This document shows, in pieces, positions 1 to 64,000 of a DNA stretch of 64,000 nucleotides (its first letter is position 1; every line of letters starts with the position of its first letter). Under the pieces are notes generated by a model. The model was not told where the DNA came from, did no database searches, and saw only the letters and a list, made by a program, of their open reading frames with translations. This DNA is from Acidimicrobiia bacterium (GTDB lineage: Bacteria > Actinomycetota > Acidimicrobiia > Acidimicrobiales > AC-14), in NCBI GenBank assembly GCA_023265025.1, contig JAHFUP010000001.1:1-64000 (forward strand). The letters are read 5' to 3'. Made by a program: the position numbers and the translations under genes.

Positions 1-114
1 GAACAATGCGTTTTCTTGCCATACAGAAAAATTCGCGGCCGCCCCACGAATCTCCTGCAAGGAATTACAAGTTTCCCACTTTGCCCGAACCGCCGCTATG
101 TGCGGAACCCGGGA

Positions 115-867
115 CTAGCGAGCGGGGAAGCAGTTCGCGGTGACGGTGGCGATCAGGCCGTAGTGGTCCGACGCCGCGAGCCACGGGTCGTCGGGGTCGG
201 CCTCGTCGAAGGCCAGCCGGGCGTCACCGACGTCGAGCAGGTCGTTCACCAGGATGTAGTCGAGGACGCTGCCGGCGCCGACCACGCCCTGGCGCAGGGG
301 CGTCGGGACGGTGCGGTCCGGCTCGTGGCCGTGGTGATGGAAATGCGACGAGCGGAGCCGGCCCATGAGCAGCTCGATGGTGGGCGAGCCCGGGCGGGCG
401 TTGAGGTCGCCCACGAGGATTGCCGGCAGGGGCGAGCGGCGGGCCATCCAGTCGAGCAGCCGCTGGGCCTGGGCGGTGCGTAGGACCTCGCCGCCCAGGC
501 CGAGGTGGGCGTTGTAGACGTCGATCAGGCCGCCCTCGGCCCGGACGGTGACGCACTGGGCGACGCGGGACTGGGTGCCGAGGTCGAGCCAGGCGGTCGC
601 CACCACCGGCACCCGGGACAGGACGCCGATGCCCTCCCAGAGGCCGGCCACGCCGGTCTTACCCCGCCGTTGGCACCGGTAGCGCAGGCCGCCGCCGCTC
701 CGGCGCTCGACCTCGCGGACGATCCACCGCGCCTGGTCGGGGACCATCCGCAGCTCCTGCAGGCCGATGACCTCGGGCGCGAGGGCGACGAGCTGGCGGA
801 CGAGGAGCCGCCGGCGGGCGGGCCACCGGTCCGCGGTGTTGCGCAGGTTCAAGGTGGCGACCCGCAC
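115..867 (-). CDS. Endonuclease/exonuclease/phosphatase family protein
   Basis: About 250 residues forming one endonuclease/exonuclease/phosphatase (DNase I-like) domain, a metal-dependent phosphodiesterase fold. Visible signature motifs in order are RVATLNLRN at the amino end, the catalytic-Glu motif GLQEL, NAHLG, GDLNA, and near the carboxyl end the catalytic SDHYGL. The substrate (nucleic acid, sphingolipid or inositol phosphate) cannot be told from sequence. I start it at the GTG at 867 because the fold begins with the RVATLNLRN strand immediately after it; the open frame runs far upstream but there it is the shadow of pyruvate kinase on the other strand. It diverges from pyk with only 33 bp between the starts, so the promoters must overlap coding sequence. 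No signal peptide is seen. Confidence 0.82.
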   Translation of the reverse strand: MRVATLNLRNTADRWPARRRLLVRQLVALAPEVIGLQELRMVPDQARWIVREVERRSGGGLRYRCQRRGKTGVAGLWEGIGVLSRVPVVATAWLDLGTQSRVAQCVTVRAEGGLIDVYNAHLGLGGEVLRTAQAQRLLDWMARRSPLPAILVGDLNARPGSPTIELLMGRLRSSHFHHHGHEPDRTVPTPLRQGVVGAGSVLDYILVNDLLDVGDARLAFDEADPDDPWLAASDHYGLIATVTANCFPAR

Positions 868-900
868 CGGCCCATCATGCAGCGCCGTAGCCTCAGACGG

Positions 901-2355
901 ATGGAGCGACGGACGAAGATCGTGGCCACCCTGGGACCGGCGTCGGACTCGCCCGAGGTGCTGCGGCGGATGATCGACGCCGGCATGAACATGGCCCGCC
1001 TGTCCCTCGCCCACGGGCCGGTCGAGGAGACCATCGAGCGCATCGGCCGGGTGCGCGCCGTGGCCGAGGAGGCGGGACGCATCGTGGGCGTCCTTGTCGA
1101 CCTCCCGGGGCCGAAGATCCGCACCGCCAGCTTCGAGCGCGAGGTGTACCTGAACGCCGGCGACGATATCGAGCTGGTCCAGGCCGACGAGGGCGCGACC
1201 AGCGACTGGCAGTCGATCGCCATCGACTACCCGGACATCGTCGCCTACCTGCGGGAGGGGGACACCATGCCGGTCGGCGACGGCGGCATCGCCCTGACCG
1301 TCGAGACCGTCCACGGTGACCGGGCCGTCGCCCGGGTCCGTTCCGGTGGGCGCCTGATCGGGCGCCCGGGCATGGCCCTGCCGGCCTCGCGTTTTCCCCT
1401 CGACTCCCCGACGACCGAGGACCTGCGGCTGCTGGAGACCGTGTGCGTGGCCGGCGTCGACGCGGTGGCCATCTCGTTCGTGCGCTCGGGCGCCGACGTC
1501 GAGCGGGTCCGCCAGGCCGCCGGCCCCGACGGGCCGATGCTGGTGGCCAAGATCGAGACTCAGGAGGCGGTCGACGCCCTGGAGGACGTCATCGCCGTCG
1601 CCGACGGCGTCATGGTCGCCCGGGGCGACCTCGGCATCCGGTGCGCGCTGGAGGACGTCCCCCACTACCAGAAGCGCATCATCGCCGCCGGCGTCGCCTA
1701 CGGCCGGCCGGTCATCACCGCCACCCAGATGCTGGAGTCGATGCTGCGGGCACCGACGCCCACCCGGGCCGAGGTCAGCGACGTGGCCAACGCCGTCCTC
1801 GACGGGACCAGCGCCCTTATGCTCTCCGGTGAGACGGCCATCGGCCACGACCCGGTGAACGCGGTGGCCACCATGGCCCGCATCGCCACCCGGGCCGAGC
1901 GGGAGTTCGACTACCAGGGGTGGGGCCAGAGCCGGGGCATCCAGCAGGTCGCCGAGAACCGCGGCGCGCCGGCGTCGGTGCGCATCACCGCCGCCCTCTC
2001 CGCCGCCGCGTGGCGGGCGGCCAACGACGCCGGCGCCACCGCCATCATCGCCTGCACCAACAGCGGCACCACCGCCCGGGCCATCTCCCGCTTCCGCCCC
2101 GTCATCCCTGTGCTGGGTGTGACGCCCTCGCTACGCACCGCGCGCCAGCTGTCGGTCGGTTGGGGGATCACGCCGATCGTCGTCGAGGAGCACGCCACGA
2201 CCGACGACATCGTGTGGTTCGCGGTCATCGCCGCGGTGGAGACCGGCGTGGTCAAGACCGGTGAGATCGTCGCCGTGCTGGTCGGCTCACCCGAGGAGCC
2301 GGTGCGGACGACCGACGTCCTCCGGCTGGTCCGGATCGGGGGGCAGGCGAGGTAG
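901..2355 (+). CDS. pyk: Pyruvate kinase
   Basis: Catalyses the last glycolytic step, phosphoenolpyruvate plus ADP to pyruvate plus ATP, in the cytosol. The 484-residue length is normal for the family. It opens with RRTKIVATLGPAS, followed by a MARLSLAHGP segment equivalent to the usual Arg-Asn-Ser-His loop, then DLPGPKIRT, the lysine-bearing active-site strand LVAKIETQEAVDAL, the metal-binding GVMVARGDLGI, and the hallmark MLESML...PTRAEVSDVANAVLDG...MLSGETA. The carboxyl domain follows from roughly residue 345. I prefer ATG 901 because the conserved motif begins right after it; an in-frame ATG at 877 would add eight residues. The gene faces the lipoprotein hydrolase gene tail to tail, 14 bp apart. 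Confidence 0.95.
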   Translation: MERRTKIVATLGPASDSPEVLRRMIDAGMNMARLSLAHGPVEETIERIGRVRAVAEEAGRIVGVLVDLPGPKIRTASFEREVYLNAGDDIELVQADEGATSDWQSIAIDYPDIVAYLREGDTMPVGDGGIALTVETVHGDRAVARVRSGGRLIGRPGMALPASRFPLDSPTTEDLRLLETVCVAGVDAVAISFVRSGADVERVRQAAGPDGPMLVAKIETQEAVDALEDVIAVADGVMVARGDLGIRCALEDVPHYQKRIIAAGVAYGRPVITATQMLESMLRAPTPTRAEVSDVANAVLDGTSALMLSGETAIGHDPVNAVATMARIATRAEREFDYQGWGQSRGIQQVAENRGAPASVRITAALSAAAWRAANDAGATAIIACTNSGTTARAISRFRPVIPVLGVTPSLRTARQLSVGWGITPIVVEEHATTDDIVWFAVIAAVETGVVKTGEIVAVLVGSPEEPVRTTDVLRLVRIGGQAR

Positions 2356-2369
2356 CCGGCCGGGGGCCG

Positions 2370-3482
2370 TCAGGTGGCGCGGGCCCCCAGGGACCCCCCC
2401 ACGAAGCTGGCGATCTTGTCGAGGGTGGCCTGCTGGCGGGGCGCATCGGCGACCGGCGGGCCGAGGCCGTGGGAGTCCATGTCCAGCGGGTCGAACGGTC
2501 GGATCACCGGCTGGAGCACCTGCTGGAGGGTGGCGCTGGAGTTGACGGCCAGCACGGCCTCGGCCTTGCCGCCCAGGTTCTGGGTCAGGCGCTGCGTGTC
2601 GGTCGCGGTGACGGTGACCGACCGCTCGCCGGTCGCCATCAGCACGGGCACCTTGACGGCCCGGGCCAGCGTGGCCGGGTCGACCGAGAACATGCCCTTG
2701 AAGAAGGCGTCCTGGTTGGGCGGGAGGTTGGTCTGGAACTCAGGTCGCATCGCCTCGCGGGGCGGGAGGGCGCCGGTGGTCATCAGCCCGTCGATCATGG
2801 CCCGGTAGGCGCTCTCCGAGACCGGCCCGTGGGTGTACTTGTAGCCGTCGGCCATCACGTCGACCAGCGGACGGCCCGGTGTGGAGATCAGGGCCACGCT
2901 CTTGACGCGGTTGTCGCCGGCGGCGATGGAGAGGGCGATGGCCCCGCCCATGTCGTGACCGACCACGGCGATCCGGGAGCCGTCGACCTCCTGGCGCTGG
3001 CTCAGGAAGGCGAGGGCCTCCCTGGCGTCGGCAACCATGTCGTCCCAGCTGAGCTGCTGGCCGGTCTCGAGCTGGCTGTCGCCGATCCCCCGGTGGTCGT
3101 AGCGCATCGTGACCATGCCGGCCGCGGTGACCGTGGCGCTGAGGTCCTTGTACAGGTGGTCCGCCGGCCGGGCGGTAAGCGGGCCCTCGCGGTTCGCCGC
3201 CCCCGGCGCCGGCACGATCAGCACGGCGGGGAGCGCGCCCTTGGCGCCCTCGGGCACCGCCAGCGTGGCGCCCATCTTCAACTTGGCCGCGCCGAGGAAC
3301 TGGACGTCGCGCTCGCCCGGCGTCGGCCGGAACTCGGCGTCGAGGCCGGCGCCCTCGTCGCCCCCGCCCCCCGAGCACGCGGCGGCGGCCAGCGCCAACG
3401 CCACGGCGACGGCCCCCAGCCGGGCCCGTGGGCGTAGGGCGGCTCCGCTCCGGACCGGTGGCACCCGCCGCAGTCTCGTCAC
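2370..3482 (-). CDS. Lipoprotein alpha/beta hydrolase with Asp nucleophile
   Basis: A 370-residue predicted lipoprotein. An Arg-rich start, a hydrophobic stretch and the lipobox LAAAAC near residue 36 predict export and lipidation, with a Gly-rich tether after the Cys. The rest is an alpha/beta hydrolase: MRYDHRGIGDS at the oxyanion region and the nucleophile elbow VVGHDMGGAIAL, in which Asp replaces the Ser or Cys of most serine hydrolases. Asp at this position is characteristic of haloalkane dehalogenases and epoxide hydrolases, so an ester-to-Asp mechanism is an inference. A late DSHGLG could supply the His. Start is the GTG at 3482. Substrate unknown; acts outside the membrane. Confidence 0.78.
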   Translation of the reverse strand: MTRLRRVPPVRSGAALRPRARLGAVAVALALAAAACSGGGGDEGAGLDAEFRPTPGERDVQFLGAAKLKMGATLAVPEGAKGALPAVLIVPAPGAANREGPLTARPADHLYKDLSATVTAAGMVTMRYDHRGIGDSQLETGQQLSWDDMVADAREALAFLSQRQEVDGSRIAVVGHDMGGAIALSIAAGDNRVKSVALISTPGRPLVDVMADGYKYTHGPVSESAYRAMIDGLMTTGALPPREAMRPEFQTNLPPNQDAFFKGMFSVDPATLARAVKVPVLMATGERSVTVTATDTQRLTQNLGGKAEAVLAVNSSATLQQVLQPVIRPFDPLDMDSHGLGPPVADAPRQQATLDKIASFVGGSLGARAT

Positions 3483-3563
3483 GCCGGCAGTCTACGGATG
3501 GGCCGTCCCAGGCGGATCAGGGACAACCCCGAGGCGACCCCTGGGTTCCGACGACCTCCGGCG

Positions 3564-3569
3564 TAGAAT
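3564..3569 (+). promoter_or_regulatory. -10 box TAGAAT of a probable leaderless promoter
   Basis: TAGAAT fits the actinobacterial TANNNT -10 consensus. It ends 8 nt before the ATG at 3578, which would place the transcription start at or next to the start codon. No convincing -35 or Shine-Dalgarno sequence is seen. Confidence 0.55.
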
Positions 3570-3577
3570 CGGTGCCG

Positions 3578-3979
3578 ATGGCATACGAGATGTCGATCGA
3601 GGTGCTGGACGGCGAGTTCCCCGCCCACCTCTGGATGGAGGCCCACGGCGACAGCCTGGTGGAGGCCGCGCTGCAGTGCGGTGTGGTCGAGTGGCGCTGG
3701 CAACGCTTCGACTGGGGCCTGGTCCTGGAGATCGACTTCGCCGAGGAGAGCGGCTGGGAGCGCTTCCGGGCCAGCACCGCCGTCCAGGCCGCCCTCGATG
3801 CCGTGCCCGACCGCTACTCCGGTCTGCTGATCTACCGCGGCAAGGGCGGCAGCTCGTCAACCAGAATGCCGAGAAGACCAATCCCGAGAGCCGGCGCCGG
3901 CGCCGTGTCCCTGGAGTTCCCCACCGAGTGGGTCTTCGAGCGGGCCACCGAACCGCCCGTCATGCAGTTCCTGCACTAG
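3578..3979 (+). CDS. Conserved-looking hypothetical protein
   Basis: A 133-residue soluble protein with no signal peptide or transmembrane segment. It begins MAYEMSIEVLDGEFPAHLWM and is rich in Trp and acidic residues in its first half (VVEWRWQRFDWGLVLEI). I do not recognise a family; the regular beta/alpha pattern suggests a small ferredoxin-like or ligand-binding domain, but that is a guess. The start is supported by the TAGAAT box 8 nt upstream. The stop overlaps the stop of the leftward CoA-binding gene by 3 bases (3976-3979), so the two are convergent. Confidence 0.75.
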   Translation: MAYEMSIEVLDGEFPAHLWMEAHGDSLVEAALQCGVVEWRWQRFDWGLVLEIDFAEESGWERFRASTAVQAALDAVPDRYSGLLIYRGKGGSSSTRMPRRPIPRAGAGAVSLEFPTEWVFERATEPPVMQFLH

Positions 3980-4389
3980 GGACGACCTCCGAGGGCGCGG
4001 ACGGCGTCCGGGAGGTAGGGACCGTCGACGAAGGCGAGGCCGGCGGCTTCGACGATCGTCCGGGCCGGCGCCGACTCCTCCGCCGGCAGCTGGACCCACA
4101 CGGCGCCGGCGCCGAGGCGCTGTGCCTGCTCGACGATCCCGGACAGCTCGTCGAGCGGCCGGTAGGAGTAGACGAGATCGACGTGGTCCGGGGCGACGCC
4201 CGTCCGCTTCGCCACCACCTCACCGCCTCCGAGCACATAGGCCGAGTAGTCGTCGGGCGCCGGGCCCCCGTGGACGACCACGTCGTACCCCGCCCGCACC
4301 AGCGTGTCCGGCACCTCGCGCGACGGCCAGTCCACGACCAGGACGACCTTGGACGCCCGCAGAACCTCCTCGGCCGTCATGCCTGGCAT
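3976..4389 (-). CDS. Divergent CoA-binding-domain protein
   Basis: A 137-residue Rossmann-like protein whose strand order matches the CoA-binding_2 (YccU-like) family: VVLVVDWPSREVPDTLVRAGY, then VDLVYSYRPLDELSGIVEQA, then LGAGAVWVQL and a final helix-strand IVEAAGLAFVDG. The usual Gly-rich loop after the first strand is replaced by DWPSR, so CoA binding is uncertain. Start taken at ATG 4389; ATG 4380 three codons later is equally possible. It diverges from the cupin gene and is convergent with the preceding hypothetical gene. Confidence 0.65.
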   Translation of the reverse strand: MPGMTAEEVLRASKVVLVVDWPSREVPDTLVRAGYDVVVHGGPAPDDYSAYVLGGGEVVAKRTGVAPDHVDLVYSYRPLDELSGIVEQAQRLGAGAVWVQLPAEESAPARTIVEAAGLAFVDGPYLPDAVRALGGRP

Positions 4390-4492
4390 CGTACGTCTAC
4401 CGTTCCCCCGGCAGGAACTGCGCCGAATGTGAAACGGCGACACTCCTGCGGAGACTGAAGGGCAAGTACCCGACCTAGAGGAGGACCATCAC

Positions 4493-4855
4493 ATGGCAGG
4501 CGCCACGAGCCGCAACCTGGACGCGCCCGACGAGACCCGCACCCCCGACAAGACGCTGGTGCAGTCGGTCCAGCTGGACGGCGCCAAGGTCGGCCGCATC
4601 ACATTGCAGCCCGGCTGGAAGTGGTCCGAGTGCATCAAGCCCATCGTCGGCACGGACTCGTGCCAGGTCCACCACCTCGGTGTCATCCTGAGCGGCGCCA
4701 TGCGCGTCGAGCACAACGACGGCTCGGCCATCGACCTCGCGTCCGGCGAGGTCTATGAGATCCAGCCCGGGCACGACGCATGGGTGGTCGGTGACGACGT
4801 CGTCGTCGGCCTCGAATTCGACCCCACCACGGCGGCCACCTACGCCAAGCCGTAG
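4493..4855 (+). CDS. Cupin-domain protein
   Basis: A 120-residue single-domain cupin. The two conserved motifs can be followed: a first motif around CQVHHLGVILSGAMRVEHNDG and a second around GEVYEIQPGHDAWVVGDD, with His residues suited to bind a metal. Small cupins of this type range from isomerases to sensors, so no function is assigned. A strong Shine-Dalgarno sequence AGGAGG lies about 8 nt upstream of the ATG, fixing the start. Its 3' end overlaps the truncated YdeI-like fragment on the opposite strand by 16 bp. Confidence 0.82.
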   Translation: MAGATSRNLDAPDETRTPDKTLVQSVQLDGAKVGRITLQPGWKWSECIKPIVGTDSCQVHHLGVILSGAMRVEHNDGSAIDLASGEVYEIQPGHDAWVVGDDVVVGLEFDPTTAATYAKP

Positions 4856-5031
4856 CCGTAGCAGAGCCCGATGTCGACCACCTCGCCGGCGGTCACCGAC
4901 GCGATGCCAGAGTCCTTCTTGGCCAGCTTCAACCAGACGCCGGCTTGGCGCCCGTGATTGTCGGCCAGCCACGACTCCCAGGAGGCCGCGTCGGCGAACG
5001 CCCGGACCTCCACGTCGTCGGGCGCGCCCAT
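4840..5031 (-). pseudogene. Truncated YdeI-family protein (amino-terminal stub)
   Basis: Only 63 codons remain. They match the start of the YdeI/OmpD-associated family (bacteriocin-protection annotation): VRAFADAASWESWLADNH, then GVWLKLAKKDSGIASVT and DIGLCYGYG, where full-length relatives continue with a Trp-Ile-Asp-Gly motif and run to about 190 residues. Reading ends inside the last codons of the convergent cupin gene, so a deletion probably joined the two. The ATG shares one base with the stop of the AAA+ gene upstream, so it may still be translated by coupling. Probably non-functional. Confidence 0.7.
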
Positions 5032-7760
5032 CAGACGTAGCCGGGGAACTGCGAGTCGGCCGCCTTGACCTGGAGCGACGCAGCCACGTCGGCGGCGGTG
5101 ACCGTCCGCAGCTCCTCGTCGGTCGGCTCGGGGAGGGCGTTGACCCGCCCGGCCTGGGCCGCGAGCAGGCGCTCGAACAGGTTGCGAACGGTCCGCCCGT
5201 TGGCGAAGGTCCGGTCGCGCGGCACCGTCCCGAGGTACTCCCCGATCCGCTCGTAGGCGACCGGTTCGACGACGGCGCCGGCCCGCCGGCAGAAGAGGTC
5301 GAAGATGGCGAGGAGCTCGGCGCCGTCATAGTCCGGGAACGCCAGCGTGCGGGCAAAGCGGGAGGCGAAGCCGGGGTTGGTGTCGAGGAACGTCGCCATC
5401 TCCCGCGGGTAGCCGGCGACGATGACCACCAACTCGTTGCGGTGATCTTCCATGAGCTTCAGCAGGATCGCCACCGCTTCGTGGCCGAAGTCGTTTCCGT
5501 ACCCCTGCACCAGGCTGTAGGCCTCGTCGATGAAGAGGACGCCACCGAGCGCCCGCTGGACCTGGGACGCGACCCGTGGCGCGGTCTGGCCGATGTAGCG
5601 GGCGACGAGGTCGGCGCGTGTGACCTCCACCAGCTGGCCGGTGGAGAGGAGGCCGTGGGCGGCCATGGCCCGGGCCAGCAGCCGGGCGATCGTCGTCTTG
5701 GCCGTGCCGGGGTTCCCAGTGAAGACCATGTGGCGGGTCGGGCTCGGCACCCGCAGACCGGCCCGCGAGCGCGGCCCGGCGAGGGCGGCCTCGGCGATCA
5801 TGCGCCTGAGCTCGGCCTTGACGTCGGCCAGGCCGACGAGCTGCTCCAGCTCGGCCATGACATCCGACGCCGCCGGTGCCGAGCCCGTCGACAGCTTGGG
5901 CAGGCCGGCGGCCCGGATGTCCTCGGCGACGAGCACCGGGCCGGCGCCGGGCCGGCGGGCGTGCTCGGCAAGGGCGCGCTCCAGCAGAGCTTCGGCGATG
6001 CGGGCGTTGCGGAAGCTGCCGGCCGGCTTGGCGGAACCCAACAGCTCGGCGGCCGCCGCGTCGGCGCCGGCATCGAGCGCGAACCCACGGGCGGTGGCGA
6101 GACGGACGAACAGGCGGACGAGGGCGGCGGTCCCGAGGTCCGACGTCCGGGCGGTGCGGAAGCGGCGGGCCAGGTCGGGGTTTGCCGCCGCCAGCGAGCC
6201 GGCGCCGTCCGCGGAGCTGGTGGCGACCAGGGTCACCGCGCCGCGGCTGTCAGAGAGCCGGCGGCGGATCTGCTCGAGGGCGGCGGCGCCGCCGTCGGCG
6301 GTCACCAGGCAGTCGAGCCCTTCGACGAAGAGCACGCCGTTGCCGGCCCGGTCGAACGACTCCGCCACCTTGACGAGCGGGTTCAGCTGCCACGTCGCGG
6401 GGCCGACGAGGTCGGTGGCGGTGACGAGGCGGCTGGCGCCCGACCCCACCCCCACGCCGGCCAGCGCGCGGGCGTAGGCGCGTGCCGCCATGCGTTGCCC
6501 GGTGCCGTCGGGCCCGGTGATGAGCACGTGCGGCCCGTAGGTGCCCGCCATGCCGCGGGCGATCTGCACGCAGGCCCGCAGCTCGGCGACCAGATCCGGC
6601 TGCTCGGTCACGTCGACGAACGGATCGTCGGCCGGCGGCGGTGCTGTCGGGCCACCGTGGTCTCCCGGCGATGGCGGGGCCGGATGCGGCCGCGGGTACA
6701 CGACGAGCGCCTGCGCCTGCTCGGCCAGACGGTCCCCGACCCACGTCAGGTTGTTGGCGACGTTCCAGGTGTCCGACGCGGACGCCCCCAGGGCGACGGC
6801 GACGCTCAGCCGGCAGCGGGTGTCGACGAGCGCACGCCCGACGTCGATCCGGCCCCGCAGCAGGAGGCGCCCGGACTGGCCCAGTTGGACGATGTCCCGG
6901 TCGGCGAACGTCGACGGATCGGCGTCGGGCAGGCGGGCCCGGGCCCGGGCCGCCCGGCCCGCCTCGATCCGTTCGAGGGCGGCTTCGAGCAGCGCGGGCA
7001 CGGCGGTGAAGCCGAGCCGCTTGAGCTGCACCGCCACCTCGACGTCGACGTCGTCGCGCGGCTCGCCGAGCACCCGGGCGGCGACCGCGCTCAGGGTGTC
7101 GAGCCGGCGTACGCACCACTCGATGTAGCCGGCCGGCCCGTAGAGCTCGGGGACCAGGTCCAGGGTCGCCTGGTCGGCGGCCGACGCCCACAGCCGCGCC
7201 AGCCCGATCCCGTCGATCGAGCGGTCGGAGGTCGCGGGATGGTCACGCTGGCGGGTCGCCAGGTCGGCGAGGGCCTCGGCCTTGGCCCGCAGCGGCGGCA
7301 CCGTCGCCCACGCCCGGCACTGGACGACGAACTGGTCGACGGCGCCGGCCCGCATGTGCCGGTCCCCGCCGGCAGCCCAGAACAGCCTCGTGGCCGGCGG
7401 GCGGAACGGCGTCTGGCGCACGACGCAACCCGTCTCGTCGCTGTTGTAGGGCTCGGTTCGCCACGGGTCAAGGGTGTGCAACAGGCGCGGCACCACCGCG
7501 CCCGAGATGAGCGACCCGACGCCCACCAAGAGGTAGAAGAGGGCTTGGAGGTCGGCGGCGGCCGCCCCGCCGGCTCCTTGCCAGCCGTTCGGCGTAGGGG
7601 CGTCGCGCTGGCCGCGGGGAAGGTCGTCGATCGTCGCAGCCAGTGACGCCTGCACTGCGGCGACGTCATCGTCGGTCGCCGACCACGGCTCGCCCCACAG
7701 TGGGTCGAAGATGGGGTTCGTCGATCGGTACGCGTCAGGGATTCCGGCGGGCTCCTCCAC
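5031..7760 (-). CDS. Tandem AAA+ ATPase, CbxX/CfqX (EccA-like) type
   Basis: A 909-residue protein. The last ~300 residues form a CbxX/CfqX AAA+ module: LVGLADVKAELRRM linker, Walker A GNPGTAKTT, Walker B VLFIDEAYSL, a GNDFGHEAVAILLKLMED segment, sensor 1 VIVAGYP and a carboxyl helical lid with FANGRTVRNLFE. An earlier AAA-like module (about residues 380-580) has a degenerate P-loop, GPDGTGQRMA, and a Walker B-like VLFVEGLD, so only one site is likely to hydrolyse ATP. Relatives include Rubisco-activase-like CbbX and the ESX secretion ATPase EccA, but no secretion gene is adjacent. Start is GTG 7760. Its TGA shares one base with the ATG of the truncated YdeI fragment. Confidence 0.85.
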   Translation of the reverse strand: MEEPAGIPDAYRSTNPIFDPLWGEPWSATDDDVAAVQASLAATIDDLPRGQRDAPTPNGWQGAGGAAAADLQALFYLLVGVGSLISGAVVPRLLHTLDPWRTEPYNSDETGCVVRQTPFRPPATRLFWAAGGDRHMRAGAVDQFVVQCRAWATVPPLRAKAEALADLATRQRDHPATSDRSIDGIGLARLWASAADQATLDLVPELYGPAGYIEWCVRRLDTLSAVAARVLGEPRDDVDVEVAVQLKRLGFTAVPALLEAALERIEAGRAARARARLPDADPSTFADRDIVQLGQSGRLLLRGRIDVGRALVDTRCRLSVAVALGASASDTWNVANNLTWVGDRLAEQAQALVVYPRPHPAPPSPGDHGGPTAPPPADDPFVDVTEQPDLVAELRACVQIARGMAGTYGPHVLITGPDGTGQRMAARAYARALAGVGVGSGASRLVTATDLVGPATWQLNPLVKVAESFDRAGNGVLFVEGLDCLVTADGGAAALEQIRRRLSDSRGAVTLVATSSADGAGSLAAANPDLARRFRTARTSDLGTAALVRLFVRLATARGFALDAGADAAAAELLGSAKPAGSFRNARIAEALLERALAEHARRPGAGPVLVAEDIRAAGLPKLSTGSAPAASDVMAELEQLVGLADVKAELRRMIAEAALAGPRSRAGLRVPSPTRHMVFTGNPGTAKTTIARLLARAMAAHGLLSTGQLVEVTRADLVARYIGQTAPRVASQVQRALGGVLFIDEAYSLVQGYGNDFGHEAVAILLKLMEDHRNELVVIVAGYPREMATFLDTNPGFASRFARTLAFPDYDGAELLAIFDLFCRRAGAVVEPVAYERIGEYLGTVPRDRTFANGRTVRNLFERLLAAQAGRVNALPEPTDEELRTVTAADVAASLQVKAADSQFPGYV

Positions 7761-7839
7761 GAGGGGCGATTAGACCATGTCCCCGCCGGCGGGCGTGCCG
7801 CCGGGACCGTATCGTGGCCGGGGAGAAGCGAGGGGGGCC

Positions 7840-8559
7840 ATGATCGACCTGGATTTCACCGCCCGGTTCGTGGCGGGTTTCGAGGGCTTCGTGAAGCAGG
7901 TGTACCTCGACGCCGTCGGCGTCGAGACCGTGGGCTACGGCGAGACGCGGCGTGACATCATCGAGCGCTACCGGCGAAGCGGCATCTCACAGCAGGACGC
8001 GTTCGACCTCCTGAAGCGGCGGGTGCAGGAGTTCGCCGATGCCGTGGAGGCCTGCATCACCAACCGCGCCGCCCTGACCCCGAACCGGCACGCCGCCCTC
8101 ACGAGCCTGGCCTACAACATCGGCGTCGGCGGCTTCAGGGACTCGACCGCGTGCAAGCGCTTCAACGCCGGCGACATCGCCGGCGTGCCGGAGGCCATCG
8201 GCTGGTGGAGCAAGGCAGGTGGCCAAGTCTTCGAGGGACTCTCCCGCCGGCGGGCCGCGGAGTGCGCGCTGTTCTCCGGCGCCGGCGCGCCGGCGCCGGA
8301 CACGGGGGCCGTCCCGGTCTGGCCCGGTCGTCTCCTGCAGCAAGGCGTCGACGGTGATGATGTGCGCCGGGCGCAACGCCGTCTGGGCGAGCGAGGGTGG
8401 AGGATCACCGTCGACGGCCAATTCGGGCCCAAGACCGACGCGACCGTGCGCAAGTACCAGGGCGAGAAGGCGCTCGTCGTGGACGGGGTGATCGGCCCCA
8501 CCACCTGGCAGGCGCTGTGGATCGCCCCCATCACCCCCGGCGGGACGGCCACCGAGTGA
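7840..8559 (+). CDS. Phage-type lysozyme (GH24) with peptidoglycan-binding domain
   Basis: A 239-residue muramidase. The amino half is glycoside hydrolase family 24: the Glu-Asp-Thr triad is visible in GFEGFVKQVYLDAVGVETVG, followed by GYGETR, AALTSLAYNIGVGGF and a Trp-rich GWWSKAGG with GLSRRRAAE. The carboxyl half (about residues 165-230) is a PG_binding_1 domain: GDDVRRAQRRL, VDGQFGPKTDATVRKYQ and VDGVIGPTTWQAL. No signal peptide is seen, so release would need lysis or another export route. Start ATG 7840 is supported by a purine-rich Shine-Dalgarno just upstream; TATCGT at 7810-7815 is a plausible -10. May be a domesticated prophage lysin. Confidence 0.88.
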   Translation: MIDLDFTARFVAGFEGFVKQVYLDAVGVETVGYGETRRDIIERYRRSGISQQDAFDLLKRRVQEFADAVEACITNRAALTPNRHAALTSLAYNIGVGGFRDSTACKRFNAGDIAGVPEAIGWWSKAGGQVFEGLSRRRAAECALFSGAGAPAPDTGAVPVWPGRLLQQGVDGDDVRRAQRRLGERGWRITVDGQFGPKTDATVRKYQGEKALVVDGVIGPTTWQALWIAPITPGGTATE

Positions 8560-8563
8560 CCCT

Positions 8564-8625
8564 GACCCCCGATTTGGCTGCAGTGACGTGCCTATAGGCA
8601 CGTAAGTGCAGCCAAATCGGGGGTC
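8564..8625. terminator. 62-nt near-perfect hairpin between convergent genes
   Basis: Outer arms 8564-8582 and 8607-8625 are perfect 19-bp inverted repeats. Inside them, after a 3-nt internal mismatch region, sits an 18-bp perfect palindrome (8586-8603, ACGTGCCTATAGGCACGT). It lies directly after the lysozyme stop and just before the LuxR-gene stop, fitting a bidirectional terminator, although there is no T-run on either side. A mobile palindromic repeat is an alternative. Confidence 0.6.
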
Positions 8626-8642
8626 TTGCCGACCGGATGGAT

Positions 8643-11249
8643 TTAGGACACCGCGACGTGCAGGGCCTGGGCGAGCTTGGAGCGGCTGTCGATCCCCAGC
8701 TTCTCGTAGCTCCGCTGGAGCTGCGTCTCAACGGTACGGACCGAGAGGTACAGCCGTTCGGCGATGCCGCGGTTCGGCACGCCGGCGGCGGCGAGCGTCG
8801 CGATCTCCAGCTGGCGCGCCGTCAACATCGCCTGGCTGGACGTGTTCACGACGGCGGGGGTGACCACCACGTCGCAGCGGCGCGCCAGCTCGGCGACGCG
8901 GGCCTCGAGTTGGGCGGCCCGCCGCGGCTCACCCGAGCGGTAGCGCAGGGTCGCCGCTTCGGCCGCCGCCTCCGCTCCGAACAACGGTGAGCCCATCCGT
9001 TCGAAGGCGGCCGATGCCTGCTCCAGGCCGTCGGCGTCCCGCCCGCACAACGCGGCGGCGTACCGGGCGGCCACATCGATCAGCGTTGCCGCGCTCGCGG
9101 CGCGCAACTCCTCGAGACGGTCCACGACCGCGGGTGCCTGGCCCAGCCGGGTCAGGTCATGCAGGCAGTCGAACTCTCCTGTCCCGTCGCCCCCGTCCCG
9201 TGCCAGTCGGGCCGCCTCGGTCAGCTGCCTGCGGGCCATTCCCAGCTCCCCGTCAGTCACCGCGAGCCATGCACGCGCCCGCAGGAACGCAGCGTCGGCG
9301 CCCTTGTTGGGCGAGTGCGGAAGCACGCTGTTCACGCCATCGAGCACCCTTCGTGCTTCGGCGGCCTGGCCGGCCAGCGCCAAGGCATGCGCCAGTCGGA
9401 TCATGGCGAGCCGCTGGCGGTGGGGCCACCGCTTGTCGGTGTAGAGGACGACGGCCTCCCGGCAGAGCGGGACCGCCTTCTCGGGCTGGCCGGCCACCAG
9501 GAGGACATTGGCCAGGGCGAGCCCGAGGGCAGCCTCAGCGGCGGCGTTCCCGTGGGCGCCGGCCCGGGCGTGCTCACGGGCGAGCAGGTCCTGCGCGCTC
9601 TGGATACGCCCCGACTGGATGAGGGCGAGCGACCTCGTGGCCCAGTGGTTCTCGGGGGCCGCGTGGGTCGGCGTGGCCGTCGGCGCCACCGACGCCTGGC
9701 CCTGGATGCCGACTGCGAGCGCCTCGACCGGCCGCCCCATCCGGGCCAGACATGCCGAAGCGATGCGACTCACGCCGGCGCTCCGGCCCTCGGGTCGCTC
9801 CAGGAGGGGCACCACCACCGCGTAGGCGGCCGCCACGTCGCCCTCTTCCAGCAGGACAGCGGCTCGGGCCGCGGCGACCTCGGCGTTCATCCCGGCACTG
9901 CCGATCAGCGTCTCGGCCCGCTGCGCCACTTCCAACGCCTCGGGCAAGCGGCCCATGCTGACCAGGTTCTCGACGCGTAGGCAGGCGATGCGGCCCTGTG
10001 TGGTCTCGTCGCCGGCCCCGGCCGAGAGGGCGGCCAGGCTGGCCTCGGCGCGCTCCGTGTCGCCGTCGAGCCAGGCCAGCTCGGCGTCCAGCAGGGCGGC
10101 GTCGAACCCCGCCCCCGCCGACACGGCCGATCGGATCAGGCGCTCGGCCAGTGTCAGGTCGCCCTGGTGCCGGGCGACCTCCGCGGCGGCGAAGAACTGC
10201 TCGGCAGGTAGGTGGTGGTTCGCGGCGGCCGCGTAGGTCGCCCGGCGAACGACGTCGTCCCGCCGGCGGCAGCCGGTCTCCTCGAGGTCGTCGAGGAGGA
10301 GGCCACTCACGGCTCGGACGCGCGAGGCGGGGATCCGGTGGAGCACCACTTCCCTGTACAGCGGGTCGGCGATGCGCACGGTCTGCCGGTTCTCGGTCTG
10401 CTCGACAGCGAGCAGCCCCCGCCGTTCCAGGGCGGCGACGGCCTTCGGCGAAGCGAGCTGCTCCAGCGTCGCCAGGCCGAGAGGCTGCCCCAGGGCCACG
10501 GTCTCCAGGGCATCACGCTCGTCGTCGTCAACGGTGCCGTAGCGCGCGTCGAAGTGCTCCACGAGGCGGGAGGGAACGGGCAGATCGCCCGCCATCCGCC
10601 AGAGACCGTCGTGGTAAGTGAGCGCGGTCCCGTCGCGGGCGACGGTGATCACTTCGGTGAGGTTCTGGGGATTGCCGGCGCTCATGGCGACCAGACGCCG
10701 GCGGGTGGCAGGCTCGACCGGGCCGTCGAGCAGCGCGTCGGCGAGGGCGTCCATCGATGCGTCGTCCAGCGGGGCGACGTCGATCCTCGCAAGGATGCCG
10801 TCCCGCCACAGCTGGACGATGGGATCCGGCGCGGCCACGCCACTGCGCACGGTGAGGATCACAGTGGCCAGCCGTTCCGAGGCGATCCGGCCGACGAGCG
10901 CAGCCGACAGATCGTCGAGGAGATGGGCGTCGTCGACCAGGAGGGCGCACGGCCGGGCGTCGCCGGCGAGGAGCGCCTCGGGACGGGCCAGCAGCCCGGT
11001 GGGGCTGACGGGGCTCCCGTCGGGCGCGGTCAGCAGCGGCGCCAACGCGCCCAGGGGGATGGACCGCAGGGCTCGCCCGCCGGCGACCCGGACGGTGCGG
11101 AGGCCCCGGCCGCCCGCCAGTTGGAGGCCGGCGTCCGCCAAGCGGCTCCGGCCCACACCCGCGGGCCCGGCCAGGACGACTCCGGCGGCGCCGCCGGCCA
11201 GCAGATCCCCCACCCGCTCCAGCTCGACCTGCCGACCGATCAGCTCCAT
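8643..11249 (-). CDS. Large LuxR-family (LAL/MalT-like) ATPase regulator
   Basis: An 868-residue one-component transcription regulator. The amino end carries an AAA/NB-ARC-like ATPase: LIGRQVELERV, then a P-loop GPAGVGRSRLAD in which Arg replaces the usual Lys, and a Walker B-like ALLVDDAHLLDD. The middle is TPR-like helical repeats rich in Ala and Glu. The last 65 residues form a LuxR-type helix-turn-helix: LTARQLEIATLAAAGVPNRGI followed by AERLYLSVRTVETQLQRSYE and KLGIDSRSKL. The start is ATG 11249 ahead of the MELIGRQ motif rather than the longer open frame. It diverges from the OmpR-type response regulator and shares its 152-bp intergenic region. Ligand unknown. Confidence 0.85.
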   Translation of the reverse strand: MELIGRQVELERVGDLLAGGAAGVVLAGPAGVGRSRLADAGLQLAGGRGLRTVRVAGGRALRSIPLGALAPLLTAPDGSPVSPTGLLARPEALLAGDARPCALLVDDAHLLDDLSAALVGRIASERLATVILTVRSGVAAPDPIVQLWRDGILARIDVAPLDDASMDALADALLDGPVEPATRRRLVAMSAGNPQNLTEVITVARDGTALTYHDGLWRMAGDLPVPSRLVEHFDARYGTVDDDERDALETVALGQPLGLATLEQLASPKAVAALERRGLLAVEQTENRQTVRIADPLYREVVLHRIPASRVRAVSGLLLDDLEETGCRRRDDVVRRATYAAAANHHLPAEQFFAAAEVARHQGDLTLAERLIRSAVSAGAGFDAALLDAELAWLDGDTERAEASLAALSAGAGDETTQGRIACLRVENLVSMGRLPEALEVAQRAETLIGSAGMNAEVAAARAAVLLEEGDVAAAYAVVVPLLERPEGRSAGVSRIASACLARMGRPVEALAVGIQGQASVAPTATPTHAAPENHWATRSLALIQSGRIQSAQDLLAREHARAGAHGNAAAEAALGLALANVLLVAGQPEKAVPLCREAVVLYTDKRWPHRQRLAMIRLAHALALAGQAAEARRVLDGVNSVLPHSPNKGADAAFLRARAWLAVTDGELGMARRQLTEAARLARDGGDGTGEFDCLHDLTRLGQAPAVVDRLEELRAASAATLIDVAARYAAALCGRDADGLEQASAAFERMGSPLFGAEAAAEAATLRYRSGEPRRAAQLEARVAELARRCDVVVTPAVVNTSSQAMLTARQLEIATLAAAGVPNRGIAERLYLSVRTVETQLQRSYEKLGIDSRSKLAQALHVAVS

Positions 11250-11329
11250 CGCCCACCAGAATCGCCGGGGGCGACACCTGATGCCAGCACGGTTCGCGCT
11301 GCATCGGCACAACTTCCGACCCGTCCGTG

Positions 11330-11373
11330 TTGTGCGTTTGTTGGGCGTTTTTTGGGCGTTCCGTGGGCGAAGT
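11330..11373 (+). promoter_or_regulatory. Four direct repeats at exact 11-bp spacing (OmpR/PhoB-type operator)
   Basis: Repeats begin at 11330, 11341, 11352 and 11363: TTGTGCG, TTGGGCG, TTGGGCG and GTGGGCG, each followed by a 4-bp spacer that is T-rich in the first two. OmpR/PhoB-family winged-helix regulators bind head-to-tail sites with this 11-bp period. The array stops 14 bp before the -10 box of the adjacent PhoB-type gene and covers its -35 position, so autoregulation is the simplest reading. Confidence 0.65.
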
Positions 11374-11387
11374 CGGACGCCGATCGG

Positions 11388-11393
11388 TACGAT
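11388..11393 (+). promoter_or_regulatory. -10 box TACGAT of a probable leaderless promoter
   Basis: TACGAT (TANNNT) ends 8 nt before the GTG at 11402, supporting that GTG as the start and a transcript with little or no leader. The -35 position falls inside the last 11-bp repeat. Confidence 0.55.
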
Positions 11394-11401
11394 CCAAGGC
11401 C

Positions 11402-12094
11402 GTGAGCGACGCGGGCGCCCGCATTCTGGTCATCGACGAGGACCCGGTCTTTCGTGGCCTGTTGACCACCTTGTTGCAACGCGACGGATTTGCGGTCGAG
11501 GCGGTGCCGGGGAGCCAGGAGGCCGTCTCCCGACTCGAACGGGGGGACCCCGATCTGGTGGTCCTCGACCTGGACCTCCCGGAGATGGCCGGGCTGGACC
11601 TGCTGAACCGGATCCGCTCCTCGTCGCAGGTGCCGATCATGATCGTCTCGGCCCGCAGCGCCGAGACGGAACGGGTCCTCGCCCTCGACATGGGTGCGGA
11701 CGACTACGTGGTGAAGCCGTTTCTGCCCAGGGAGTTCGGGGCTCGGGTGCGGTCGCTCCTACGCCGAACCCGCCCCTCCCCGGTGCCCACCACCTACACC
11801 TTCGGGCCGCTCGAGATCCGCGTGGCGACCAGGGAGGCGCTCGTCTCAGGCCGCCCCGCGGCCCTGACCCCGAAAGAGTTCGACGTGCTCGCCTACTTCG
11901 CCGGCCGCCCGCGCCAGGTCGTCTCCCGCAAGGAGCTCCTGGAGCAGGTCTGGAAGTCGTCGGAGGAGTGGCAGGACCTGGCCACGGTGACCGAGCACGT
12001 CCGCCGCCTGCGGCACAAGATCGAGCCCGATCCCGCCAACCCGCGCTGGCTGCGGGCCGTGCGCAACGTCGGGTACTGCTTCGAGCCGGGCTGA
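11402..12094 (+). CDS. OmpR/PhoB-family response regulator
   Basis: A 230-residue two-component response regulator. The receiver domain shows the acidic pocket IDEDP, the phospho-acceptor Asp in VVLDLDLP, the Thr/Ser position MIVSARS and the conserved Lys in VVKPF. After a short linker a winged-helix DNA-binding domain follows: FGPLEIRV, LTPKEFDVLAYF, RKELLEQVW, then TEHVRRLRHKIEPDP and VRNVGYCF. GTG 11402 is chosen because of the -10 box 8 nt upstream. No kinase is adjacent. The next gene, an NTF2-like protein, begins 7 bp after its stop and is probably co-transcribed. Likely autoregulated through the four 11-bp repeats. Confidence 0.9.
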   Translation: MSDAGARILVIDEDPVFRGLLTTLLQRDGFAVEAVPGSQEAVSRLERGDPDLVVLDLDLPEMAGLDLLNRIRSSSQVPIMIVSARSAETERVLALDMGADDYVVKPFLPREFGARVRSLLRRTRPSPVPTTYTFGPLEIRVATREALVSGRPAALTPKEFDVLAYFAGRPRQVVSRKELLEQVWKSSEEWQDLATVTEHVRRLRHKIEPDPANPRWLRAVRNVGYCFEPG

Positions 12095-12101
12095 GCGGCT
12101 C

Positions 12102-12497
12102 ATGCCTGAGCACCGCGCCGTCGTGCGCGCCAGGCAGTACGTCGACCTCCTCCATCGAGGGGACTTCGAGTCCATGCGGCATTTCTACGCCGACGACGTG
12201 GTGTGGCACGTGGGCGGCCGGCACAAGCTCAGCGGCGTCTACCGGGGCATCGACGCCGTGTTCGACTACTTCGCCCAGGTCAGGGTGCTCACGGGTGGCA
12301 CGCTCAGGTTGGAACCGCACTCCATCCTCGCCTCGGACGCCCAGACCGTGATGTTCACGCGCGTGACGGCCCGCCGGGAAGGCCGGGGGCTTGACGTCGA
12401 GCTGGTGGAGATCCTCCGCATGACGCCCGACGGGCGGTGGACCGAGTATTTCGGGATGCCGAGCGACGGGGCCGCCGTCGGCAACTTCTGGGACTGA
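12102..12497 (+). CDS. SnoaL/NTF2-like protein
   Basis: A 131-residue cone-shaped NTF2/SnoaL-like fold: helix VRARQYVDLLHRGDFESMRHF, then YADDVVWHVGG, YRGIDAVFDYFAQV, a beta sheet with SDAQTVMFTRVTA and the closing WTEYFGMPSD. The family includes polyketide cyclases, ketosteroid isomerases and catalytically inert ligand binders; no active-site Asp-His pair is clear enough to choose. It is a close paralogue of the product of the convergent gene ending at 12513 (shared VRARQY, FYADDV/FYDDDV, SG.YRG.DA.FDYF, LTGG.L.LEP.SILASD). Begins 7 bp after the response-regulator gene. Confidence 0.8.
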   Translation: MPEHRAVVRARQYVDLLHRGDFESMRHFYADDVVWHVGGRHKLSGVYRGIDAVFDYFAQVRVLTGGTLRLEPHSILASDAQTVMFTRVTARREGRGLDVELVEILRMTPDGRWTEYFGMPSDGAAVGNFWD

Positions 12498-12512
12498 CGA
12501 CCCTCCTCCCCG

Positions 12513-12941
12513 TCACGCCCAGAACGCGTCCACCGCCTCCTGATCGTCGGCCACGGCCCAGTACTCGGTCCACCGCTGGTCCGGGCCGACCTTCATCACC
12601 TGGGCGAGCAGCACGTCGAGGCCCCGGTCGTTCCGGCGGCCCGTGACCCGGATGAACATGGCGATGTGTCGATCGGAGGCGAGGATCGATTCCGGTTCCA
12701 AGTGGAGGCTGCCCCCGGTCAGCTGGCGCACCAGGCGGAAGTAGTCGAACAGCGCATCCTTGCCCCTGTAGTCGCCGGAAAGCCGGTGCGAGCCGGCGAC
12801 GTGCCAGAGCACATCGTCGTCGTAGAAGTCCCGCAGGGCCTCAACGTCCCATGCGTGGAACGCGTCCATGTACTGGCGGGCGCGCACGACCCCCGGATGT
12901 TCGGCGATCGACCACTCGGTGGCCTTCGCCGAGGGCGTCAT
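12513..12941 (-). CDS. SnoaL/NTF2-like protein
   Basis: A 142-residue NTF2-like protein, last gene of a three-gene leftward operon of such proteins. Its core (VVRARQYMDAFHAWDVEALRD, FYDDDVLWHVAGSHRLSGDY, LTGGSLHLEPESILASD) is strikingly similar to the gene at 12102-12497 on the other strand, pointing to an inverted duplication. The ATG overlaps the stop of the previous operon gene as ATGA (12938-12941), so translation is probably coupled. No catalytic function can be assigned. Confidence 0.8.
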   Translation of the reverse strand: MTPSAKATEWSIAEHPGVVRARQYMDAFHAWDVEALRDFYDDDVLWHVAGSHRLSGDYRGKDALFDYFRLVRQLTGGSLHLEPESILASDRHIAMFIRVTGRRNDRGLDVLLAQVMKVGPDQRWTEYWAVADDQEAVDAFWA

Positions 12942-13297
12942 GCGCCCGTCCCGTTCCCGCCCGCCCCGAACAGGTCGTTCTCGGCGTCGCGATTGTCGGA
13001 GAGATTCCAGACCTCGCAGATCTTCCCGGTCGCGTCGATCTTCTGGGCGCAGGCGTACGACAGCTCCACGGGGCCGGGCGGCTGGTTGTAGACGACCCTC
13101 ACGATCGCCACCGCCCGGGAGTCATCCGCGAAGACGTCCTGGATGTCGACGTCGGCCGGAGCATCGTCGGCTCCCGGGTTCCCGCGCATGCGGATGATGA
13201 CATCGTCGGTGGCCAGCGATCGCCACGTCTCGACGTCGCCTTGGAACCACGCGGTCAGAAAGCGGCGCGCCGCGCCGGCGTTGGCGTGCTCAGCCAC
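12938..13297 (-). CDS. SnoaL/NTF2-like protein
   Basis: A 119-residue NTF2-like protein when started at GTG 13297, giving VAEHANAGAARRFLTAWFQGD. This GTG lies one base after the stop of the upstream operon member (13299-13697), the spacing expected for coupled translation; a longer frame upstream would overlap that gene. Core elements are DVIIRMRGNP, an acidic ADVDIQDVFADDS and the beta strands RAVAIVRVVYNQPP and KICEVWNLSD. More distant from the other family members in this locus. Confidence 0.72.
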   Translation of the reverse strand: MAEHANAGAARRFLTAWFQGDVETWRSLATDDVIIRMRGNPGADDAPADVDIQDVFADDSRAVAIVRVVYNQPPGPVELSYACAQKIDATGKICEVWNLSDNRDAENDLFGAGGNGTGA

Positions 13298-13298
13298 G

Positions 13299-13697
13299 TC
13301 AGCCGTACAGCGCGTCCCAGGCGGCTTCGTCGCTCGCAAGGAGCCAGCCTTCACGCAGGTTGCCGTCGGCGTCGAACCGGGCCGCGTAGGCGACGATGGC
13401 GTCGACCCGTGCTCCGTCCCGTTGGGTGGGCACCCGGAGGATGGCTGCCGCGTAGTCCTCGTCGGCGAGCACCTCGACCGGGTGCATGACGCTCACCTTC
13501 CGCGCCGTCGCCGGCTGGCCGGCGAGAAGGCCGGCGAGGGCGTCGGCGCCCCGGTACGTGCCGCCCCGGGGCCCGGGCCCGCCGTGGTGGAACACGGCGT
13601 CGGCGGACCAAAGGGCCAACATCGTGTCCACGTCGCGCCGGTCATGGGCCTCCAGCGCAGCGCGGACCCGGGCCGCGTTTCGATGCTCGTCGCCCAC
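13299..13697 (-). CDS. SnoaL/NTF2-like protein, first gene of operon
   Basis: A 132-residue NTF2-like protein: VRAALEAHDRRDVDTMLALWS, ADAVFHHGGPG, TYRGADALAGLL and the closing LREGWLLASDEAAWDAL. Starts at GTG 13697 with a TAGCGT box (13704-13709) ending 6 nt upstream, so the three-gene operon is probably transcribed as a leaderless message. The His pair in VFHHGG could be functional but no known catalytic set is recognised. Confidence 0.75.
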   Translation of the reverse strand: MGDEHRNAARVRAALEAHDRRDVDTMLALWSADAVFHHGGPGPRGGTYRGADALAGLLAGQPATARKVSVMHPVEVLADEDYAAAILRVPTQRDGARVDAIVAYAARFDADGNLREGWLLASDEAAWDALYG

Positions 13698-13703
13698 GGT
13701 CTC

Positions 13704-13709
13704 ACGCTA
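13704..13709 (-). promoter_or_regulatory. -10 box TAGCGT for the NTF2-like operon
   Basis: On the minus strand TAGCGT matches TANNNT and ends 6 nt before the GTG at 13697, as expected for a leaderless transcript. No clear -35. Confidence 0.45.
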
Positions 13710-13725
13710 CCGCGACGCCTCGCGC

Positions 13726-16700
13726 TCAGCGACGGGCCCGCCGGGCGCTGGCCATGCTCGCCCGCAGCTCCTCGCGCAGCCGCTCGTCGTCGAGCTGCCC
13801 CTTCTCGAGGAGTGACTCCACGCTGCCCGCCAGCCGGCGCCGGTCGTCGGCGGTGATGTCCTTCGACGTGACGACGATGATGGGGATCGCCCGCCACTCC
13901 TCGTGCTCCCGCACCGCGGTGATGAACTCGAAGCCGTCCATCACGGGCATCAGCAGATCCGAGAAGATGAGGATCGGGCGGCGGGACGCCATGGCGTCCA
14001 GCGCGGCCCGGCCGTGCTCCGCTTCGATCACCTCGGCCCCCGCCTTGTCGAGGATGTCGCGTATCCGCGCCCGGGAGACCTCGTCGTCGTCGACCACGAG
14101 CACCGGGCCGGCGGGGGACTCGCCGCAGTTCTTCCGGACCAGGCTCACCAGCCGGTCCCGGTCGACCGGCTTGGTCAGGTAGTCCGCGGCGCCGAGCGAC
14201 AGGCCGAGGGCTCGCTGATCGGTGAAGGTGAGCATGATCACCGGTACGTCCGCCAGATCGGGGTCAGCCTTCAGCTCGCCCAGCAGGTCCCATCCGTCCT
14301 GGCCCGGCATGATGACATCGAGGGTGATGGCGTCCGGCCGGGACTCGCGGGCCAGACGCAGCCCCTCCTCGCCCGACCCGGCGGTCACCACGCGGTACCC
14401 CTCCCGCCCGAGCCAGCGCCGCAGCATGTCGAGGACGGTCGGGTCGTCGTCAATGACCAGGACCGACGCCGCGTCGGGGGCGACCGGGTGCTCCTCGGCG
14501 ATCACCCGGCCGGCGGTGGCGGCGACGACGTCCGGGTCCCGGACGACCGCGGGGAGCCGGACGGTGAAGGTCGAGCCCTTGCCCGGTTCGGCGGCCACCG
14601 TGATGTCGCCGCCCATCATGCGGCAGAAACGGCGGCTGATCACCAGCCCGAGCCCGGTCCCGCCGTACTTGCGGGTGGTGGACGAGTCGGCCTGGGAGAA
14701 CGGCTGGAACAGCTTCTCCATCTGGTCGGGCGTCATGCCGATGCCATCGTCGGCGACGGTGAACGTGAGGCTCGGCTCCTGGCGGTCCTCTCGGACCACC
14801 TCCAGCCGGATGGTGCCGCTCTCCGTGAACTTGGTGGCGTTGCTAAGCAGATTGAACAGCGCCTGGCGCACCTTGGTGACATCCGCGTGCATCTGCCCCA
14901 CGTCGTCCGGGACCGTGACCGCGAGGGCGTTGCCCTTCTTGTCGATCAGCGGGCGGATGGTGGCGACGACGTCGTCGACCATGGCCCGCACGTCGAACGT
15001 CTCGAGGAAGAGCTCCATCCTCCCGGCCTCGATCTTGGACAGGTCGAGCACGTCGTTGATCAGACCCAACAGGTGGTGCCCGGCACCGCGGATCCTCTCG
15101 ACGTCCGAGAGCATCTGATCCTCGCCCAGATCGGTCAGATCCTCCTGCAGGATCTCGCTGTAGCCGATGATGGCGTTGAGCGGCGTCCGGAGCTCGTGGC
15201 TCATGCTGGCGAGGAACGCGCTCTTGGTCTGGTTGGCGACCTCCGCCTCCTCCTTGGACAGCTGCAGCTCCGCCGCCGCCCGCTCCCGCTCGATCACCCG
15301 CCCGAGCTGGTTCCCGACGTCGCCCATCACATGGAGCAGCGACGCCGGCGGCTCGGTCGGCTCGCCGGTGTCGAACTCCAGTACGGCGGCCACCTCCCGC
15401 CCGAGGATCACCGGGAAGGCGATGCGCCCGCCCGCGGGCGTGTCGCCGGCGCCGCGGGCCGGCGTCCAGGCTCGACGGCGGGCGAGGATGGCTTGCCGGG
15501 CTGCCGTGTCGTCGAGGGTCACGCCGGCCAGCCCGCGGGCCGCGGGATGCGAGGTGAGCAGCACCGGCCGCGCGCTCCCGGGCCGCTCGGGCTCCTCGAC
15601 CAGCCATGCGTGACCCGCTTTCCACGCGGTGTACGCGCAGACGCGGGCCAGCAGGATCCGGCTCGCCTCCTCGGTGGTGGTCGCCTCGTTGGCCGCCGAC
15701 GACACCTCCTGGAGGAGCTGCAGCGAGCGGGTGCGATCCTCGAGCTCGCTGGTGCGCTCTCGGACGGTGGCCTCGATGGTCTCCACCGTCTCTTGCAGCC
15801 GGCCCGCCATCGCGTTGAAGGCGCCGGCCATGGCGCCGATCTCGTCCGACGTGCGCACCTCGGCCCGCCGGTTCAGATCGCCCTCGGCCAGCTCACCCGC
15901 CGCCGACGCCACCGCGCCGACGTTGCGGGAGATGCGCCGGGCGACGACGAGGGTCAGTGCGAACGACATCGCGACGACGATCAGGACGAGCTCGAGGGCG
16001 AACCGCCGGCCCGCCAAGTGATGGTCGCGGCGGATCTCCAGCAACGCGTCCTCCCGCTCCAGCAGCTGCGGCCAGAGACGGGCGTAGGCCTCGTGCGCGG
16101 CCCGGGCACCCTCCAGCAGCCGCGCCTGGGTGGTCGGCGGCGTCGGGCTCACGACGACGCTGTCGGTCACGAGCCGGTTGAAGCCGGAGACGGCGTCGAA
16201 GGTGGCCCCGACGTCGGGACCGAGCAGGGCGACGAGCTCGGGTCGCTTGGACGCCTGGCCCGCGATCTCGAAGTCGGAGCGGAGGCTGTCGGCCGTCTGT
16301 TGGAGGAGCGCCACCCGGGCGGCCACGTCGGCCCGCTCCCCGGGCTGCAGTTCGCGGGCCGGGAGCCTCGTGACCACGCCACTGAGGCCGCTCAACTGGC
16401 CGGCGAGCTCGGGCTGGCGCAGCAGCAGCGCGTCCATGATGTAGTAGGTGTCGAGGTCGGGGTCGAGGATCAGTTGCGATGCGTCACCCACGTGGGTGAT
16501 CAGCTGCCGGATCCGCGAGACCAGGCTGTCGTAGCCGTCCGGACCGAGGGCCTGCTCGGGCGGAAGCTTCCGCACCCGTTCCCAGTCGGCGGCGACGCTC
16601 GCCACCCGGACATCGGTGTCCAGCGCACGGGAAAGGGCCCGGTCCGCGGCGTGAAGATCACGGAGATCGGCATCGACGCGGGCCGCGGCCGCCGAGACGT

Positions 16701-16917
16701 CGGCCCGGGTCTCCACGGCTGACCGGTGCTCCAGGACGTGGACGAGGACGCTGCTGAGCGGCCGTAGGAACCGCACCCCTTCGCGCTCGTGCTGGGCGAA
16801 GTCGATCTTGGTGCTCGCTTCCTGGAGTAGGAAGTACGTCGTGAGGGCGAGGGGGACGGCGAAGGTCAGCGCCACCACGGCGAGCTTGCGCCAGATGCGC
16901 GAGGTGATGAAGCGCAT
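13726..16917 (-). CDS. Membrane hybrid histidine kinase (HAMP-GAF-HisKA-HATPase-REC-REC)
   Basis: A 1063-residue sensor kinase. An amino transmembrane helix (about 13-31), a ~270-residue extracytoplasmic helical sensor region and a second helix (about 305-325) precede a HAMP domain, a coiled coil, a GAF-like domain (about 400-540) and the HisKA H-box [16 protein letters not shown] with phospho-His near residue 574. The HATPase has DDGIGM and YGGTGLGL. Two receiver domains follow: LVIDDDP with LDVIMPG (from about 817) and LVVDDDE with [11 protein letters not shown] (from about 936). It is the last gene of a three-gene operon, starting one base after the cyclase stop. Signal sensed is unknown. 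Confidence 0.9.
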
Positions 16918-16918
16918 G

Positions 16919-18493
16919 TCAGCCGGGCTCCGAGACGCTCACGAGGGTGAAGGCCGGAACCGGGTCGTGGAAGCCGGCCAAGGTCAGCAACCCCCTCTCC
17001 TCGACCTCGACCGCGCCGTCGACCTCGCGCCGGGCCCGCTGGCTGATGAGGATCTCGCCTGGTTCGGCCCGGTTGCAGAGCCGGGCCGCGAGGTTGACGA
17101 CGCTGCCGATGACGCCGTACTCCAACCGGTCTTCGAAGCCGATCTCGCCGAGCGTCGCATACCCGAAAGACACGCCCACGCTGAAACCGAGGTCGTGCCC
17201 CCGGCCCTTCCACTCCGGCGTCATGTCGTCCATCTCGTCGCGCATGGCGACCGCCATGCGCACGGCCCGGTGGGCCGGATCGGGACACGGCACGGGGTCG
17301 TTGAAGAACGCCATCAACCCATCGCCGGCGAAGTACCCGACCGTGGCACCGAAGTCGTGGATCGTGCGGCCCATGGCGCCATGGAAGTCCCGGAGCACAG
17401 CCATGACGTCCTCCGGTTCGGCCGTCTCGGCGAAGCGGGTGAACCCGCGCAAGTCGCAGAACACCACTGCGATCTGGCGGCGGTGCGTCGCGAGCACGCT
17501 CTCGGCGCCGGCCGAGACGACCGCATCGGCGAGCTGCGGCGAGAGGAATCGCCGCAGCCGGGACAGCCGGGCCATCTCCTCCACTTGGTCTCGGGCTCGT
17601 ACCTCGAGCGTGCTGTTCCACTCTGCCAGCTGCTGCACCAGCTCCCGCTCCTGGTCGCGAAGGCGTTTGCGCTCGAGGCATGATCCCAGCCGGGCCTTCA
17701 GCAGTACCGGGTCGAACGGCTTGGGGAGGTAGTCCTCCGCCCCCATCTCGATGCAACGCACGACACTGCCCACATCGTCGAGCGACGAGATCATCACGAA
17801 CGGGATGTCGCGCAGCCTCTCGTCGTCCCGCCGCCGTTCCAACACGCCGAATCCGTCCAGCACGGGCATCTGGAGATCGAGCAGGACGAGGTCGACGGGA
17901 TGGGTTGCCAGGAGGTCGAGCGCTTCCGCGCCGTTCCCGGCGGACAGTGTCGAATAGCCGAGCCGGCCCAGCCGGCGGGCCAGCAGCTCAGACGTGTCGG
18001 CGTCGTCGTCGACAATGAGGACCAGTCCCCCACTGTCTCCTGCCGCAGGCGAAGGCTCGTGCGCAGGTGCGACCGGGGGCCGGCGCGGCCTCGCGACCTC
18101 CTGCGTCGGATCCTTCCCGTGGTAGGCGAGGGACCGGGCCCTATGGGCCGAGCGCTGGATGCGTTCGAGGTCCGCGAGCGCAGCCTCCAGCCCGTTGGTA
18201 CCGACCGCGGCGAGCAGCTCGCCGCATCGACGCTCGATGGTATTGAGGGGCCCTTCGAGGGCACCGGCGAGCATGAGGCGGTCGACCGGCCCGGCGGCCA
18301 TGCTCTCTTCGCTCAGGACGGCTCTGAGGGCGGAGATGGCGTCGCGACCGGCCCGCGAAATGGCCACAAGCTCACGCCGAACTGGATCAGTGAGGAGCTC
18401 GTCGTCCTCCAGGATGAGCTCGCAATACCCGACGACGTGGTTGAAGAGCGTGAAGAGATCGTGACGCAGCTCGGTCGGCGCGCCGAGCGCCAT
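16919..18493 (-). CDS. Response regulator fused to class III nucleotidyl cyclase
   Basis: A 524-residue cytosolic fusion. The amino 130 residues resemble a HisKA-type dimerisation helix ([20 protein letters not shown]) but there is no ATPase domain after it. A receiver domain follows (LIVDDDAD, acceptor Asp in [11 protein letters not shown], Lys in YLPKPFDP), then a signalling helix and a class III adenylate/guanylate cyclase domain with the metal Asp motifs FCDLRGFT and [12 protein letters not shown] and the later [15 protein letters not shown]. Phosphorylation by the downstream hybrid kinase would plausibly control cyclic-nucleotide production. Its ATG shares one base with the stop of the upstream response-regulator gene. 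Confidence 0.88.
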
Positions 18494-18867
18494 TAGTCCG
18501 ATCCGGCTGTGCCGAGCAAGGCGCTGATCTTCCCGAGCAGCCGGGGCAACTCGATCGGTTTCGTGTCGTAGTCGTCACAGCCGGCTTCCAGTGCCTTGTC
18601 CCGGTCGCCGGCCATGGCGTGCGCCGTCAACGCGATGACCGGGATACGCCCGGTCGTGGGACTGGCCTTGAGCCGGCGGGTGGCTTCCCAGCCGTCGATG
18701 ACGGGAAGGCTCATGTCCATCAGGATGAGGTCCGGGATCTCGGCGTGGGCGACGGACTGTGCCTCCTCACCGTCGACGGCGATGGAAACCTCGAAGCCGC
18801 GACGCTGCAACCGACGGACGAGCATGTCGCGGTTGTTGTCGTTGTCCTCCACGAGGAGGATCTTCAT
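18493..18867 (-). CDS. Single-domain (CheY-like) response regulator
   Basis: A 124-residue stand-alone receiver. All landmark residues are present: LLVEDNDNN, phospho-acceptor Asp in ILMDMSLPVIDGWE, Thr in IALTAHAM and Lys in YDTKPIELP. This DivK-like pattern is typical of receivers that relay phosphate within hybrid-kinase systems. ATG 18867 is chosen because the domain starts with it (MKILLVEDN); the open frame upstream is not supported. First gene of the operon with the cyclase and the hybrid kinase. Confidence 0.88.
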   Translation of the reverse strand: MKILLVEDNDNNRDMLVRRLQRRGFEVSIAVDGEEAQSVAHAEIPDLILMDMSLPVIDGWEATRRLKASPTTGRIPVIALTAHAMAGDRDKALEAGCDDYDTKPIELPRLLGKISALLGTAGSD

Positions 18868-18991
18868 CGTCGCGGCCACATCCACCAGCTCCCTGGTCCT
18901 CCAGCGCCAGGCTCCAGCATGCCATCGGCCGTCCGGTACGGATAGGCACACCGCTCAGCGAAGGGCCGCGAACGATGGCGTTGCCGCCGGG

Positions 18992-19294
18992 TCAGGAGAT
19001 CGCGAACGGGGGGTAGTCGTCTACGAGGAGGTAGCCGTAGGCACTGACCCTGGTTCCGAGGCGGAGCGAACCGATCATGAACCGGCGCATGCCCTCCGGC
19101 CACCGGCCCGTGAAGAGGACGGCAAAGAAGGCCGCAATGGCAACGAACACGGCCGCGATGGCCACAAAGAAGCTGTACAGCGCGATGGGAATGATCCAGA
19201 GAAACCGCAGCCCGACCGTCAGCCGATTTCGGTTCTCGAGTTGAGGATGGATGTCGACTCGCAGCGGGTCGCCCTCGGGATCTTGAGATGCCAT
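18992..19294 (-). CDS. DUF4389 membrane protein
   Basis: About 100 residues. A short polar start leads into RNRLTVGLRFLWIIPIAL and the long hydrophobic stretch that follows, then the signature FFAVLFTGRWPEGMRRF, the RVSAYGYLL strand and a terminal DDYPPF. Together these are the family pattern of DUF4389, small proteins with one or two membrane segments of unknown role. ATG 19294 is preferred; an in-frame ATG 13 codons upstream would add a Trp- and Pro-rich segment. Confidence 0.75.
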   Translation of the reverse strand: MASQDPEGDPLRVDIHPQLENRNRLTVGLRFLWIIPIALYSFFVAIAAVFVAIAAFFAVLFTGRWPEGMRRFMIGSLRLGTRVSAYGYLLVDDYPPFAIS

Positions 19295-19371
19295 CGAGAA
19301 GTCGAAGGCTGGGTACGGCTCCCGGAGCCACATGGACGCCTGACTGCCATGGACGGCTGACGACCGGCTCG

Positions 19372-19611
19372 CTACCAGATGGTTTCGACCAAGTTGGACT
19401 CTTGGATAGCGCCATCGCGCGTCACCAACGGCAGATCGAGCGCCTTGGCCGTCGCCACGATGAACCGGTCCCACGGGTCGGTGAGAAGTGTGCGGGGATC
19501 AGCGTGAAGGCGTCAGCTAGAGCAACGTCGATCACATGGATGGTCGTCGCCGACTCACACGCCATCGTCTGGTACGTCCAGGGTTGGTCCCGGCTCTCAG
19601 GGACTGGCAAC
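19372..19611 (-). pseudogene. Broken VapC-like PIN toxin
   Basis: The carboxyl end of a PIN toxin is readable: [21 protein letters not shown] in one frame, then, after a shift of frame near 19480, [30 protein letters not shown] and LVETIW just before a stop at 19372. These are the DPxDR..IVATA..L..PLVTRD features of VapC. The usual amino end with the first catalytic Asp cannot be found between the antitoxin stop and this segment, so the gene has lost its start and carries at least one frameshift. It follows its presumed antitoxin directly. Confidence 0.6.
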
Positions 19612-19854
19612 TCACGTCGCGCTGAGGTCGCTCCGAGCCAAGGTGCTGCCCCGCTCGAACGTTTCCCGGTCAAGATCGGGAAGGTCCGGTAGCGATCCAG
19701 CGAGGCCGCTCGGTTCGCCAACGGCAGGATCGGTCTCGATCACCCGGAGATGTGCGCCGGGCCGAAGGCCGAGACGGGCGACCTGATCGGCCGGAATGCT
19801 CTCGTCCGCGGCAACGACAAGATCCTTCCCGACGATTGGATTCGTGGCGCTCAC
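19612..19854 (-). CDS. AbrB/MazE-like antitoxin
   Basis: An 80-residue protein: LVVAADESIPADQVARLGLRPGAHLRV has the beta-hairpin pattern of AbrB/SpoVT-type swapped-hairpin DNA-binding antitoxins, followed by a toxin-binding tail ending FERGSTLARSDLSAT. GTG 19854 is chosen because a TACAAT box ends 6 nt upstream. The downstream VapC-like toxin is a wreck, so this is probably a widowed antitoxin. It lies just left of the left tRNA-Gly-derived repeat. Confidence 0.6.
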   Translation of the reverse strand: MSATNPIVGKDLVVAADESIPADQVARLGLRPGAHLRVIETDPAVGEPSGLAGSLPDLPDLDRETFERGSTLARSDLSAT

Positions 19855-19860
19855 AGCCTG

Positions 19861-19866
19861 ATTGTA
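19861..19866 (-). promoter_or_regulatory. -10 box TACAAT of a leaderless antitoxin promoter
   Basis: Minus-strand TACAAT, one base from the TATAAT consensus, ends 6 nt before the GTG at 19854. Confidence 0.5.
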
Positions 19867-20037
19867 CGACGCCACGAGTCCGGTGGCCCGCTCCGCGACG
19901 GACTGCCACGGACATCGGCGGTGGCCGCAAGGCGCAGCTGATGTCATCGCGGCGCCGAGTCGTTGTGGCGCGTCTTGTGGCCCACGGCCGGATCGGAGCC
20001 GAACTGGAGACCGTCACAGCGGCTGAAAACCACCCTT

Positions 20038-20080
20038 GAGCGGGCGACGAGAATCGAACTCGCCTTCTCGGCTTGGGAAG
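20038..20080 (-). repeat. Left tRNA-Gly(CCC)-derived direct repeat (att-like)
   Basis: Read on the minus strand this is the anticodon loop, T-arm and acceptor end of a tRNA-Gly with CCC anticodon: CTTCCCAAG, then GAGTTCGATTCTCGTCGCCC. It is identical to 24956-24998 at 41 of 43 positions, in the same orientation. Here the anticodon stem no longer pairs well, the CCA end is missing, and only a tRNA-like 5' portion is present, so I regard it as a recombination scar rather than a working tRNA. A further matching 12-mer (GCAGGTCAcAGG / GCAGGTCAgAGG) lies beyond each copy. Confidence 0.6.
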
Positions 20081-20293
20081 TCGGCCGGAGGCACTTCGCT
20101 GAGCTGCCAAATCCGCGAAAGTGCAGGTCACAGGCCATACGACTGACCGCTGTTGTTCCCTCCGACACCCTGGTTCGCGGTAGATATGGCACGACTATGG
20201 CACGAAACGGCCCTTTCGCCCTCTCCGATAGCCAGGCGGAAAGAAGCGTCCACCCGCTGCTCGCAGTGCCCCCTGTCCTACTCCTGTACTACC
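20081..20293. other. Gap after the left repeat, no gene seen
   Basis: No coding signal. It contains a tandem TATGGCACGAC / TATGGCACGAA pair near 20187 that recurs once as TATGGCACGAC at about 24876, next to the integrase stub, so it may be part of the element's end sequence. Confidence 0.4.
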
Positions 20294-20578
20294 ATGAGCG
20301 GCATGGCTGGACGCAAGAAGCGGTCGATCTCGATGCCGCCCGACCTTGACGCACAGATCGAGGACGCTGCTAAGGCCGGCGGTGTCACGTACAGCGCGTG
20401 GCTCGCGGCGGCGGCCCGCAAAGAGTTCCTCGTTCAGGACGGCTTGGAGGCCGTGGCGGAGTTCGAGCGGACGGACGGTGCATTCACCGACGCCGAGCTG
20501 GCCGAGGCGGAGGCCTGGGCGTCCGACGCAGTCGTCCGTTCGCGTCGGACCGGCACCGCCCCACGTCGCAGCGCCTGA
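20294..20578 (+). CDS. Antitoxin of a PIN toxin pair
   Basis: A 94-residue protein (91 if started at ATG 20303). It reads RKKRSISMPPDLDAQIEDAAKAGG then TYSAWLAAAARKEF, the ribbon-helix-helix pattern of VapB/CopG-like antitoxins, followed by an acidic toxin-binding tail (GAFTDAELAEAEAWAS). The stop TGA shares its last base with the ATG of the PIN gene, a classic coupled antitoxin-toxin junction. No clear TANNNT box fixes which ATG is used. Confidence 0.72.
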   Translation: MSGMAGRKKRSISMPPDLDAQIEDAAKAGGVTYSAWLAAAARKEFLVQDGLEAVAEFERTDGAFTDAELAEAEAWASDAVVRSRRTGTAPRRSA

Positions 20579-20958
20579 TGGGCGTGACGTACGACACGGG
20601 TGCCCTCGTCGCCGCCGACCGGGGTGAGCGGCGGATGTGGGCTCGGCACCGCGCACTCCTGGCGCTTCGCACAGTCCCGACGGTGCCGGCGCCCGTCGTT
20701 GCCCAGGGTTGGCGTGGAGGTGGGCGCCAAGCCCTACTTGCCCAGCTCCTTCGTGGTTGCGATGTCGAGGTGCTCGATGATGGCCGAGCGCGTGCCGTCG
20801 GCGCTCTCGCCGCACAGGCAGGCGCATCGGACGTTGTCGACGCGTGTGTCGCAGAAGGGGCGCTGCGACGCCGCGATCTCGTCGTGACGTCCGACCCAGA
20901 AGATCTCAGAGCCATTGCTGGCGCAGCCGGCGGCCACCTCGAACTAGAGCGGCCCTGA
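20578..20958 (+). CDS. PIN-domain (VapC-like) toxin
   Basis: A 126-residue PIN-domain protein, presumed RNase toxin. The first catalytic Asp is in GVTYDTGALVAADRG, the later acidic positions in ASDVVDACVAEGAL and VVTSDPEDLRAI. The usual Glu after the central helix is replaced in PVVAQGWRGG, so activity may be reduced. Translation is coupled to the antitoxin through the TGATG overlap. Lies inside the segment bounded by tRNA-Gly repeats. Confidence 0.75.
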   Translation: MGVTYDTGALVAADRGERRMWARHRALLALRTVPTVPAPVVAQGWRGGGRQALLAQLLRGCDVEVLDDGRARAVGALAAQAGASDVVDACVAEGALRRRDLVVTSDPEDLRAIAGAAGGHLELERP

Positions 20959-21123
20959 CGTCGTCACCACGTCACCGAGAAACTGATATGAAATGCCGGC
21001 GATTCGATGGTCGCCGGCGCAGTACTCGTACAGGTGGCTGTCGAGGGCGCACCAGAACCGCCGATCGGTTGCGTACTGAGGCGTGCTGGTCCAGACGCAG
21101 TGTCTCGCGCCATCATCGTCCGC

Positions 21124-21691
21124 GTGACCGCTGACGAAGCTCTGACGGGGAACAGACCGGATGGGACCGTCGAGGTCGTCGGTCACGACAGCCGATGGCG
21201 GGATCAGTTCGATTCCGAGGCACAGCAGCTGCAAGACGTGCTCGCTGCTCTCACGCCGACGATCGAGCACATCGGCAGCACAGCCGTGCCCGGCATCCCA
21301 GCGAAGCCGACGAATTGACATCCTCGTGCTCGTCGACGACGTGCAGGAGATGCTTCACCACCGAGACGCGCTCGCTGCGCTCGGTCACGAGTACCGACCC
21401 GCGTCCCTCACGTCCAGTCATGACCAGCTGTTCTTCCGCAAGGTCAACCCTGCTGGGAAGCGGACCCATCACCTGCACGTGGTTGCCAGGAGCTCCCCAA
21501 AGGGTTACGACCATCTCGCCTTTCGCGACTACCTGCGAACCCACGAGGCAGAAGCGCAGGCGTACGCCGCCATGAAACTTGAGCTCGCCGAGCGATTCGC
21601 CAACGAACGAATGCGGTACGTCGACGAGAAGGCAGTCTACGTGGACGAGCCCATGGCGCGCGTCAGGGCGTGGGCATCGACACCTCAGTAG
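21124..21691 (+). pseudogene. Frameshifted GrpB-family protein
   Basis: Two adjoining frames together give a GrpB-family (UPF0157) nucleotidyltransferase-like protein: VEVVGHDSRWRDQFDSEAQQ and IEHIGSTAVPGIPAKP in the first, then IDILVLVDDVQEML, HLHVVARSSPKGYDHLAFRD and YLRTHEAEAQAYAAMKLELA in the second. The break is near 21305-21320, where the first frame stops shortly after AKP. One base change would restore it, so a very recent mutation or an assembly error are both possible. The GTG at 21124 is a tentative start. Confidence 0.7.
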
Positions 21692-21965
21692 GGAACCCAG
21701 GGATCACACCCGAGTGGCCGCCCATATTCGGCGTTCTGGACGGGGCCAGGGAGCCAGCGAACAGGTGCATCGGCGGCACGGCCATTGACAGTGTCGTGGC
21801 CTCTCCGGTGGACCCATCTCGCTGTTATCGGGCGCCGCAGTGGTGCCGTTTCCCGGGCGGTCGTCCGCTGGCGGTGAGCGGGAGACCGCTCGCGGCGGGT
21901 GTCCGACCTACCCGGCGTTCGGGGCGCTCCGCGGCGGTTCGGTTTGACCGCGGTTATGGGCGCCC
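21692..21965. other. Intergenic, no gene seen
   Basis: 274 bp of GC-rich sequence between the GrpB pseudogene and the VapC gene, convergent ends on both sides. I see neither an ORF with a recognisable product nor an obvious hairpin. Confidence 0.4.
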
Positions 21966-22364
21966 TCAGCGATGTGTTCGGACCTGAACGCCCGGGAGGT
22001 TCGTGAAGGCGGTGTCGTCGGCGCTGACGACCATGCGGGCGGTAGCCCTCGCAGTTGCGGCGATGATCAGGTCGTGCGCCCCGCGAGGTCGTCCCTCGCG
22101 TCGGACGTGAACGAGCAACTCGGCGTGGGCCTCCGCCACCGCGCGGTCGTAGTCGAGGAGGGGGATCACGGCCAAGACGTCCTGGAGAAAGGCGAGGCGG
22201 GACGCTCGCTTCTTTCCGGAGGACAGGTGCACTCCGACTCGTAGCTCCGCCGCGGTAATGGCGGCGATCGCCACTTCGTCGTCGTCGGCGAAAGCGTCGT
22301 CGAGGTCGGTTACCGAACGTTCCGCGTCGATCAAGAAGGTAGTGTCAAAGAGGAGCCTGGTCAG
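21966..22364 (-). CDS. VapC-family PIN toxin
   Basis: A 132-residue intact PIN ribonuclease toxin. Catalytic acidic residues are all visible: TRLLFDTTFLIDAERS, the Glu in ITAAELRVGV, the Asp in AHDLIIAATA and the Asp pair in VVSADDTAF. The only codon giving the family's usual amino end is CTG at 22364, overlapping the antitoxin stop as CTGA; the nearest upstream in-frame ATG/GTG would add about 18 unlikely residues lying inside the antitoxin gene. A rare CTG start used by translational coupling is therefore the best reading. Confidence 0.78.
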   Translation of the reverse strand: MTRLLFDTTFLIDAERSVTDLDDAFADDDEVAIAAITAAELRVGVHLSSGKKRASRLAFLQDVLAVIPLLDYDRAVAEAHAELLVHVRREGRPRGAHDLIIAATARATARMVVSADDTAFTNLPGVQVRTHR

Positions 22365-22603
22365 GGCCGTTCCTCGATCTCGACGACGGAGCGGACGGCA
22401 GCCAGGTCCTTCGACCACTGAGGATCCGGTCGGTGGCGGCGGAGCAACGCCTTGACATCGGCGCCGTGGCCGTCATTCATCGGCTCCAAGATCGCGATCG
22501 CCTTGCCTCGTCGAAGGATGGTGAAGCGTTCGCCACGGTGTTCCACAGCGTCGAGGAGGTCGGCGAAGCTCCTTGCCGCCTCGGTGGCTGTGATCTCCGA
22601 CAT
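22361..22603 (-). CDS. Phd/YefM-family antitoxin
   Basis: An 80-residue antitoxin: ITATEAARSFADLLDAVEHRGERFTI and RRGKAIAILEPM are the characteristic Phd/YefM DNA-binding domain, with a toxin-neutralising tail ending RSVVEIEERP. A TAATCT box ends 7 nt upstream of the ATG, so the operon is probably leaderless and repressed by its own product. The TGA overlaps the toxin start. Confidence 0.82.
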   Translation of the reverse strand: MSEITATEAARSFADLLDAVEHRGERFTILRRGKAIAILEPMNDGHGADVKALLRRHRPDPQWSKDLAAVRSVVEIEERP

Positions 22604-22610
22604 CTAGATC

Positions 22611-22616
22611 AGATTA
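22611..22616 (-). promoter_or_regulatory. -10 box TAATCT of the Phd/VapC operon
   Basis: Minus-strand TAATCT ends 7 nt before the ATG at 22603, compatible with a leaderless transcript. No clear -35. Confidence 0.5.
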
Positions 22617-22835
22617 TCAGACCTCGGAACCCAGAGGCGGCTGCCGTCCGCGGTCCGGGCGCTCTCGGAGCCGGCGGTCTGGGGCATACCGGTGCTCACC
22701 CGGGGTCGTCATTCGGGGACAGCGGGCAGTGCTCCAGAGGGACCGCGTCCATTTTCGAGTCGGCGCCGGCGTCGGCCGCCGGCGTTCGTTCGTAGCGTGC
22801 GAGTCGAGCGACACACCGGGCGGTTCCGGCATCCT

Positions 22836-23317
22836 ATGGACGTGACGGAAGACCACTCGGAACACGTGCGGCTTCATCTCGATGTGGACGAACTGGTTCC
22901 AGCTAGAGGCCTCTGGGCAAGGAGATGTTCCTGGTGCTTGCAACCCCGGGAATTGTCTACGGCTGCGCCGCGGGAGACACGATCCGAGTCGGCGACGACG
23001 GAATATTCGCTGTCGTCCGGCGGGGGGGCAACGTCGCCGTGCACATCTATTCGAAGCCTCCGCTCCAGGCACGGGACATTGAAGACCTAGAAGGGAGGTT
23101 TGACCCGCTCCGTGGACTCGTCGAAGTTCCGGCTCATCGCCGGTTCGCGGTCGTGACCGTCCCAGTGTCTGCGGGGTTCCCGGCCATCGAGGCTGCGATT
23201 GCGTGGTGGATCTCGGCCAGACCCGACACAGCGGAGTGGTTCTTCGGCAACGTCTACGACGATGATGGAGCCCCGCTCGAGTGGTGGGACAACAGCGGGC
23301 CGTCGTCCGACGCATGA
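22836..23317 (+). pseudogene. Frameshifted DUF4265-like protein
   Basis: Starting at ATG 22836 the first frame reads EDHSEHVRLHLDVDELVP then ARGLWA. Near 22920 the likely sequence continues in another frame as EMFLVLATPGIVYGCAAGD, TIRVGDDGIFAVV and, towards the end, RFAVVTVPVSAGFPAIEAAI, ending PLEWWDNSG. The order (short beta strand, Leu-Trp-Ala, a Tyr-Gly-x-x-x-GDxIRV segment, then two strand-helix units) matches DUF4265. The downstream frame alone could start at ATG 22925 as a 130-residue protein. Function unknown. Confidence 0.5.
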
Positions 23318-23553
23318 CAACGTGTGTCCAGAGGCCGCAAGAGGAATGCCGCTCAAGACCTGAGCGCGTCGTTCCCGCGAATGTCGGCAAACCGGCCTAC
23401 GGGGGCGGGCGACGGAGCACAGGGGCTTCGCAATTCGGGGATCGCGAAGCGGTTGTTGAGAGGCTGGGTGGCCACCGAAGAGATTGTTCGTTCTGGCGCG
23501 GAGCACAAGACGCACGAGAAACGCGCTGGGTAGTTGCGGGCACAGCTGGGGTC

Positions 23554-23787
23554 CTACCTTCGGACGCGGACGACGGCGACGTGGGGAACCGACTCATCCA
23601 CGAAGTAGGCCACCTCGAAACCGGAAGGCAGAGAGTCCTCGAACAGCGGGGCGCCGAAGACCGGGCGTCGGTTCTGTCGGGGAGGGCCGGTCTCGACCCA
23701 GGCGAAAAGTTCGGCGGTCACTGTCGCCTTCTCGGCGTCGCTCAGTCCCTCGAGCGCGGTCTCGGTGACGACGACCCGCCAGCTCAC
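23554..23787 (-). CDS. RelE/ParE-like toxin
   Basis: A 77-residue basic protein: VVVTETALEGLSDAEKATVTAE, then LFAWVETGPPRQNRRPVFGAP, and SGFEVAYFVDESVPHVAVVR ending VRR. The two-helix, antiparallel-sheet order and the terminal arginines fit the RelE/ParE toxin fold, although the match is weak and specific RelE residues are not identified. GTG 23787 overlaps the preceding antitoxin stop as GTGA, which supports the toxin-antitoxin reading. Confidence 0.6.
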   Translation of the reverse strand: MSWRVVVTETALEGLSDAEKATVTAELFAWVETGPPRQNRRPVFGAPLFEDSLPSGFEVAYFVDESVPHVAVVRVRR

Positions 23788-23975
23788 GCTGACTGCTGAC
23801 GACCTCGCATCACAAATGCCAACAAGGCGGCAGGATTGTCAAAGCTCGGGAGCGACCCCTCGTCAATCCGTCGCCTGGCTTCCTCGACCTCCGCGGCGAC
23901 GGCGGCTTCGCCAGCCTCCGCAATCCAGTCGTCGAGCAGTGGCGTCGAGCCTGCACTGTCCTGGGGCATCGCCAT
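23784..23975 (-). CDS. Small antitoxin-like protein upstream of the RelE/ParE-like toxin
   Basis: A 63-residue acidic protein: LLDDWIAEAGEAAVAAEVEE, then ARRRIDEGSLPSFDNPAALL. The pattern of a helical segment followed by DEGSLPSF is seen in short antitoxins paired with RelE/ParE-like toxins. A TACCCT box ends 8 nt before ATG 23975, giving a leaderless start. Its stop overlaps the toxin start by four bases. The much longer open frame upstream has no coding character and is not used. Confidence 0.6.
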   Translation of the reverse strand: MAMPQDSAGSTPLLDDWIAEAGEAAVAAEVEEARRRIDEGSLPSFDNPAALLAFVMRGRQQSA

Positions 23976-23983
23976 GGAGTTCC

Positions 23984-23989
23984 AGGGTA
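23984..23989 (-). promoter_or_regulatory. -10 box TACCCT of the RelE/ParE-like operon
   Basis: Minus-strand TACCCT (TANNNT) ends 8 nt before the ATG at 23975. Confidence 0.4.
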
Positions 23990-24604
23990 GCCCCCGGGTG
24001 CGACTGGAACCCGGAACCGCCGGGGGGGCTGCCAGGTCGCGTCGGAGCAGGCAAGACGTAGACAGTCGAAGGGACTGCCGTTCGGCACCTCGCCGCCGAC
24101 GCCCGGGCAGCCCAGAACTAGCGCCCCAATATCCCGGCCGTCGGCGGGCCCGGTATAGCCCACCAGTGCCGTTATCTTGAGCCGGCGTTCTGAAACCGTT
24201 GCGGCGCAAGAGCCTCTGCGTCGTAGACATGTCATCGACGCAGGCTCCATCGGGGCGCTGACCGGCCAGAAGGGCGGCAATGAAGGGGGAATCGGCGATG
24301 GCTGCGTCGGTGACGCGCTGAAGTCCGAGTGTCTCCCACGGGCGGTCAAGCCCTCGTCGGCTACATCGATGACGGTCCTCGACGGGCTTGAGATAAGTGC
24401 CGGTAGGTGACATCCGAGACTTCGCGCGTTGGTCGGTGCCTTCTGCCGGGTTACAAGTCGATGCCGAGGCCACGGTCGAGGACGACTCCTCGCGTCTCGA
24501 CGACCCGTGCGCGGTCTTGGGCGCAGCGGCTGTGATACAGGCGCGCTTCCAGAGTCTCGATCTCGACCGCCAGGTGATCGAGGCGACCAGATGCCTCGGG
24601 ATGG
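23990..24604. other. Degenerate island sequence, no intact gene
   Basis: No intact gene is supported. On the minus strand, between about 24410 and 24200, two frames carry fragments such as SSPSRTVIDVADEGL and RVTDAAIADSPFIAALLAGQ, reminiscent of AbiEi-type antitoxin sequence, but too short and broken to call. The rest continues the wrecked integrase frame with no clear similarity. Confidence 0.4.
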
Positions 24605-24838
24605 TCATCGGCCCAGCGACGGTATGTCTCGCGCTGCTCCCACATGCCGGCCAGGCCTGCGAGCGGGGTCGATCCAAGCGCCTCGGCCCAGGTCGGTGCG
24701 CACCTGCGCCAGGTAGTCAGCCGCCGCGCTACGCGTCTGGAACGTGGCGTGTTCGACGCCATCCACCCGGTACCGGGCCTGGTACCGGCCCGACGGCAGC
24801 TTCCGGCTGCTCCGCCAGTCGATTCGTCGCCGTGGCAT
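24605..24838 (-). pseudogene. Amino-terminal stub of a phage-type tyrosine integrase
   Basis: From ATG 24838 the sequence reads RRIDWRSSRKLPSGRYQARY, then RVDGVEHATFQTRSAAADYL and GRGAWIDP, the arm-type DNA-binding and start of the core-binding region of actinobacterial tyrosine recombinases. Beyond WIDP the frame degenerates and no catalytic Arg/His/Tyr motifs follow, so about 300 residues are missing. It points away from the right tRNA-Gly repeat 118 bp to its right, the normal placement of an integrase beside its attachment site. Confidence 0.68.
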
Positions 24839-24955
24839 GGCACGCAGGGTACCCCGTGCCACTCGCAATGGCACGGTATGGCACGACGGCGGTCACAGGG
24901 GGGCCGCCGAACCGTCCCGGAGGCGTTTATGGCCTCTGACCTGGACTTTTGTGTG

Positions 24956-24998
24956 GAGCGGGCGACGAGAATCGAACTCGCGTTCTCAGCTTGGGAAG
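24956..24998 (-). repeat. Right tRNA-Gly(CCC)-derived direct repeat (att-like)
   Basis: Minus-strand 3' part of tRNA-Gly(CCC): a perfectly pairing anticodon stem (TCAGC...GCTGA) around CTTCCCAAG, the T-arm GAGTTCGATTCTC and the acceptor end. The bases beyond it complete GCCCGCTCCA, so the CCA is encoded here, unlike in the left copy. No matching tRNA 5' half precedes it on the minus strand, so it is a 3' fragment as left by integrase-mediated insertion into a tRNA gene. Confidence 0.65.
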
Positions 24999-25876
24999 CT
25001 GAACGGAGCCAGCCCTCCCACCAGCAGATTTGGACAAACCCGCAGGTCAGAGGGGGTGCAGCATTGCTCGGTGCTGCTCGCTGTTGCGCACTTTTCCGCC
25101 CTCGTTGTGGCCCATCCGTGGCCCAAGGCCACCGGGGTCGGGCGATTGCACCGCAGATGGCTACGCGTACATCCCACGGGTCGACGCCCAGCCATCCCTA
25201 CCGGGCTCCCAGCCTCGGCCGGGGCATGTGCCTCGCACCGGACCGGTTACCACCGGCGTCGCCGCCAGACCGGAGGTGATCGTTCATGGGCCCGGGCACG
25301 AGGCGGTCGACGGCGGTCGTCATCCCGGCCGGTCGGAATGCGCGCCAGTCACCTCCCACGTCTCCGAGGGGCGCTCGGCTCGCGCCGTCCTGTGCACCCG
25401 ATCGGGATCTGGTGGAGACGGCGGTCGCATCGTCGCCGTCACGGCGTTCGAGGCCGACGGGACGCTTGACTCCCGAGACCGACGGTGTGGAGTGACAATC
25501 GTTGTGCGCCACCGTCCGGCGCTAGGTGGCGCGTGTCCGCCGGCGCGCGTCGTGGTGTTAGGGGATGCGTAGGAGGTCCGGTGCGACGTATCCTGTCAGC
25601 GGCCCGTCGCACCGGCGTTCCTTTCGGAGGTTGATAGCGGTCGTTCCATGAGCAGGACGTGCATCTGCGCCGACCATGAGAACGTCGAAATCCGTCGCCC
25701 TTGTCGGGCCGGCGCGCCGATGTCCCCCTGATACGACGACTTTCACTCCTCTTCTCCAGTCCCGGCGCTCGGTGTGCGTCGCCCACGCGACACATCCAGG
25801 TGGAGCGGCCGGCGATCGAGGCCTTTCAGGCGAGCATCTCGGTGCGTTATCGGCTCCGGCCGGTTCCCGGCGGGAC
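24999..25876. other. Gene-free stretch between island and PIN-protein gene
   Basis: About 880 bp with no gene I can support. Short open frames lack family features and start sites. A 62-codon minus-strand frame (25558-25746) has DFDVLMVGADAR, faintly like a nucleotidyltransferase strand, but nothing else. Possibly worn-out mobile DNA. Confidence 0.4.
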
Positions 25877-28162
25877 TCAACCGGACTTGATGCTCTCCCA
25901 TATAGCGGAAGCTAGAACGCTTCCCCAGACGGCCACAAAGGTGCCAATTACCCAGCAGCGGCTGCGCCTTAGTAGGTAGGCCAGCTTCCCGTCTCGCATC
26001 GAGGCTTTCGCCTGCAAGACTAGCCCGCATATAAGAGACCACGCCAACACGGCGGCAATAGCCACGCAAAGCCATGCGACCCAGGCACCACCAGGCAACC
26101 GCCCGGATAGTCCGAACCCCGCCAGGACTGTCGCGGCACCCGTCGCAAGTGTAACCGCGAGGAACGCGACCGTCACACTCCGGCGCTCTCGGAGCCACTC
26201 CTCCTTGGCCGTCGCTTCCTCCGCGAGGCGTCGCACACTCTCCTCTAGTAGGGCCTGAGAAGCGAGCATCTCATTCGCCCCCTGCAGATGTTTCTCCTGC
26301 TCCTCAAGGTGAAGGCTCTTGAGGCGATCGATTTCGCTCGACAGGTCAGTCACTTGGCGTTGGCGTTGGTCCAGATCTGTCCGAAGCTGTTCAACCTTCT
26401 GATCCCGACTTGCGACAGCCTGACGGGCATCATCAGCGATGCGAGTTCCTTCGTCGCGCGCAGTAGCTAGGTCGCTCTCCAGCCTCTGCGCTTCTTCAAT
26501 GATTGCAGCCTCGATTAGCGACACCTCGACGGCGGTCGAGGCATTCGGAGAGTCGGCTAGGCGAGCTCTCAGCGCATCATTTGTGAGCACATTGTAGATC
26601 GTAGGAACTGATAGATCGTTGATTCCCTCAAATCGCGAGATAGTGCGGAGGATACGGATTGTCGTTTGCTCTGTCGATGCATCAAAGTCGAGAAAGAGTA
26701 AAGGTTCTCGTATAGCGCCGACGAGCGCCTTATCCAGGGCCTCCGAGCGGGGAATCCAAAACTGCAGGAGTTGTATGAACGTGCTTGGACTGAAGCACAC
26801 TGGGGCCTCATCCGTACCGCGCACCTTTCGTCTGTCGAACGATATGAGGCCGAAGTCGACAGTGCAGACCCAGGTCTGAAGGCCTATGGGAGATGCGCCG
26901 GGCGATCGACGACGCTCATGAGCAAAATGCCAAAGAACCATGTCATGGAGATTTGCCTCGTACGGCTTCGGCCCGAGTCGCCGACGTTGGCGCTGAACAA
27001 GCTCCTGATCGTGCAGATCGTCGATAACTTCAGAATCAATCCGAAGTGATTCAAGGTCGACGTCGAGAATCTCAACCCCGCGTTCCCTCAAGATAGTCGC
27101 GAGATCAGACTCGTACGGACCGAAGAATGCATCCGGGGTTAGACCGCTCATGCCCGCTTGAGCGGCCGCCTCGAAGTATCGTGTAACCAGACCAGTCGAC
27201 GTAACGTCGCGCGCTGCAGCAGCGATTCTTGGTCCTGGGATCACACCTGACAGGCGAAACATCACGCTGCGAAGTACGCGGCGCGTTTCCTCCACGGTAA
27301 TTGGCAATACCAAGAATTCAACTCGGATAGACGAACTGGCGCGTTCTGCGACCTGAACTAGGTCTGCGGCAACATCGTTTGCGGGGTTATCATGTAGGCG
27401 TAGAAAAGAGAATAGGAAGTTTGTGTCAACAAACACTTGGATTCCAGCGGGCGGGCCCGCCCGAGCCTTGAGGGCATCGAGGGACGAAGCCTCCATTCCT
27501 GCAGCCTCTCTGACGAAATCTGCGTTCAGCGTCCTCAACACATAGTTCCGCACATCTGAGTCTTCAGGATTCAAGAACTCCACCAAGAGCTCACGCATTT
27601 CCGTGCCATATTTCTGACACAGCGGCTCGACGATCTGCCGATAGGTCGGAACCGCCACGTTGATGTCGGCCGTCGATGTCAAGACCTCGTATATCCGCGC
27701 CCCCGCCGCCTTAACCAGCGGATGCATGAACATGTCTTCGAAGTCATCCCAAAGTGCCGCGTCGTCGGCGTCTATCCCAGCAATCTGCACGAGCGCGATC
27801 AGTCGCGCGTAAACCCGTTGTTCGGATGCGGTGACATCGGCGAGTTCGAGACGTAGTGCCTCACTCTGCTCTTCAGATGCCTTTAGGCAGCCATCTTGCG
27901 CTTCGACAAGCGTTCCATCAGCCAGGGCGCGCTCAACGGTCCGTTCAACTCGTTCGCGATCGAGCCGGCCGTCCAGGCTAAGCGTCAGGACACTCAGAAC
28001 CTCCTCAATCGTCGTCCTACCACGGAGCCAGACGGTGACGAGCACGATCCGCTCCAGTGCGCGATCCCACCAGCCCGATCGGTGAAGCTCCGCGTGATGA
28101 ATCAGGCTGACCAACTCAGGCGCAAGCCGCTCTCCGCCTGGGCCGTGCTCCGTCTGCGCCAA
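25877..28162 (-). CDS. PIN nuclease / coiled-coil / three-helix membrane protein
   Basis: A 761-residue protein I cannot place in a named family. Residues 1-240 are helical with no recognised domain. A PIN-like nuclease follows: IQVFVDTNFLFSFLRLHDNP (Asp 246), ITVEETRRVL (Glu 291/292), EANLHDMVLWHF (Asp 407) and WVCTVDFGLISFDRR (Asp 436). Residues about 550-660 form a long coiled coil, then three transmembrane helices (about 662-684, 693-716, 736-756) anchor the carboxyl end. Start is TTG 28162 with AGGTG about 8 nt upstream and TAGAAT 38 nt upstream. AT content is visibly higher than in neighbours, a sign of transfer. A membrane-tethered RNase in defence is an inference. Confidence 0.75.
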   Translation of the reverse strand: MAQTEHGPGGERLAPELVSLIHHAELHRSGWWDRALERIVLVTVWLRGRTTIEEVLSVLTLSLDGRLDRERVERTVERALADGTLVEAQDGCLKASEEQSEALRLELADVTASEQRVYARLIALVQIAGIDADDAALWDDFEDMFMHPLVKAAGARIYEVLTSTADINVAVPTYRQIVEPLCQKYGTEMRELLVEFLNPEDSDVRNYVLRTLNADFVREAAGMEASSLDALKARAGPPAGIQVFVDTNFLFSFLRLHDNPANDVAADLVQVAERASSSIRVEFLVLPITVEETRRVLRSVMFRLSGVIPGPRIAAAARDVTSTGLVTRYFEAAAQAGMSGLTPDAFFGPYESDLATILRERGVEILDVDLESLRIDSEVIDDLHDQELVQRQRRRLGPKPYEANLHDMVLWHFAHERRRSPGASPIGLQTWVCTVDFGLISFDRRKVRGTDEAPVCFSPSTFIQLLQFWIPRSEALDKALVGAIREPLLFLDFDASTEQTTIRILRTISRFEGINDLSVPTIYNVLTNDALRARLADSPNASTAVEVSLIEAAIIEEAQRLESDLATARDEGTRIADDARQAVASRDQKVEQLRTDLDQRQRQVTDLSSEIDRLKSLHLEEQEKHLQGANEMLASQALLEESVRRLAEEATAKEEWLRERRSVTVAFLAVTLATGAATVLAGFGLSGRLPGGAWVAWLCVAIAAVLAWSLICGLVLQAKASMRDGKLAYLLRRSRCWVIGTFVAVWGSVLASAIWESIKSG

Positions 28163-28550
28163 TTTGCGTTCACCTGCCTGCGTAGAACTACAAGCTCGTG
28201 ATTCTAGGCCCCGGCGATGCGGTTCGCTCGCTCAGCTCTGGCCGCACGGACAGGGGGTGGGGTCATCGGCATGCTCGTGCTCCGGCTCCAGCACGTCAAC
28301 CGGTGGCGGGCCTGTACCTTGGCGTTGCCCCGTTCACAATGCCGGCGTTGTGGGCGCCCCCCAGGAGCCGGCGACCCCATGATATTGGGACATCGTGTCG
28401 AGCGGTTTGCCGACTGGCCCAGCGTCGTGGGCGGCCTGTCCGCGTTTGCCAGGTCGGGCGGTACGAGAGGACTCACCCACGGGGTAGGCGGTTACGCTTG
28501 AGGCGGGGAATTCGCGGCTGAGCGGCGACGACAGCAGACAGGATGTGGGG
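28163..28550. other. Intergenic region with one probable -10 box
   Basis: No gene supported. Minus-strand TAGAAT at 28201-28206 could be the -10 of the PIN-protein gene, leaving a leader of about 30 nt that contains its Shine-Dalgarno. The remaining sequence, including overlapping short frames, shows nothing recognisable. Confidence 0.4.
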
Positions 28551-29084
28551 ATGCACAGCCCGAGCGCTCCCGGCCACGGGGTGGGCGCGGCGGTCGAGTC
28601 GGCTCTGGTGGCCATGCTGGGAGAGCGACTGCGCTACATCGGCAGGGCCACCGACCTCGTGTGGGTGGGCATCGGCCGCGACGTCGATGTACCTCGTCGA
28701 GGCGGCGGAACCCGCGTGCTCGCCGAGCACGCCATGCACCTTCAGTGTCCGTGGCGTTTGACCCTGCTCGGGATCCCGCTCGTCGGCAGCTGGGACCTGC
28801 ACCGGTCCACCGGGTCGAATGAGGGGGCCGACGGCGAGCTGGCCCAAGGTGAGGCGGCGTTCGACCCGGTGGCCGCGCAGCTCAGTTCCGACGGCGGGGA
28901 TCGTGAGCACGGCGTCGAGGTGATCGTCGGGAACGATTGGGGCGGAGTCTCCGTAGGGTTCACCGGCGGCCTAGTGCTGGAAGTCCTGCCCGTGACGACT
29001 GCCTCCGAGGAGTGTTGGCGGTACTTCAGGCCCGGCGGCGATGACGACCACTTCGTCGTATTCGAACCTCCGGAGGCGCCATGA
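28551..29084 (+). CDS. Hypothetical protein
   Basis: About 177 soluble residues. An amino helix with VESALVAMLGERLRYIGRAT is followed by DLVWVGIGRD, HAMHLQCPWRLT and VGSWDLHR, and the end has WGGVSVGFTGGLVLEVLP with FRPGGDDDHFVVF. The HLQCPWR segment recurs in uncharacterised actinobacterial proteins as I remember them, but no function is attached. ATG 28551 is used; a GTG two codons upstream is possible. No obvious partner gene. Confidence 0.65.
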   Translation: MHSPSAPGHGVGAAVESALVAMLGERLRYIGRATDLVWVGIGRDVDVPRRGGGTRVLAEHAMHLQCPWRLTLLGIPLVGSWDLHRSTGSNEGADGELAQGEAAFDPVAAQLSSDGGDREHGVEVIVGNDWGGVSVGFTGGLVLEVLPVTTASEECWRYFRPGGDDDHFVVFEPPEAP

Positions 29085-29306
29085 GCTCACCCCCCGGCCG
29101 GTCCGGGTGAGCGACCCGATGGGCCCTCGTGGGCGGGACCGCTGCCCGGCGGCTCACATGGCGTCAACGTCGGACCCGAGCCTCGCTGCTCAAGACCACG
29201 TCTGGCGGACCCCACCGCTTCGTCCCTGGGCGTGCCAACTCATCCGCCAAGAATTGCGCAAGCTGGCAGTTCCCGTGCCCGTGCGGCGAAGCGTATAGCT
29301 GCGCGA

Positions 29307-30020
29307 GTGTCTGCTCTCGGTCGCACGCTGCGATGGGATGGTTGTGTCAATGTCCGCGACCTCGGCGGCTACACGACCAATCACGGCCGCCCCACCAGGT
29401 TCGGCTCGGTGGTGCGATCGGACAATCCAGCTCGCCTGTCACCGCGAGGATGGCAGGAGCTGAGATCGTACGGCGTTCGAACGGTCATCGGACTGAGGAC
29501 CGTTGGGGCCGTTGATGACGAGCCGACTGACGATCAGGTTCCCGACGATGTCGAGTTCGTCCGTGTCGTAGTCGAGGACGTCACTGATCGCGAGTTCGCG
29601 GACCAGCCTGTCCGGAACGGCCTTTGGGGAACTCCGCTCTACTTCGCTGACGCCCTCCGCCGCTGGCCCGCCCGCGCCGCAGCTGCCGTCGGTGCCGTCG
29701 CTGGAGCTGCGCCCGGAGGTGTCGTGATCTCGTGCGGCCGCGGCTGTGATCGGACCGGCTTCCTGGCTCTCTTGCTTTTGCATCTCTGCGGCGTCTCGGC
29801 CGCTGACATCGCTTCTGACTATGCCTTGAGCATGGAACAGATGATCGAGCGGGACCCGGGCTACGCAGAGGAGCTCACGACGCTTCTGGAGCGTCACGGG
29901 ACCTCGATCGAAAGGGCCATCTCCGCCGTTGTCGCCGAGCCCATTCTGGAGACCCTCACCATTGGCGGGCTGAAGGCGGAGGAACTCGAAGCGCTCCGGG
30001 ACCGCCTCCTCGAGCCCTGA
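29307..30020 (+). CDS. Tyrosine-phosphatase family protein with atypical P-loop
   Basis: About 237 residues of the bacterial tyrosine/serine phosphatase family (Y_phosphatase3, PtpB/Cps4B-like). Family features are NVRDLGGYTT near the start, the RSDNPARLS segment, VRTVIGLRT, and the phosphate-binding loop ISCGRGCDRTGFLALLL near residue 142, which keeps the Cys-x5-Arg of the active site but lacks the His that normally precedes the Cys and the Lys of the GKDRTG form. Start at GTG 29307; TATAGC ends 7 nt upstream and may be the -10. It has no secretion signal. It ends 115 bp before the convergent ietS-like gene. Confidence 0.78.
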   Translation: MSALGRTLRWDGCVNVRDLGGYTTNHGRPTRFGSVVRSDNPARLSPRGWQELRSYGVRTVIGLRTVGAVDDEPTDDQVPDDVEFVRVVVEDVTDREFADQPVRNGLWGTPLYFADALRRWPARAAAAVGAVAGAAPGGVVISCGRGCDRTGFLALLLLHLCGVSAADIASDYALSMEQMIERDPGYAEELTTLLERHGTSIERAISAVVAEPILETLTIGGLKAEELEALRDRLLEP

Positions 30021-30135
30021 CGCCTGACCGGCGTTCAAGGGCGGGAATTTCTTTTGAGATGGTCGTCCATATGGGATGCGCGATCTGCCAAGCGCTCTCA
30101 GCCCCCCCGTATCCGGGGCCGTAGAAGTCGACCTC

Positions 30136-32658
30136 TCAAATCTCGATGGCGACGGCCTCGGCTGGGATCGAGAGAGCGGCCGCTATCGGGGTGTAGATGT
30201 CGACGTCCTGGGCCCTGGTGCGCAGCGAGACGATGAGGGCGTAGCGGACCGGCAGGTCGATGCGGTCCTTGCGCCGATTGTTCTTCCACCAACCTCCGAC
30301 CGCGTGGACGGCGAGCACGCCTCCGGTCCCGGCGAGTTGGGGTCCGTATCCCGACCAAATGTCCTGGTGGAGGGAGCCTTGGTTGCGCTGGTTGGGTCCG
30401 ACGGTCCAGTTGTCCGAGCCCCTCGCGGGTGGTGTGCCACCCTCTTCCTCCACGCTGGCCTCTCGGTTCACGCGCCGGACGAACTCCGGAGTCGTCTCAT
30501 TCGGACCTCGCAGTTCAAATCGAAGCCCGTGGGACGCATAGGCGTAGCGGCGACGCCAGCCCCGGCGGGCGGCTGACGGCTCGATGAAGTATGAGAGTGT
30601 CACGCGCAGCTCGACATCGGCAGCACCAAGATCGGCAAGAACCTCCGACGGCCATGGCAACTGGTGGAGCCGGAAGTTCCGCATCCTGTAGTCATCACCG
30701 GTGAACGGAACGAACTGGTCCTGCACCACCATGGTCACGGCGTTCGTCGCTGAGCTCAGCACGTTCTGCTGATGTGGAACACCCCAGCCGTAGCGCTTCA
30801 GCAGCAACCGCCGTTGCTTCTTGCCGGGCTCGGCGTCGATCGCCGCTCTCATTATCGGGCTCCACTCAGCGTGGTGCGTAATGAGTCCTCGAATCGTCTC
30901 TGGCCAGTAGGACGGGTAGGTGGCCATGGCAAGAGCAGCAAGACGTGCGGCTTGCGCAGTCGCAGCACTGGTGGCGTTCGCGGAGCCCAATGCAGCGTCG
31001 TCGCGCCGATCGGTGGTCCGAAGCGAGAGGAGCGGGTGATTTCCGTGGAAGTCACCCTCCCCATCCGTGAGGATGTTGCCGCCTTCCATGCAGATGTCCG
31101 GCTTGATCGGCCACTGCGACCCTCCGGCGATGACGCCGGTGCGACTGTGGGGTGAGATGTCTCCCTTCTCGGCGATCGCGCGCCAACCGGCGTAGGTCGG
31201 GTCCAAAGGGACCTGCGTTAGATCAGTGTGTGCGCCGACGGTGAGTGCATTCCACGATTGGGCCGGATCCTCAATCGGCGATAGGTCGGCGATCTGCCTG
31301 TAGTTCAGGTCGAAGCCATCGCGGATGTTTCCGGCGGAGACAATGAAGAGCCGAACCGCATTGGGATCCGGCGGGCCGAGGAGCGCTATGCCCGTCGTCG
31401 ACCTACCGACGTCCGTTCCTGCAGCGAGTGCGTCAACGGCTGCGGACCAGAGCGACGGCTCGCCTGAGCGGTCGGCGGTGTTCGTGATCGGCATGCAGTA
31501 TGCGCGGCTGCGAGTGTGCGTGATCTCGGGGACCACGACTGCTTCAGCCGTCACAACCCCGTATGCCAACGGATCATGTGGCAGCTGGCCAGCGTCGGGC
31601 AGAAACTTGACAGACTCCAGTCGATGTCGAAGCGTGATGCGGTGGTTCCCAAGCAGTGCATCGTCCAGCGGGCCGAGGAGGGCCAGACCCGCCATCAGGG
31701 TTCCGTGACCGGTGAGGTCGCCGGTCGGTAGTCCCACTATCGAGTGCATGTCGGACTCCGCCAACGATGCTTCGACGAGCAGATGCGTGCGTCGAACGCC
31801 CGTGTCGAGCAGACACACCGCTGGGGCTGCGGCGTCCGCGGGTACGACCCGCCCGGCAAGGTCCTCGGTCCACTCCATCCGCTCTCCGAGGTCCAGGTCC
31901 TCGATGGTGTCGATGAACTGCGGGCGCCGTAGCTCCGCGATCGGCACCGCTGTGAATGGCAAGGGCAACAGCTGGTCCCAACGCGCCTGAATCCACACTA
32001 CGTGGCGCCGGTCGAATCGCAGATGGTTCGGAGCGATCCGCAGTTGCGCTCGAGTGGCGTACTCCTGAGCAAGGTCCACGGCGTCGGGGTCCGGGCGCAG
32101 CCAGACCTCCCACCAGTGGACTCCCGTGGTTGGCGGTTCTCCGTCGGATTGCCAGAGGTCACGCACGACGGTCGCCCGAATGCGGGCCATGTTGGCGATC
32201 AGTGCCCTGTTACGCGGGTTGCCCCCGGGTGTGTCCTTGGTCAGGTAGTCCTCAAAGAGCCGAAGGAATGCCTCCCGGTACTCATCGCTGATCCAGACGA
32301 GTGCTCGCTCCGGCCAGTCTCCCCTCTCCGGCGAGACGCTGAGCAGCAACCATTTCGGACGAGGCGCAGCACGGTGGGTGCTCAGTTGTTCGAGAGAGTC
32401 GAGACTGAGCGGGAAACCCGGGCTCGCCTCGATCGTGACGATGACCCCGAGGGCCTCCAGTTCCTCGAGCGATCCCTCCTCGCGGATGTGGTCCTGCTCG
32501 GCCAACGCCGTCGCTATCTCTCGCTGCATTGTCTCACCGTGCGCCCGCCGTTCGACATCCCGGACCTTCCGATCACCTTGACCCTGTCGCGTGAACTCGC
32601 GATCCTCGATCTGATCGAGGACGAGCAGGTGGGTAAGGCGCTCCCCCGGCTCAGGCAA
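30136..32658 (-). CDS. ietS: Subtilisin-like serine protease, IetS type
   Basis: An 840-residue intracellular S8 protease. The catalytic triad is visible: Asp 285 in AVCLLDTGV, His 318 in TGHGTLMAGL, Ser 564 in NATSAATAQAARL, with the oxyanion Asn in FIVSAGN. A 270-residue amino domain and a 200-residue carboxyl domain flank the protease; no signal peptide is present. The TTG start at 32658 lies 8 bp inside the end of the AAA+ gene, so expression is coupled. AAA+ plus subtilase pairs of this build are known as IetA/IetS, first as a stability/incompatibility module of an Agrobacterium Ti plasmid and later in an anti-phage screen; assignment here is by pair architecture and motifs. Confidence 0.8.
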   Translation of the reverse strand: MPEPGERLTHLLVLDQIEDREFTRQGQGDRKVRDVERRAHGETMQREIATALAEQDHIREEGSLEELEALGVIVTIEASPGFPLSLDSLEQLSTHRAAPRPKWLLLSVSPERGDWPERALVWISDEYREAFLRLFEDYLTKDTPGGNPRNRALIANMARIRATVVRDLWQSDGEPPTTGVHWWEVWLRPDPDAVDLAQEYATRAQLRIAPNHLRFDRRHVVWIQARWDQLLPLPFTAVPIAELRRPQFIDTIEDLDLGERMEWTEDLAGRVVPADAAAPAVCLLDTGVRRTHLLVEASLAESDMHSIVGLPTGDLTGHGTLMAGLALLGPLDDALLGNHRITLRHRLESVKFLPDAGQLPHDPLAYGVVTAEAVVVPEITHTRSRAYCMPITNTADRSGEPSLWSAAVDALAAGTDVGRSTTGIALLGPPDPNAVRLFIVSAGNIRDGFDLNYRQIADLSPIEDPAQSWNALTVGAHTDLTQVPLDPTYAGWRAIAEKGDISPHSRTGVIAGGSQWPIKPDICMEGGNILTDGEGDFHGNHPLLSLRTTDRRDDAALGSANATSAATAQAARLAALAMATYPSYWPETIRGLITHHAEWSPIMRAAIDAEPGKKQRRLLLKRYGWGVPHQQNVLSSATNAVTMVVQDQFVPFTGDDYRMRNFRLHQLPWPSEVLADLGAADVELRVTLSYFIEPSAARRGWRRRYAYASHGLRFELRGPNETTPEFVRRVNREASVEEEGGTPPARGSDNWTVGPNQRNQGSLHQDIWSGYGPQLAGTGGVLAVHAVGGWWKNNRRKDRIDLPVRYALIVSLRTRAQDVDIYTPIAAALSIPAEAVAIEI

Positions 32659-33619
32659 CGCTCGCGTTGCTCCGCTCGCTGAGCGCCTGGACCAGGGTCG
32701 CTGTCGCCACCCGGTCGGCGCTTGCGAGGAGCGTTCGCTTGGCGGCTGCCTCGGCGGCCTTCACGAGCTCGGCGTGGCTCATCCCCTTCATCGACTGCCG
32801 AACTGAGGGCCACCGGATCCCCTTGCCCATCGGACCCAGTCGAGCCTTCAGGACGGTGACTGCCTCGTCGGGTGTGGGCTGCCGGTAGCTGATGATCATG
32901 TCGAATCGGCGGAACAGCGCCCGGTCGAGGATGGCCCGATGATTCGTGGCGGAGATAACAACGCTCTCGGGGCTGGCCTGCTCAAGGAACACGAGGAAGG
33001 AGTTGAGGATCCGACGTGCTTCACCGACGTCGTTGCCCGCTCGGTCGCCACCCAGCGCGTCGAACTCGTCGAAGAGGTAGACGGCCCGCTGGCTGGCCAC
33101 CGCGTCGAAGAGCAGGCGGAGCTTGCTTCCGGTCTCGCCGAGGTACTTGCTTAACACCGAGTCCAGGCGGATCGTCATGAGCGGCAGGTCAAGCTCGTTC
33201 GCTATCACCGCCGCGGTCATCGTCTTACCCGTACCTGGCGGCCCCTCGAGCAGGAGACGGTGGACCGGATGGAAACCCTGTTCCATGAGGGTGTGACGCT
33301 GCCGCTGCTCAGCTAGCACCTGGTCAAGCTGTGCCCGGACCTCGTCGGCGACGACCAGATCACGGAGTCCGACTTCCGGAAACGACGCCGACACGAGGTC
33401 GGCGATCTCGCCCCGAGGCTGTGCGATGGGAGTGACGACCGTGGCGCTGGACTGTCGCCGAGCCGCGTCGACGAGGTCCTTCAGCTCAGCCGCGAGTCGG
33501 TGGTGACCTTGTCGTGCGGCCTTGGCGGCGACCTGCAGTGCGACCGCATAGAACCCCTCGTCGTCGCCCGACGAGTGGCTCTTGACCAACGCTTTGATGT
33601 GATCGGCCGTTGCAGACAC
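32651..33619 (-). CDS. ietA: AAA+ ATPase, IetA type
   Basis: A 322-residue AAA+ ATPase, expected to restrain or trigger the protease encoded after it. Residues 1-100 are a helical amino domain; then DEVRAQLDQVLAEQRQRHTL, Walker A GPPGTGKTMTA (Lys about 132), LDSVLSKYLGETGSKLR, Walker B VYLFDEFDAL (about 179-188), sensor 1 VVISATNH and the arginine-finger region LDRALFRRFD. GTG 33619 is fixed by a TACAGT box ending 8 nt upstream. The ancestral role reported for the pair is antitoxin-like ATPase and toxin-like protease; the direction of control here is inferred. Confidence 0.82.
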   Translation of the reverse strand: MSATADHIKALVKSHSSGDDEGFYAVALQVAAKAARQGHHRLAAELKDLVDAARRQSSATVVTPIAQPRGEIADLVSASFPEVGLRDLVVADEVRAQLDQVLAEQRQRHTLMEQGFHPVHRLLLEGPPGTGKTMTAAVIANELDLPLMTIRLDSVLSKYLGETGSKLRLLFDAVASQRAVYLFDEFDALGGDRAGNDVGEARRILNSFLVFLEQASPESVVISATNHRAILDRALFRRFDMIISYRQPTPDEAVTVLKARLGPMGKGIRWPSVRQSMKGMSHAELVKAAEAAAKRTLLASADRVATATLVQALSERSNASVA

Positions 33620-33627
33620 CGGAGCCA

Positions 33628-33655
33628 ACTGTACGGTCTCCGCGTCAGCGGTGAA
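33628..33655 (-). promoter_or_regulatory. Promoter of ietAS: TTCACC - 16 nt - TACAGT
   Basis: Minus-strand -10 TACAGT (33633 to 33628) ends 8 nt before GTG 33619. A possible -35, TTCACC (33655 to 33650), lies 16 nt further upstream. The message would be leaderless. Confidence 0.5.
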
Positions 33656-34088
33656 CGATGGCCAGGATCGTGATGAACGCAGCCCCAAATGACAGAGGCG
33701 GCGACGACTAGAGGTACGGCACGGCGACGGCCGAGTCGCAGAGACGGGGCTCTTGGCGCCGTCAAGGTCCCGCACGGCGACCACGCAGTGCCAGCGTGAG
33801 CATGCCGAGGACTTGGCCCGGAATGCATCGAGCAACCCATCTTCGACAGATCGACACGTGGGTATGCGGCCTTGATGAGTGAATCGCCTGGAGATCGGCG
33901 CCGGCTCACGGCCTCAGGGTGTCCCAGAAGGAGAGCCCCATATCCGAGCCAGCGGCCCTACCCCGCATAGCCCGTAGGTGCCGTTCCGGGCGTAGGGCCG
34001 CTTAGCCTCACATTGGTTGTGTCGAATGGACGTTCGTGCTGAAATCTTCCCATTTCGCAGGGGCTACGAGCGGCGTCGCCGTCACCGC
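33656..34088. other. Gene-free boundary before the conjugative-element genes
   Basis: About 430 bp with no supported gene, between ietA and the leftward excisionase-like gene. Open frames here are short and featureless. It may hold a transition between inserted elements but I see no repeat or att-like sequence. Confidence 0.4.
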
Positions 34089-34340
34089 TCAGTTGGCACT
34101 TGGTGCAGCTCGCCGTCGTGCTGACCGGACATGGATCCGCGTCTCCACCGGGTCCTGTCGGCCCGCCTCCACGAACGCGTCCAGGTCGACCGGGCGAAAG
34201 CGTACGAACTTGCCCACCTTGAAGTAGCGGATCCGCTTCTCCAGGACCAGGCGGCGTACGAAGGCGTCGGTCACCCCGAGGTAGGCGGCCGCCCCTGCGA
34301 TGTCGAGCAGGGCATTGCCCTCAACCGGCTGGGTGGACAC
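34089..34340 (-). CDS. Excisionase-like helix-turn-helix protein
   Basis: An 83-residue MerR-like/HTH_17 DNA-binding protein: LLDIAGAAAYLGVTDAFVRR, LVLEKRIRYFKVGKFVRFRP and DLDAFVEAGR, the winged-helix pattern of excisionases (Xis) and replication-associated DNA-binding proteins of mobile elements. GTG 34340 is preceded by a purine-rich AGGGAGG about 9 nt upstream. It lies at the end of a leftward gene set with two primase-type proteins, which fits regulation or excision of an integrated element. No full integrase is in the window. Confidence 0.75.
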   Translation of the reverse strand: MSTQPVEGNALLDIAGAAAYLGVTDAFVRRLVLEKRIRYFKVGKFVRFRPVDLDAFVEAGRQDPVETRIHVRSARRRAAPSAN

Positions 34341-34394
34341 CTGCCCCGCCCTCCCTTCGCCAAAGCCGGATCGGCTCGGCCCACGCCCGGCGAA

Positions 34395-35378
34395 TCATCG
34401 CCGCCTCGGCTTGTGCAGGGGCTGCCATCCCGAATTCCCTTCCGGGGCCCGCCGCGGGACCGCCATCCCCGCTCGCATGCCGCTTCGGATCGTGGCGGCG
34501 GCCTCCGACTCGCCGAGCCCGACAGCGAGTGCCCCGCAAAGGAGGGTCTCCAGGACCAGCGCTTCGGTTAGCTCGCCGCCGCCGACAAGTCGGCCCAGAC
34601 AGAATGCGGCCCGGTGAAGCCCGTCATTGCGCTGGACTACATCCAGGCCCCGAACGGCCTCCAGTTCCCGGCTCAGGGCCGCGGCGCCGTAGGCGCTGGC
34701 GCCTCCGGTGAGACAGAAGTTGGTCGCTGGGGTCGGCACCATCGGCCGAGACAACATCCACGACGGCAGCTCGGCGATCCGTCGGCGGTCCCACCGGTAC
34801 CGGCGGCCACTGGCGTGGATGCTCGGCGGAGCGACGACGTACCCGCTGTCGCTCCGCAGGTCGATGCCGGGTAGGGCCTGAGCCAGACCGGGAAGACGAC
34901 CGACGCTGCTGGGCATGGCGATTCCCGACGGCTGGGCGTAGAACAGGTGCAGCCCTCTCCCCCCGGTGCGCGAGGTGAGGGTCGGCGCCAGCTGGTGCCC
35001 GGCGGCGACCAGCGTCTGCAACGACTCCCCGCCCTTGGGCAGGTCGAGGTCGACGACGATCAGTCCGGACGCCGCCCCCGTGGCGATCCCCACGTTGGCA
35101 CCCGGTGACCGCCGCCACCACTCCTCGATGAGGACCGGGTCGGTGGTGGCCTCGTGCGCGCCGTGGCGGAATAGCGGGTGCTTGCCCGGGCCCTCGCACG
35201 ACCGCCCGCACCCGCACTCCCCCGTCGACGACACCCCGGCCACCGGCAGGACCGGCCATCCCTCCGCACCGTAGGACCGGGCGGCGTCGAGGACCGAGCG
35301 CGATCCGATCGCACGAGGCGGCTCCCAGCCCGGACTCCGAACCACACGACCGCCGCGTCGAGGGCGCAGCCCGCTCAT
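34395..35378 (-). CDS. Prim-pol domain protein (bifunctional DNA primase/polymerase)
   Basis: A 327-residue AEP-superfamily prim-pol protein, common on plasmids and phages. Visible are WPVLPV, a Cys-rich ECGCGRSCEGPGKHP, TTDPVLIEEWWRRSPGANVG, the metal-binding VVDLDLPKGG, the nucleotide-binding SRTGGRGLHLFYAQ and GIDLRSDSGYVVAPPSIH. The ATG overlaps the stop of the upstream hypothetical gene as ATGA. It probably primes replication of the element that also encodes the CHC2/Toprim primase at 36718-38601. Confidence 0.83.
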   Translation of the reverse strand: MSGLRPRRGGRVVRSPGWEPPRAIGSRSVLDAARSYGAEGWPVLPVAGVSSTGECGCGRSCEGPGKHPLFRHGAHEATTDPVLIEEWWRRSPGANVGIATGAASGLIVVDLDLPKGGESLQTLVAAGHQLAPTLTSRTGGRGLHLFYAQPSGIAMPSSVGRLPGLAQALPGIDLRSDSGYVVAPPSIHASGRRYRWDRRRIAELPSWMLSRPMVPTPATNFCLTGGASAYGAAALSRELEAVRGLDVVQRNDGLHRAAFCLGRLVGGGELTEALVLETLLCGALAVGLGESEAAATIRSGMRAGMAVPRRAPEGNSGWQPLHKPRRR

Positions 35379-35929
35379 CGGCCCGGCCCGGAACCGAACG
35401 CCGCCCGGCGATCATGGCCGCCGTTGACGGCCGCCGGCTCGGAGCTGATGCCGCGCTGGCGAGGAGGGTCGACTGCACCCAGTGTCCCCGACGCCCTGCC
35501 GATGTCGGCCGACCATGCCGACGCGGCGTACGCGGTCGCTCCCCGGGCTGTAGCGGCCTCGGCCCCGCCGGGGTCGACGACGGCCGAAGCGAAGAGCTCC
35601 AGGCACCGGGCCAGGTTGGCCACCTCGGCGCCCGGAGCGAACACGATCTCGGCACCGTCCCGCCGTACCGAGACGGAGGCGGGCCGATCCTCCGGGTCGG
35701 CGCGCCGGGCCTGGGCGTCGGCGACGTCCGCCGCCGCGTAGAGCTCGGCGACATCGGCGAGCACGTCGCGGGCCACCACCAGCGGATCGGTCTCCGGCTG
35801 GCGGGTGACCAGGGCGTCGGGGTGGTGAACGGCGGCTATGAGGACGCTTAGCGATGCTCCCCACCACTCGGCCTCGTCGACTGCGACCCGGACGTCCCCG
35901 CCGACCGCTTGCCACAGCTGCCTGATCAT
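35375..35929 (-). CDS. Hypothetical protein coupled to the prim-pol gene
   Basis: A 184-residue acidic, Ala-rich soluble protein with MIRQLWQAVGGDVRVAVDEA and WWGASLSVLIAAVHHPDALV at its start and no recognised domain. ATG 35929 has an excellent Shine-Dalgarno (AAGGAGG, 6 nt spacing). Four-base overlap with the prim-pol gene implies a linked role in replication or its control, but nothing in the sequence says which. Confidence 0.72.
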   Translation of the reverse strand: MIRQLWQAVGGDVRVAVDEAEWWGASLSVLIAAVHHPDALVTRQPETDPLVVARDVLADVAELYAAADVADAQARRADPEDRPASVSVRRDGAEIVFAPGAEVANLARCLELFASAVVDPGGAEAATARGATAYAASAWSADIGRASGTLGAVDPPRQRGISSEPAAVNGGHDRRAAFGSGPGR

Positions 35930-36129
35930 GTCCGACCTCCTTGTTTCGCGGTGTCCGTCACGATCCGGTGCGCACGAAAGTGGCGGGGAGCGCAATCGGA
36001 TCGGTGGGCGCGACAGCGCTCACCCTCCCGGGGTGGGTCAAGGGCGGGGCGGAGGCCCAGCGAGAACCGGAGCGCAGCTGCGGCTCGCAGCGGCCGTTGC
36101 GGCATCCTCCGGGGCCGGTGACCCACAGG

Positions 36130-36425
36130 GTCTTGAGGTGACGCGTCCGGGCCCCGGACGGAAGCTGGCGCAGGTTGTTGGCTGCTCCGAACACGGCGTC
36201 GGCCGGGCTGTAGACGTCCTTCACGCCGTCACCATCGCCGCCGGCGCCTTCCCGTAGATTGCCAGCATTTCGGCGGGAGAGTCCGACACCGCGAGGGTGC
36301 TCCGGTGCGGGCCGGGGTGCCGCCGGCCGTCGGAAGACGTCCATCAGGAGGCTGCCGACGACCAACCAGCGCCAGAAGCACAGCGGTGACTGGCCGCCCA
36401 CGCCCACGCCCATTTGCACGGCCAT
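36130..36425 (-). pseudogene. Decayed copy of the transglycosylase gene
   Basis: Fragments in successive frames match the intact enzyme at 54215-55348. AVQMGVGVGG and a hydrophobic stretch correspond to its membrane anchor, TLAVSDSPAEMLAIYGKA to its AYAVADIPPEMLVIYRKA, and GDGDGVKDVYSPADAVFGAA to GDGDGDKDRYDPTDAVFGAA. About 70 residues including the catalytic Glu are deleted between the last two, and there are at least two frameshifts. An old partial duplication that also carried the palindromic element 80 bp upstream. Confidence 0.72.
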
Positions 36426-36505
36426 GGCCGTCAGCTTCGGCGTGGGCCGGGACGGAGCGGCAACGACGTGGCTTGGTTGAGTGGTTCGGAAAAAGTGCCC
36501 ATACC

Positions 36506-36585
36506 CTCGACTGGTGTGCGACCGGGCCAAACGCCACAAAGAAATCTCAAATTTCATCGTGGCGTCCCGTGTCGCGCCAGCGGAA
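36506..36585 (+). repeat. Composite palindrome, copy A (decayed)
   Basis: The left outer arm CTCGACTGGTGTGCG (36506-36520) and left inner arm AAACGCCACAAAGA (36528-36541) are intact. The core and right arms have drifted (ATCGTGGCGT for TTTGTGGCGT; the outer right arm is barely readable). It sits 80 bp upstream of the transglycosylase pseudogene, as copy C sits 84 bp upstream of the intact gene. Confidence 0.7.
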
Positions 36586-36717
36586 GGTCCCGCATGCCCG
36601 AAATCGGCAGCAGGGTGCCGATGGCCCGCCCGGAGGGAGCCCTTCGATCGACAACCAGAAACGTCGTACCATGCCGTTCGCACCCGTTCGCACCCATCCC
36701 GCCCTCCCGGCATCGAC

Positions 36718-38601
36718 CTAGATGTCGATGCCCAACCCGTCGAGCGCCGGGGGCTCGATCACGGGGGCGGCAGACGTGAGGTCGGGAGTATGGGTGAGGC
36801 CGTGATCGAAGGCCCACCGTTGGGCGCCGGCAAGGTCAGGGTCGACGTGGGCTTTGACCAACTCCGTGTCCACGCTGTGCCCGAGATCGGTCGACCATTC
36901 CCGCACCGTGGACATGGTGGTGTCGAGATTGAGCTGGGCCAGGTAGGGATCGTCGACGAGCACGTGCTGGTAGGCCAGGGCCTCCAGTCGCTCGTCGAGC
37001 TCGGCCATCGCCGGCGCCGGGGGCAACCCGGCGGTCGGGTGCGGGAGGGGTTGGTCGACCGCACTGTCCATCCTCGCCACCGTCGCCGTTGTCCAATACG
37101 CCGTTGCCTGCTCAACGCGGGCCACGGTGGCGGCCGCCACCTGCGGGTCGTCCACCAGGACATGCTGGTACCGGATGGCTTCCAAGCGGTCGAGCAGGTC
37201 GGGTTTGGCCCATTCAGCGGCCACCTGCCGGGCGGCCGCCGCCTGCGCCTCCCGGAGGCCATCGTTGTCGAGACCAAGCGCCGCCCGTGGCTCCGGTGCC
37301 ATGACCGGGCCCGCGGGGGTGTCGCCTCGCCGGCTAAGGGCCACGTAGACACCGGTCGAGGCATCGGTGGGCATGGCCGCGGCCAAGGTGCCGTCCGGCT
37401 CGCCGTGAGCCGCATAGAGCCCGTTTCGGGTCACAGGCTCGGGTTCCCGCACGGGCACGGCCGCCGCCGGCGGCGGGGAGGGGACGGCTGAGGGGGACGG
37501 GTCGACTGCCATTGATCGCTCCATTTCGGTTGTCGTCGTCGTTCGTGCCGCCATCGCCTCGGCCAGCTGCTCGCCGAAGCTCGGGCCGGCCAGCTGCTGC
37601 CAGCCGTTCAGATCGCCCGCCGCCACCGGCACCTCAAGGCGGCTGACCCGGTCGCCGGCCCCGCGCTCACCCAGCAGCTCCTGGAGGCGCTCGGCCCCGG
37701 CTTGGCCCGGCCCGTCGGCGTCGAAGGCCACCACCAGGCGCTCGGTTGGGAAGCGCTCCACCAGGTCGGCCGCCGCCCGCTCGTCGGGCACCCCGGCGCC
37801 GAGCACGGCGGCCGCCCGGTAGCCGGCCTGGGCCGCCACGAGGGCGTCGGGTATGCCCTCGCTGACCACCACCACGCCGGGATCGGCGGGCGGCCGGGGC
37901 AGGCGGACCTCGGCGGTTCGGGGCAGGCTGCCCGCCAGGGCTGCGGAGGGGTTGTCGTACTTGTGGCCGTTGGGGCTGAGGTAGCGGCTTTGCAGATAGC
38001 GGGCCTCACCGTCCGGGCCCAGCACCGGTAGCACCACGGCGGGGCCGCCCCGGGGCAGTCCCCGGGGCCGGTCGAGGGTGGCGGGGCCGGGGTCGGCGCC
38101 GACGCGGTTGGCCCGCAGCACTTCCTCGCCCAGGCCCCGCTCGGCCAGCCACCGCTGCATGGGCCGGCCCTGCTCCGACCACAGGCGGGCCTCGGCGGCG
38201 GCCACGAAGCGCTCCACCTCGGGACTGGGGCGGCGCGGCGGCGGCGGTTCCGGGCGCTGGATGCGGGCGGTGCGAAGGGGGGCGATGGGCCGGTCCACTT
38301 CGGCCACGCCGGCCCGGCGGGCCAACAGCTCGATGGCCTCGGGGAAGCGCACGCCCTGGGTGGTCATCACCAGGTCGATCGCCGTACCGCCCGCTCCGCA
38401 GGAATGGCACCGCCAGCGCTCGTCGCCGTAGCCGGTGCGGAAGATGCTGACCGGCGGCGTCTTGCCCGTCTGGTTGCCGTGGCCGGGGTCGGGGCAGGGC
38501 CAGGTCGCGCCGGCGCCCCGGCCCTTGTGCGGGCCGACGAGCTGGTCGGCCAGCTCGGCCAGATCGGTGCGCCCAAGCACCTCGTTGCGGTCATAGCCCA
38601 T
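36718..38601 (-). CDS. DnaG-like primase (CHC2 zinc finger + Toprim)
   Basis: A 627-residue primase-like protein. The amino end has a CHC2 zinc site (Cys 36, His 41, Cys 65, Cys 68: CPDPGH...RWRCHSCGAGGTAIDLV) and FPEAIELLARRAGV. The Toprim domain shows VVVVSEGIPDALVAAQAG near residue 248 and VVAFDADGPGQAG near 291. After residue about 360 comes a low-complexity Pro/Thr region and two copies of a unit around RYQHVLVDDP / AYQHVLVDDP, not seen in chromosomal DnaG. ATG 38601 has GGAGGA upstream; the longer frame above it runs into palindrome copy B. Probably the replication primase of the element. Confidence 0.85.
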   Translation of the reverse strand: MGYDRNEVLGRTDLAELADQLVGPHKGRGAGATWPCPDPGHGNQTGKTPPVSIFRTGYGDERWRCHSCGAGGTAIDLVMTTQGVRFPEAIELLARRAGVAEVDRPIAPLRTARIQRPEPPPPRRPSPEVERFVAAAEARLWSEQGRPMQRWLAERGLGEEVLRANRVGADPGPATLDRPRGLPRGGPAVVLPVLGPDGEARYLQSRYLSPNGHKYDNPSAALAGSLPRTAEVRLPRPPADPGVVVVSEGIPDALVAAQAGYRAAAVLGAGVPDERAAADLVERFPTERLVVAFDADGPGQAGAERLQELLGERGAGDRVSRLEVPVAAGDLNGWQQLAGPSFGEQLAEAMAARTTTTTEMERSMAVDPSPSAVPSPPPAAAVPVREPEPVTRNGLYAAHGEPDGTLAAAMPTDASTGVYVALSRRGDTPAGPVMAPEPRAALGLDNDGLREAQAAAARQVAAEWAKPDLLDRLEAIRYQHVLVDDPQVAAATVARVEQATAYWTTATVARMDSAVDQPLPHPTAGLPPAPAMAELDERLEALAYQHVLVDDPYLAQLNLDTTMSTVREWSTDLGHSVDTELVKAHVDPDLAGAQRWAFDHGLTHTPDLTSAAPVIEPPALDGLGIDI

Positions 38602-38633
38602 GGCTCGACGTCCTCCGGAGAAGGCCTCCATCA

Positions 38634-38716
38634 CTCGACTGGTGTGCGGCGGAGCCAAACGCCACAAAGATTTCTGAGATTTCTTTGTGGCGTTTCCGGT
38701 TCTCGCACACCAGTCG
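38634..38716 (+). repeat. Composite palindrome, copy B
   Basis: Outer arms CTCGACTGGTGTGCG (38634-38648) and CGCACACCAGTCG (38704-38716); inner arms AAACGCCACAAAGA (38657-38670) and TCTTTGTGGCGTTT (38682-38695). The 11-bp centre is TTTCTGAGATT, the exact reverse complement of the centre of copy C, while the right spacer CCGGTTCT has the same orientation in both. Lies 32 bp upstream of the primase start, in the gap between leftward primase and rightward Tad-like operon. Confidence 0.85.
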
Positions 38717-39371
38717 GTAGGTAGCGGGGTCGCACCCCGGTCGAGAAAGGGGTTGAAACGGGCCATGGCTGGTGACGACGAGATGGTGGCCGGCGCCGGC
38801 CGAGTCCGATATTCTGCAAATCGGCTCGCGTCGCCGATCGGTGGTGCGACCGCCGCCTCGGCGACGGGCCCATCGGAGGACGGGGCGCCGCCAAGTCCTC
38901 CCTCCCAACCAGAAGGGGCGCGCACACTGTGGCGCGGGCGCCATCAGTTGTCGTCGACGCCGGCGGTTACTGATTGCGCTCGGCCGACGGCGCGGCGTGG
39001 TGTCGACCCTTGCGTTCGGAGGATGCAGATGGGACGATCCCGGGGCGAGACGCCTATCCGGGGGGCGGCCAGTGAGCGGGCTGAGCGGACGGACATCCGA
39101 AGTGGTGAGCTCCCGGGCGTAACCGTGCGGCAGGCCACTTCCCCCAACGCCGCAGTGGAGGGCGGGCCCGACCCGCGGCGCCGGCGAACGCGGCCCGCAC
39201 ATTCTCCGCGCAGCGTGGTGGCACTTCGCGATGCCGGCGACGCAACCGGCGCCCGGTGGGCCAGCGAGTGCGACTTGACGGCGCTCGGGACGGCCGCCGC
39301 GACAGTGAGGGCCAGAACGACCCCGACGACGTCCACCGGGCTACGCCCGGCCTCATAGGAGGTTCACGACC
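38717..39371. other. Long divergent intergenic region
   Basis: About 655 bp between the primase and the Tad-like operon with no supported gene. Open frames on both strands are Arg/Pro/Ala-rich shadows. The 3' end holds a good Shine-Dalgarno (GGAGG) for the CpaB-like gene. Its length and position make it a candidate for replication-origin or transfer-origin sequence, but I identified no iterons. Confidence 0.4.
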
Positions 39372-40091
39372 GTGGCAACGACCGCCCCACCTGCGACTGC
39401 TCCGCCGCCGACGGCGACGGCTCGCCCGCTGCCCAAGCGGCGAGGAAGAAGCAAGGTCCCTACCCCTCTATGGGTCGCGGTGGTCGCCGGCCTGCTCGCC
39501 ATGCTGGCGTTCCTGGTGGCGACGGGCGAGAGCGGGGGCAGACAGGTGGCGGTCGCCGCCCGGGAGCTGGCGGCCGGTGAGCAGCTTTCCCCCGGCGACT
39601 TCCGCTACATCAATGCCCGGCTGCCGGACGCCACGCTGAAGGCGATGCTGCGGCCCGCGGACGTCGCCGCCATCTCGGGCAAGGTGACGACGCACTCCAT
39701 CGCCGAAGGCGCGCCGGTCGCCCATGCTGACGTCGCCACCGCCGCGGCGCCGAACCAGCAGCGTTCAATGAGCATCCCGATCGACCCCTCCCATGCCGTC
39801 AGCGGCACCCTGGCGCGGGGCGACGTGGTCGACGTGGTCGACAGCTCGAGCGGGGAGTCCCTCTACGTGGTCACCGACGCCCGGGTGCTGGCCGTCGGCG
39901 CTCCCGAGGGAGGCAAGAGCCTCGCCGGTTCACCCGGGAAGTACGCGGTGACGATCGCCGTGGACGAACGGTCCGCCCTCCGGGTGGCCCAGGCCATCAC
40001 CGGCGGCAAGGTCGATGTCGTTCGGGCCACTGGGGCGCCGCCGGCGTCGCCGTCCCCGGTGCCGACCACGAGCACGACCGTCCGGAGGTGA
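39372..40091 (+). CDS. SAF-domain pilus-assembly protein (CpaB/RcpC-like)
   Basis: A 239-residue membrane protein: Pro/Ala/Thr-rich cytoplasmic start, one transmembrane helix (about 36-53, WVAVVAGLLAMLAFLVA) and a SAF domain (VAARELAAGEQLSPGDFRYI) followed by a second beta-rich domain with DVVDVVDSSSG. CpaB/RcpC proteins take part in Tad pilus assembly. GTG 39372 has GGAGG 9 nt upstream. First gene of a tightly overlapping operon; its TGA overlaps the next GTG. In a Gram-positive host without secretin its role differs from that in Caulobacter and is unknown. Confidence 0.78.
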   Translation: MATTAPPATAPPPTATARPLPKRRGRSKVPTPLWVAVVAGLLAMLAFLVATGESGGRQVAVAARELAAGEQLSPGDFRYINARLPDATLKAMLRPADVAAISGKVTTHSIAEGAPVAHADVATAAAPNQQRSMSIPIDPSHAVSGTLARGDVVDVVDSSSGESLYVVTDARVLAVGAPEGGKSLAGSPGKYAVTIAVDERSALRVAQAITGGKVDVVRATGAPPASPSPVPTTSTTVRR

Positions 40092-41248
40092 GCGGCTTGG
40101 TGCCCGTGGCCTTTGCGGCCAGTTCCCATCCGTGGCAGCAGCGGCTCAACCGCCACCTGCACGCCTACTCCACCGACGTGCAGGTGGTGGCCATCGTGGC
40201 CGACCCCGGGGACCTGTGGGAGAGCGAATGGCGCGTGCTCGTCATCGACGCCGCCAGTCCATGGCTGACCACCGAGTTCTGTGAGGACGTGCATCGCCGG
40301 TCCCGGGGGATCGTGGCCATCTACGACCCCGGCGACGCCCGTCGCAAGCAGCGGGCCCTCGATGCGGGAGCAGACGTGCCGCTGGAGTGGGACGCCGAGC
40401 CGGCGGAGCTGGTGGCCACCGTGCACGCGGTGGCAGCCCGCTGGCCACCGAGGGTGTGGGCCACTAGCCACCCCCGCCCGACGGCCCGTGCCGTCACCCG
40501 GCGCGGCGGCCCGATCATCGCCGTCGGCGGCCCGCCAGGGACGCGCCCGGAGCGAGTGGCGCTGGCCCTGGCCGGCGCCCTCGCCGGGGGGGAGCTGCCG
40601 GTGTGCGTGGTCGACGCCAACGAGGTTGACCCGTCACTGGCCGTGCGCCTGGGACTGCATCCCCAGCCCAACGTGGCCACCGCCGCCGCTCGGCCCAGCA
40701 CCTGTCTCTCCGAGTTGGTGGCCGAGGACCTCCAGGAGGTGCCTGCTACGCGGGTGTGGGCGCTGGTAGGGCTGGCCGACCCCGCCCAGTGGAGCACGGT
40801 CACCGGCCAGGCGCTGCGGCGCACGGTGCAGGCCCTCGCCGAGGCCCACGCCTACGTCGTGGCCTTGGTGGGGCCCATCGTGGAGGACCAACCCCGGTTC
40901 ACCATGAGCCGTACTGCGCTCTCCATGGCCCAGGGCATCGTGGCCGTGGGAGAGGCGACCCCCCCTGGCATCGCCGCCCTGACCGGGTGGATCGCCGACG
41001 CGGTGCGGACGTCCGAGGGGACGCCGGTCTACCCGGTGGCGGTCCAGAGCGACCTGTCGCGGTCACAGCGCGCCGACGTGGCCGAGGCGCTGGCCAAGGT
41101 GGCTCGACTGGCTCCGGGGCCGGGCACCGTGACGTTGCTGCCCGCACCGGGCCGGCGCGACCGTGCCCGGTCCTGGGACGGGCGGGTGGCTCCCGACCGC
41201 AAGCTGGCGGCCGCCGCCCGGGAGCTGGCTGCGCAGGTGCGGGCATGA
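40088..41248 (+). CDS. CpaE/TadZ-like protein with degenerate P-loop
   Basis: A 386-residue protein in the operon position of CpaE/TadZ, a MinD/ParA-superfamily pilus localisation protein. The amino 120 residues look like a receiver-like domain (VVAIVADPGDLWESEWRVLV, GIVAIYDPGD). The ATPase-like half starts GPIIAVGGPPGTRPERVALA, where the deviant Walker Lys is lost, and continues VCVVDANEVDPSLAVRLGL. Nucleotide hydrolysis is therefore doubtful. GTG start and 4-bp overlaps with both neighbours show co-translation. Confidence 0.7.
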   Translation: MSGLVPVAFAASSHPWQQRLNRHLHAYSTDVQVVAIVADPGDLWESEWRVLVIDAASPWLTTEFCEDVHRRSRGIVAIYDPGDARRKQRALDAGADVPLEWDAEPAELVATVHAVAARWPPRVWATSHPRPTARAVTRRGGPIIAVGGPPGTRPERVALALAGALAGGELPVCVVDANEVDPSLAVRLGLHPQPNVATAAARPSTCLSELVAEDLQEVPATRVWALVGLADPAQWSTVTGQALRRTVQALAEAHAYVVALVGPIVEDQPRFTMSRTALSMAQGIVAVGEATPPGIAALTGWIADAVRTSEGTPVYPVAVQSDLSRSQRADVAEALAKVARLAPGPGTVTLLPAPGRRDRARSWDGRVAPDRKLAAAARELAAQVRA

Positions 41249-42531
41249 CCGCGCTGGACATGGGGCCCGACCCCCTGGACCGCCTCTATGACGATGTGGA
41301 CCGGCTGCTGCTGGCCGAGAACATCAGCCCTCGCGACCGCGACGGCGTGGAGCGCGTCGCCGTGCACGCCGTCGGCGACTACCAGACCAAGGCGGGGCGC
41401 GGGGTCCACCCCCCGTTGGCCCATCCCGAGGTGACGGTCGCCGAGATCGTCTCCGACGTGTGCGACTACGGGGTGCTGGGGTGGGTGTTCCGCCAGGCCG
41501 GAGTCGAGGACATCACCATCCGGGGCTCCCGCATCCGCTACTTCCAGCACGGTCGGTGGAAGGCGCCCACCCTGCCGACCACCGAGCGTCGGAACCGCCA
41601 CGTCATCATGCAGCTGATCGCCGATGCCGGCGTGCCCCTCGACCAGGAGCACCCTGTCGTCGACCGCGTGCAGATCCTCGACGGAGCCGGCCGCCTCGCC
41701 GCCGCCATTCCCCCCGTGGCCGCCGTCCTCGACGCCACCATTCGCCTCTATGTGGTGCGGGCGGTGTCGATGGACGACCTCGTGGAGTGGGACATGCTCT
41801 CCCAGCCCGCCGCCGAGCTCCTCAGCCTGGACCTCAGGGCCAGGGGCGCGGTGATCATCAGCGGGGAGACGGGGGCCGGAAAAACCACGGTGATGTCCGG
41901 GTTGCTGTCGCGCGTCGACGCGTCCATGCGCCCGCTGCTGGTCGAGGACTACCGGGAAATTGACTTCCAGCATGACCTGGGGGGCGCGTTCCAGATCAAG
42001 CCCGGCCCGGTCGACGACCGGCCTGAGAGGTCCATCGCCGGCCTCCTGCGGTTCATGCTCGGGCTGCGCCCCGACCTGGTGGCTGTGGGCGAGGTAAGGG
42101 GCAGGGAGGCTTGGGACCTAACTGGAGCGGCTGGGGTTGGGGCGGGCTTCCTGGCGACCCTTCATGGTCCCGACGCCGAACGGGCCCTGGAGCGCCTGGC
42201 CCGCCTCAGCCGGGGCCACGCCGACCGACCCGAGCCCGAGGCCATCAGGGAGACGTTCAGCGATCTGTTGCACTTCGTGGTGCACTGCGAGCGTGGCATG
42301 TCGGTGGAGGGCAAGTACCTCCACCAGGTGACCCAGGTGCGCGCCGTGGTGCCCCCCCTCGAGGCCAGCCGGAGCTTCACCTCCGATCTCATCTTCGAGC
42401 GCCCCGACGGCCTCGGCACCCCCATGCGGTGGACCAAGCTCGAGCCGCCGGCGCCGGTGGTCGATCGCCTCGAACGGCTGCTGCCGGCCGGGGTCCACCT
42501 GCGCGACGTGCTCGCCGGTACTCGGCCATGA
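41245..42531 (+). CDS. CpaF/TadA-type secretion ATPase
   Basis: A 428-residue type II/IV secretion ATPase that would power pilus assembly or substrate export. Motifs: FRQAGVEDITIRGSRIRYF in the amino domain, Walker A ISGETGAGKTTVMSGLL (about 205-215), the Asp-box VEDYREIDF, Walker B region FMLGLRPDLVAVGEVRGREAW and the His-box FLATLHGPDAERALERLARL. Starts at ATG 41245, overlapping the CpaE-like stop as ATGA, and overlaps the TadB start the same way. Like VirB11 it could serve either the Tad-like or the conjugation machinery of this element. Confidence 0.88.
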   Translation: MTALDMGPDPLDRLYDDVDRLLLAENISPRDRDGVERVAVHAVGDYQTKAGRGVHPPLAHPEVTVAEIVSDVCDYGVLGWVFRQAGVEDITIRGSRIRYFQHGRWKAPTLPTTERRNRHVIMQLIADAGVPLDQEHPVVDRVQILDGAGRLAAAIPPVAAVLDATIRLYVVRAVSMDDLVEWDMLSQPAAELLSLDLRARGAVIISGETGAGKTTVMSGLLSRVDASMRPLLVEDYREIDFQHDLGGAFQIKPGPVDDRPERSIAGLLRFMLGLRPDLVAVGEVRGREAWDLTGAAGVGAGFLATLHGPDAERALERLARLSRGHADRPEPEAIRETFSDLLHFVVHCERGMSVEGKYLHQVTQVRAVVPPLEASRSFTSDLIFERPDGLGTPMRWTKLEPPAPVVDRLERLLPAGVHLRDVLAGTRP

Positions 42532-43397
42532 GGCTGCTCGGGGCGCTGGCCGCCGCGGTGTGTGTGTTCATGGTCGTCGGCTGGCGCGGGGGCCACCTCG
42601 ACCGGTTCGGCCTCGGCGGCCAGCGGCGCAACCGCCTCTCCCGCCAGGCGTGGCTGGCCCAGGCCGGGCTGTCGGTCACGCCCGTGCAGTTCGCCGCCAT
42701 CTCGGGGCTGAGCGGCCTGGCCGCCATGGCCCTGGCGTGGGCGGTCAGCGGCGCGCTGGCCATCGGCCTGGTGCCGGCCATCGCCGCCGGCTTCGCCCCC
42801 CGGCTTTGGTACGCCAAGCGCCGCAAGGCTCGCCTCAACGCCGTCACCGAGGCGTGGCCCGACGGCATCCTGCATGTGCTGGGCGCCCTCCGCAGCGGCC
42901 TGTCGGTGCACGGCGCCACCGTGGACCTCACCCTCTCCGGGCCGGGGGCGCTGCGCGAGGCGTTCGCCAACTACGAGGCGTGGGCCCGGGTGTCGAGCCC
43001 GGCGGCCGCCCTGGTCCGGGTGCGGGAGCAGCTGGCCGAGCCGGTGAGCGACAAGGCCATCGGAGTGCTGATCGAGGCCAACCGTCACGGCACCGACGTG
43101 GCCCTGTCCATCCTCGCCGCGCTGGCCGAGGACATACGAGCGGACGAGCGGATAGGCCAGCAGATACGCCAGGCCCAGCAGGAGCCTCGACTGACCGGGG
43201 CGATCGCCTTCGGGTTCCCGTGGCTGGCGCTGCTGTTCTCCTGCGCCGCCGCTCCCGAGGTGCGGGACTACTACGCGACCGGCGCCGGCCACGTCGTCCT
43301 GCTGCTCGGCGCCGCGCTGTCGCTCTCCAACCTGGTGGTGATCCTGCGTCTGTCACGGGAGGATCCCGAGCCCCGTGTGGTCGGGGAGGCGTCGTGA
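42528..43397 (+). CDS. TadB-like pilus platform protein
   Basis: A 289-residue membrane protein of the T2SSF/TadB family. Transmembrane segments lie at about 3-16, 52-80 and 225-275. The cytosolic T2SSF domain contains AWPDGILHVLGALRSGLSVH, AFANYEAWARVSSPAAALVR and VLIEANRHGTDVALSILAAL. Partner of TadC in the inner-membrane platform on which the ATPase acts. Coupled at both ends by 4-bp overlaps. Confidence 0.82.
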   Translation: MRLLGALAAAVCVFMVVGWRGGHLDRFGLGGQRRNRLSRQAWLAQAGLSVTPVQFAAISGLSGLAAMALAWAVSGALAIGLVPAIAAGFAPRLWYAKRRKARLNAVTEAWPDGILHVLGALRSGLSVHGATVDLTLSGPGALREAFANYEAWARVSSPAAALVRVREQLAEPVSDKAIGVLIEANRHGTDVALSILAALAEDIRADERIGQQIRQAQQEPRLTGAIAFGFPWLALLFSCAAAPEVRDYYATGAGHVVLLLGAALSLSNLVVILRLSREDPEPRVVGEAS

Positions 43398-44320
43398 TCG
43401 CACAGCGCATCCTCTTCGCCCTGCCCGTGGGCGTGTTCGCCGCGTCGGTGGTGCTGCTGTTCTGGCGGGTGCCACGCCGGCTCGGGCCACGCCTTGACCC
43501 CTACACCGTCGGCCAGCGCGTGCGCCTGGGGGAGCGGGACGCGGAGCTGGAGGTGCTGCTGCCGCCGCCGCCGGCCAACGCCTTCGCCCGCTTCTTCGGC
43601 CCCATGCTGCGTTCGGTCGAGGACCGGGTGAGCCGCTTCCTGGGCCACCGCGACGAGGCCGCCACGGCCCGGGCCCTCGAGCACGCCGGCCTCGACGATG
43701 TGACCCCCCGCCAGTTCCGCGACCAGCAGTTCGCCTTCGCCATGGCCGGCGTGCTCCTGGGGGTGGTGTGCGGCGTGCTGTCGGGCCCCCGTACGGGACT
43801 GATGATCGCCGCGTTCGCCGTGCCCATCGGGTTCATGCGCAAGCGCAACGCCCTGGAGAGGCTGATCAAGCTGCGGCGGGAAAGGATGCGCGCCGAGCTG
43901 TGGCAGGTGAACGGGCTGCTGGCCGTGAAGCTGCACGCCAGCCTCAACGTGCAGGCCGTCATCTCCGAGTTCGTGGCCGAGGCCCACGGCGAGATCGCCG
44001 ACGAGCTGCGCCGCGTGCTCGTCGCCATCGAGACCGGTGCCGCCGGCGAGCGGGCACTGCGCGACCAGGCCGAGCGCACCGCCGAGCCGTTCGCCGCCCG
44101 GCTGTACCGGGTCCTGGCCGATGGCATCGAGAAGGGGGGCAACATCGCCCACGCCCTCCTGGACCAGGCATCCGACATCCGCCACGCCCACCGCGACGAC
44201 CGCCTGCACGCGGCCACCGTGCGCACCGTGGTCATGGCCGGGCCGTCGGTGCTCATGGCCGCCGTCATGATGCTGCTGGTCGGGGCTCCCGCCGTCAACC
44301 TGCTGTTCAACATCACCTAA
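43394..44320 (+). CDS. TadC-like pilus platform protein
   Basis: A 308-residue second T2SSF protein. GTG 43394 overlaps the TadB stop. Hydrophobic helices occur at about 5-22, 114-150 and 280-308. The domain has MRAELWQVNGLLAVKLHASL, FVAEAHGEIADELRRVL, RVLADGIEKGGNIAHALLDQ and ends MMLLVGAPAVNLLFNIT. Order TadA-TadB-TadC is canonical for Tad loci. Confidence 0.83.
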   Translation: MIAQRILFALPVGVFAASVVLLFWRVPRRLGPRLDPYTVGQRVRLGERDAELEVLLPPPPANAFARFFGPMLRSVEDRVSRFLGHRDEAATARALEHAGLDDVTPRQFRDQQFAFAMAGVLLGVVCGVLSGPRTGLMIAAFAVPIGFMRKRNALERLIKLRRERMRAELWQVNGLLAVKLHASLNVQAVISEFVAEAHGEIADELRRVLVAIETGAAGERALRDQAERTAEPFAARLYRVLADGIEKGGNIAHALLDQASDIRHAHRDDRLHAATVRTVVMAGPSVLMAAVMMLLVGAPAVNLLFNIT

Positions 44321-44345
44321 TGCACACCGAAAGAAAGGGCTCCAA

Positions 44346-44558
44346 ATGAACGACATGCTGCTGAGGTTGTGGCTGGCCATCGACGGCCGGCTGAAGAAGG
44401 ACGAGCTCGGCCCCGAGGCCGGGCTGTCGAACACCGTCGAGAACCTGCTGTGGGCCATGTTGGCCATCGCCGTCGTGGTGGCGCTCATCCCGACCGCCCG
44501 CGATCGCGTGGTCGACGCCGCCAACAACATCTTCGACCAGGTCGTCGACGCCACCTGA
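44346..44558 (+). CDS. Small pilin-like membrane peptide
   Basis: A 70-residue peptide with a polar, charged start (RLKKDELGPEAGLSNTVENL) leading into one hydrophobic helix LLWAMLAIAVVVALI and a polar tail. Size, position after TadC and the Gly/Glu-before-helix layout resemble Flp-type pilins, but the classical prepilin cleavage motif is not perfect and no prepilin peptidase gene is seen. ATG preceded by AAAGAAAGGG. Confidence 0.6.
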   Translation: MNDMLLRLWLAIDGRLKKDELGPEAGLSNTVENLLWAMLAIAVVVALIPTARDRVVDAANNIFDQVVDAT

Positions 44559-44570
44559 GAGACGAACGGC

Positions 44571-44945
44571 ATGGTCAACGACGAGCGAGGAAGCGCCACG
44601 GTGCAGAACGTGGTCCTGGTGCCGACCATGTTCTTGTTCGTGTGCATGGTGCTGGTGCTGCTGCTCTGGGCCTACGCCCAGGGCGTGGTCCATGCCGCCG
44701 CCGATCAGGCGGTGCGGGCGGGAAGCCGCATCGACGTCGACTCGGTGGGCACCTGCCAGGCCCGGGGCTTACAGACACTGGCCAACGCCCTGCCGGGCCT
44801 GGGCCCGGGCGACGTCACCTGCTCGGAGTCGGCCGGGGTGGTGTCGGTGAGCATCCGGCTACCGGTCACCGGCGGCATCCCGCCATTCCGCTCCTCCACC
44901 CTCACGGCCGACGCGTCGGCCCGCAAAGAGCTGGCGCCGGCTTGA
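44571..44945 (+). CDS. TadE-like pseudopilin
   Basis: A 124-residue protein with the TadE signature: short charged start, ERGSATVQNVVLVPTMFLFV helix, then a Gly/Ala-rich extracytoplasmic domain with ADQAVRAGSRIDV, two Cys (TCQAR, VTCSES) that may pair, and a beta-rich end. TadE/F pseudopilins take part in Flp pilus biogenesis. Begins 12 bp after the pilin-like gene. Confidence 0.75.
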   Translation: MVNDERGSATVQNVVLVPTMFLFVCMVLVLLLWAYAQGVVHAAADQAVRAGSRIDVDSVGTCQARGLQTLANALPGLGPGDVTCSESAGVVSVSIRLPVTGGIPPFRSSTLTADASARKELAPA

Positions 44946-44973
44946 TGCTCGACGCCTTCTCCGAGGGCCACCG

Positions 44974-45528
44974 ATGAGCCGCGCCCGACCGACCGAGTTG
45001 GTGGCCCGCCCGGAGCGGCCGCGGCGGGACTGTCGTACGTGCACGCCACCGCCACCCGGTCATCTCCGGGCCGACCAGCTGTGGGCGTGGTTGCGGGCAA
45101 CCGGGCTGCCCCCATTCCGTCGGCGTCAGGACGAGAAGGGGTCGATGGCGATCGAGTTCCTGCTGTGCCTGGCGCTCATCATCTTCCCCGTCATCGGACT
45201 GTCGGCCGCCGCCCTCAACTGGCCGGGGCGGCTGAACGCAGCGTCGGGAGCGGCCTACGAGGCCGCGCACTCGGTGGTGCATTCACCCGCCGCCGAGCCC
45301 GAGGACGGACGGGCCCGGGCAGTGGAGGTGTGGACCAACCATGGCTACGACACCGGCGACATCGAGGTGGCCTTCGAGGGCGACCCGACGTCGCGGGGCG
45401 GCATCTACAGGGCCACGGTGACGGTGGTGCTGCCGGCCATCGTCATCCCCGGCGTTGGTCGTATCGCCGGCGGCTCCGTCTCCCGTTCGCATTCCGAGCG
45501 GGTTCCCGATTTCGAGAGCGTGTCGTGA
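44974..45528 (+). CDS. TadE-like protein with long cytoplasmic start
   Basis: A 184-residue protein. The first ~57 residues are basic and Pro-rich (PERPRRDCRTCTPPPPGHL), then the TadE-type EKGSMAIEFLLCLALIIFPV helix, an Ala-rich AASGAAYEAAHSVVHS and a beta-rich outer domain. The true start could be further in, but no better-placed Shine-Dalgarno is obvious. The stop overlaps the next GTG by four bases. Confidence 0.68.
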   Translation: MSRARPTELVARPERPRRDCRTCTPPPPGHLRADQLWAWLRATGLPPFRRRQDEKGSMAIEFLLCLALIIFPVIGLSAAALNWPGRLNAASGAAYEAAHSVVHSPAAEPEDGRARAVEVWTNHGYDTGDIEVAFEGDPTSRGGIYRATVTVVLPAIVIPGVGRIAGGSVSRSHSERVPDFESVS

Positions 45529-45989
45529 CCGGTCAGCGCCGCCCCCACGTCGGCCCCCTCCTTCGCCCCGTTCATCGGCGCGACGAGGCGGGCTTCACCA
45601 TGGTCATCTGGACGATGGGCCTGGCGGTGGTGCTGTTCGCCGTCATCTACCTCGTCACGGACGCGTGGCGCCTGATCGCCACCGACCGCGCCCTGTCCGC
45701 CGCCGTCGACGCCGCCGCCGCCGCCGGTGCCAACAGCATCGACGAGGACGCCTTCCGAGCCGGCGCCACGGTGAGGCTGGATCCCGGCCAGGCTGAGACC
45801 CTGGCCCGCCAGTCCCTCGCCGAGCAGCCCGACGCTGACCTGTTCGTCGACGTCGCGATCTCGGCCACACCCGACCGCATCACCGTCGCCGCCGATCGCA
45901 GTGTGCAGCTGCTGCTCCTGCGCTTCATCGGCGAGTCCGGCCGACTCGTGCACGCTGAAGGACAGAGCACCCCGAGGAGGTCACCGTGA
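45525..45989 (+). CDS. TadG/TadE-like pilus-locus protein
   Basis: A 154-residue protein with GTG 45525 overlapping the preceding stop. After a basic start, DEAGFTMVIWTMGLAVVLFA forms the single membrane helix and TDRALSAAVDAAAAAGANSIDE resembles the segment after the helix of TadG-like (Flp-associated) proteins. No von Willebrand A domain is present, so it is a short form. Confidence 0.68.
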   Translation: MTGQRRPHVGPLLRPVHRRDEAGFTMVIWTMGLAVVLFAVIYLVTDAWRLIATDRALSAAVDAAAAAGANSIDEDAFRAGATVRLDPGQAETLARQSLAEQPDADLFVDVAISATPDRITVAADRSVQLLLLRFIGESGRLVHAEGQSTPRRSP

Positions 45990-46071
45990 AGCGTCCTGGC
46001 GTCCCTTGCGTTGGCGTATCTCGTCGAGGTGACGATCGCCGTGATGGTTCTATGGACAAGGAGGACTTGCA

Positions 46072-46743
46072 ATGAGTTGGCGACACAGCGCCGGAAGCGA
46101 CATCACTACGGTTCCGAGCGTCGGCGCACCGCCGCCGGCGCCGCCCGGTGAGCCGGAGCCGCCGCCGAGCTCGTGGCGCACCCTGATCCTCGGCCTGGTC
46201 CTCGCCCTCATGGCTGTGGGCCTGGCCGCGGTGCTCATCCAGCGCGCCAACACCGACGACGGGGGCGCCACCTCGCCGACGGCCGCCTCGCCGACGTCGT
46301 CGGTCACGGCGGCGGCCCAGGTCGACCAGCCGGTGATCGTCAACACCGGCGAGGACTGGAACGCCATCGTCCGCAGCATGGTGGCCTTCAGCGACTGGCT
46401 CTACCTGCACCCCAACCCCGACCTGGTCGATAGGTTCCAGCTGCCCTCAGTCCCGGGCTACGCCGACACCAAGCTGGGGCTGACCAACCTGGCAACCAAG
46501 GGATGGCGCTACGACCCACCCCGGCGGCCGGTGACGGTAGACACCGTCCGTCTCAACAACCGAGGGCCGGCACAGGCTGCTGTGTTTGTACGTTTCGGCC
46601 CAGCCCAGCAGTACCGGGTGGTCGATCAAGCCGGGAACGAGGTCGCTAACAAGCCGGCCACCACGGCGGGCAACTCGGTGATCTGGACTCTCTACATGCA
46701 GCCGGACGGGAAGTGGCTCCTCGGCGATATTGACGCCCTGTGA
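46072..46743 (+). CDS. Membrane-anchored hypothetical protein (VirB8-like layout)
   Basis: A 223-residue protein: Pro-rich cytoplasmic start, one helix (about 38-57, LILGLVLALMAVGLAAVLI), a Thr/Ser/Ala linker and a 140-residue outer domain (GEDWNAIVRSMVAFSDWLYL, VDTVRLNNRGPAQAAVFVRF, WTLYMQPDGKWLLGD). One helix plus an NTF2-like-looking outer domain is the layout of VirB8/TcpC transfer proteins; I infer this from shape only. AAGGAGG 10 nt before the ATG. GTGA overlap with the next gene. Confidence 0.6.
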   Translation: MSWRHSAGSDITTVPSVGAPPPAPPGEPEPPPSSWRTLILGLVLALMAVGLAAVLIQRANTDDGGATSPTAASPTSSVTAAAQVDQPVIVNTGEDWNAIVRSMVAFSDWLYLHPNPDLVDRFQLPSVPGYADTKLGLTNLATKGWRYDPPRRPVTVDTVRLNNRGPAQAAVFVRFGPAQQYRVVDQAGNEVANKPATTAGNSVIWTLYMQPDGKWLLGDIDAL

Positions 46744-47756
46744 GCCGCCGGCCGGCCCTCGTGGCCCTCACCAGTGCCGTTCTCGTCCTGGCGGCCAACG
46801 GCCCCGTTACGGCCCAACAGTCGCCCCCTGTGACGGCCGTAGGGAACCTCGGCCAAGAGGTTGTGGACATCCGCCTGGGCGGACCCGGAGGACCGGGCAA
46901 CCAACCCACGTCGACGAGTGGGAGTGGGAGCGGCACCAGTGGGAGTAGCACCAGTGGCAACGGCACCGGCGTTATCCCGACGGCATCCACCGGCGGCGGG
47001 AGCTCGGGCGGTAGCGGGCCGTCGGGGCCGCCGCTCACATGGGTCCGGACCTACCCCAACGTCGGCAGCGTCCGAGGCGAGCAGGCCGTCAGCGCCGGCG
47101 CGTTCTGCCTCGACGACGCCGGCAACCGGGGCCTTAGCTACGTCGACAATCTGACCAACACCCAGACCGGCGAAGTGGTGAGCACCCGCAGCGGCTGCGC
47201 CACCTCGGCCACGCCGGCACCGAACGCCCCGGGCAGCGGGACCACGACGGCGCCCCAACCCCCGCCGACGCCCGCGGAAATCTGGGCGCGGACGCCGATC
47301 GCCACCCCCACCTTCGGAGTCAACCCCGACATCGGACTCACGGGGCTGCGCACATGGCTGTGGGACCCGAACGGGGGCGCTGCGGTCAATGCCACGGTGC
47401 AGCTGCGCGGCTACACGGCCCAGGCCACGGCCACGCCGGTGCGCTGGGAGTGGACGATGGGCGGGCGGCCGGGTGACACCGAGTCGCGCCAGAACCCGCC
47501 CTACCGGGTGGTGAGCACCCAGCCAGGTCGGGCGTGGGCGCCGGGCGGACGGGGAGGGCCCCCGGCCGGCACCTACATGTACGAGACGAGGGGCGCCTAC
47601 ACGATGACTCTGACCGTCACCTGGACCGGCTCCTACACCTACACCGACCCCGCCGGTGGAGTGCAGAGCGTCGACCTGGGCACTACCACGAGGACGGCCA
47701 CCAGGAGCTACCAGGTGGCCGAGGTCCGGCCCGTGCTGACGGCGACGGGCCCATGA
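46740..47756 (+). CDS. Secreted Gly/Ser-rich hypothetical protein
   Basis: A 338-residue exported protein with a typical signal peptide (RRPALVALTSAVLVLAANG, cleavage after PVTAQ likely). Then a low-complexity Gly/Ser/Thr segment (about 55-95), a Cys-containing region with GAFCLDDAGNRGLSYVDN and SGCATSATP, and a beta-rich domain with WEWTMGGRPGDTESR and AYTMTLTVTWTGSYTY, which reads like an Ig/PKD-type fold. Probably a surface component of the pilus or transfer apparatus. Function not recognised. Confidence 0.65.
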   Translation: MSRRPALVALTSAVLVLAANGPVTAQQSPPVTAVGNLGQEVVDIRLGGPGGPGNQPTSTSGSGSGTSGSSTSGNGTGVIPTASTGGGSSGGSGPSGPPLTWVRTYPNVGSVRGEQAVSAGAFCLDDAGNRGLSYVDNLTNTQTGEVVSTRSGCATSATPAPNAPGSGTTTAPQPPPTPAEIWARTPIATPTFGVNPDIGLTGLRTWLWDPNGGAAVNATVQLRGYTAQATATPVRWEWTMGGRPGDTESRQNPPYRVVSTQPGRAWAPGGRGGPPAGTYMYETRGAYTMTLTVTWTGSYTYTDPAGGVQSVDLGTTTRTATRSYQVAEVRPVLTATGP

Positions 47757-47781
47757 CCTACCGACGAGGAGGTGTCACCGC

Positions 47782-50700
47782 ATGAGACGGCTGCGCTCTG
47801 TGGCGTCGCTGATCGCCCTGGTGGGCTTCGAGGGCGCCGCGCTGCTCGTCCTCCGTCAGGCCGGGCAGGTCGAGGCTTGGCGAGTCGACTGGCAGCACTT
47901 CGGGCGGTGGCTCGACGCGACGCCGATCGAGGACGTGGTGGCGGGCCTGGCCCGGTGGGGCGGACTGGTCATCGTCGGGTGGCTCGGCGTCACCACTGCG
48001 ATCTACCTCCTGGCCACGGTGTTTCGTGTCCCGGGTCTCATCCGCGCCGCCGGTGTGTTCACGCTGCCCGGAGTGCGCCGCATCGTCGAAGGCACCGTGG
48101 CCGTGTCCATGATAACTACGGCCATGACCAGCCGCGTTGGCCCGGCCATGGCCCAGGAGCCGGCGGGGGGATGGACGAGGCACCCGACATTGGCAGCGGT
48201 AGCCGCGCCACCGCCCCCGGCCTTCACCGCCGCCGTCCGCGTCGAGCTGCCCCCCGACATCGCCCACGCAGTCGAGCCCACCGCCACCGAAGCCGGGCGG
48301 TGGGTGGTCGCGCCCGGGGACAACTTCTGGGACATCGCCGCCGCTGACGTAGCCCACCAGCGCGGCGTGGGGGTCGAGACGCTGCGGGCGGCCGACATCG
48401 TGGACCGTTGGCGGGAGATCATCGAAGCGAGCGAGTCCGCCGGCGGCGTGCCGTCGGGCGACCCGAACCTGATCTACGCCGGCGCCGTGCAGGTCCTCCC
48501 CCCAACTCGTGCCGTGGCTCCCGCTACGGCGGCCCCTGTCCCGCCGCCCGCTCCTGCGGCGGCGACGCCCGCTCCCGCCGGCGCATCGACTCCGGCACCG
48601 GCCGTGAGCGTGGCCCCCGAGCCTGCGCTCACAACGCCGGCGCCGGCTCCCGCGACGACGCCGGCGGCGCCGGTGACGGTCGCTCCGGCCGCCACCGTGG
48701 CCACCACTGCCACCACGGCGGCCACATCCGCATCGATGCCGGCGAGCACCGCGGTGCCGACCACTGCCGCCGTCGATCCCGGGGCCCCGGCCCTGCCTTC
48801 TGCGGCGGTCACGGCCGTCACGGCCACAACGTCGGCGGCGGCGTCGGCCCCGCAAGTAGAGGAGCGGCCGGGTGCTGCTTCCCAGCGCGTGCCGCTGGCG
48901 CAGGCGGCAGTGGGGGTGTCGGGCCTGCTCGGCGGGATCTTCGTCTGGCGCATGAAGCGCGAAGGAATGGCTGCCCAGCGACGTCGCCGGCGGGGCCGGG
49001 AGCTGGTGCAGCAGCCGGATCCGGTGGCGGAACCGGTGGAGCGCCGGGTGCGGGCCATCGCCGAGGTGGAGACCGTGCACTGGGTCGACGCCACCCTGCG
49101 CTATGCCACTGCGGTGTTGACCGAGGCCGGCGGTGGGGGAGTGGAGGGCATCCTGTGCGTGCGTCCGGGCCAGCTGGGCATGGAGCTGGTGGTGGACCCC
49201 CCCGCCCCGCCGGTGGGGCGCTTCGACTCCGCCGACGAGGGCCGTACCTGGACGCTGGATCCCGACCTGGACCTGGCCGAGCTGCAAGAGCTGGCCTGGG
49301 GCCAGATCCTGGTGCCGGCACTGTGCAGCGTGGGCAGCACCCCCGACGGCCCCGTCCTGGTCGACCTGGAACAGGCCGGCGTGCTGGCCGTCGAGGGCGA
49401 CCCGGCCCGGGTCGAGGGGTTCCTGGCCGGCGTCGCCCTGGAGATGGCCAGCGCCCCGTGGGCGGGTGACACCTCCGTCTACCTGGTCGGCGGTGATGAA
49501 CGCCTGGCCGGGCGGGACCTGGTGGAGTCGATCGACGACGCGGCTCGCTTCGTCGCCGACCTGGACCAGCTAACCAGCCTGGTCGACGACGAGGACCTGG
49601 ACGGGGCGCCCTCCACGCTGGCCGCCCGGGTGGCCCCGGGCAACGTCGAGGGATGGTTCCCCGCAGTGGTGGTGGCGCATCCCGGCGCCGACGGCGACGC
49701 CTTGTCGCAGCTGGCGGCCCGGGCCCGGCCCCGCCGGTCCGGGCTTGCTCTCATCGGTCCCGGGCCGCTGCCGGGCGCCACGTGGCGGCTGGTGTTGGGC
49801 CCGGACGGTGGAGGGGTGCTTGAACCACTCGGCCTCGAGCTGGATTCCCGCATCGACGCCGGCGTGGTGGCCGCCCTGACCGGTCGGATCGCGGCCCGGG
49901 CCGACCAGGCTGACCTGGCCCCCGTCATCGACCTGGTGCCCGAGCCAGTGGCCGCCACCGGCGCCGCGCCGGCGGGCGACGTCGACGAGGAGCCGATAGA
50001 GGGTGAGGTGTGCTTCCTGGGGCCGCTCCAGGCCACCTGGGCCGCCGACGTCGACCCCATCGCCGGGCCCGATCGGGCCGCCCTGTTGGCCGCGGCGCTG
50101 TGCTACCTCGGCGCCCATGACGACCACCCCGTGCCCGGGCCGCGACTGCAAGAGGCGCTGTGGCCCCTCGGCAACGACGACAGCGACGTGCGGGCCGGTT
50201 CGGTCAAGGGCGCCACCCTGCGCTCGACCATGTCCCGGCTGCGCACCGCGCTGGGCAACGACTCTCTCGGCCGCCCCCACCTGCCGCCGGCCAAGAACGG
50301 GACCTACACGCTGGGCCCCCGCTACGGCTGCTCCTGGAGCCGTTTCCAGGCCAAGGTGGCGGCCGCAGATTCGGCGTCGTCGGCGGAAGCGATCGAGCTG
50401 CTGCGCGAGGCGCTGGCCCTGGTGCGGGGCCGGCCCTTCGAGGATGCCACCGTGGCGGCATACCTCGCCTGGGCCGACGACTCGCCCCTGGTGTCGGACA
50501 TCGAGGTGGCGGTGGCCGACGCGGCGGAGAAGCTGGGGGAGCGGGCGCTGCAAGCCGGCGACCCCGAGCTGGCGGAGTGGGCCGCCAGCCAGGGCCTGCT
50601 CGTGGTCCCGGTGCGCGAGGACCTGCACCGGGTGCGCTTCCAGGCCGCGTTCGACGCCGGCGACCCCGACGGCCTCGACGCCGCCCACACCCAGGCCGTA

Positions 50701-50844
50701 CGGGCCATCAGGACCCACATCGACCCGGCCGAGGCGCTCCAGGACGAGACCGAGCGCCTCTACCAGCGGTTGAAGCGGGCCTGCCGTTCCCGAGACTCAG
50801 AGGGTGAAGCTGGAGCACGACGTGAACGAACCACGACGGGGTGA
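47782..50844 (+). CDS. Membrane LysM-like / BTAD transcription-regulator protein
   Basis: A 1020-residue protein joining envelope and regulatory modules. Two transmembrane helices (about 7-27 and 56-80) precede a LysM-like unit near 172-235 (RWVVAPGDNFWDIAAADVAH ... IYAGAVQVLPP), a ~150-residue Ala/Pro/Thr-rich region, a third helix (about 372-390, VGVSGLLGGIFVW) and a cytosolic half. The last 250 residues carry a winged-helix unit (LQEALWPLGNDDSDVRAGSV, TLRSTMSRLRTALG) and a bacterial transcriptional activator (BTAD) domain. Similar LysM-BTAD proteins occur beside conjugation genes in actinobacteria. AGGAGGTG 8 nt before the ATG is the best Shine-Dalgarno of the region. Confidence 0.75.
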   Translation: MRRLRSVASLIALVGFEGAALLVLRQAGQVEAWRVDWQHFGRWLDATPIEDVVAGLARWGGLVIVGWLGVTTAIYLLATVFRVPGLIRAAGVFTLPGVRRIVEGTVAVSMITTAMTSRVGPAMAQEPAGGWTRHPTLAAVAAPPPPAFTAAVRVELPPDIAHAVEPTATEAGRWVVAPGDNFWDIAAADVAHQRGVGVETLRAADIVDRWREIIEASESAGGVPSGDPNLIYAGAVQVLPPTRAVAPATAAPVPPPAPAAATPAPAGASTPAPAVSVAPEPALTTPAPAPATTPAAPVTVAPAATVATTATTAATSASMPASTAVPTTAAVDPGAPALPSAAVTAVTATTSAAASAPQVEERPGAASQRVPLAQAAVGVSGLLGGIFVWRMKREGMAAQRRRRRGRELVQQPDPVAEPVERRVRAIAEVETVHWVDATLRYATAVLTEAGGGGVEGILCVRPGQLGMELVVDPPAPPVGRFDSADEGRTWTLDPDLDLAELQELAWGQILVPALCSVGSTPDGPVLVDLEQAGVLAVEGDPARVEGFLAGVALEMASAPWAGDTSVYLVGGDERLAGRDLVESIDDAARFVADLDQLTSLVDDEDLDGAPSTLAARVAPGNVEGWFPAVVVAHPGADGDALSQLAARARPRRSGLALIGPGPLPGATWRLVLGPDGGGVLEPLGLELDSRIDAGVVAALTGRIAARADQADLAPVIDLVPEPVAATGAAPAGDVDEEPIEGEVCFLGPLQATWAADVDPIAGPDRAALLAAALCYLGAHDDHPVPGPRLQEALWPLGNDDSDVRAGSVKGATLRSTMSRLRTALGNDSLGRPHLPPAKNGTYTLGPRYGCSWSRFQAKVAAADSASSAEAIELLREALALVRGRPFEDATVAAYLAWADDSPLVSDIEVAVADAAEKLGERALQAGDPELAEWAASQGLLVVPVREDLHRVRFQAAFDAGDPDGLDAAHTQAVRAIRTHIDPAEALQDETERLYQRLKRACRSRDSEGEAGARRERTTTG

Positions 50845-51595
50845 GGAGTCGGTCCCTACTGGGGTGGGTCGGGTCTCCGCCGTCCTGGGTCGCCCGCAGG
50901 GGCCGGCTCCTCAGCCCGTCGTGGTAACCGAGCCCGCCGGTGAACTGCCGGCACCACCCAAGGTGCTGGACGCCAACCAGGTGGTCGCCTACAACTTCCG
51001 CGCCGCCCGCAAGCTGCGGGGCTGGACCCAGGAGGAGGCGGCCCGCCGGCTGGCGCCCTACCTCGGCCAGGTGCTTCCGAAGGCATCGATCTCCGGTATC
51101 GAGCGGTCCTTCGACGGCGAGCGCCGACGGAACTTCGACGCCCAGGAGCTGGTGGCCATCTCCCTCGCCTTCGACCTGCCCGTGGTGTGGTTCCTGCTGC
51201 CGCCGCCGAGTGCCGCCAACTACCAGCTGGCTGCTGCCGGCCGGTCGCTGGCCCTGCTCGTCACCCTGCTCTTGGGTCGCGACGACCAACTCGACGAGGT
51301 CAAGGCCCGGATGGAGGAGCTCCGAGAGGCCGGACCCGGATCCGCAGGCGACATGCTGGCCGAGGCCGGCGGGTTCCCACCGGAGCTGACCTGGGAGCAG
51401 TTCCAGCGCACCCGGGAGCAGGCGCTGTTCGCGCTGGTCGCGGAGGAGGCCTCCGACATCGAACGGCTGATGGGCGATCTCCGCCGGGTGATCGTCCGCT
51501 TCGACGATCTGTCCCAGCGGTCGCGTTACGCCTCGCACCGAGGGAACGGGTTGGGCGCATCGCGTGACCTTGCTCCTACGGGAGAGCCGGCCTGA
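50822..51595 (+). CDS. XRE-family regulator
   Basis: A 257-residue protein with a helix-turn-helix XRE domain at about residues 45-115 (NQVVAYNFRAARKLRGWTQE, EAARRLAPYLGQ, SISGIERSFDG, AQELVAISLAFDLPVVWFLL) and a helical carboxyl half rich in Glu/Leu. GTG 50822 is preferred: GGAG lies 6 nt upstream and the paralogue at 52620 begins with the same Val-Asn-Glu; GTG 50804 would add six residues. The start overlaps the BTAD gene. Likely repressor or activator of the element's transfer genes. Confidence 0.8.
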   Translation: MNEPRRGEESVPTGVGRVSAVLGRPQGPAPQPVVVTEPAGELPAPPKVLDANQVVAYNFRAARKLRGWTQEEAARRLAPYLGQVLPKASISGIERSFDGERRRNFDAQELVAISLAFDLPVVWFLLPPPSAANYQLAAAGRSLALLVTLLLGRDDQLDEVKARMEELREAGPGSAGDMLAEAGGFPPELTWEQFQRTREQALFALVAEEASDIERLMGDLRRVIVRFDDLSQRSRYASHRGNGLGASRDLAPTGEPA

Positions 51596-51834
51596 TGGAG
51601 GCGTCGATGGAGGCGTCGATGGCGGTCAACCTGTTGGCGGTGATAGTGGTGGTGACGGCGGTCCTCATCGTGCTCACGTTGCTGAATGCGGCTATCGGCG
51701 CGCCTTCAGAGGCCCCTGCCCTGGGCGCGCTCGCGTTTGGGCTTGCTGCGGTCGGCGTCGCGCTCATGAACCCCCAGCTGTGGAGCCTGCTCGCCGCCCC
51801 GGTGGTCGACGTCGTGGCCAACGTGGTGGTGTAG
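51595..51834 (+). CDS. Small two-helix membrane protein
   Basis: A 79-residue hydrophobic protein with helices at about 10-31 and 42-70. The gene begins with two tandem 12-bp repeats, so the first eight residues are MEAS twice, then MAVN; three in-frame ATGs are available. The first ATG shares a base with the XRE stop (TGATG). Possible toxin, channel or regulator peptide; nothing distinguishes these. Confidence 0.6.
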   Translation: MEASMEASMAVNLLAVIVVVTAVLIVLTLLNAAIGAPSEAPALGALAFGLAAVGVALMNPQLWSLLAAPVVDVVANVVV

Positions 51835-51846
51835 GACCTGGTCGCA

Positions 51847-52623
51847 ATGTGCAGCCAGGCCGATCCTCGCCGTGTGGTGTCGGGGGTTCCTACGGACCGT
51901 GCGCCCGGCACGGCCCGTGGCGGGCCCACGGACCAGGTGCTGCCCCTGGTCACCAGGGTTCTGAGGCCGGCCGAGGTGACCGAACTGCGCCGTCGCGTGG
52001 CCGCCCTGCCGGCCGACTGCGACACGGGCCTCGATCGCTCGACGGCCTATGACGTGCTCTCCCAACTCGCCGAGCTGCAGGCGCGGCGAAAGCACGGCCC
52101 CAACCGCGTCCACTGCCCCTACTGCGGTGAGGGCTTCGACGTCGCCCACGGGGTGACCACCAGGCCGCCCGGCTGGCGCCGTCCCCCGCCCTGGCAACCG
52201 GACCCGATCGGCGCCTCGGCCTCGCCGGCGGGGGCCGAGCGAACGGCCCGGGAGCTGGCGAAGGCGCTGGCGTGGGGCAGCCGCCCGAACGGCACGGACG
52301 CCTTCTGGGCCAGCGTCGGCCAGACGGTGCTGTGGCCGCTGCTATGGCTGGGCGCCGCCACCGGCGCCGACATGGCCGAAGTCGGCGGCTGGTCCCACCC
52401 TGACGCCGTGGAGGCGACGATGGCCAGGGTGAGCGAGGCCCTCGATGCCCTCGATGACACGCCGGACGCCGAACTGGTCCGGGAGCAGTGGGAGGGGGTT
52501 CGGGAGTGCCGCCCACAGGGCCTACGGACGGGTTTCACCTACGCCCACGGGATGGTCCGACACTGGGAGCTGCAAAAGGCGCGCCCCGTTCGACTGGACC
52601 CGGTCGCAGGTGGGCGCGAGTGA
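51847..52623 (+). CDS. Protein with Cys pair and coupling-protein-like carboxyl domain
   Basis: A 258-residue soluble protein. The middle has VHCPYCGEGFDVAHG, a Cys-Pro-x-Cys half zinc ribbon. The carboxyl part (about 155-250), FWASVGQTVLWPLLWLGAAT followed by ADMAEVGGWS and a Trp-rich helical end, lines up by eye with the segment FWMQSAKELLWPLLYVAARS ... MRDVVRWV of the VirD4-type protein in this window. It lacks any P-loop. It could be a stand-alone substrate-recognition module. GTGA overlap with the next XRE gene. Confidence 0.6.
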   Translation: MCSQADPRRVVSGVPTDRAPGTARGGPTDQVLPLVTRVLRPAEVTELRRRVAALPADCDTGLDRSTAYDVLSQLAELQARRKHGPNRVHCPYCGEGFDVAHGVTTRPPGWRRPPPWQPDPIGASASPAGAERTARELAKALAWGSRPNGTDAFWASVGQTVLWPLLWLGAATGADMAEVGGWSHPDAVEATMARVSEALDALDDTPDAELVREQWEGVRECRPQGLRTGFTYAHGMVRHWELQKARPVRLDPVAGGRE

Positions 52624-53257
52624 ACGAGGGGCCGGCCCTGCTGCCACTCCCGCTCAGGTCCAAGGGCTGTGTTGTCGCGAGCTCTACAGACCGAGCCGAG
52701 CCCGGCATGACCCCGAATCAGGTCGTCGCCTCCAACGTCGTCAAGGCCCGGGCGTTGCGAGGCTGGACCCAGGAGCGGGCTGCCGAGGCGCTGGCGCCCT
52801 ACCTCGGCGCCAAACTGTCGGGCCCGAGCTTCTCGGCGCTGGAACGGTCGGCAACGAAGGTGGACCGGATCAAGCAGTTTCCGCCGACGACCTGCTGGCC
52901 CTGTCCCGTGGGTTCGATCTTCCGATCGGGTACTTTTTCACCCCACCACCACCCGAGACGAACGCGGCTCAGACGGGTCACCTCGGGGGCACCCAGGGTC
53001 CCCACGCGATGGTGCTCTTCGACGCGATCCTCGGCACCCCCGACAACTTCGGGTGTTGGATGGATGACCTGCTCGCGTACTCGGCCAACAGGCCGGGTGT
53101 CGAGGTCCCCGACCGTCTCTCCGCCTTGGTCGATCTACGAGCTCGGGCGCTGTTGCGTCACGGCCTCGGGGACGTCGGCGCCGCCAGGGACGTTCTGCAA
53201 CGCCTGGCGGACGCGCTACGGGCTTCCTCCCCAACGGGTGACGGAATGATTCCGTGA
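52620..53257 (+). pseudogene. Frameshifted XRE-family regulator
   Basis: Paralogue of the XRE gene at 50822. The first frame gives NQVVASNVVKARALRGWTQE, AEALAPYLGAKLSG and SALERSATKVDRIKQF; at about 52880 the sequence must shift to the next frame to continue SADDLLALSRGFDLPIGYFF (paralogue: AQELVAISLAFDLPVVWFLL) and on to the end. One missing T in the CAGTTTCC run would explain it. Either a recent null mutation or a sequencing error. GTG 52620 overlaps the previous stop. Confidence 0.75.
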
Positions 53258-53259
53258 GG

Positions 53260-53655
53260 TCAGGCCGCCCCGCCGGGTTCCATGCCGGGAAGAGTCGGAT
53301 GGGAGACGGTGGCCCCTCGATCTCGACGGCGGCGCAGTGGCGCCACCGCAGCGGACTGGACGGCGATCGGCGTCGACTGTCCACCAGCCCTCGAGGCGGC
53401 GTCGCAGAGCAGGTTGACCGCGGCCACGATCTCCTCGTCGGTGGCATCGTCGCCCCCGCAGACGATGACCCGTACCGCCCAGCCCAAGCGGCCGGGCTGG
53501 GCGGGCAGGGTGGCTAGCTCCATCCGGGCCCGGCCGAGCTCGTCGACGTCGCCCTCACCGGTGGCCACCAGCCCCCGGTACCAGCGGGCCAGTGCGGCGC
53601 TGGCCCGCCCGACGCCGCCGAGGTCGACGACCACCGCGTCGGGGTGCGTGCTCAC
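53260..53655 (-). CDS. Hypothetical protein, third gene of the transglycosylase operon
   Basis: A 131-residue protein without signal or membrane helix. It has an Ala/Arg-rich helix (GVGRASAALARWYRGLVATG), a RVIVCGGDD strand and an acidic DEEIVAAVNLLCDAA helix. No family recognised. GTG 53655 overlaps the stop of the preceding gene as GTGA. Convergent with the broken XRE gene, 2 bp apart. Confidence 0.62.
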   Translation of the reverse strand: MSTHPDAVVVDLGGVGRASAALARWYRGLVATGEGDVDELGRARMELATLPAQPGRLGWAVRVIVCGGDDATDEEIVAAVNLLCDAASRAGGQSTPIAVQSAAVAPLRRRRDRGATVSHPTLPGMEPGGAA

Positions 53656-54218
53656 GCCGGGAGCTCCCAGGAGTGCATCGCCACCCAGTTGATGCCGCGC
53701 CGGGCGAAGTAGAACACCGTGGTCTGCTCACTGACCGCCGGGCCACCGTCGAGGCGGGAGGCCGACCAGACGACGGCGACCTGGATGACGTCGGGGTACT
53801 GGGTGGCCGAGGCGCCGGCGGCGTGGACGACGACGTTGGCACAACAGGGCTGGGCCCGGCCGGCACCCCAGTAGCCGTAGAAGGCGTCGCGCCCGTCTCC
53901 GGTGGCGTCGGCCCGCAGCAGGGCGGCGCCGAGGCGGCTGGTCTCGGTGGCCACCGCCGGGCCGAGGTTGGAGCGGGCCGGGTCGCTGAGCTGGGCCCAG
54001 TAGCCGGCCCTGCTGGGGGCGTCCTCGCCGATCGCGGCCCATGGAGGCGAGGCGACCGTCGACGTCGTCGACGAGGCCGGGGTGGACGACGACGCCGGCG
54101 CCGAGGGACCCCCGGCGCTGGCTGAGGTGAGCGGCCGGGTGGTCCCAGGAGGCCGCAAGAGGGCCCAGGCGCCGACGAAGGCGCCGACCACGGCGACGGC
54201 GGCCAGCGCCCGTTTCAC
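53652..54218 (-). CDS. Membrane-anchored transfer-associated protein (VirB8-like layout)
   Basis: A 188-residue protein: Lys-Arg start, one helix (ALAAVAVVGAFVGAWALL), a Ser/Thr/Ala-rich linker and an outer domain with DAFYGYWGAGRAQPCCANVV, DVIQVAVVWSAS and WVAMHSWEL. The Cys pair is unusual. Layout again suggests a VirB8/NTF2-like transfer component but similarity is not clear enough to name. GTG 54218 overlaps the transglycosylase stop. Confidence 0.62.
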   Translation of the reverse strand: MKRALAAVAVVGAFVGAWALLRPPGTTRPLTSASAGGPSAPASSSTPASSTTSTVASPPWAAIGEDAPSRAGYWAQLSDPARSNLGPAVATETSRLGAALLRADATGDGRDAFYGYWGAGRAQPCCANVVVHAAGASATQYPDVIQVAVVWSASRLDGGPAVSEQTTVFYFARRGINWVAMHSWELPA

Positions 54219-55348
54219 GGCTGCCCCTGGGCGCCCGTGCCGGCCAGCACGCCCGCTGTCTGGCGGTGCTTGCGACATTGACGGCGCCGGCCGGCGCGCG
54301 CAAGCTGGAGGCCGGCGCCGAGCAGGACCAGCCGCCCGTCGACGAGGCCGAAGCCGAGCCCGAACAGGACCGAAGCTCTCCACCCAGCGTGGAGGTGATC
54401 GGCGTGATCGGAGTCGCTGAAGGCCCCCGGGTACTTCTCCAGATCCGCCCACGGTGAGCCGAACTCGTCGGGACGCAGGGGAGCAGCCGATCCCAGGCTC
54501 TGCTCGGCCACGGCCCGGGCCGCTTCGGCCGAGGCGCTGACGTCGACGCCGTCGACGGCGTAGATGTCCACCGCCCGGCCGGAGTAGTGGTTCGAGACAC
54601 GATTGGTGCCGGCCACGAACTGGTTGTGGCCGGTCTTGAACACGCTGACTGAGATCTGGTGGTTGACCACCAGGGCGGCCAGGTAGTCGACCACCCGCTG
54701 GTCGACGACGCCGGCGAGCAGGTCGGCCCGGGCCCGGTCGGTCAGGATCAGGTTGGGGTTGTCGGCCAGGGCCGCAGCGCTGGTGGCGCTGGCCGCGGTC
54801 AGGCTGGCGGCGTCGGAGTAGCGGGCGGCCCGGGCCAGCACGTCGTCGATGTAGGCCTCGGAGTGGTTGTAGTGCCAGATTGCGCTGCGGAGCTTCTCGA
54901 GTTCCCCGGCGCCATTGGCGCACAGGTAGTTGGCGGCGCCGAAGACGGCGTCGGTGGGGTCGTAGCGGTCCTTGTCGCCATCGCCGTCGCCGTCGACGCC
55001 GTAGGCGTCCCAGGTGCCCTGGAGGAACTGCATGGGCCCGCCGGCGCCGGCGAAGTTCTCCCCGCTGTGCACCCCGGGCAGCGTGGAGCGGCCGTGGTCG
55101 GTCTCCACCGAGCCGATGCCGGCCAGCACCGACCACGACAGGCCCGGGCAGGTCTCGGCCGCCTTGCGGTAGATGACCAGCATCTCGGGAGGGATGTCGG
55201 CCACGGCGTAGGCACTGGGGTTGCCGGCGGGGGCGCCGGCGCCGGCCGCCTTCGACGCCCCCAGCATCATCCCGCCGATGGCCAGCACCGCCAGCAGGCC
55301 GGCGATCATCGCCCCACCCACCCCCAGGGCCACCGCCGCGGGCTTCAT
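54215..55348 (-). CDS. Bifunctional cell-wall hydrolase: lytic transglycosylase + M15-like peptidase
   Basis: A 377-residue envelope enzyme. One amino helix (about 5-30) anchors it outside the membrane. The lytic transglycosylase domain has IPPEMLVIYRKAAETCPGLS, catalytic Glu 82 in IGSVETDHGRS, GPMQFLQGTWDAYGVDGDGD and DAVFGAANYLC with IWHYNHSEAYIDDV. The second domain shows the M15/VanY-type metal motif SNHYSGRAVDIY and DHLHAGW. Such wall-opening enzymes accompany conjugation systems. ATG 55348 chosen; the longer frame crosses palindrome copy C. First gene of a three-gene leftward operon. A decayed copy exists at 36130-36425. Confidence 0.85.
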   Translation of the reverse strand: MKPAAVALGVGGAMIAGLLAVLAIGGMMLGASKAAGAGAPAGNPSAYAVADIPPEMLVIYRKAAETCPGLSWSVLAGIGSVETDHGRSTLPGVHSGENFAGAGGPMQFLQGTWDAYGVDGDGDGDKDRYDPTDAVFGAANYLCANGAGELEKLRSAIWHYNHSEAYIDDVLARAARYSDAASLTAASATSAAALADNPNLILTDRARADLLAGVVDQRVVDYLAALVVNHQISVSVFKTGHNQFVAGTNRVSNHYSGRAVDIYAVDGVDVSASAEAARAVAEQSLGSAAPLRPDEFGSPWADLEKYPGAFSDSDHADHLHAGWRASVLFGLGFGLVDGRLVLLGAGLQLARAGRRRQCRKHRQTAGVLAGTGAQGQP

Positions 55349-55432
55349 GGCCTGGGCCCTGGTGGGCGCGGCCCCGACGGGGCAACGGCGAGCCCGAGGT
55401 CGACCAGTTGGCGAGAAACGTGCCCCACATCC

Positions 55433-55517
55433 CTCGACTGGTGTGCGGCCGGGCGAAACGCCACAAAGAAATCTCAGAAATCTTTGTGGCGTTTCCGGTT
55501 CTCGCACACCAGTCGAG
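55433..55517 (+). repeat. Composite palindrome, copy C (most perfect)
   Basis: Perfect 15-bp outer arms CTCGACTGGTGTGCG (55433-55447) and CGCACACCAGTCGAG (55503-55517); perfect 14-bp inner arms AAACGCCACAAAGA (55456-55469) and TCTTTGTGGCGTTT (55481-55494); 11-bp centre AATCTCAGAAA. Occupies the divergent gap between the leftward transglycosylase operon and the rightward type IV secretion operon, so it is well placed as an operator or a structured leader. Confidence 0.88.
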
Positions 55518-55558
55518 GGGTGAAGGCCATTTCGCCGAACCCCAGGAGGGACTCTCAC

Positions 55559-55897
55559 ATGCTGGTGCTGCAACTGTTCGCCAACGCCAACCCGCGGCTG
55601 GCGGGGGCCGTGTTCGGCTTCCTCGCCCAGGTCGAGCTCAACCCCACCGGCGACGGCATGCCGGGGGCCAGCTTCGCCCAGACGCTCATCAACTGGGTCG
55701 GCCAGATCGCCCTGTGGGGCAGCCTGGTGTCGATCCTCATCGGGGCCGCCATCTACGGCCTGTCCCAGCACGTGGGCAACAGCTATGGGGCCTCCAAGGG
55801 CCGGCTGCTGGCGTTGGCCGGGGCCATCGGCGCCGGCCTGACCGGGTTGGCACCAACGGTGGTCAACCTGCTCAGCGAAGCCGCAAAAGCGGCCTAG
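55559..55897 (+). CDS. Small two-helix membrane protein, first gene of the T4SS operon
   Basis: A 112-residue protein with two hydrophobic helices (about 47-68, LINWVGQIALWGSLVSILIG, and 80-108) after an amino segment NANPRLAGAVFGFLAQVELN. Size, layout and first-gene position resemble VirB2/TrbC-type pilin-like or DUF-type transfer proteins; not certain. AGGAGGG about 10 nt before the ATG fixes the start. The 41 bp between palindrome copy C and this start leave little room for a separate promoter. Confidence 0.68.
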   Translation: MLVLQLFANANPRLAGAVFGFLAQVELNPTGDGMPGASFAQTLINWVGQIALWGSLVSILIGAAIYGLSQHVGNSYGASKGRLLALAGAIGAGLTGLAPTVVNLLSEAAKAA

Positions 55898-55907
55898 GCC
55901 CGGCGAC

Positions 55908-56642
55908 GTGTCCAGATCTTCAACCGCTACTCCCGGTCGGCTTTCGTCGCCGGTGCTGGTCGCCGCGGTAGCCGCTGCGGTGGTGATCGCCACCGTGGTC
56001 CTCCTCAGCCGCGATGGCCAACAGCCCGCCCCTACGGCTGCGGTGGCCCCGCCGCCGGCGGCCATGTCCTCCCCCTCGGCGCCGGGCGTCTCCCCCCCGC
56101 CCCCGGCGCCGGCGGGGGTGGGTCCCTCCACGGTCGTGGGCGGGGTGGCCATGGGCTATGCCCACAGTCCGGCCGGGGCCGAGGCCGCGGCGGTGGGCTT
56201 CCTGCGCCTCGACTCCGCCCTGGTGGCCATGAGCGACGAGGCCGCCTCGGCGGCCAAGCGCGTGATCGCCTCATCGTCGGCCGCCGAGGCCTTGGTGGCC
56301 GACGTGGTGGCCAAGCTGGGCGCCCTGCGCAAGGGCTATCCCGGCGGCGCCACCCTCTACCGCATCGGCGTGCTGGCCAGCCGGGTGAGCCCGGCCAACG
56401 CCGATCGGGTCCGCGTCGAGCTCTGGCACGTCGGCGTCGTCAGCCCGCCGGCTGCGATGCCCTATGAGGAGTGGACCACCCAGCGCTATGAGCTGGTGTG
56501 GGAGCGCGACGACTGGCGGGTGGCCGGCGAGGCGTCCACGCCCGGGCCCCGGCCGCTGCCATTGCCCCGGGGCGAGCCCTCGGCCCCCGGCCAGCTCGAG
56601 GCCGCCCTGGCCGGCTTCGGACCGGTGGGGGTGACCCGGTGA
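55908..56642 (+). CDS. Membrane-anchored transfer protein, VirB8/TcpC-like layout
   Basis: A 244-residue protein: short start, one helix (VLVAAVAAAVVIATVVLL), a Pro-rich linker and an outer domain (GAEAAAVGFLRLDSALVAMS, LYRIGVLASRVSPANADRVR, VELWHVGVVSPP, RYELVWERDDWRVAGEAS). The alternating helix then curved-sheet order is NTF2-like as in VirB8. GTG 55908. Third protein of this shape in the element (others at 46072 and 53652). Confidence 0.66.
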   Translation: MSRSSTATPGRLSSPVLVAAVAAAVVIATVVLLSRDGQQPAPTAAVAPPPAAMSSPSAPGVSPPPPAPAGVGPSTVVGGVAMGYAHSPAGAEAAAVGFLRLDSALVAMSDEAASAAKRVIASSSAAEALVADVVAKLGALRKGYPGGATLYRIGVLASRVSPANADRVRVELWHVGVVSPPAAMPYEEWTTQRYELVWERDDWRVAGEASTPGPRPLPLPRGEPSAPGQLEAALAGFGPVGVTR

Positions 56643-56730
56643 TCCTCGGCGTCGCGCCCCGGGGCCACGGCGAAGCGTTTCGCCGGGCGGGAATGGGCGG
56701 GAGCTGGACACGACTACAGGAGGTTGGGAC

Positions 56731-57081
56731 GTGAGCGGGAGGACGATAGGACGACGGTCGCCACAGTCGATCGAGCCACAGTCGATCGACGAGGTGTCCG
56801 AAGAGATGCGGACGGTGTCTCAAGCGATCGACGCCGCAGCGACGACGGGGCGTTGGCAGATCGGTGTGTGGCCGTGGCGGCGGCGGCTGCTCCACCGGCG
56901 CTACGACTCTCTGCAGCTGCGGGCGGCCCGCATGTTGGGGGTGGCAACGCCTCCACGCTCGGAGTGGTCTCCACCCGGCTTCCGCGGCGGGCTGTACGAC
57001 TCGAGGACGGGCTTCGTCATCGAGGAGGCGCTGCGTCAGGCCGGGTTCGATCCCTTCACCGTGAAGGACGTGCCGCAATGA
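56731..57081 (+). CDS. Hypothetical protein in T4SS operon
   Basis: A 116-residue basic soluble protein: EEMRTVSQAIDAAATTGRW, then WPWRRRLLHRRYDSLQLRAA, and near the end LYDSRTGFVIEEALRQAGFD. No family recognised. GTG start preceded by AGGAGGTTGGGAC; its stop overlaps the VirB6-like start as ATGA, so it is translated together with the channel protein. Confidence 0.68.
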   Translation: MSGRTIGRRSPQSIEPQSIDEVSEEMRTVSQAIDAAATTGRWQIGVWPWRRRLLHRRYDSLQLRAARMLGVATPPRSEWSPPGFRGGLYDSRTGFVIEEALRQAGFDPFTVKDVPQ

Positions 57082-58583
57082 GCGCCCTGGTCCTCGCCGC
57101 CCTCCCCAACCCCGTCGAGGTGGTCACCGGCCCCGCCGGGGCGGTGGGCAACGCCGTGGGCGGGGCGGTCGGCGGCTACGTGGCCGACAAGGCGGCCGAT
57201 GCGTTCCTGGAGCCCATCGGCAAGGCCATCGTGCGGGGCCTGGCCGGGGCGGCCAAGAAGGTGAGCGAGGAGGTGATGCACTTCATCACCAACTCCGCCG
57301 CGGTGAACTTCGACGAGGGGTGGTGGGCCAACGATCGGGCCCAGACACTGGTGCGCCAGATCGGGACCCTGGCCCTGGTCCTCACCCTGCTGTTCCTGTT
57401 GCTAGCCCTCGTCCAGGGCCTCTTCGCCGGTGACGTCGGCGGCATGATGCGGGCGACGATGGTCGAGGTTCCGGTGACCATCGCGGCCACGGTGGCCCTG
57501 GTGGCGGTGACTCAGCTGCTGCTGGGCCTCGTCGACGGGGCATCGGCCATGGTGCTCTCAGGGGTCCCCGAGGCCCTGGGCCACTTCTTCGCCGGCTTCG
57601 GCGACGATGCCACCATCGCCACCAACGGCTTCGCCGGGATCCTCATGGTGGCGGTGTTCCTGCTGGGCGCCATCCTGGTGTGGATCGAGCTGGTGGTCCG
57701 CTCGTCGCTGATCTACCTGCTGATGGCCGCCGCCCCGCTCACCCTGGCCGCCCGGGTGTGGCCGGCGGCCCGGGGCGCGTGGCGGCGGCTGGCCGAGCTG
57801 GGCCTGGCCCTGATTGTGTCCAAGTTCGCCATCGCCCTGGCCCTCGGCCTCGGCGCCGCCGCCCTGGCCGGCGGCGGGCCCAGGTCCGGCGACCTCGGCA
57901 CCCAGGCGGGCATGGACCTCGCCGGCATGCTCACCGGGGCCTCGCTGATGCTGCTGGCCGCCTTCTCGCCGTTCATCGTGCTGCGGCTGCTGCCCATCGT
58001 GGAGGGGGCGGTCATCGCCCAGGGCATCAGCCGCAGCCCGGTGCGGGCGGCACAGGGTGGCATGCAGGCGGCCTACTACGCCCAGGGCCTGAAGCGCATG
58101 GCCGGCGGAGGGGGAGGCCGCGGGCAGGCCGCTGCCACCCCGGCCGAAGCCCCCCCGCCCGCTTCCTCCGGCGGCGGAGCCGGTGGCGCCCGGCCAGGTG
58201 CCGGACCCGGTGGAGCATCCTCCGGGGCAGGCGCCGGTGGAGCATCCTCCGGGGCAGGCGCGGGTGGTGCGTCCTCGGGCGGCGGAGCCGGTGGCGCCCG
58301 GCCAGGTGCCGGACCCGGTGGAGCATCCTCCGGGGCAGGCGCCGGTGGGGCTCCATCATCCGGTGCAGGCGCCGGCGGCGCGTCCTCGGGTGCGGGTGCG
58401 GGTGGTGCGTCACCGGGCGGCGGTGCTGGCGGCAGCTCCTCGGGTGGCGGAGCAGGAGGCGCCGGGGGTGGCGGCGGGTCGGCGGGCGCTGTTCCCGTCG
58501 GGGCCATGGCCGCCGGCGGCGCCGCTCGCTCGGCTAGGTCGACGTCGACGGTAAACGGCACACGGCGAGGACCGTCGACGTGA
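57078..58583 (+). CDS. VirB6/TrbL-like polytopic channel protein
   Basis: A 501-residue membrane protein with about seven hydrophobic helices between residues 95 and 325 (for example LALVLTLLFLLLALVQGL, LMVAVFLLGAILVWIELVVR, LIYLLMAAAPLTLAARVWPA) and the conserved PIVEGAVIAQGISRSPVRAA end. This is the TrbL/VirB6 organisation of the type IV secretion inner-membrane channel. The final ~150 residues are a Gly/Ala/Ser low-complexity tail built from DNA repeats (68-bp exact duplication). ATG 57078 is coupled to the gene before; the stop overlaps the next GTG. Confidence 0.8.
   Translation: MSALVLAALPNPVEVVTGPAGAVGNAVGGAVGGYVADKAADAFLEPIGKAIVRGLAGAAKKVSEEVMHFITNSAAVNFDEGWWANDRAQTLVRQIGTLALVLTLLFLLLALVQGLFAGDVGGMMRATMVEVPVTIAATVALVAVTQLLLGLVDGASAMVLSGVPEALGHFFAGFGDDATIATNGFAGILMVAVFLLGAILVWIELVVRSSLIYLLMAAAPLTLAARVWPAARGAWRRLAELGLALIVSKFAIALALGLGAAALAGGGPRSGDLGTQAGMDLAGMLTGASLMLLAAFSPFIVLRLLPIVEGAVIAQGISRSPVRAAQGGMQAAYYAQGLKRMAGGGGGRGQAAATPAEAPPPASSGGGAGGARPGAGPGGASSGAGAGGASSGAGAGGASSGGGAGGARPGAGPGGASSGAGAGGAPSSGAGAGGASSGAGAGGASPGGGAGGSSSGGGAGGAGGGGGSAGAVPVGAMAAGGAARSARSTSTVNGTRRGPST
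58173..58348 (+). repeat. 68-bp exact direct duplication in the VirB6-like tail
   Basis: 58173-58240 is repeated exactly at 58281-58348, offset 108 bp (36 codons, in frame), within a longer array of GGAGAGGASSG-like codons. Replication slippage probably changes the tail length between strains. Confidence 0.75.
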
Positions 58584-60085
58584 GCGAGGCCCGCACCTAC
58601 CGCCTCTCCGCCCCCGACCGCACTGGGGCCATGCTGGGCCTCAGCGCTGCCCAAGTCGGCGCTCTCGGGCTGGCGGTCATCCTGGCCGTGCTGGCCGGCT
58701 CCATGGGCGCCGGCGTGGTGGGCATGGCCGTCCCCGTGGCCCTGGCCAGCCTCGTGGCCTTCGTGCGGGTCGGCGGCCAACCCCTGGTCGAGGCGGCGCC
58801 GCCGGGGATCCGCTTCGGGCTGATCTGCCTGCGCCGACGCCGGCGCTGGCAGGCACCGCTGTTCGCCACTCTGGAGGAGCGCGACACACCGGCCCTGCCG
58901 CCCACGCTGGCCGGCCAGGAGTTCCTCACCGTCGACACCGGTGTCGGCGGCCTGGCCATGACCCGCCCCGGCCCGGTGGTGGTGGTCGTCGACCCCGCGA
59001 GTGGGACCTATGCGGCCACCCTGCGGGCATGGGGGTCCGAGTTCGCCCTGGTGGCCCGGGGGGAGCAGGACTCACTCCTGGCCCGCTGGGGGGTGGCCCT
59101 GTCCAGCTTCTGTCGGGAGCGGGGGGTGGTTGCCTCGGTGCGGTGGTCGGAGTGGGCCGCCCCCGCCGGCGCCGATGAGCAGCTGGAGTACCTGAAGTCC
59201 CAGGGACATGACGACGACAGCGATCCTGCGGTGCGCAGCTACCGGGGACTGCTGGAGGGGGCCGGCCCGCTGGCCACCCGCCACGAGGTGCTCATCACCG
59301 TGACCGTGGCCGCCGACCGGGTGCCGGTCGCCTCCCGGCACAAGAACAACCGCAAGGCCGCCTGTGTGGAGGCCCTGCTGGGCCAGGTCGACCAATTGTC
59401 CAAGCGCTGTCGCAAGGCCGGGCTCAGCGTGTCGGACCCGCTGTCGCCACACGAGCTGGCCCGGGCCCTGCGGGTGCGCCTCGATCCCACCGTGGTCCGT
59501 CGCCTCGACCGCCGGGGCCGGTCCCTGGGCGACCTGGCCGGCCTGGTCAGCCCGGCCAACGGCGGCCCCATGGCCACCGAGCTGGCCTGGAAGCACTGGC
59601 TGGTCGACGACTCCTATCACCGCACCTTCCTGGTGGCCGATTGGCCCCGCCAGGACGTGGGTCCGACGTTCATGTCCGACCTCATCCTCTACGGGCAGGT
59701 CCGGCGCTCGGTGGTGGTGATCTACGAGCCCGTCCCACCCCGGGCCAGCCAGAAGGCCATCGAGGCCGCCCACGCCAAGCTGGGGTCGGACGAGGAGCAC
59801 CGCCAGCGCACCGGCTTTCGGATCGGGGCCAGCCATCGCCGGGCCAAGGTGGCCGTCGACGAGCGTGACGAGGAGATCGCATCGGGCTTCGGCGAGTTCG
59901 CCTACGCCGGGATCGTGACCGTCTCGGCCCCCAGTCTCGAGGAGCTGGAGAAGGCCTGCGACAACCTCGACGACGTGGCCGCCAGCTGTCTGATGGAGCT
60001 GCGCCCCCTCAACGGCCGCCACGACCTGGCCCTGTCCGCCACCCTGCCCCTGGCCCGGGCCCTGGCCCGCAAGCGGGCCAGCTGA
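58580..60085 (+). CDS. SCO6880-family T4SS protein (PrgI / VirB4 amino part)
   Basis: A 501-residue protein. Two helices at about 20-60 (VGALGLAVILAVLAGSMGAG and the next) form a PrgI-like start as in VirB3/VirB4 fusions; the rest matches the amino-terminal domain of VirB4 proteins in actinobacterial systems (SCO6880 family): DEQLEYLKSQGHDDD, VPVASRHKNNRKAACVEALL, LAWKHWLVDDSYHRTFLVAD and RQRTGFRIGASHRRAKVAVD. No P-loop; the ATPase part is the next gene, joined by a one-base TGATG overlap. GTG 58580. Confidence 0.8.
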   Translation: MSEARTYRLSAPDRTGAMLGLSAAQVGALGLAVILAVLAGSMGAGVVGMAVPVALASLVAFVRVGGQPLVEAAPPGIRFGLICLRRRRRWQAPLFATLEERDTPALPPTLAGQEFLTVDTGVGGLAMTRPGPVVVVVDPASGTYAATLRAWGSEFALVARGEQDSLLARWGVALSSFCRERGVVASVRWSEWAAPAGADEQLEYLKSQGHDDDSDPAVRSYRGLLEGAGPLATRHEVLITVTVAADRVPVASRHKNNRKAACVEALLGQVDQLSKRCRKAGLSVSDPLSPHELARALRVRLDPTVVRRLDRRGRSLGDLAGLVSPANGGPMATELAWKHWLVDDSYHRTFLVADWPRQDVGPTFMSDLILYGQVRRSVVVIYEPVPPRASQKAIEAAHAKLGSDEEHRQRTGFRIGASHRRAKVAVDERDEEIASGFGEFAYAGIVTVSAPSLEELEKACDNLDDVAASCLMELRPLNGRHDLALSATLPLARALARKRAS

Positions 60086-61392
60086 TGCGCCTCGGCCTGG
60101 CCCCCGGGCTGCGGGTGCCCCGTCACCGAGCCACCACCGCGCATCTGTGCGCGGTGTACCCGTTCCAGGCCGAACCCGGCTTCGGGGCCCGGGGGGTGTA
60201 CCTGGGCACCGACTACGTCGCCGGCGAGGGGGCCTTCTGTTACGACTGCTTCCAGCTCTACACCGACAAGGTCATCACCAACCCGAACATGATCATCATC
60301 GGCGAGCCCGGGTCGGGGAAGTCGAGCTTCACCAAGTGCCTGCTCTACCGCTCGGTGGGAGCCATGCGCTCACCCAACAAGGGGCCCCGTTGGTGCGCCA
60401 TCGCCGACCCCAAGGGCGAGTACAACCTGTTGGCCGAGGCCCTGGGCCTGGCCCGGGTGCGGCTGTACCCGGGCGGCACCGACCGGCTCAACCCCCTCGA
60501 TGCAGGCCCCGGCGCTGCGCTGCTCGGTCCGAATGCCGTCTCCGACCGGCGTACGGCCATGGTGGGCGCGCTGCTGGGCGCGGTGTTGCGCCGGGATCTC
60601 AGTCCCCTGGAGGACGCCGGCGTGGGCTGGGCCATCGGCCACCTGCCCACCTCGCCCATTGGACCTCAGCCGGTGCTCGCCGATGTGGCCCGGCTGCTCG
60701 CCGACCCCACGGCGGAGATGGTGGAACGGGCAGGATGCGCGAAGGACGACCTGATCCACGGCGTGCGTGATGCCCGCTTCGCCCTGGGCAAGCTGTTGGA
60801 CCGGGATCTCCGGGGCATGTTCGACGGCCCCTCCACCGTGCGCACCGACTGGTCGGGCCGGGGGCTGGTGCTCGACCTTTCCGCCGTCCATGGGAACCGG
60901 GCGGCCCTGCGCCTGACCATGATCGCCACGACGGCCTGGCTTCAGACGTTGATGGCCTTTCCTGAGTCGGCGGACACCCCTCGGCGCTACCAGGTACTCG
61001 ACGAGGGCTACGTGCTTCTCGGCGACGAGCAGACCGCCCGGTACCTCGAAACGTGCTGGAAGCTGTGCCGGCTCTACGGCGTGGCCAACATCTTCATCGG
61101 CCACCGCCTCTCCGACCTCCGCTCCCAGGCCGACGACGGCACGGCCACGGCCAAGATCGCCGAGGGCCTGCTGGCCGACACCCAGACCCGGGTGATCTTC
61201 CGCCAGTCCAGCGACCAGGTGGAGCTCACCCAGAAGGCGCTGCAGCTGACCGACCTGGAAGCCAGCCTGCTCCCGGATCTGGAGCAGGGGAGAGCCCTGT
61301 GGAAGGTCGCTGGGCGGCCTGCCGTGGTCCAGCACGTGGTCGCTCCCGGCGAGTGGATTTTCTGCAATACCGACAGCGCCTTGGCCGTCTAG
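60085..61392 (+). CDS. VirB4-type ATPase (carboxyl half of a split VirB4)
   Basis: A 435-residue T4SS motor ATPase. Motifs: VYLGTDYVAGEGAFCYDCFQ, Walker A IGEPGSGKSSFTK near residue 73, ADPKGEYNLLAEAL, PGGTDRLNPLD, Walker B YQVLDEGYVLL near 305 and the late FIGHRLSDLRSQADDG and TRVIFRQSSDQVELT. It continues the SCO6880 protein encoded just before, with which it presumably assembles into one motor. Energises pilus or substrate transfer at the inner face of the membrane. Confidence 0.88.
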   Translation: MRLGLAPGLRVPRHRATTAHLCAVYPFQAEPGFGARGVYLGTDYVAGEGAFCYDCFQLYTDKVITNPNMIIIGEPGSGKSSFTKCLLYRSVGAMRSPNKGPRWCAIADPKGEYNLLAEALGLARVRLYPGGTDRLNPLDAGPGAALLGPNAVSDRRTAMVGALLGAVLRRDLSPLEDAGVGWAIGHLPTSPIGPQPVLADVARLLADPTAEMVERAGCAKDDLIHGVRDARFALGKLLDRDLRGMFDGPSTVRTDWSGRGLVLDLSAVHGNRAALRLTMIATTAWLQTLMAFPESADTPRRYQVLDEGYVLLGDEQTARYLETCWKLCRLYGVANIFIGHRLSDLRSQADDGTATAKIAEGLLADTQTRVIFRQSSDQVELTQKALQLTDLEASLLPDLEQGRALWKVAGRPAVVQHVVAPGEWIFCNTDSALAV

Positions 61393-61463
61393 AGGCCCCG
61401 GTTCATCCCCGTCGACCAAACGTCGGCCACGCCCCCCATCAAAGGAATCGGAGGAACAAGCTC

Positions 61464-62732
61464 ATGACTACCATCGCCAGCCACGCAGCGCAGGAGAACG
61501 TGTTGGCCTCGCTCGGCGCCGGCGGCCGACGTGGCGCTGGCCAACCAGCCCCGTGCTACGACCCGGTGCAGGCCTACGTCGACCAGGTCGTCACCAATCC
61601 CCACCTGCTGCTGCTGGGCGAGCCGGCGGCGGGCAAGTCGACCCTGGCCAAGAGCCTCGCCGCCCGGCTCCTGCGCTCCACCGCAGATGGACCCCGTCAT
61701 CTCGGTGTGCTCGACCACAGAGGCGAGTACGGGCCGCTCGCCGAGGCCGTGGGCCTCGCCTCGGTGCGGCTGTACCCGGGCGGGCCTGACCGACTGAATC
61801 CCCTTGACGCCGGTCCCGACAGCCCCGGTTTCGACCACGAGGACGTCCGTGAGCGGCGCAGGGACGTCGTGGCCGCGCTGTGTGCGATGAAGCTGCGACG
61901 GCCCCTCGCCGCGGTGGAGCACCTGGTACTGGAGGCCGCGGTGAACGAGCTGCCGGTGTCGTGCACCGGTGCTCAACCCGTGCTGGGCGACGTCGCCCGG
62001 CTGCTGGCCAGCCCAACGCATGAGATGACAGAGCGGGCCGAGGCCGCTCCGTTCTTCGAGTCGGCCGGCATTGGCGGGCCTATCGACGTGGTCGAGGACG
62101 GCCGCTGCCTTAGCCACGCGCTCGACGAGCTGCTGGGCCGCGAGCTGCATGGCGTCTTCGACGCAGCCAGCACGGTACCGGCCGACGGTGCCGGCCCCGG
62201 CGTCGTCATCGACCTCTCGTTGTTCTATCCCAGGCGGGCGGCGCACGCCTTGCACGCCGTGGCCGTCTGCGCCTGGCTTGAGGCCGCCGCCAGTCTCGCC
62301 GAGGAGCCCGGAGACTTTCCACGTCGGTACAACATCGTCGACGAGGCCTATGTGCTCATGCGCGACGAGCACGCCAGCCGCTACCTCGCCTCCTTCCTGA
62401 GGCGATGCACGCCACACGGCGTGGCCAACCTGGTCATGGCCCATCGACTCGACGACCTGCGCTGGGCAGCTGCCAACAGCCCGACACTGGCGGGAGCCGC
62501 CGGAGCTTTCGTCGAACCGGTTGGAACCCGGGTGGTGTTCCGCCACGGCGCCTATCAGATGGAGCTGACTGCGAAGGCGCTCGGGCTGGCCCCCGACGAG
62601 GCCGGCGTCGTCCCCCATCTCAGCAGGGGACAGGCACTGTGGAAGGTGGGCGGGGGGGCCGGCTTCGTTGTGCAGCACGAGCTCGGTCCCGACGAGTGGG
62701 CCTTGTGCGACCACCGCACCCTGACGGTGTAG
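61464..62732 (+). CDS. Second VirB4-like ATPase (shortened paralogue)
   Basis: A 422-residue paralogue of the preceding ATPase. Shared order: VDQVVTNPHLLLLGEPAAGK with Walker A GEPAAGKST near residue 52, LDHRGEYGPLAEAVGLASVR, LYPGGPDRLNPLDAGP, Walker B NIVDEAYVLM near 290, MAHRLDDLRWAA and ALWKVGGGAGFVVQHELGPDEW. The catalytic core is complete but the sequence has diverged throughout. ATG 61464 has GGAGGAA upstream. A tandem duplication; perhaps a hetero-oligomer partner or a regulator of the first. Confidence 0.8.
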   Translation: MTTIASHAAQENVLASLGAGGRRGAGQPAPCYDPVQAYVDQVVTNPHLLLLGEPAAGKSTLAKSLAARLLRSTADGPRHLGVLDHRGEYGPLAEAVGLASVRLYPGGPDRLNPLDAGPDSPGFDHEDVRERRRDVVAALCAMKLRRPLAAVEHLVLEAAVNELPVSCTGAQPVLGDVARLLASPTHEMTERAEAAPFFESAGIGGPIDVVEDGRCLSHALDELLGRELHGVFDAASTVPADGAGPGVVIDLSLFYPRRAAHALHAVAVCAWLEAAASLAEEPGDFPRRYNIVDEAYVLMRDEHASRYLASFLRRCTPHGVANLVMAHRLDDLRWAAANSPTLAGAAGAFVEPVGTRVVFRHGAYQMELTAKALGLAPDEAGVVPHLSRGQALWKVGGGAGFVVQHELGPDEWALCDHRTLTV

Positions 62733-62735
62733 TCG

Positions 62736-64000
62736 ATGCAACCCCGGCCCCCTCGCCCGCCGATGGCCCCGGCCAGCGCCGATCCCCGCACCGGCGGCCT
62801 CGACGCCCTGCTCTTCGCCCTCCTGGCGCTGCTGCTGTTAGTCGTGGGCGGGGTGTGGGCCGGCGCCTCCCTTGCCGCCCAGCTCCGCCCGGGACAGCCC
62901 TTTGGCGCCGGACTGTCCGAGGCGGCCGGGGCGCTACGGGCACTGCCGGCTCACCTCTCCGATCCGGCCGCGGCCTGGCCCCCTGGTGCCAGGGAGGCCC
63001 TGCCCGGGCCGGTCGCCTATTGGACGTGCCAGGTCCTGGTCGTGGTGGGCCTGGCCGTGATCGCCTGGCTGGTGTGGCGGGTCTTCCGCCGCCGGGGCGA
63101 GCAGGACGGCCTGGGCGTGGAGCGCTCCGCCTACTTCGCCCGCCGCCGGGATCTGCGCCGCCTGGCCGTGCCCGGCCCGGTGAACGGCCGCACGGTGATG
63201 GGCCGGGTGGGCGGCCAGCTGGTGGCCACCGAGCCGCGCACCTCGATCTGCATCGTGGGGCCCTCCCAGTCGTTCAAGACATCCGGGCTGTGCGTGCCGG
63301 CGCTGCTCGAGCTGGGAGAGGGCGGCGGGGCAGCCATCGTGGCCAGCGTCAAGGGCGACATCCACTCCGTGACCCACCGCCGCCGAGCCTCCTTGGGCAA
63401 GGTCAAGGTGTTCGACCCCACCTGTGTCGTTGTCACCAAGTCGGCCACGTGGTCGCCGCTGCGAGCGGCCCACACCGTCACCGGAGCTCAGTCGGCGGCC
63501 AGAGGGTTGACCGACGTGGCCGGCTCGGGCGGCCTGGAGAACGCGGACTTCTGGATGCAGTCGGCCAAGGAGCTCCTGTGGCCCCTGCTGTACGTGGCCG
63601 CTCGGAGCAACGGCACCATGCGCGACGTCGTGCGCTGGGTCACCACCCACGACCGGCCGGCGGTGGACAAGGAGGGCCACGTCCACTCCACCGGCGAGGT
63701 CCTGGGGCGCCTGCGCCAGATCGAGACCGAGGCCAAGGCCGCCACAAAGCCGCCGGCAGGGGTCGACCCCGATACCGGTGAAGTGAGCGACACAGACGAG
63801 CTCGGGCCGCCGAAGGCCGAGCCAGGGACCGAGGATCCATCACCGCCCGCCCCCCGCAGTGGCTCCAGCGTCGCCGGCCCCCTCGACCCCGGCGACGTGG
63901 CCCTGGCCGGCAACGCCCTGGCCGGCATCTGGGCCTCCGACGAGCGCACCCGGTCGTCGATCTACACGACGGCGCGAACCATCATTGAGGCGTGGTCGGA
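62736..64000 (+). CDS. VirD4/TraG-type coupling protein, 3' end beyond window
   Basis: The first 421 codons of a type IV coupling protein, which brings the DNA-relaxase complex to the channel. It starts at ATG 62736, three bases after the previous stop. Two helices (about 23-45 and 103-120) precede RSAYFARRRDLRRLAVPGPV, Walker A CIVGPSQSFKTSGLCVPAL near residue 174, AAIVASVKGDIHSV and KVFDPT. The all-alpha region FWMQSAKELLWPLLYVAARS is interrupted by a ~60-residue acidic/Pro-rich insert (GVDPDTGEVSDTDELGPP onward) before ALAGIWASDERTRSSIYTTA. The reading frame is open at 64000. Confidence 0.85.
   Translation, partial: MQPRPPRPPMAPASADPRTGGLDALLFALLALLLLVVGGVWAGASLAAQLRPGQPFGAGLSEAAGALRALPAHLSDPAAAWPPGAREALPGPVAYWTCQVLVVVGLAVIAWLVWRVFRRRGEQDGLGVERSAYFARRRDLRRLAVPGPVNGRTVMGRVGGQLVATEPRTSICIVGPSQSFKTSGLCVPALLELGEGGGAAIVASVKGDIHSVTHRRRASLGKVKVFDPTCVVVTKSATWSPLRAAHTVTGAQSAARGLTDVAGSGGLENADFWMQSAKELLWPLLYVAARSNGTMRDVVRWVTTHDRPAVDKEGHVHSTGEVLGRLRQIETEAKAATKPPAGVDPDTGEVSDTDELGPPKAEPGTEDPSPPAPRSGSSVAGPLDPGDVALAGNALAGIWASDERTRSSIYTTARTIIEAWS

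Follow-up and report, generated by a model that had tools for sequence, protein, structure and literature searches.

One current theme is the backup effector, which is set off when restriction is disabled by a phage; PrrC, PARIS, and ShdA are examples. Bunzi, a two-gene system, combines a PIN-like DUF4935 protein with a membrane protein. PrrC stays latent with its Type I restriction partner until a phage disables that partner (PMC3506569). ShdA, of the Shield system, is a membrane-bound nuclease that is sufficient for defense, and it could not be cloned in untethered form, which suggests toxicity (PMC10270631, PMC11090510); it contains a long coiled coil and is found in Type I restriction loci (PMC11090510). 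As to PIN nucleases, one study lists PIN endoRNases in its main text among the backup effectors of BREX loci, as a rare class (PMC12839542), and DefensePredictor DS-3 is a single PIN protein without an antitoxin whose catalytic residues are needed for phage defense (PMC13092281). Neither the family libraries nor the literature that we searched yielded a membrane-tethered PIN nuclease acting as a backup effector.

The window, by which we mean the whole stretch of 64,000 nucleotides analyzed here, contains a minus-strand ORF of 761 codons that begins with TTG, with the purine-rich GGCAGGTG approximately a dozen bases upstream of this start. Its predicted layout is as follows.

25877..28162, minus strand: whole PIN gene, encoding a winged helix, helical region, PIN domain, helical linker, coiled coil, and three transmembrane helices in 761 amino acids (ORF, AlphaFold2, hydropathy)
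27863..28120, minus strand: N-terminal winged-helix-like domain, approximately residues 15-100 (AlphaFold2 pLDDT approximately 71-86 over most of the domain; Foldseek match to the IclR family, prob 0.99)
27449..27862, minus strand: helical region, residues 101-238, without a family match (AlphaFold2, conservation analysis)
26738..27448, minus strand: PIN-like nuclease domain, residues 239-475, with Asp246-Thr-Asn, Glu292, His406-Asp407, Asp436, and Asp443 (invariant motif; homolog crop model with pLDDT 82.9)
26528..26737, minus strand: conserved helical linker, residues 476-545 (mean pairwise identity 37%, on a par with the PIN domain)
26180..26527, minus strand: coiled coil, residues 546-661 (a single long helix in the model; the main library matches are coiled-coil proteins)
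25898..26179, minus strand: three transmembrane helices, residues 662-755 (hydropathy peaks of 2.03, 2.67, and 1.86)

A first, sequence-only reading of this DNA had described a long coiled coil followed by three carboxyl-terminal transmembrane helices, and hydropathy and modeling both bear this out: Kyte-Doolittle analysis gives hydrophobic segments at residues 662-686, 688-720, and 736-755, and the AlphaFold2 model has one continuous helix over residues 543-685, followed by helices at 692-718 and 726-759, with low confidence in this part. The full-length model is weak overall (mean pLDDT 62.6); a Foldseek search with it, in which methyltransferases were the top matches, was set aside because the model was too poor. 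Near the amino end, prediction supports a winged helix, which resembles those of the IclR family. That reading had also known no family with this domain order, and indeed no Pfam or NCBIfam model matches the window protein at or above its cut-off. At the limits used, searches against PADLOC, NCBIfam, and PHROGs yielded weak matches that fall almost wholly within the coiled coil, those from PADLOC being weak coiled-coil matches only; as mostly coiled-coil noise, library matches of the full protein were rejected as a guide to identity, as was similarity to SLATT_1, which is not significant (E 0.32). Pfam gave no match to an RmuC domain, and the library searches gave no match to an ATPase domain besides weak coiled-coil similarity. 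The gene had been noted as lower in GC than its surroundings, and it is: 58.0%, compared with 66.0% for the rest of the 19-34.4 kb region and 72.2% for the remainder of the window.

Searches of approximately 2,000 genomes and contig collections yielded 12 relatives (four from a scan of the genome collection, six from searches of the approximately 2,000 genomes, and two from an alignment-based scan of viral contigs), so that the family, window included, comprises 13 loci. Over the alignment, members share 16-30% identity with the window protein. Since homologs in other phyla that are 28-37% identical keep invariant catalytic residues, the window ORF and its features are, as judged by sequence conservation, more than chance. 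The distribution of the family, as revealed by these searches, is patchy. Only the window's own genome has a homolog among 60 relatives and among 296 genomes of its class, and, counting only matches that extend beyond the coiled coil, homologs occur in 2 of 399 genomes of the order of the L003 homolog and 3 of 299 genomes of the class of the L002 homolog. None was found in plasmids, in named phage genomes, or, by a near-identity DNA search, in E. coli genomes. Weak genome matches that cover the coiled coil or the transmembrane part only (L008, L009, and L013) were discarded.

Could the gene instead encode a housekeeping membrane-associated RNase or RNA-decay factor? Membrane-tethered RNases, including RNase E and RNase Y, do exist. 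However, the homolog is missing in 59 of the 60 relatives and 295 of the 296 class genomes, the GC content of the gene is below that of its flanks at each of the 11 loci measured, and some copies are prophage cargo, and we disfavor this explanation as highly improbable.

Is the domain a PIN nuclease? Asp246, Asn248, Glu292, Asp407, and Asp436, together with Lys399, His406, Arg418, and Asp443, are kept in all members that cover them, and the acidic order D...E...D...D (D246, E292, D407, D436) holds without exception in the members that cover it, even at 16% identity to the window protein. The sequence-only reading had picked out Asp 246, Asp 407, and Asp 436 as PIN-like acidic residues, all of which lie where it placed them and are kept throughout; it had also named Glu 291/292, and of this correctly positioned pair Glu292 is conserved and Glu291 is not. 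Mean pairwise identity in the family alignment is highest in the PIN domain and linker (36-37%) and lowest in the transmembrane part (16.5%), a pattern expected of a protein whose output is catalytic.

For the PIN crop of the L003 homolog, the structure was predicted from an alignment of five sequences. The best of five models has a pLDDT of 82.9 and a pTM of 0.82, and the other four have a pLDDT of 55.6-60.2. Its Foldseek matches in the PDB, none of which reaches E 0.001, are headed by AF1683 (E 3e-3, prob 0.99) and also include PAE0151 (prob 0.98), VapC toxins, and RNA-free RNase P; Rossmann-type tyrosyl-tRNA synthetases match almost as well. We take AF1683 and PAE0151 to be PIN proteins. 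The top viral structure match is annotated as "PIN like domain" (prob 1.00). Pfam models of the PIN clan (PIN, PIN_12, PIN_8, and PIN_5) match below threshold only (E 0.095-0.23), in three of seven cropped PIN segments, and align at the DTN motif; hhalign of the PIN segment against the PIN_12 alignment, which is very shallow at two sequences, gave nothing. Given the invariant motif, the PIN-like model of the homolog crop, and the PIN structures among its nearest folds, residues 239-475 likely adopt a PIN-like fold, as had first been proposed, although the crop was confidently modeled in one of five attempts and the synthetases also match.

If the domain is a PIN nuclease, what does it cut? Degradation of phage DNA at the membrane by a PIN/FEN-like nuclease, as with ShdA, would suit a gene that sits with DNA-targeting systems, and the predicted winged helix could bind DNA; moreover, ShdA is a membrane-bound DNase (PMC10270631). 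Since the nearest solved folds of PIN architecture are VapC-type and RNase P-type RNases rather than FEN1-type nucleases, we consider DNA cleavage unlikely and RNA the more probable substrate.

The sequence-only reading had suggested a role in defense, and the neighborhoods of the relatives agree, as these lie in defense operons and prophages rather than in housekeeping operons. A tally of neighboring genes, one of the checks that reading had put forward, places 5 of the 13 loci inside DNA-modification operons, with two of the five from the same bacterial family. By a back-of-the-envelope estimate on this small and partly related sample, the chance of such a count is on the order of 1e-6 given a generous 2% background. 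In L015, hsdM, hsdS, the PIN gene, and hsdR run in one direction, and the TTG start of the PIN gene overlaps the TGA stop of hsdS. L017 is a BREX locus, pglX...pglZ-brxL-PIN (PglX, PglZ, and BrxL identified by PADLOC), in which the PIN gene starts 2 nt after the brxL stop; in L002, the PIN gene lies 158 bp after brxL, which was called by near-identity to the end of L017 BrxL. L016 carries HmaA, Fic, PIN, HmaB, a further gene, and HmaC, with hmaB starting 2 nt after the PIN stop. In L033, an Eco57I-type methyltransferase gene precedes the PIN gene, and an HNH endonuclease gene 17 bp on is followed by ZacB and ZacC. From gene order, the family is thus often an accessory of DNA-modification defense systems, a feature absent from the earlier reading. 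We also note a decayed copy behind brxL at L017:10029-10848, in which the amino end and the coiled coil and transmembrane part are kept, the PIN domain is deleted, and the frame is shifted.

Other relatives occupy different settings. In L003, the PIN gene adjoins a complete CBASS type II set, with NACHT and Mrr-like genes nearby. L037 lies in a Mu-like prophage, antiparallel to the phage genes, between the terminase and an early region with a Mu-type transposase (terminase and early genes assigned by eye), and L038, near a contig edge, is flanked by purB and, on its other side, by phage-type umuDC and tail-fibre-like genes; judging from these gene orders, both copies are prophage cargo. L004 and L034 have no defense operon adjacent, nor does L032, in which a Septu pair lies approximately 6.5 kb away. 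The L005 locus is cut by a contig end. Since two homologs adjoin mutagenic-polymerase genes (L034:11527-15564, imuB/dnaE2-like by eye; L038:4351-6107, umuDC, with umuD matching phage UmuD records), these neighbors suggest SOS-linked mobile contexts.

The window copy had been placed between a toxin-antitoxin island and an ietAS-like pair, and matches to VapC and an antitoxin on one side and to IetA and IetS on the other uphold this. The neighbors are listed below; the IetAS-like genes are given as context.

21966-22603: VapC (PF01850, 4e-10) and Phd/YefM-type antitoxin (28.6 bits, just below the cut-off of 29.8)
24954-25025: intact tRNA-Gly, between the PIN gene and the toxin-antitoxin region
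29232-30020, plus strand: tyrosine-phosphatase gene, between the PIN gene and ietS
30136..32658, minus strand: IetS-like subtilase (PF00082, 5e-42; PADLOC IetS, 6e-27)
32651..33835, minus strand: IetA-like AAA ATPase (PADLOC IetA, 5e-68)

Since the window copy lies outside any restriction operon, and the nearest defense genes, the IetAS-like pair, are approximately 2 kb off with one opposite-strand phosphatase gene between, it may act alone. A complete Type I hsdM-hsdS-hsdR set on the host contig (approximately 72.9-79.6 kb, G000:C165; L035:4892-11606) was rejected as a partner, as its distance of 45-50 kb is too great.

It is also conceivable that the gene belongs to a toxin-antitoxin or addiction module unconnected with phage defense, as PIN domains are common as toxins and the VapBC pair is 3-4 kb away. 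However, no conserved small partner gene was seen next to the homologs in the neighborhoods inspected, the protein has 761 amino acids and membrane helices, and the family resides repeatedly in defense operons, all of which makes such a module improbable. The toxin-antitoxin region itself looks like a separate integrated element, since it is set off by the tRNA-Gly, and a second copy of most of this tRNA gene occurs at 20038-20093 (56 nt, 88%, approximately 4.9 kb from the intact tRNA); this repeat is likely an attachment-site pair flanking the region. Beside the tRNA, a short ORF (24605-24874) that on visual inspection resembles the amino terminus of a tyrosine integrase is probably a decayed integrase. 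A second VapC-like PIN ORF lies at 20578-20958 (PF01850, E 0.0016, below the cut-off). Farther away, a 60-nt repeat (36506-36565 and 38634-38693, 85%), also an inverted-repeat pair, flanks the carboxyl part of a primase-like gene region.

One relative differs from the others at its membrane end. L032 (L032:9745-11982), from a bacterial genome, encodes a PIN nuclease fused to an intact pore of the mitochondrial-calcium-uniporter type, with the filter WNVMEP; its carboxyl end matches PF04678 (68.9 bits, cut-off 30.8, 8e-19) and MCU structures in the PDB (6xqn, 1e-11). We know of no solved uniporter that carries a nuclease, and a fusion of a PIN domain to a uniporter-type pore was not found in the literature searched. 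Over residues 1-638, L032 shares 40% identity with L033, and over approximately the same residues 32% with the window protein; homology ends at the membrane. Since its homology to its sisters stops at the membrane and a uniporter-type module follows there, the membrane module of the family is, on this alignment, exchangeable. No uniporter pore motif was found in other members, the window protein included, whose carboxyl end has neither a match to MCU (PF04678) nor a WDxMEP-type filter motif; the idea that its transmembrane part is a degenerate uniporter was rejected, as nothing supports it.

The intact pore with its WxxMEP filter means that at least one member keeps a channel, and one could imagine that the membrane part is the effector, with the PIN domain and winged helix sensing RNA or a nucleotide and gating a pore or disrupting the membrane. 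However, conservation is lowest in the transmembrane sequence, no other member has the pore motif, and the PIN catalytic residues are invariant; we consider this arrangement unlikely. The uniporter-type pore does raise the testable question of whether membrane ion state can control a defense nuclease. More speculatively, the family could form a membrane-coupled group with an exchangeable module (mostly three transmembrane helices, one calcium-uniporter-type pore), whose nuclease is governed by ion flux or the state of the membrane and which serves as a universal backup effector across Type I restriction, BREX, Hma, and Zac-like systems and prophages; we regard this broader proposal as tentative and would not yet bet on it.

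We favor, with some confidence, the view that the gene encodes an anti-phage effector, a PIN-fold nuclease tethered to the membrane and most likely an RNase. The architecture, the invariant quartet, the recurrent embedding in defense operons, the carriage by prophages, and the low GC can be read from the sequences themselves; RNA as the substrate, restraint by the membrane, the trigger, the abortive outcome, and oligomerization we infer. The carboxyl helices would anchor the protein in the inner membrane and leave its coiled coil and catalytic part facing the cytoplasm; it would probably be an oligomer restrained by its tether. The tether had been proposed before, and it fits a coiled coil and carboxyl membrane part in all members examined, though their sequence is poorly conserved and one member has a different module. 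Infection might be sensed through failure or inhibition of the partner DNA-modification defense (Type I restriction, BREX, Hma, or Zac-like), or, for a stand-alone gene, by direct sensing of the membrane or another phage signal. The PIN domain would then be freed or activated and cleave cellular RNA, with tRNA as our best guess, stopping phage growth at a cost to the cell. Given the prophage cargo and the orphan copies, including that of the window, the protein can probably act alone. Since the family is joined to four kinds of DNA-modification operon, often a few bases away or overlapping, and is also found alone in prophages, a single effector may answer to sensors of very different kinds. 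The protein is probably a backup weapon against phages that is held at the membrane until needed.

How does this protein compare with described systems? VapC (PF01850) shares the predicted PIN fold and acidic quartet, but is soluble, approximately 130 amino acids long, and adjacent to its antitoxin, whereas the window protein has 761 amino acids and membrane helices; identity as VapC or VapBC was rejected on its length and on the lack of a conserved small partner in the listed neighborhoods. The mitochondrial calcium uniporter (PF04678), a channel with a coiled coil and two transmembrane helices carrying a WDxMEP-type filter, resembles the family through the pore and WNVMEP filter at the end of L032, but neither the match nor the motif occurs in the window protein. 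Auxiliary PIN endoRNases of BREX are likewise encoded adjacent to or inside BREX and BREX-related loci, but the main text, to which this comparison is confined, has PIN as a rare class or in combination with OLD ATPases, and the word "transmembrane" does not appear in it (PMC12839542). DS-3 is also a one-protein PIN system with no antitoxin, but its PIN domain comes in two parts, one at each end of the protein, and the portion of the report considered here does not mention a membrane anchor (PMC13092281).

Parallels in function are PrrC and ShdA, whose placement inside Type I restriction or similar operons is found for L015, L002, L017, L016, and L033 and not for the window copy. Like members of the PIN family, PrrC of the Type Ic system EcoprrI is a nuclease encoded with hsd genes, and it is the fallback when restriction is inhibited (PMC3506569); it differs in combining an ABC ATPase with a HEPN-type RNase, whereas the PIN family has no ATPase match and is membrane-anchored. 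ShdA is a single polypeptide with a membrane helix, a long coiled coil, and a nuclease, and the PIN family, too, occurs in a Type I restriction locus; however, ShdA has a single transmembrane helix, at the amino end, so that the order is reversed, its nuclease is of the RmuC/PD-(D/E)XK type, and no winged helix is mentioned. By analogy, the simplest reading is that the operon positions of the PIN family fit the logic of PrrC and that its architecture mirrors that of ShdA.
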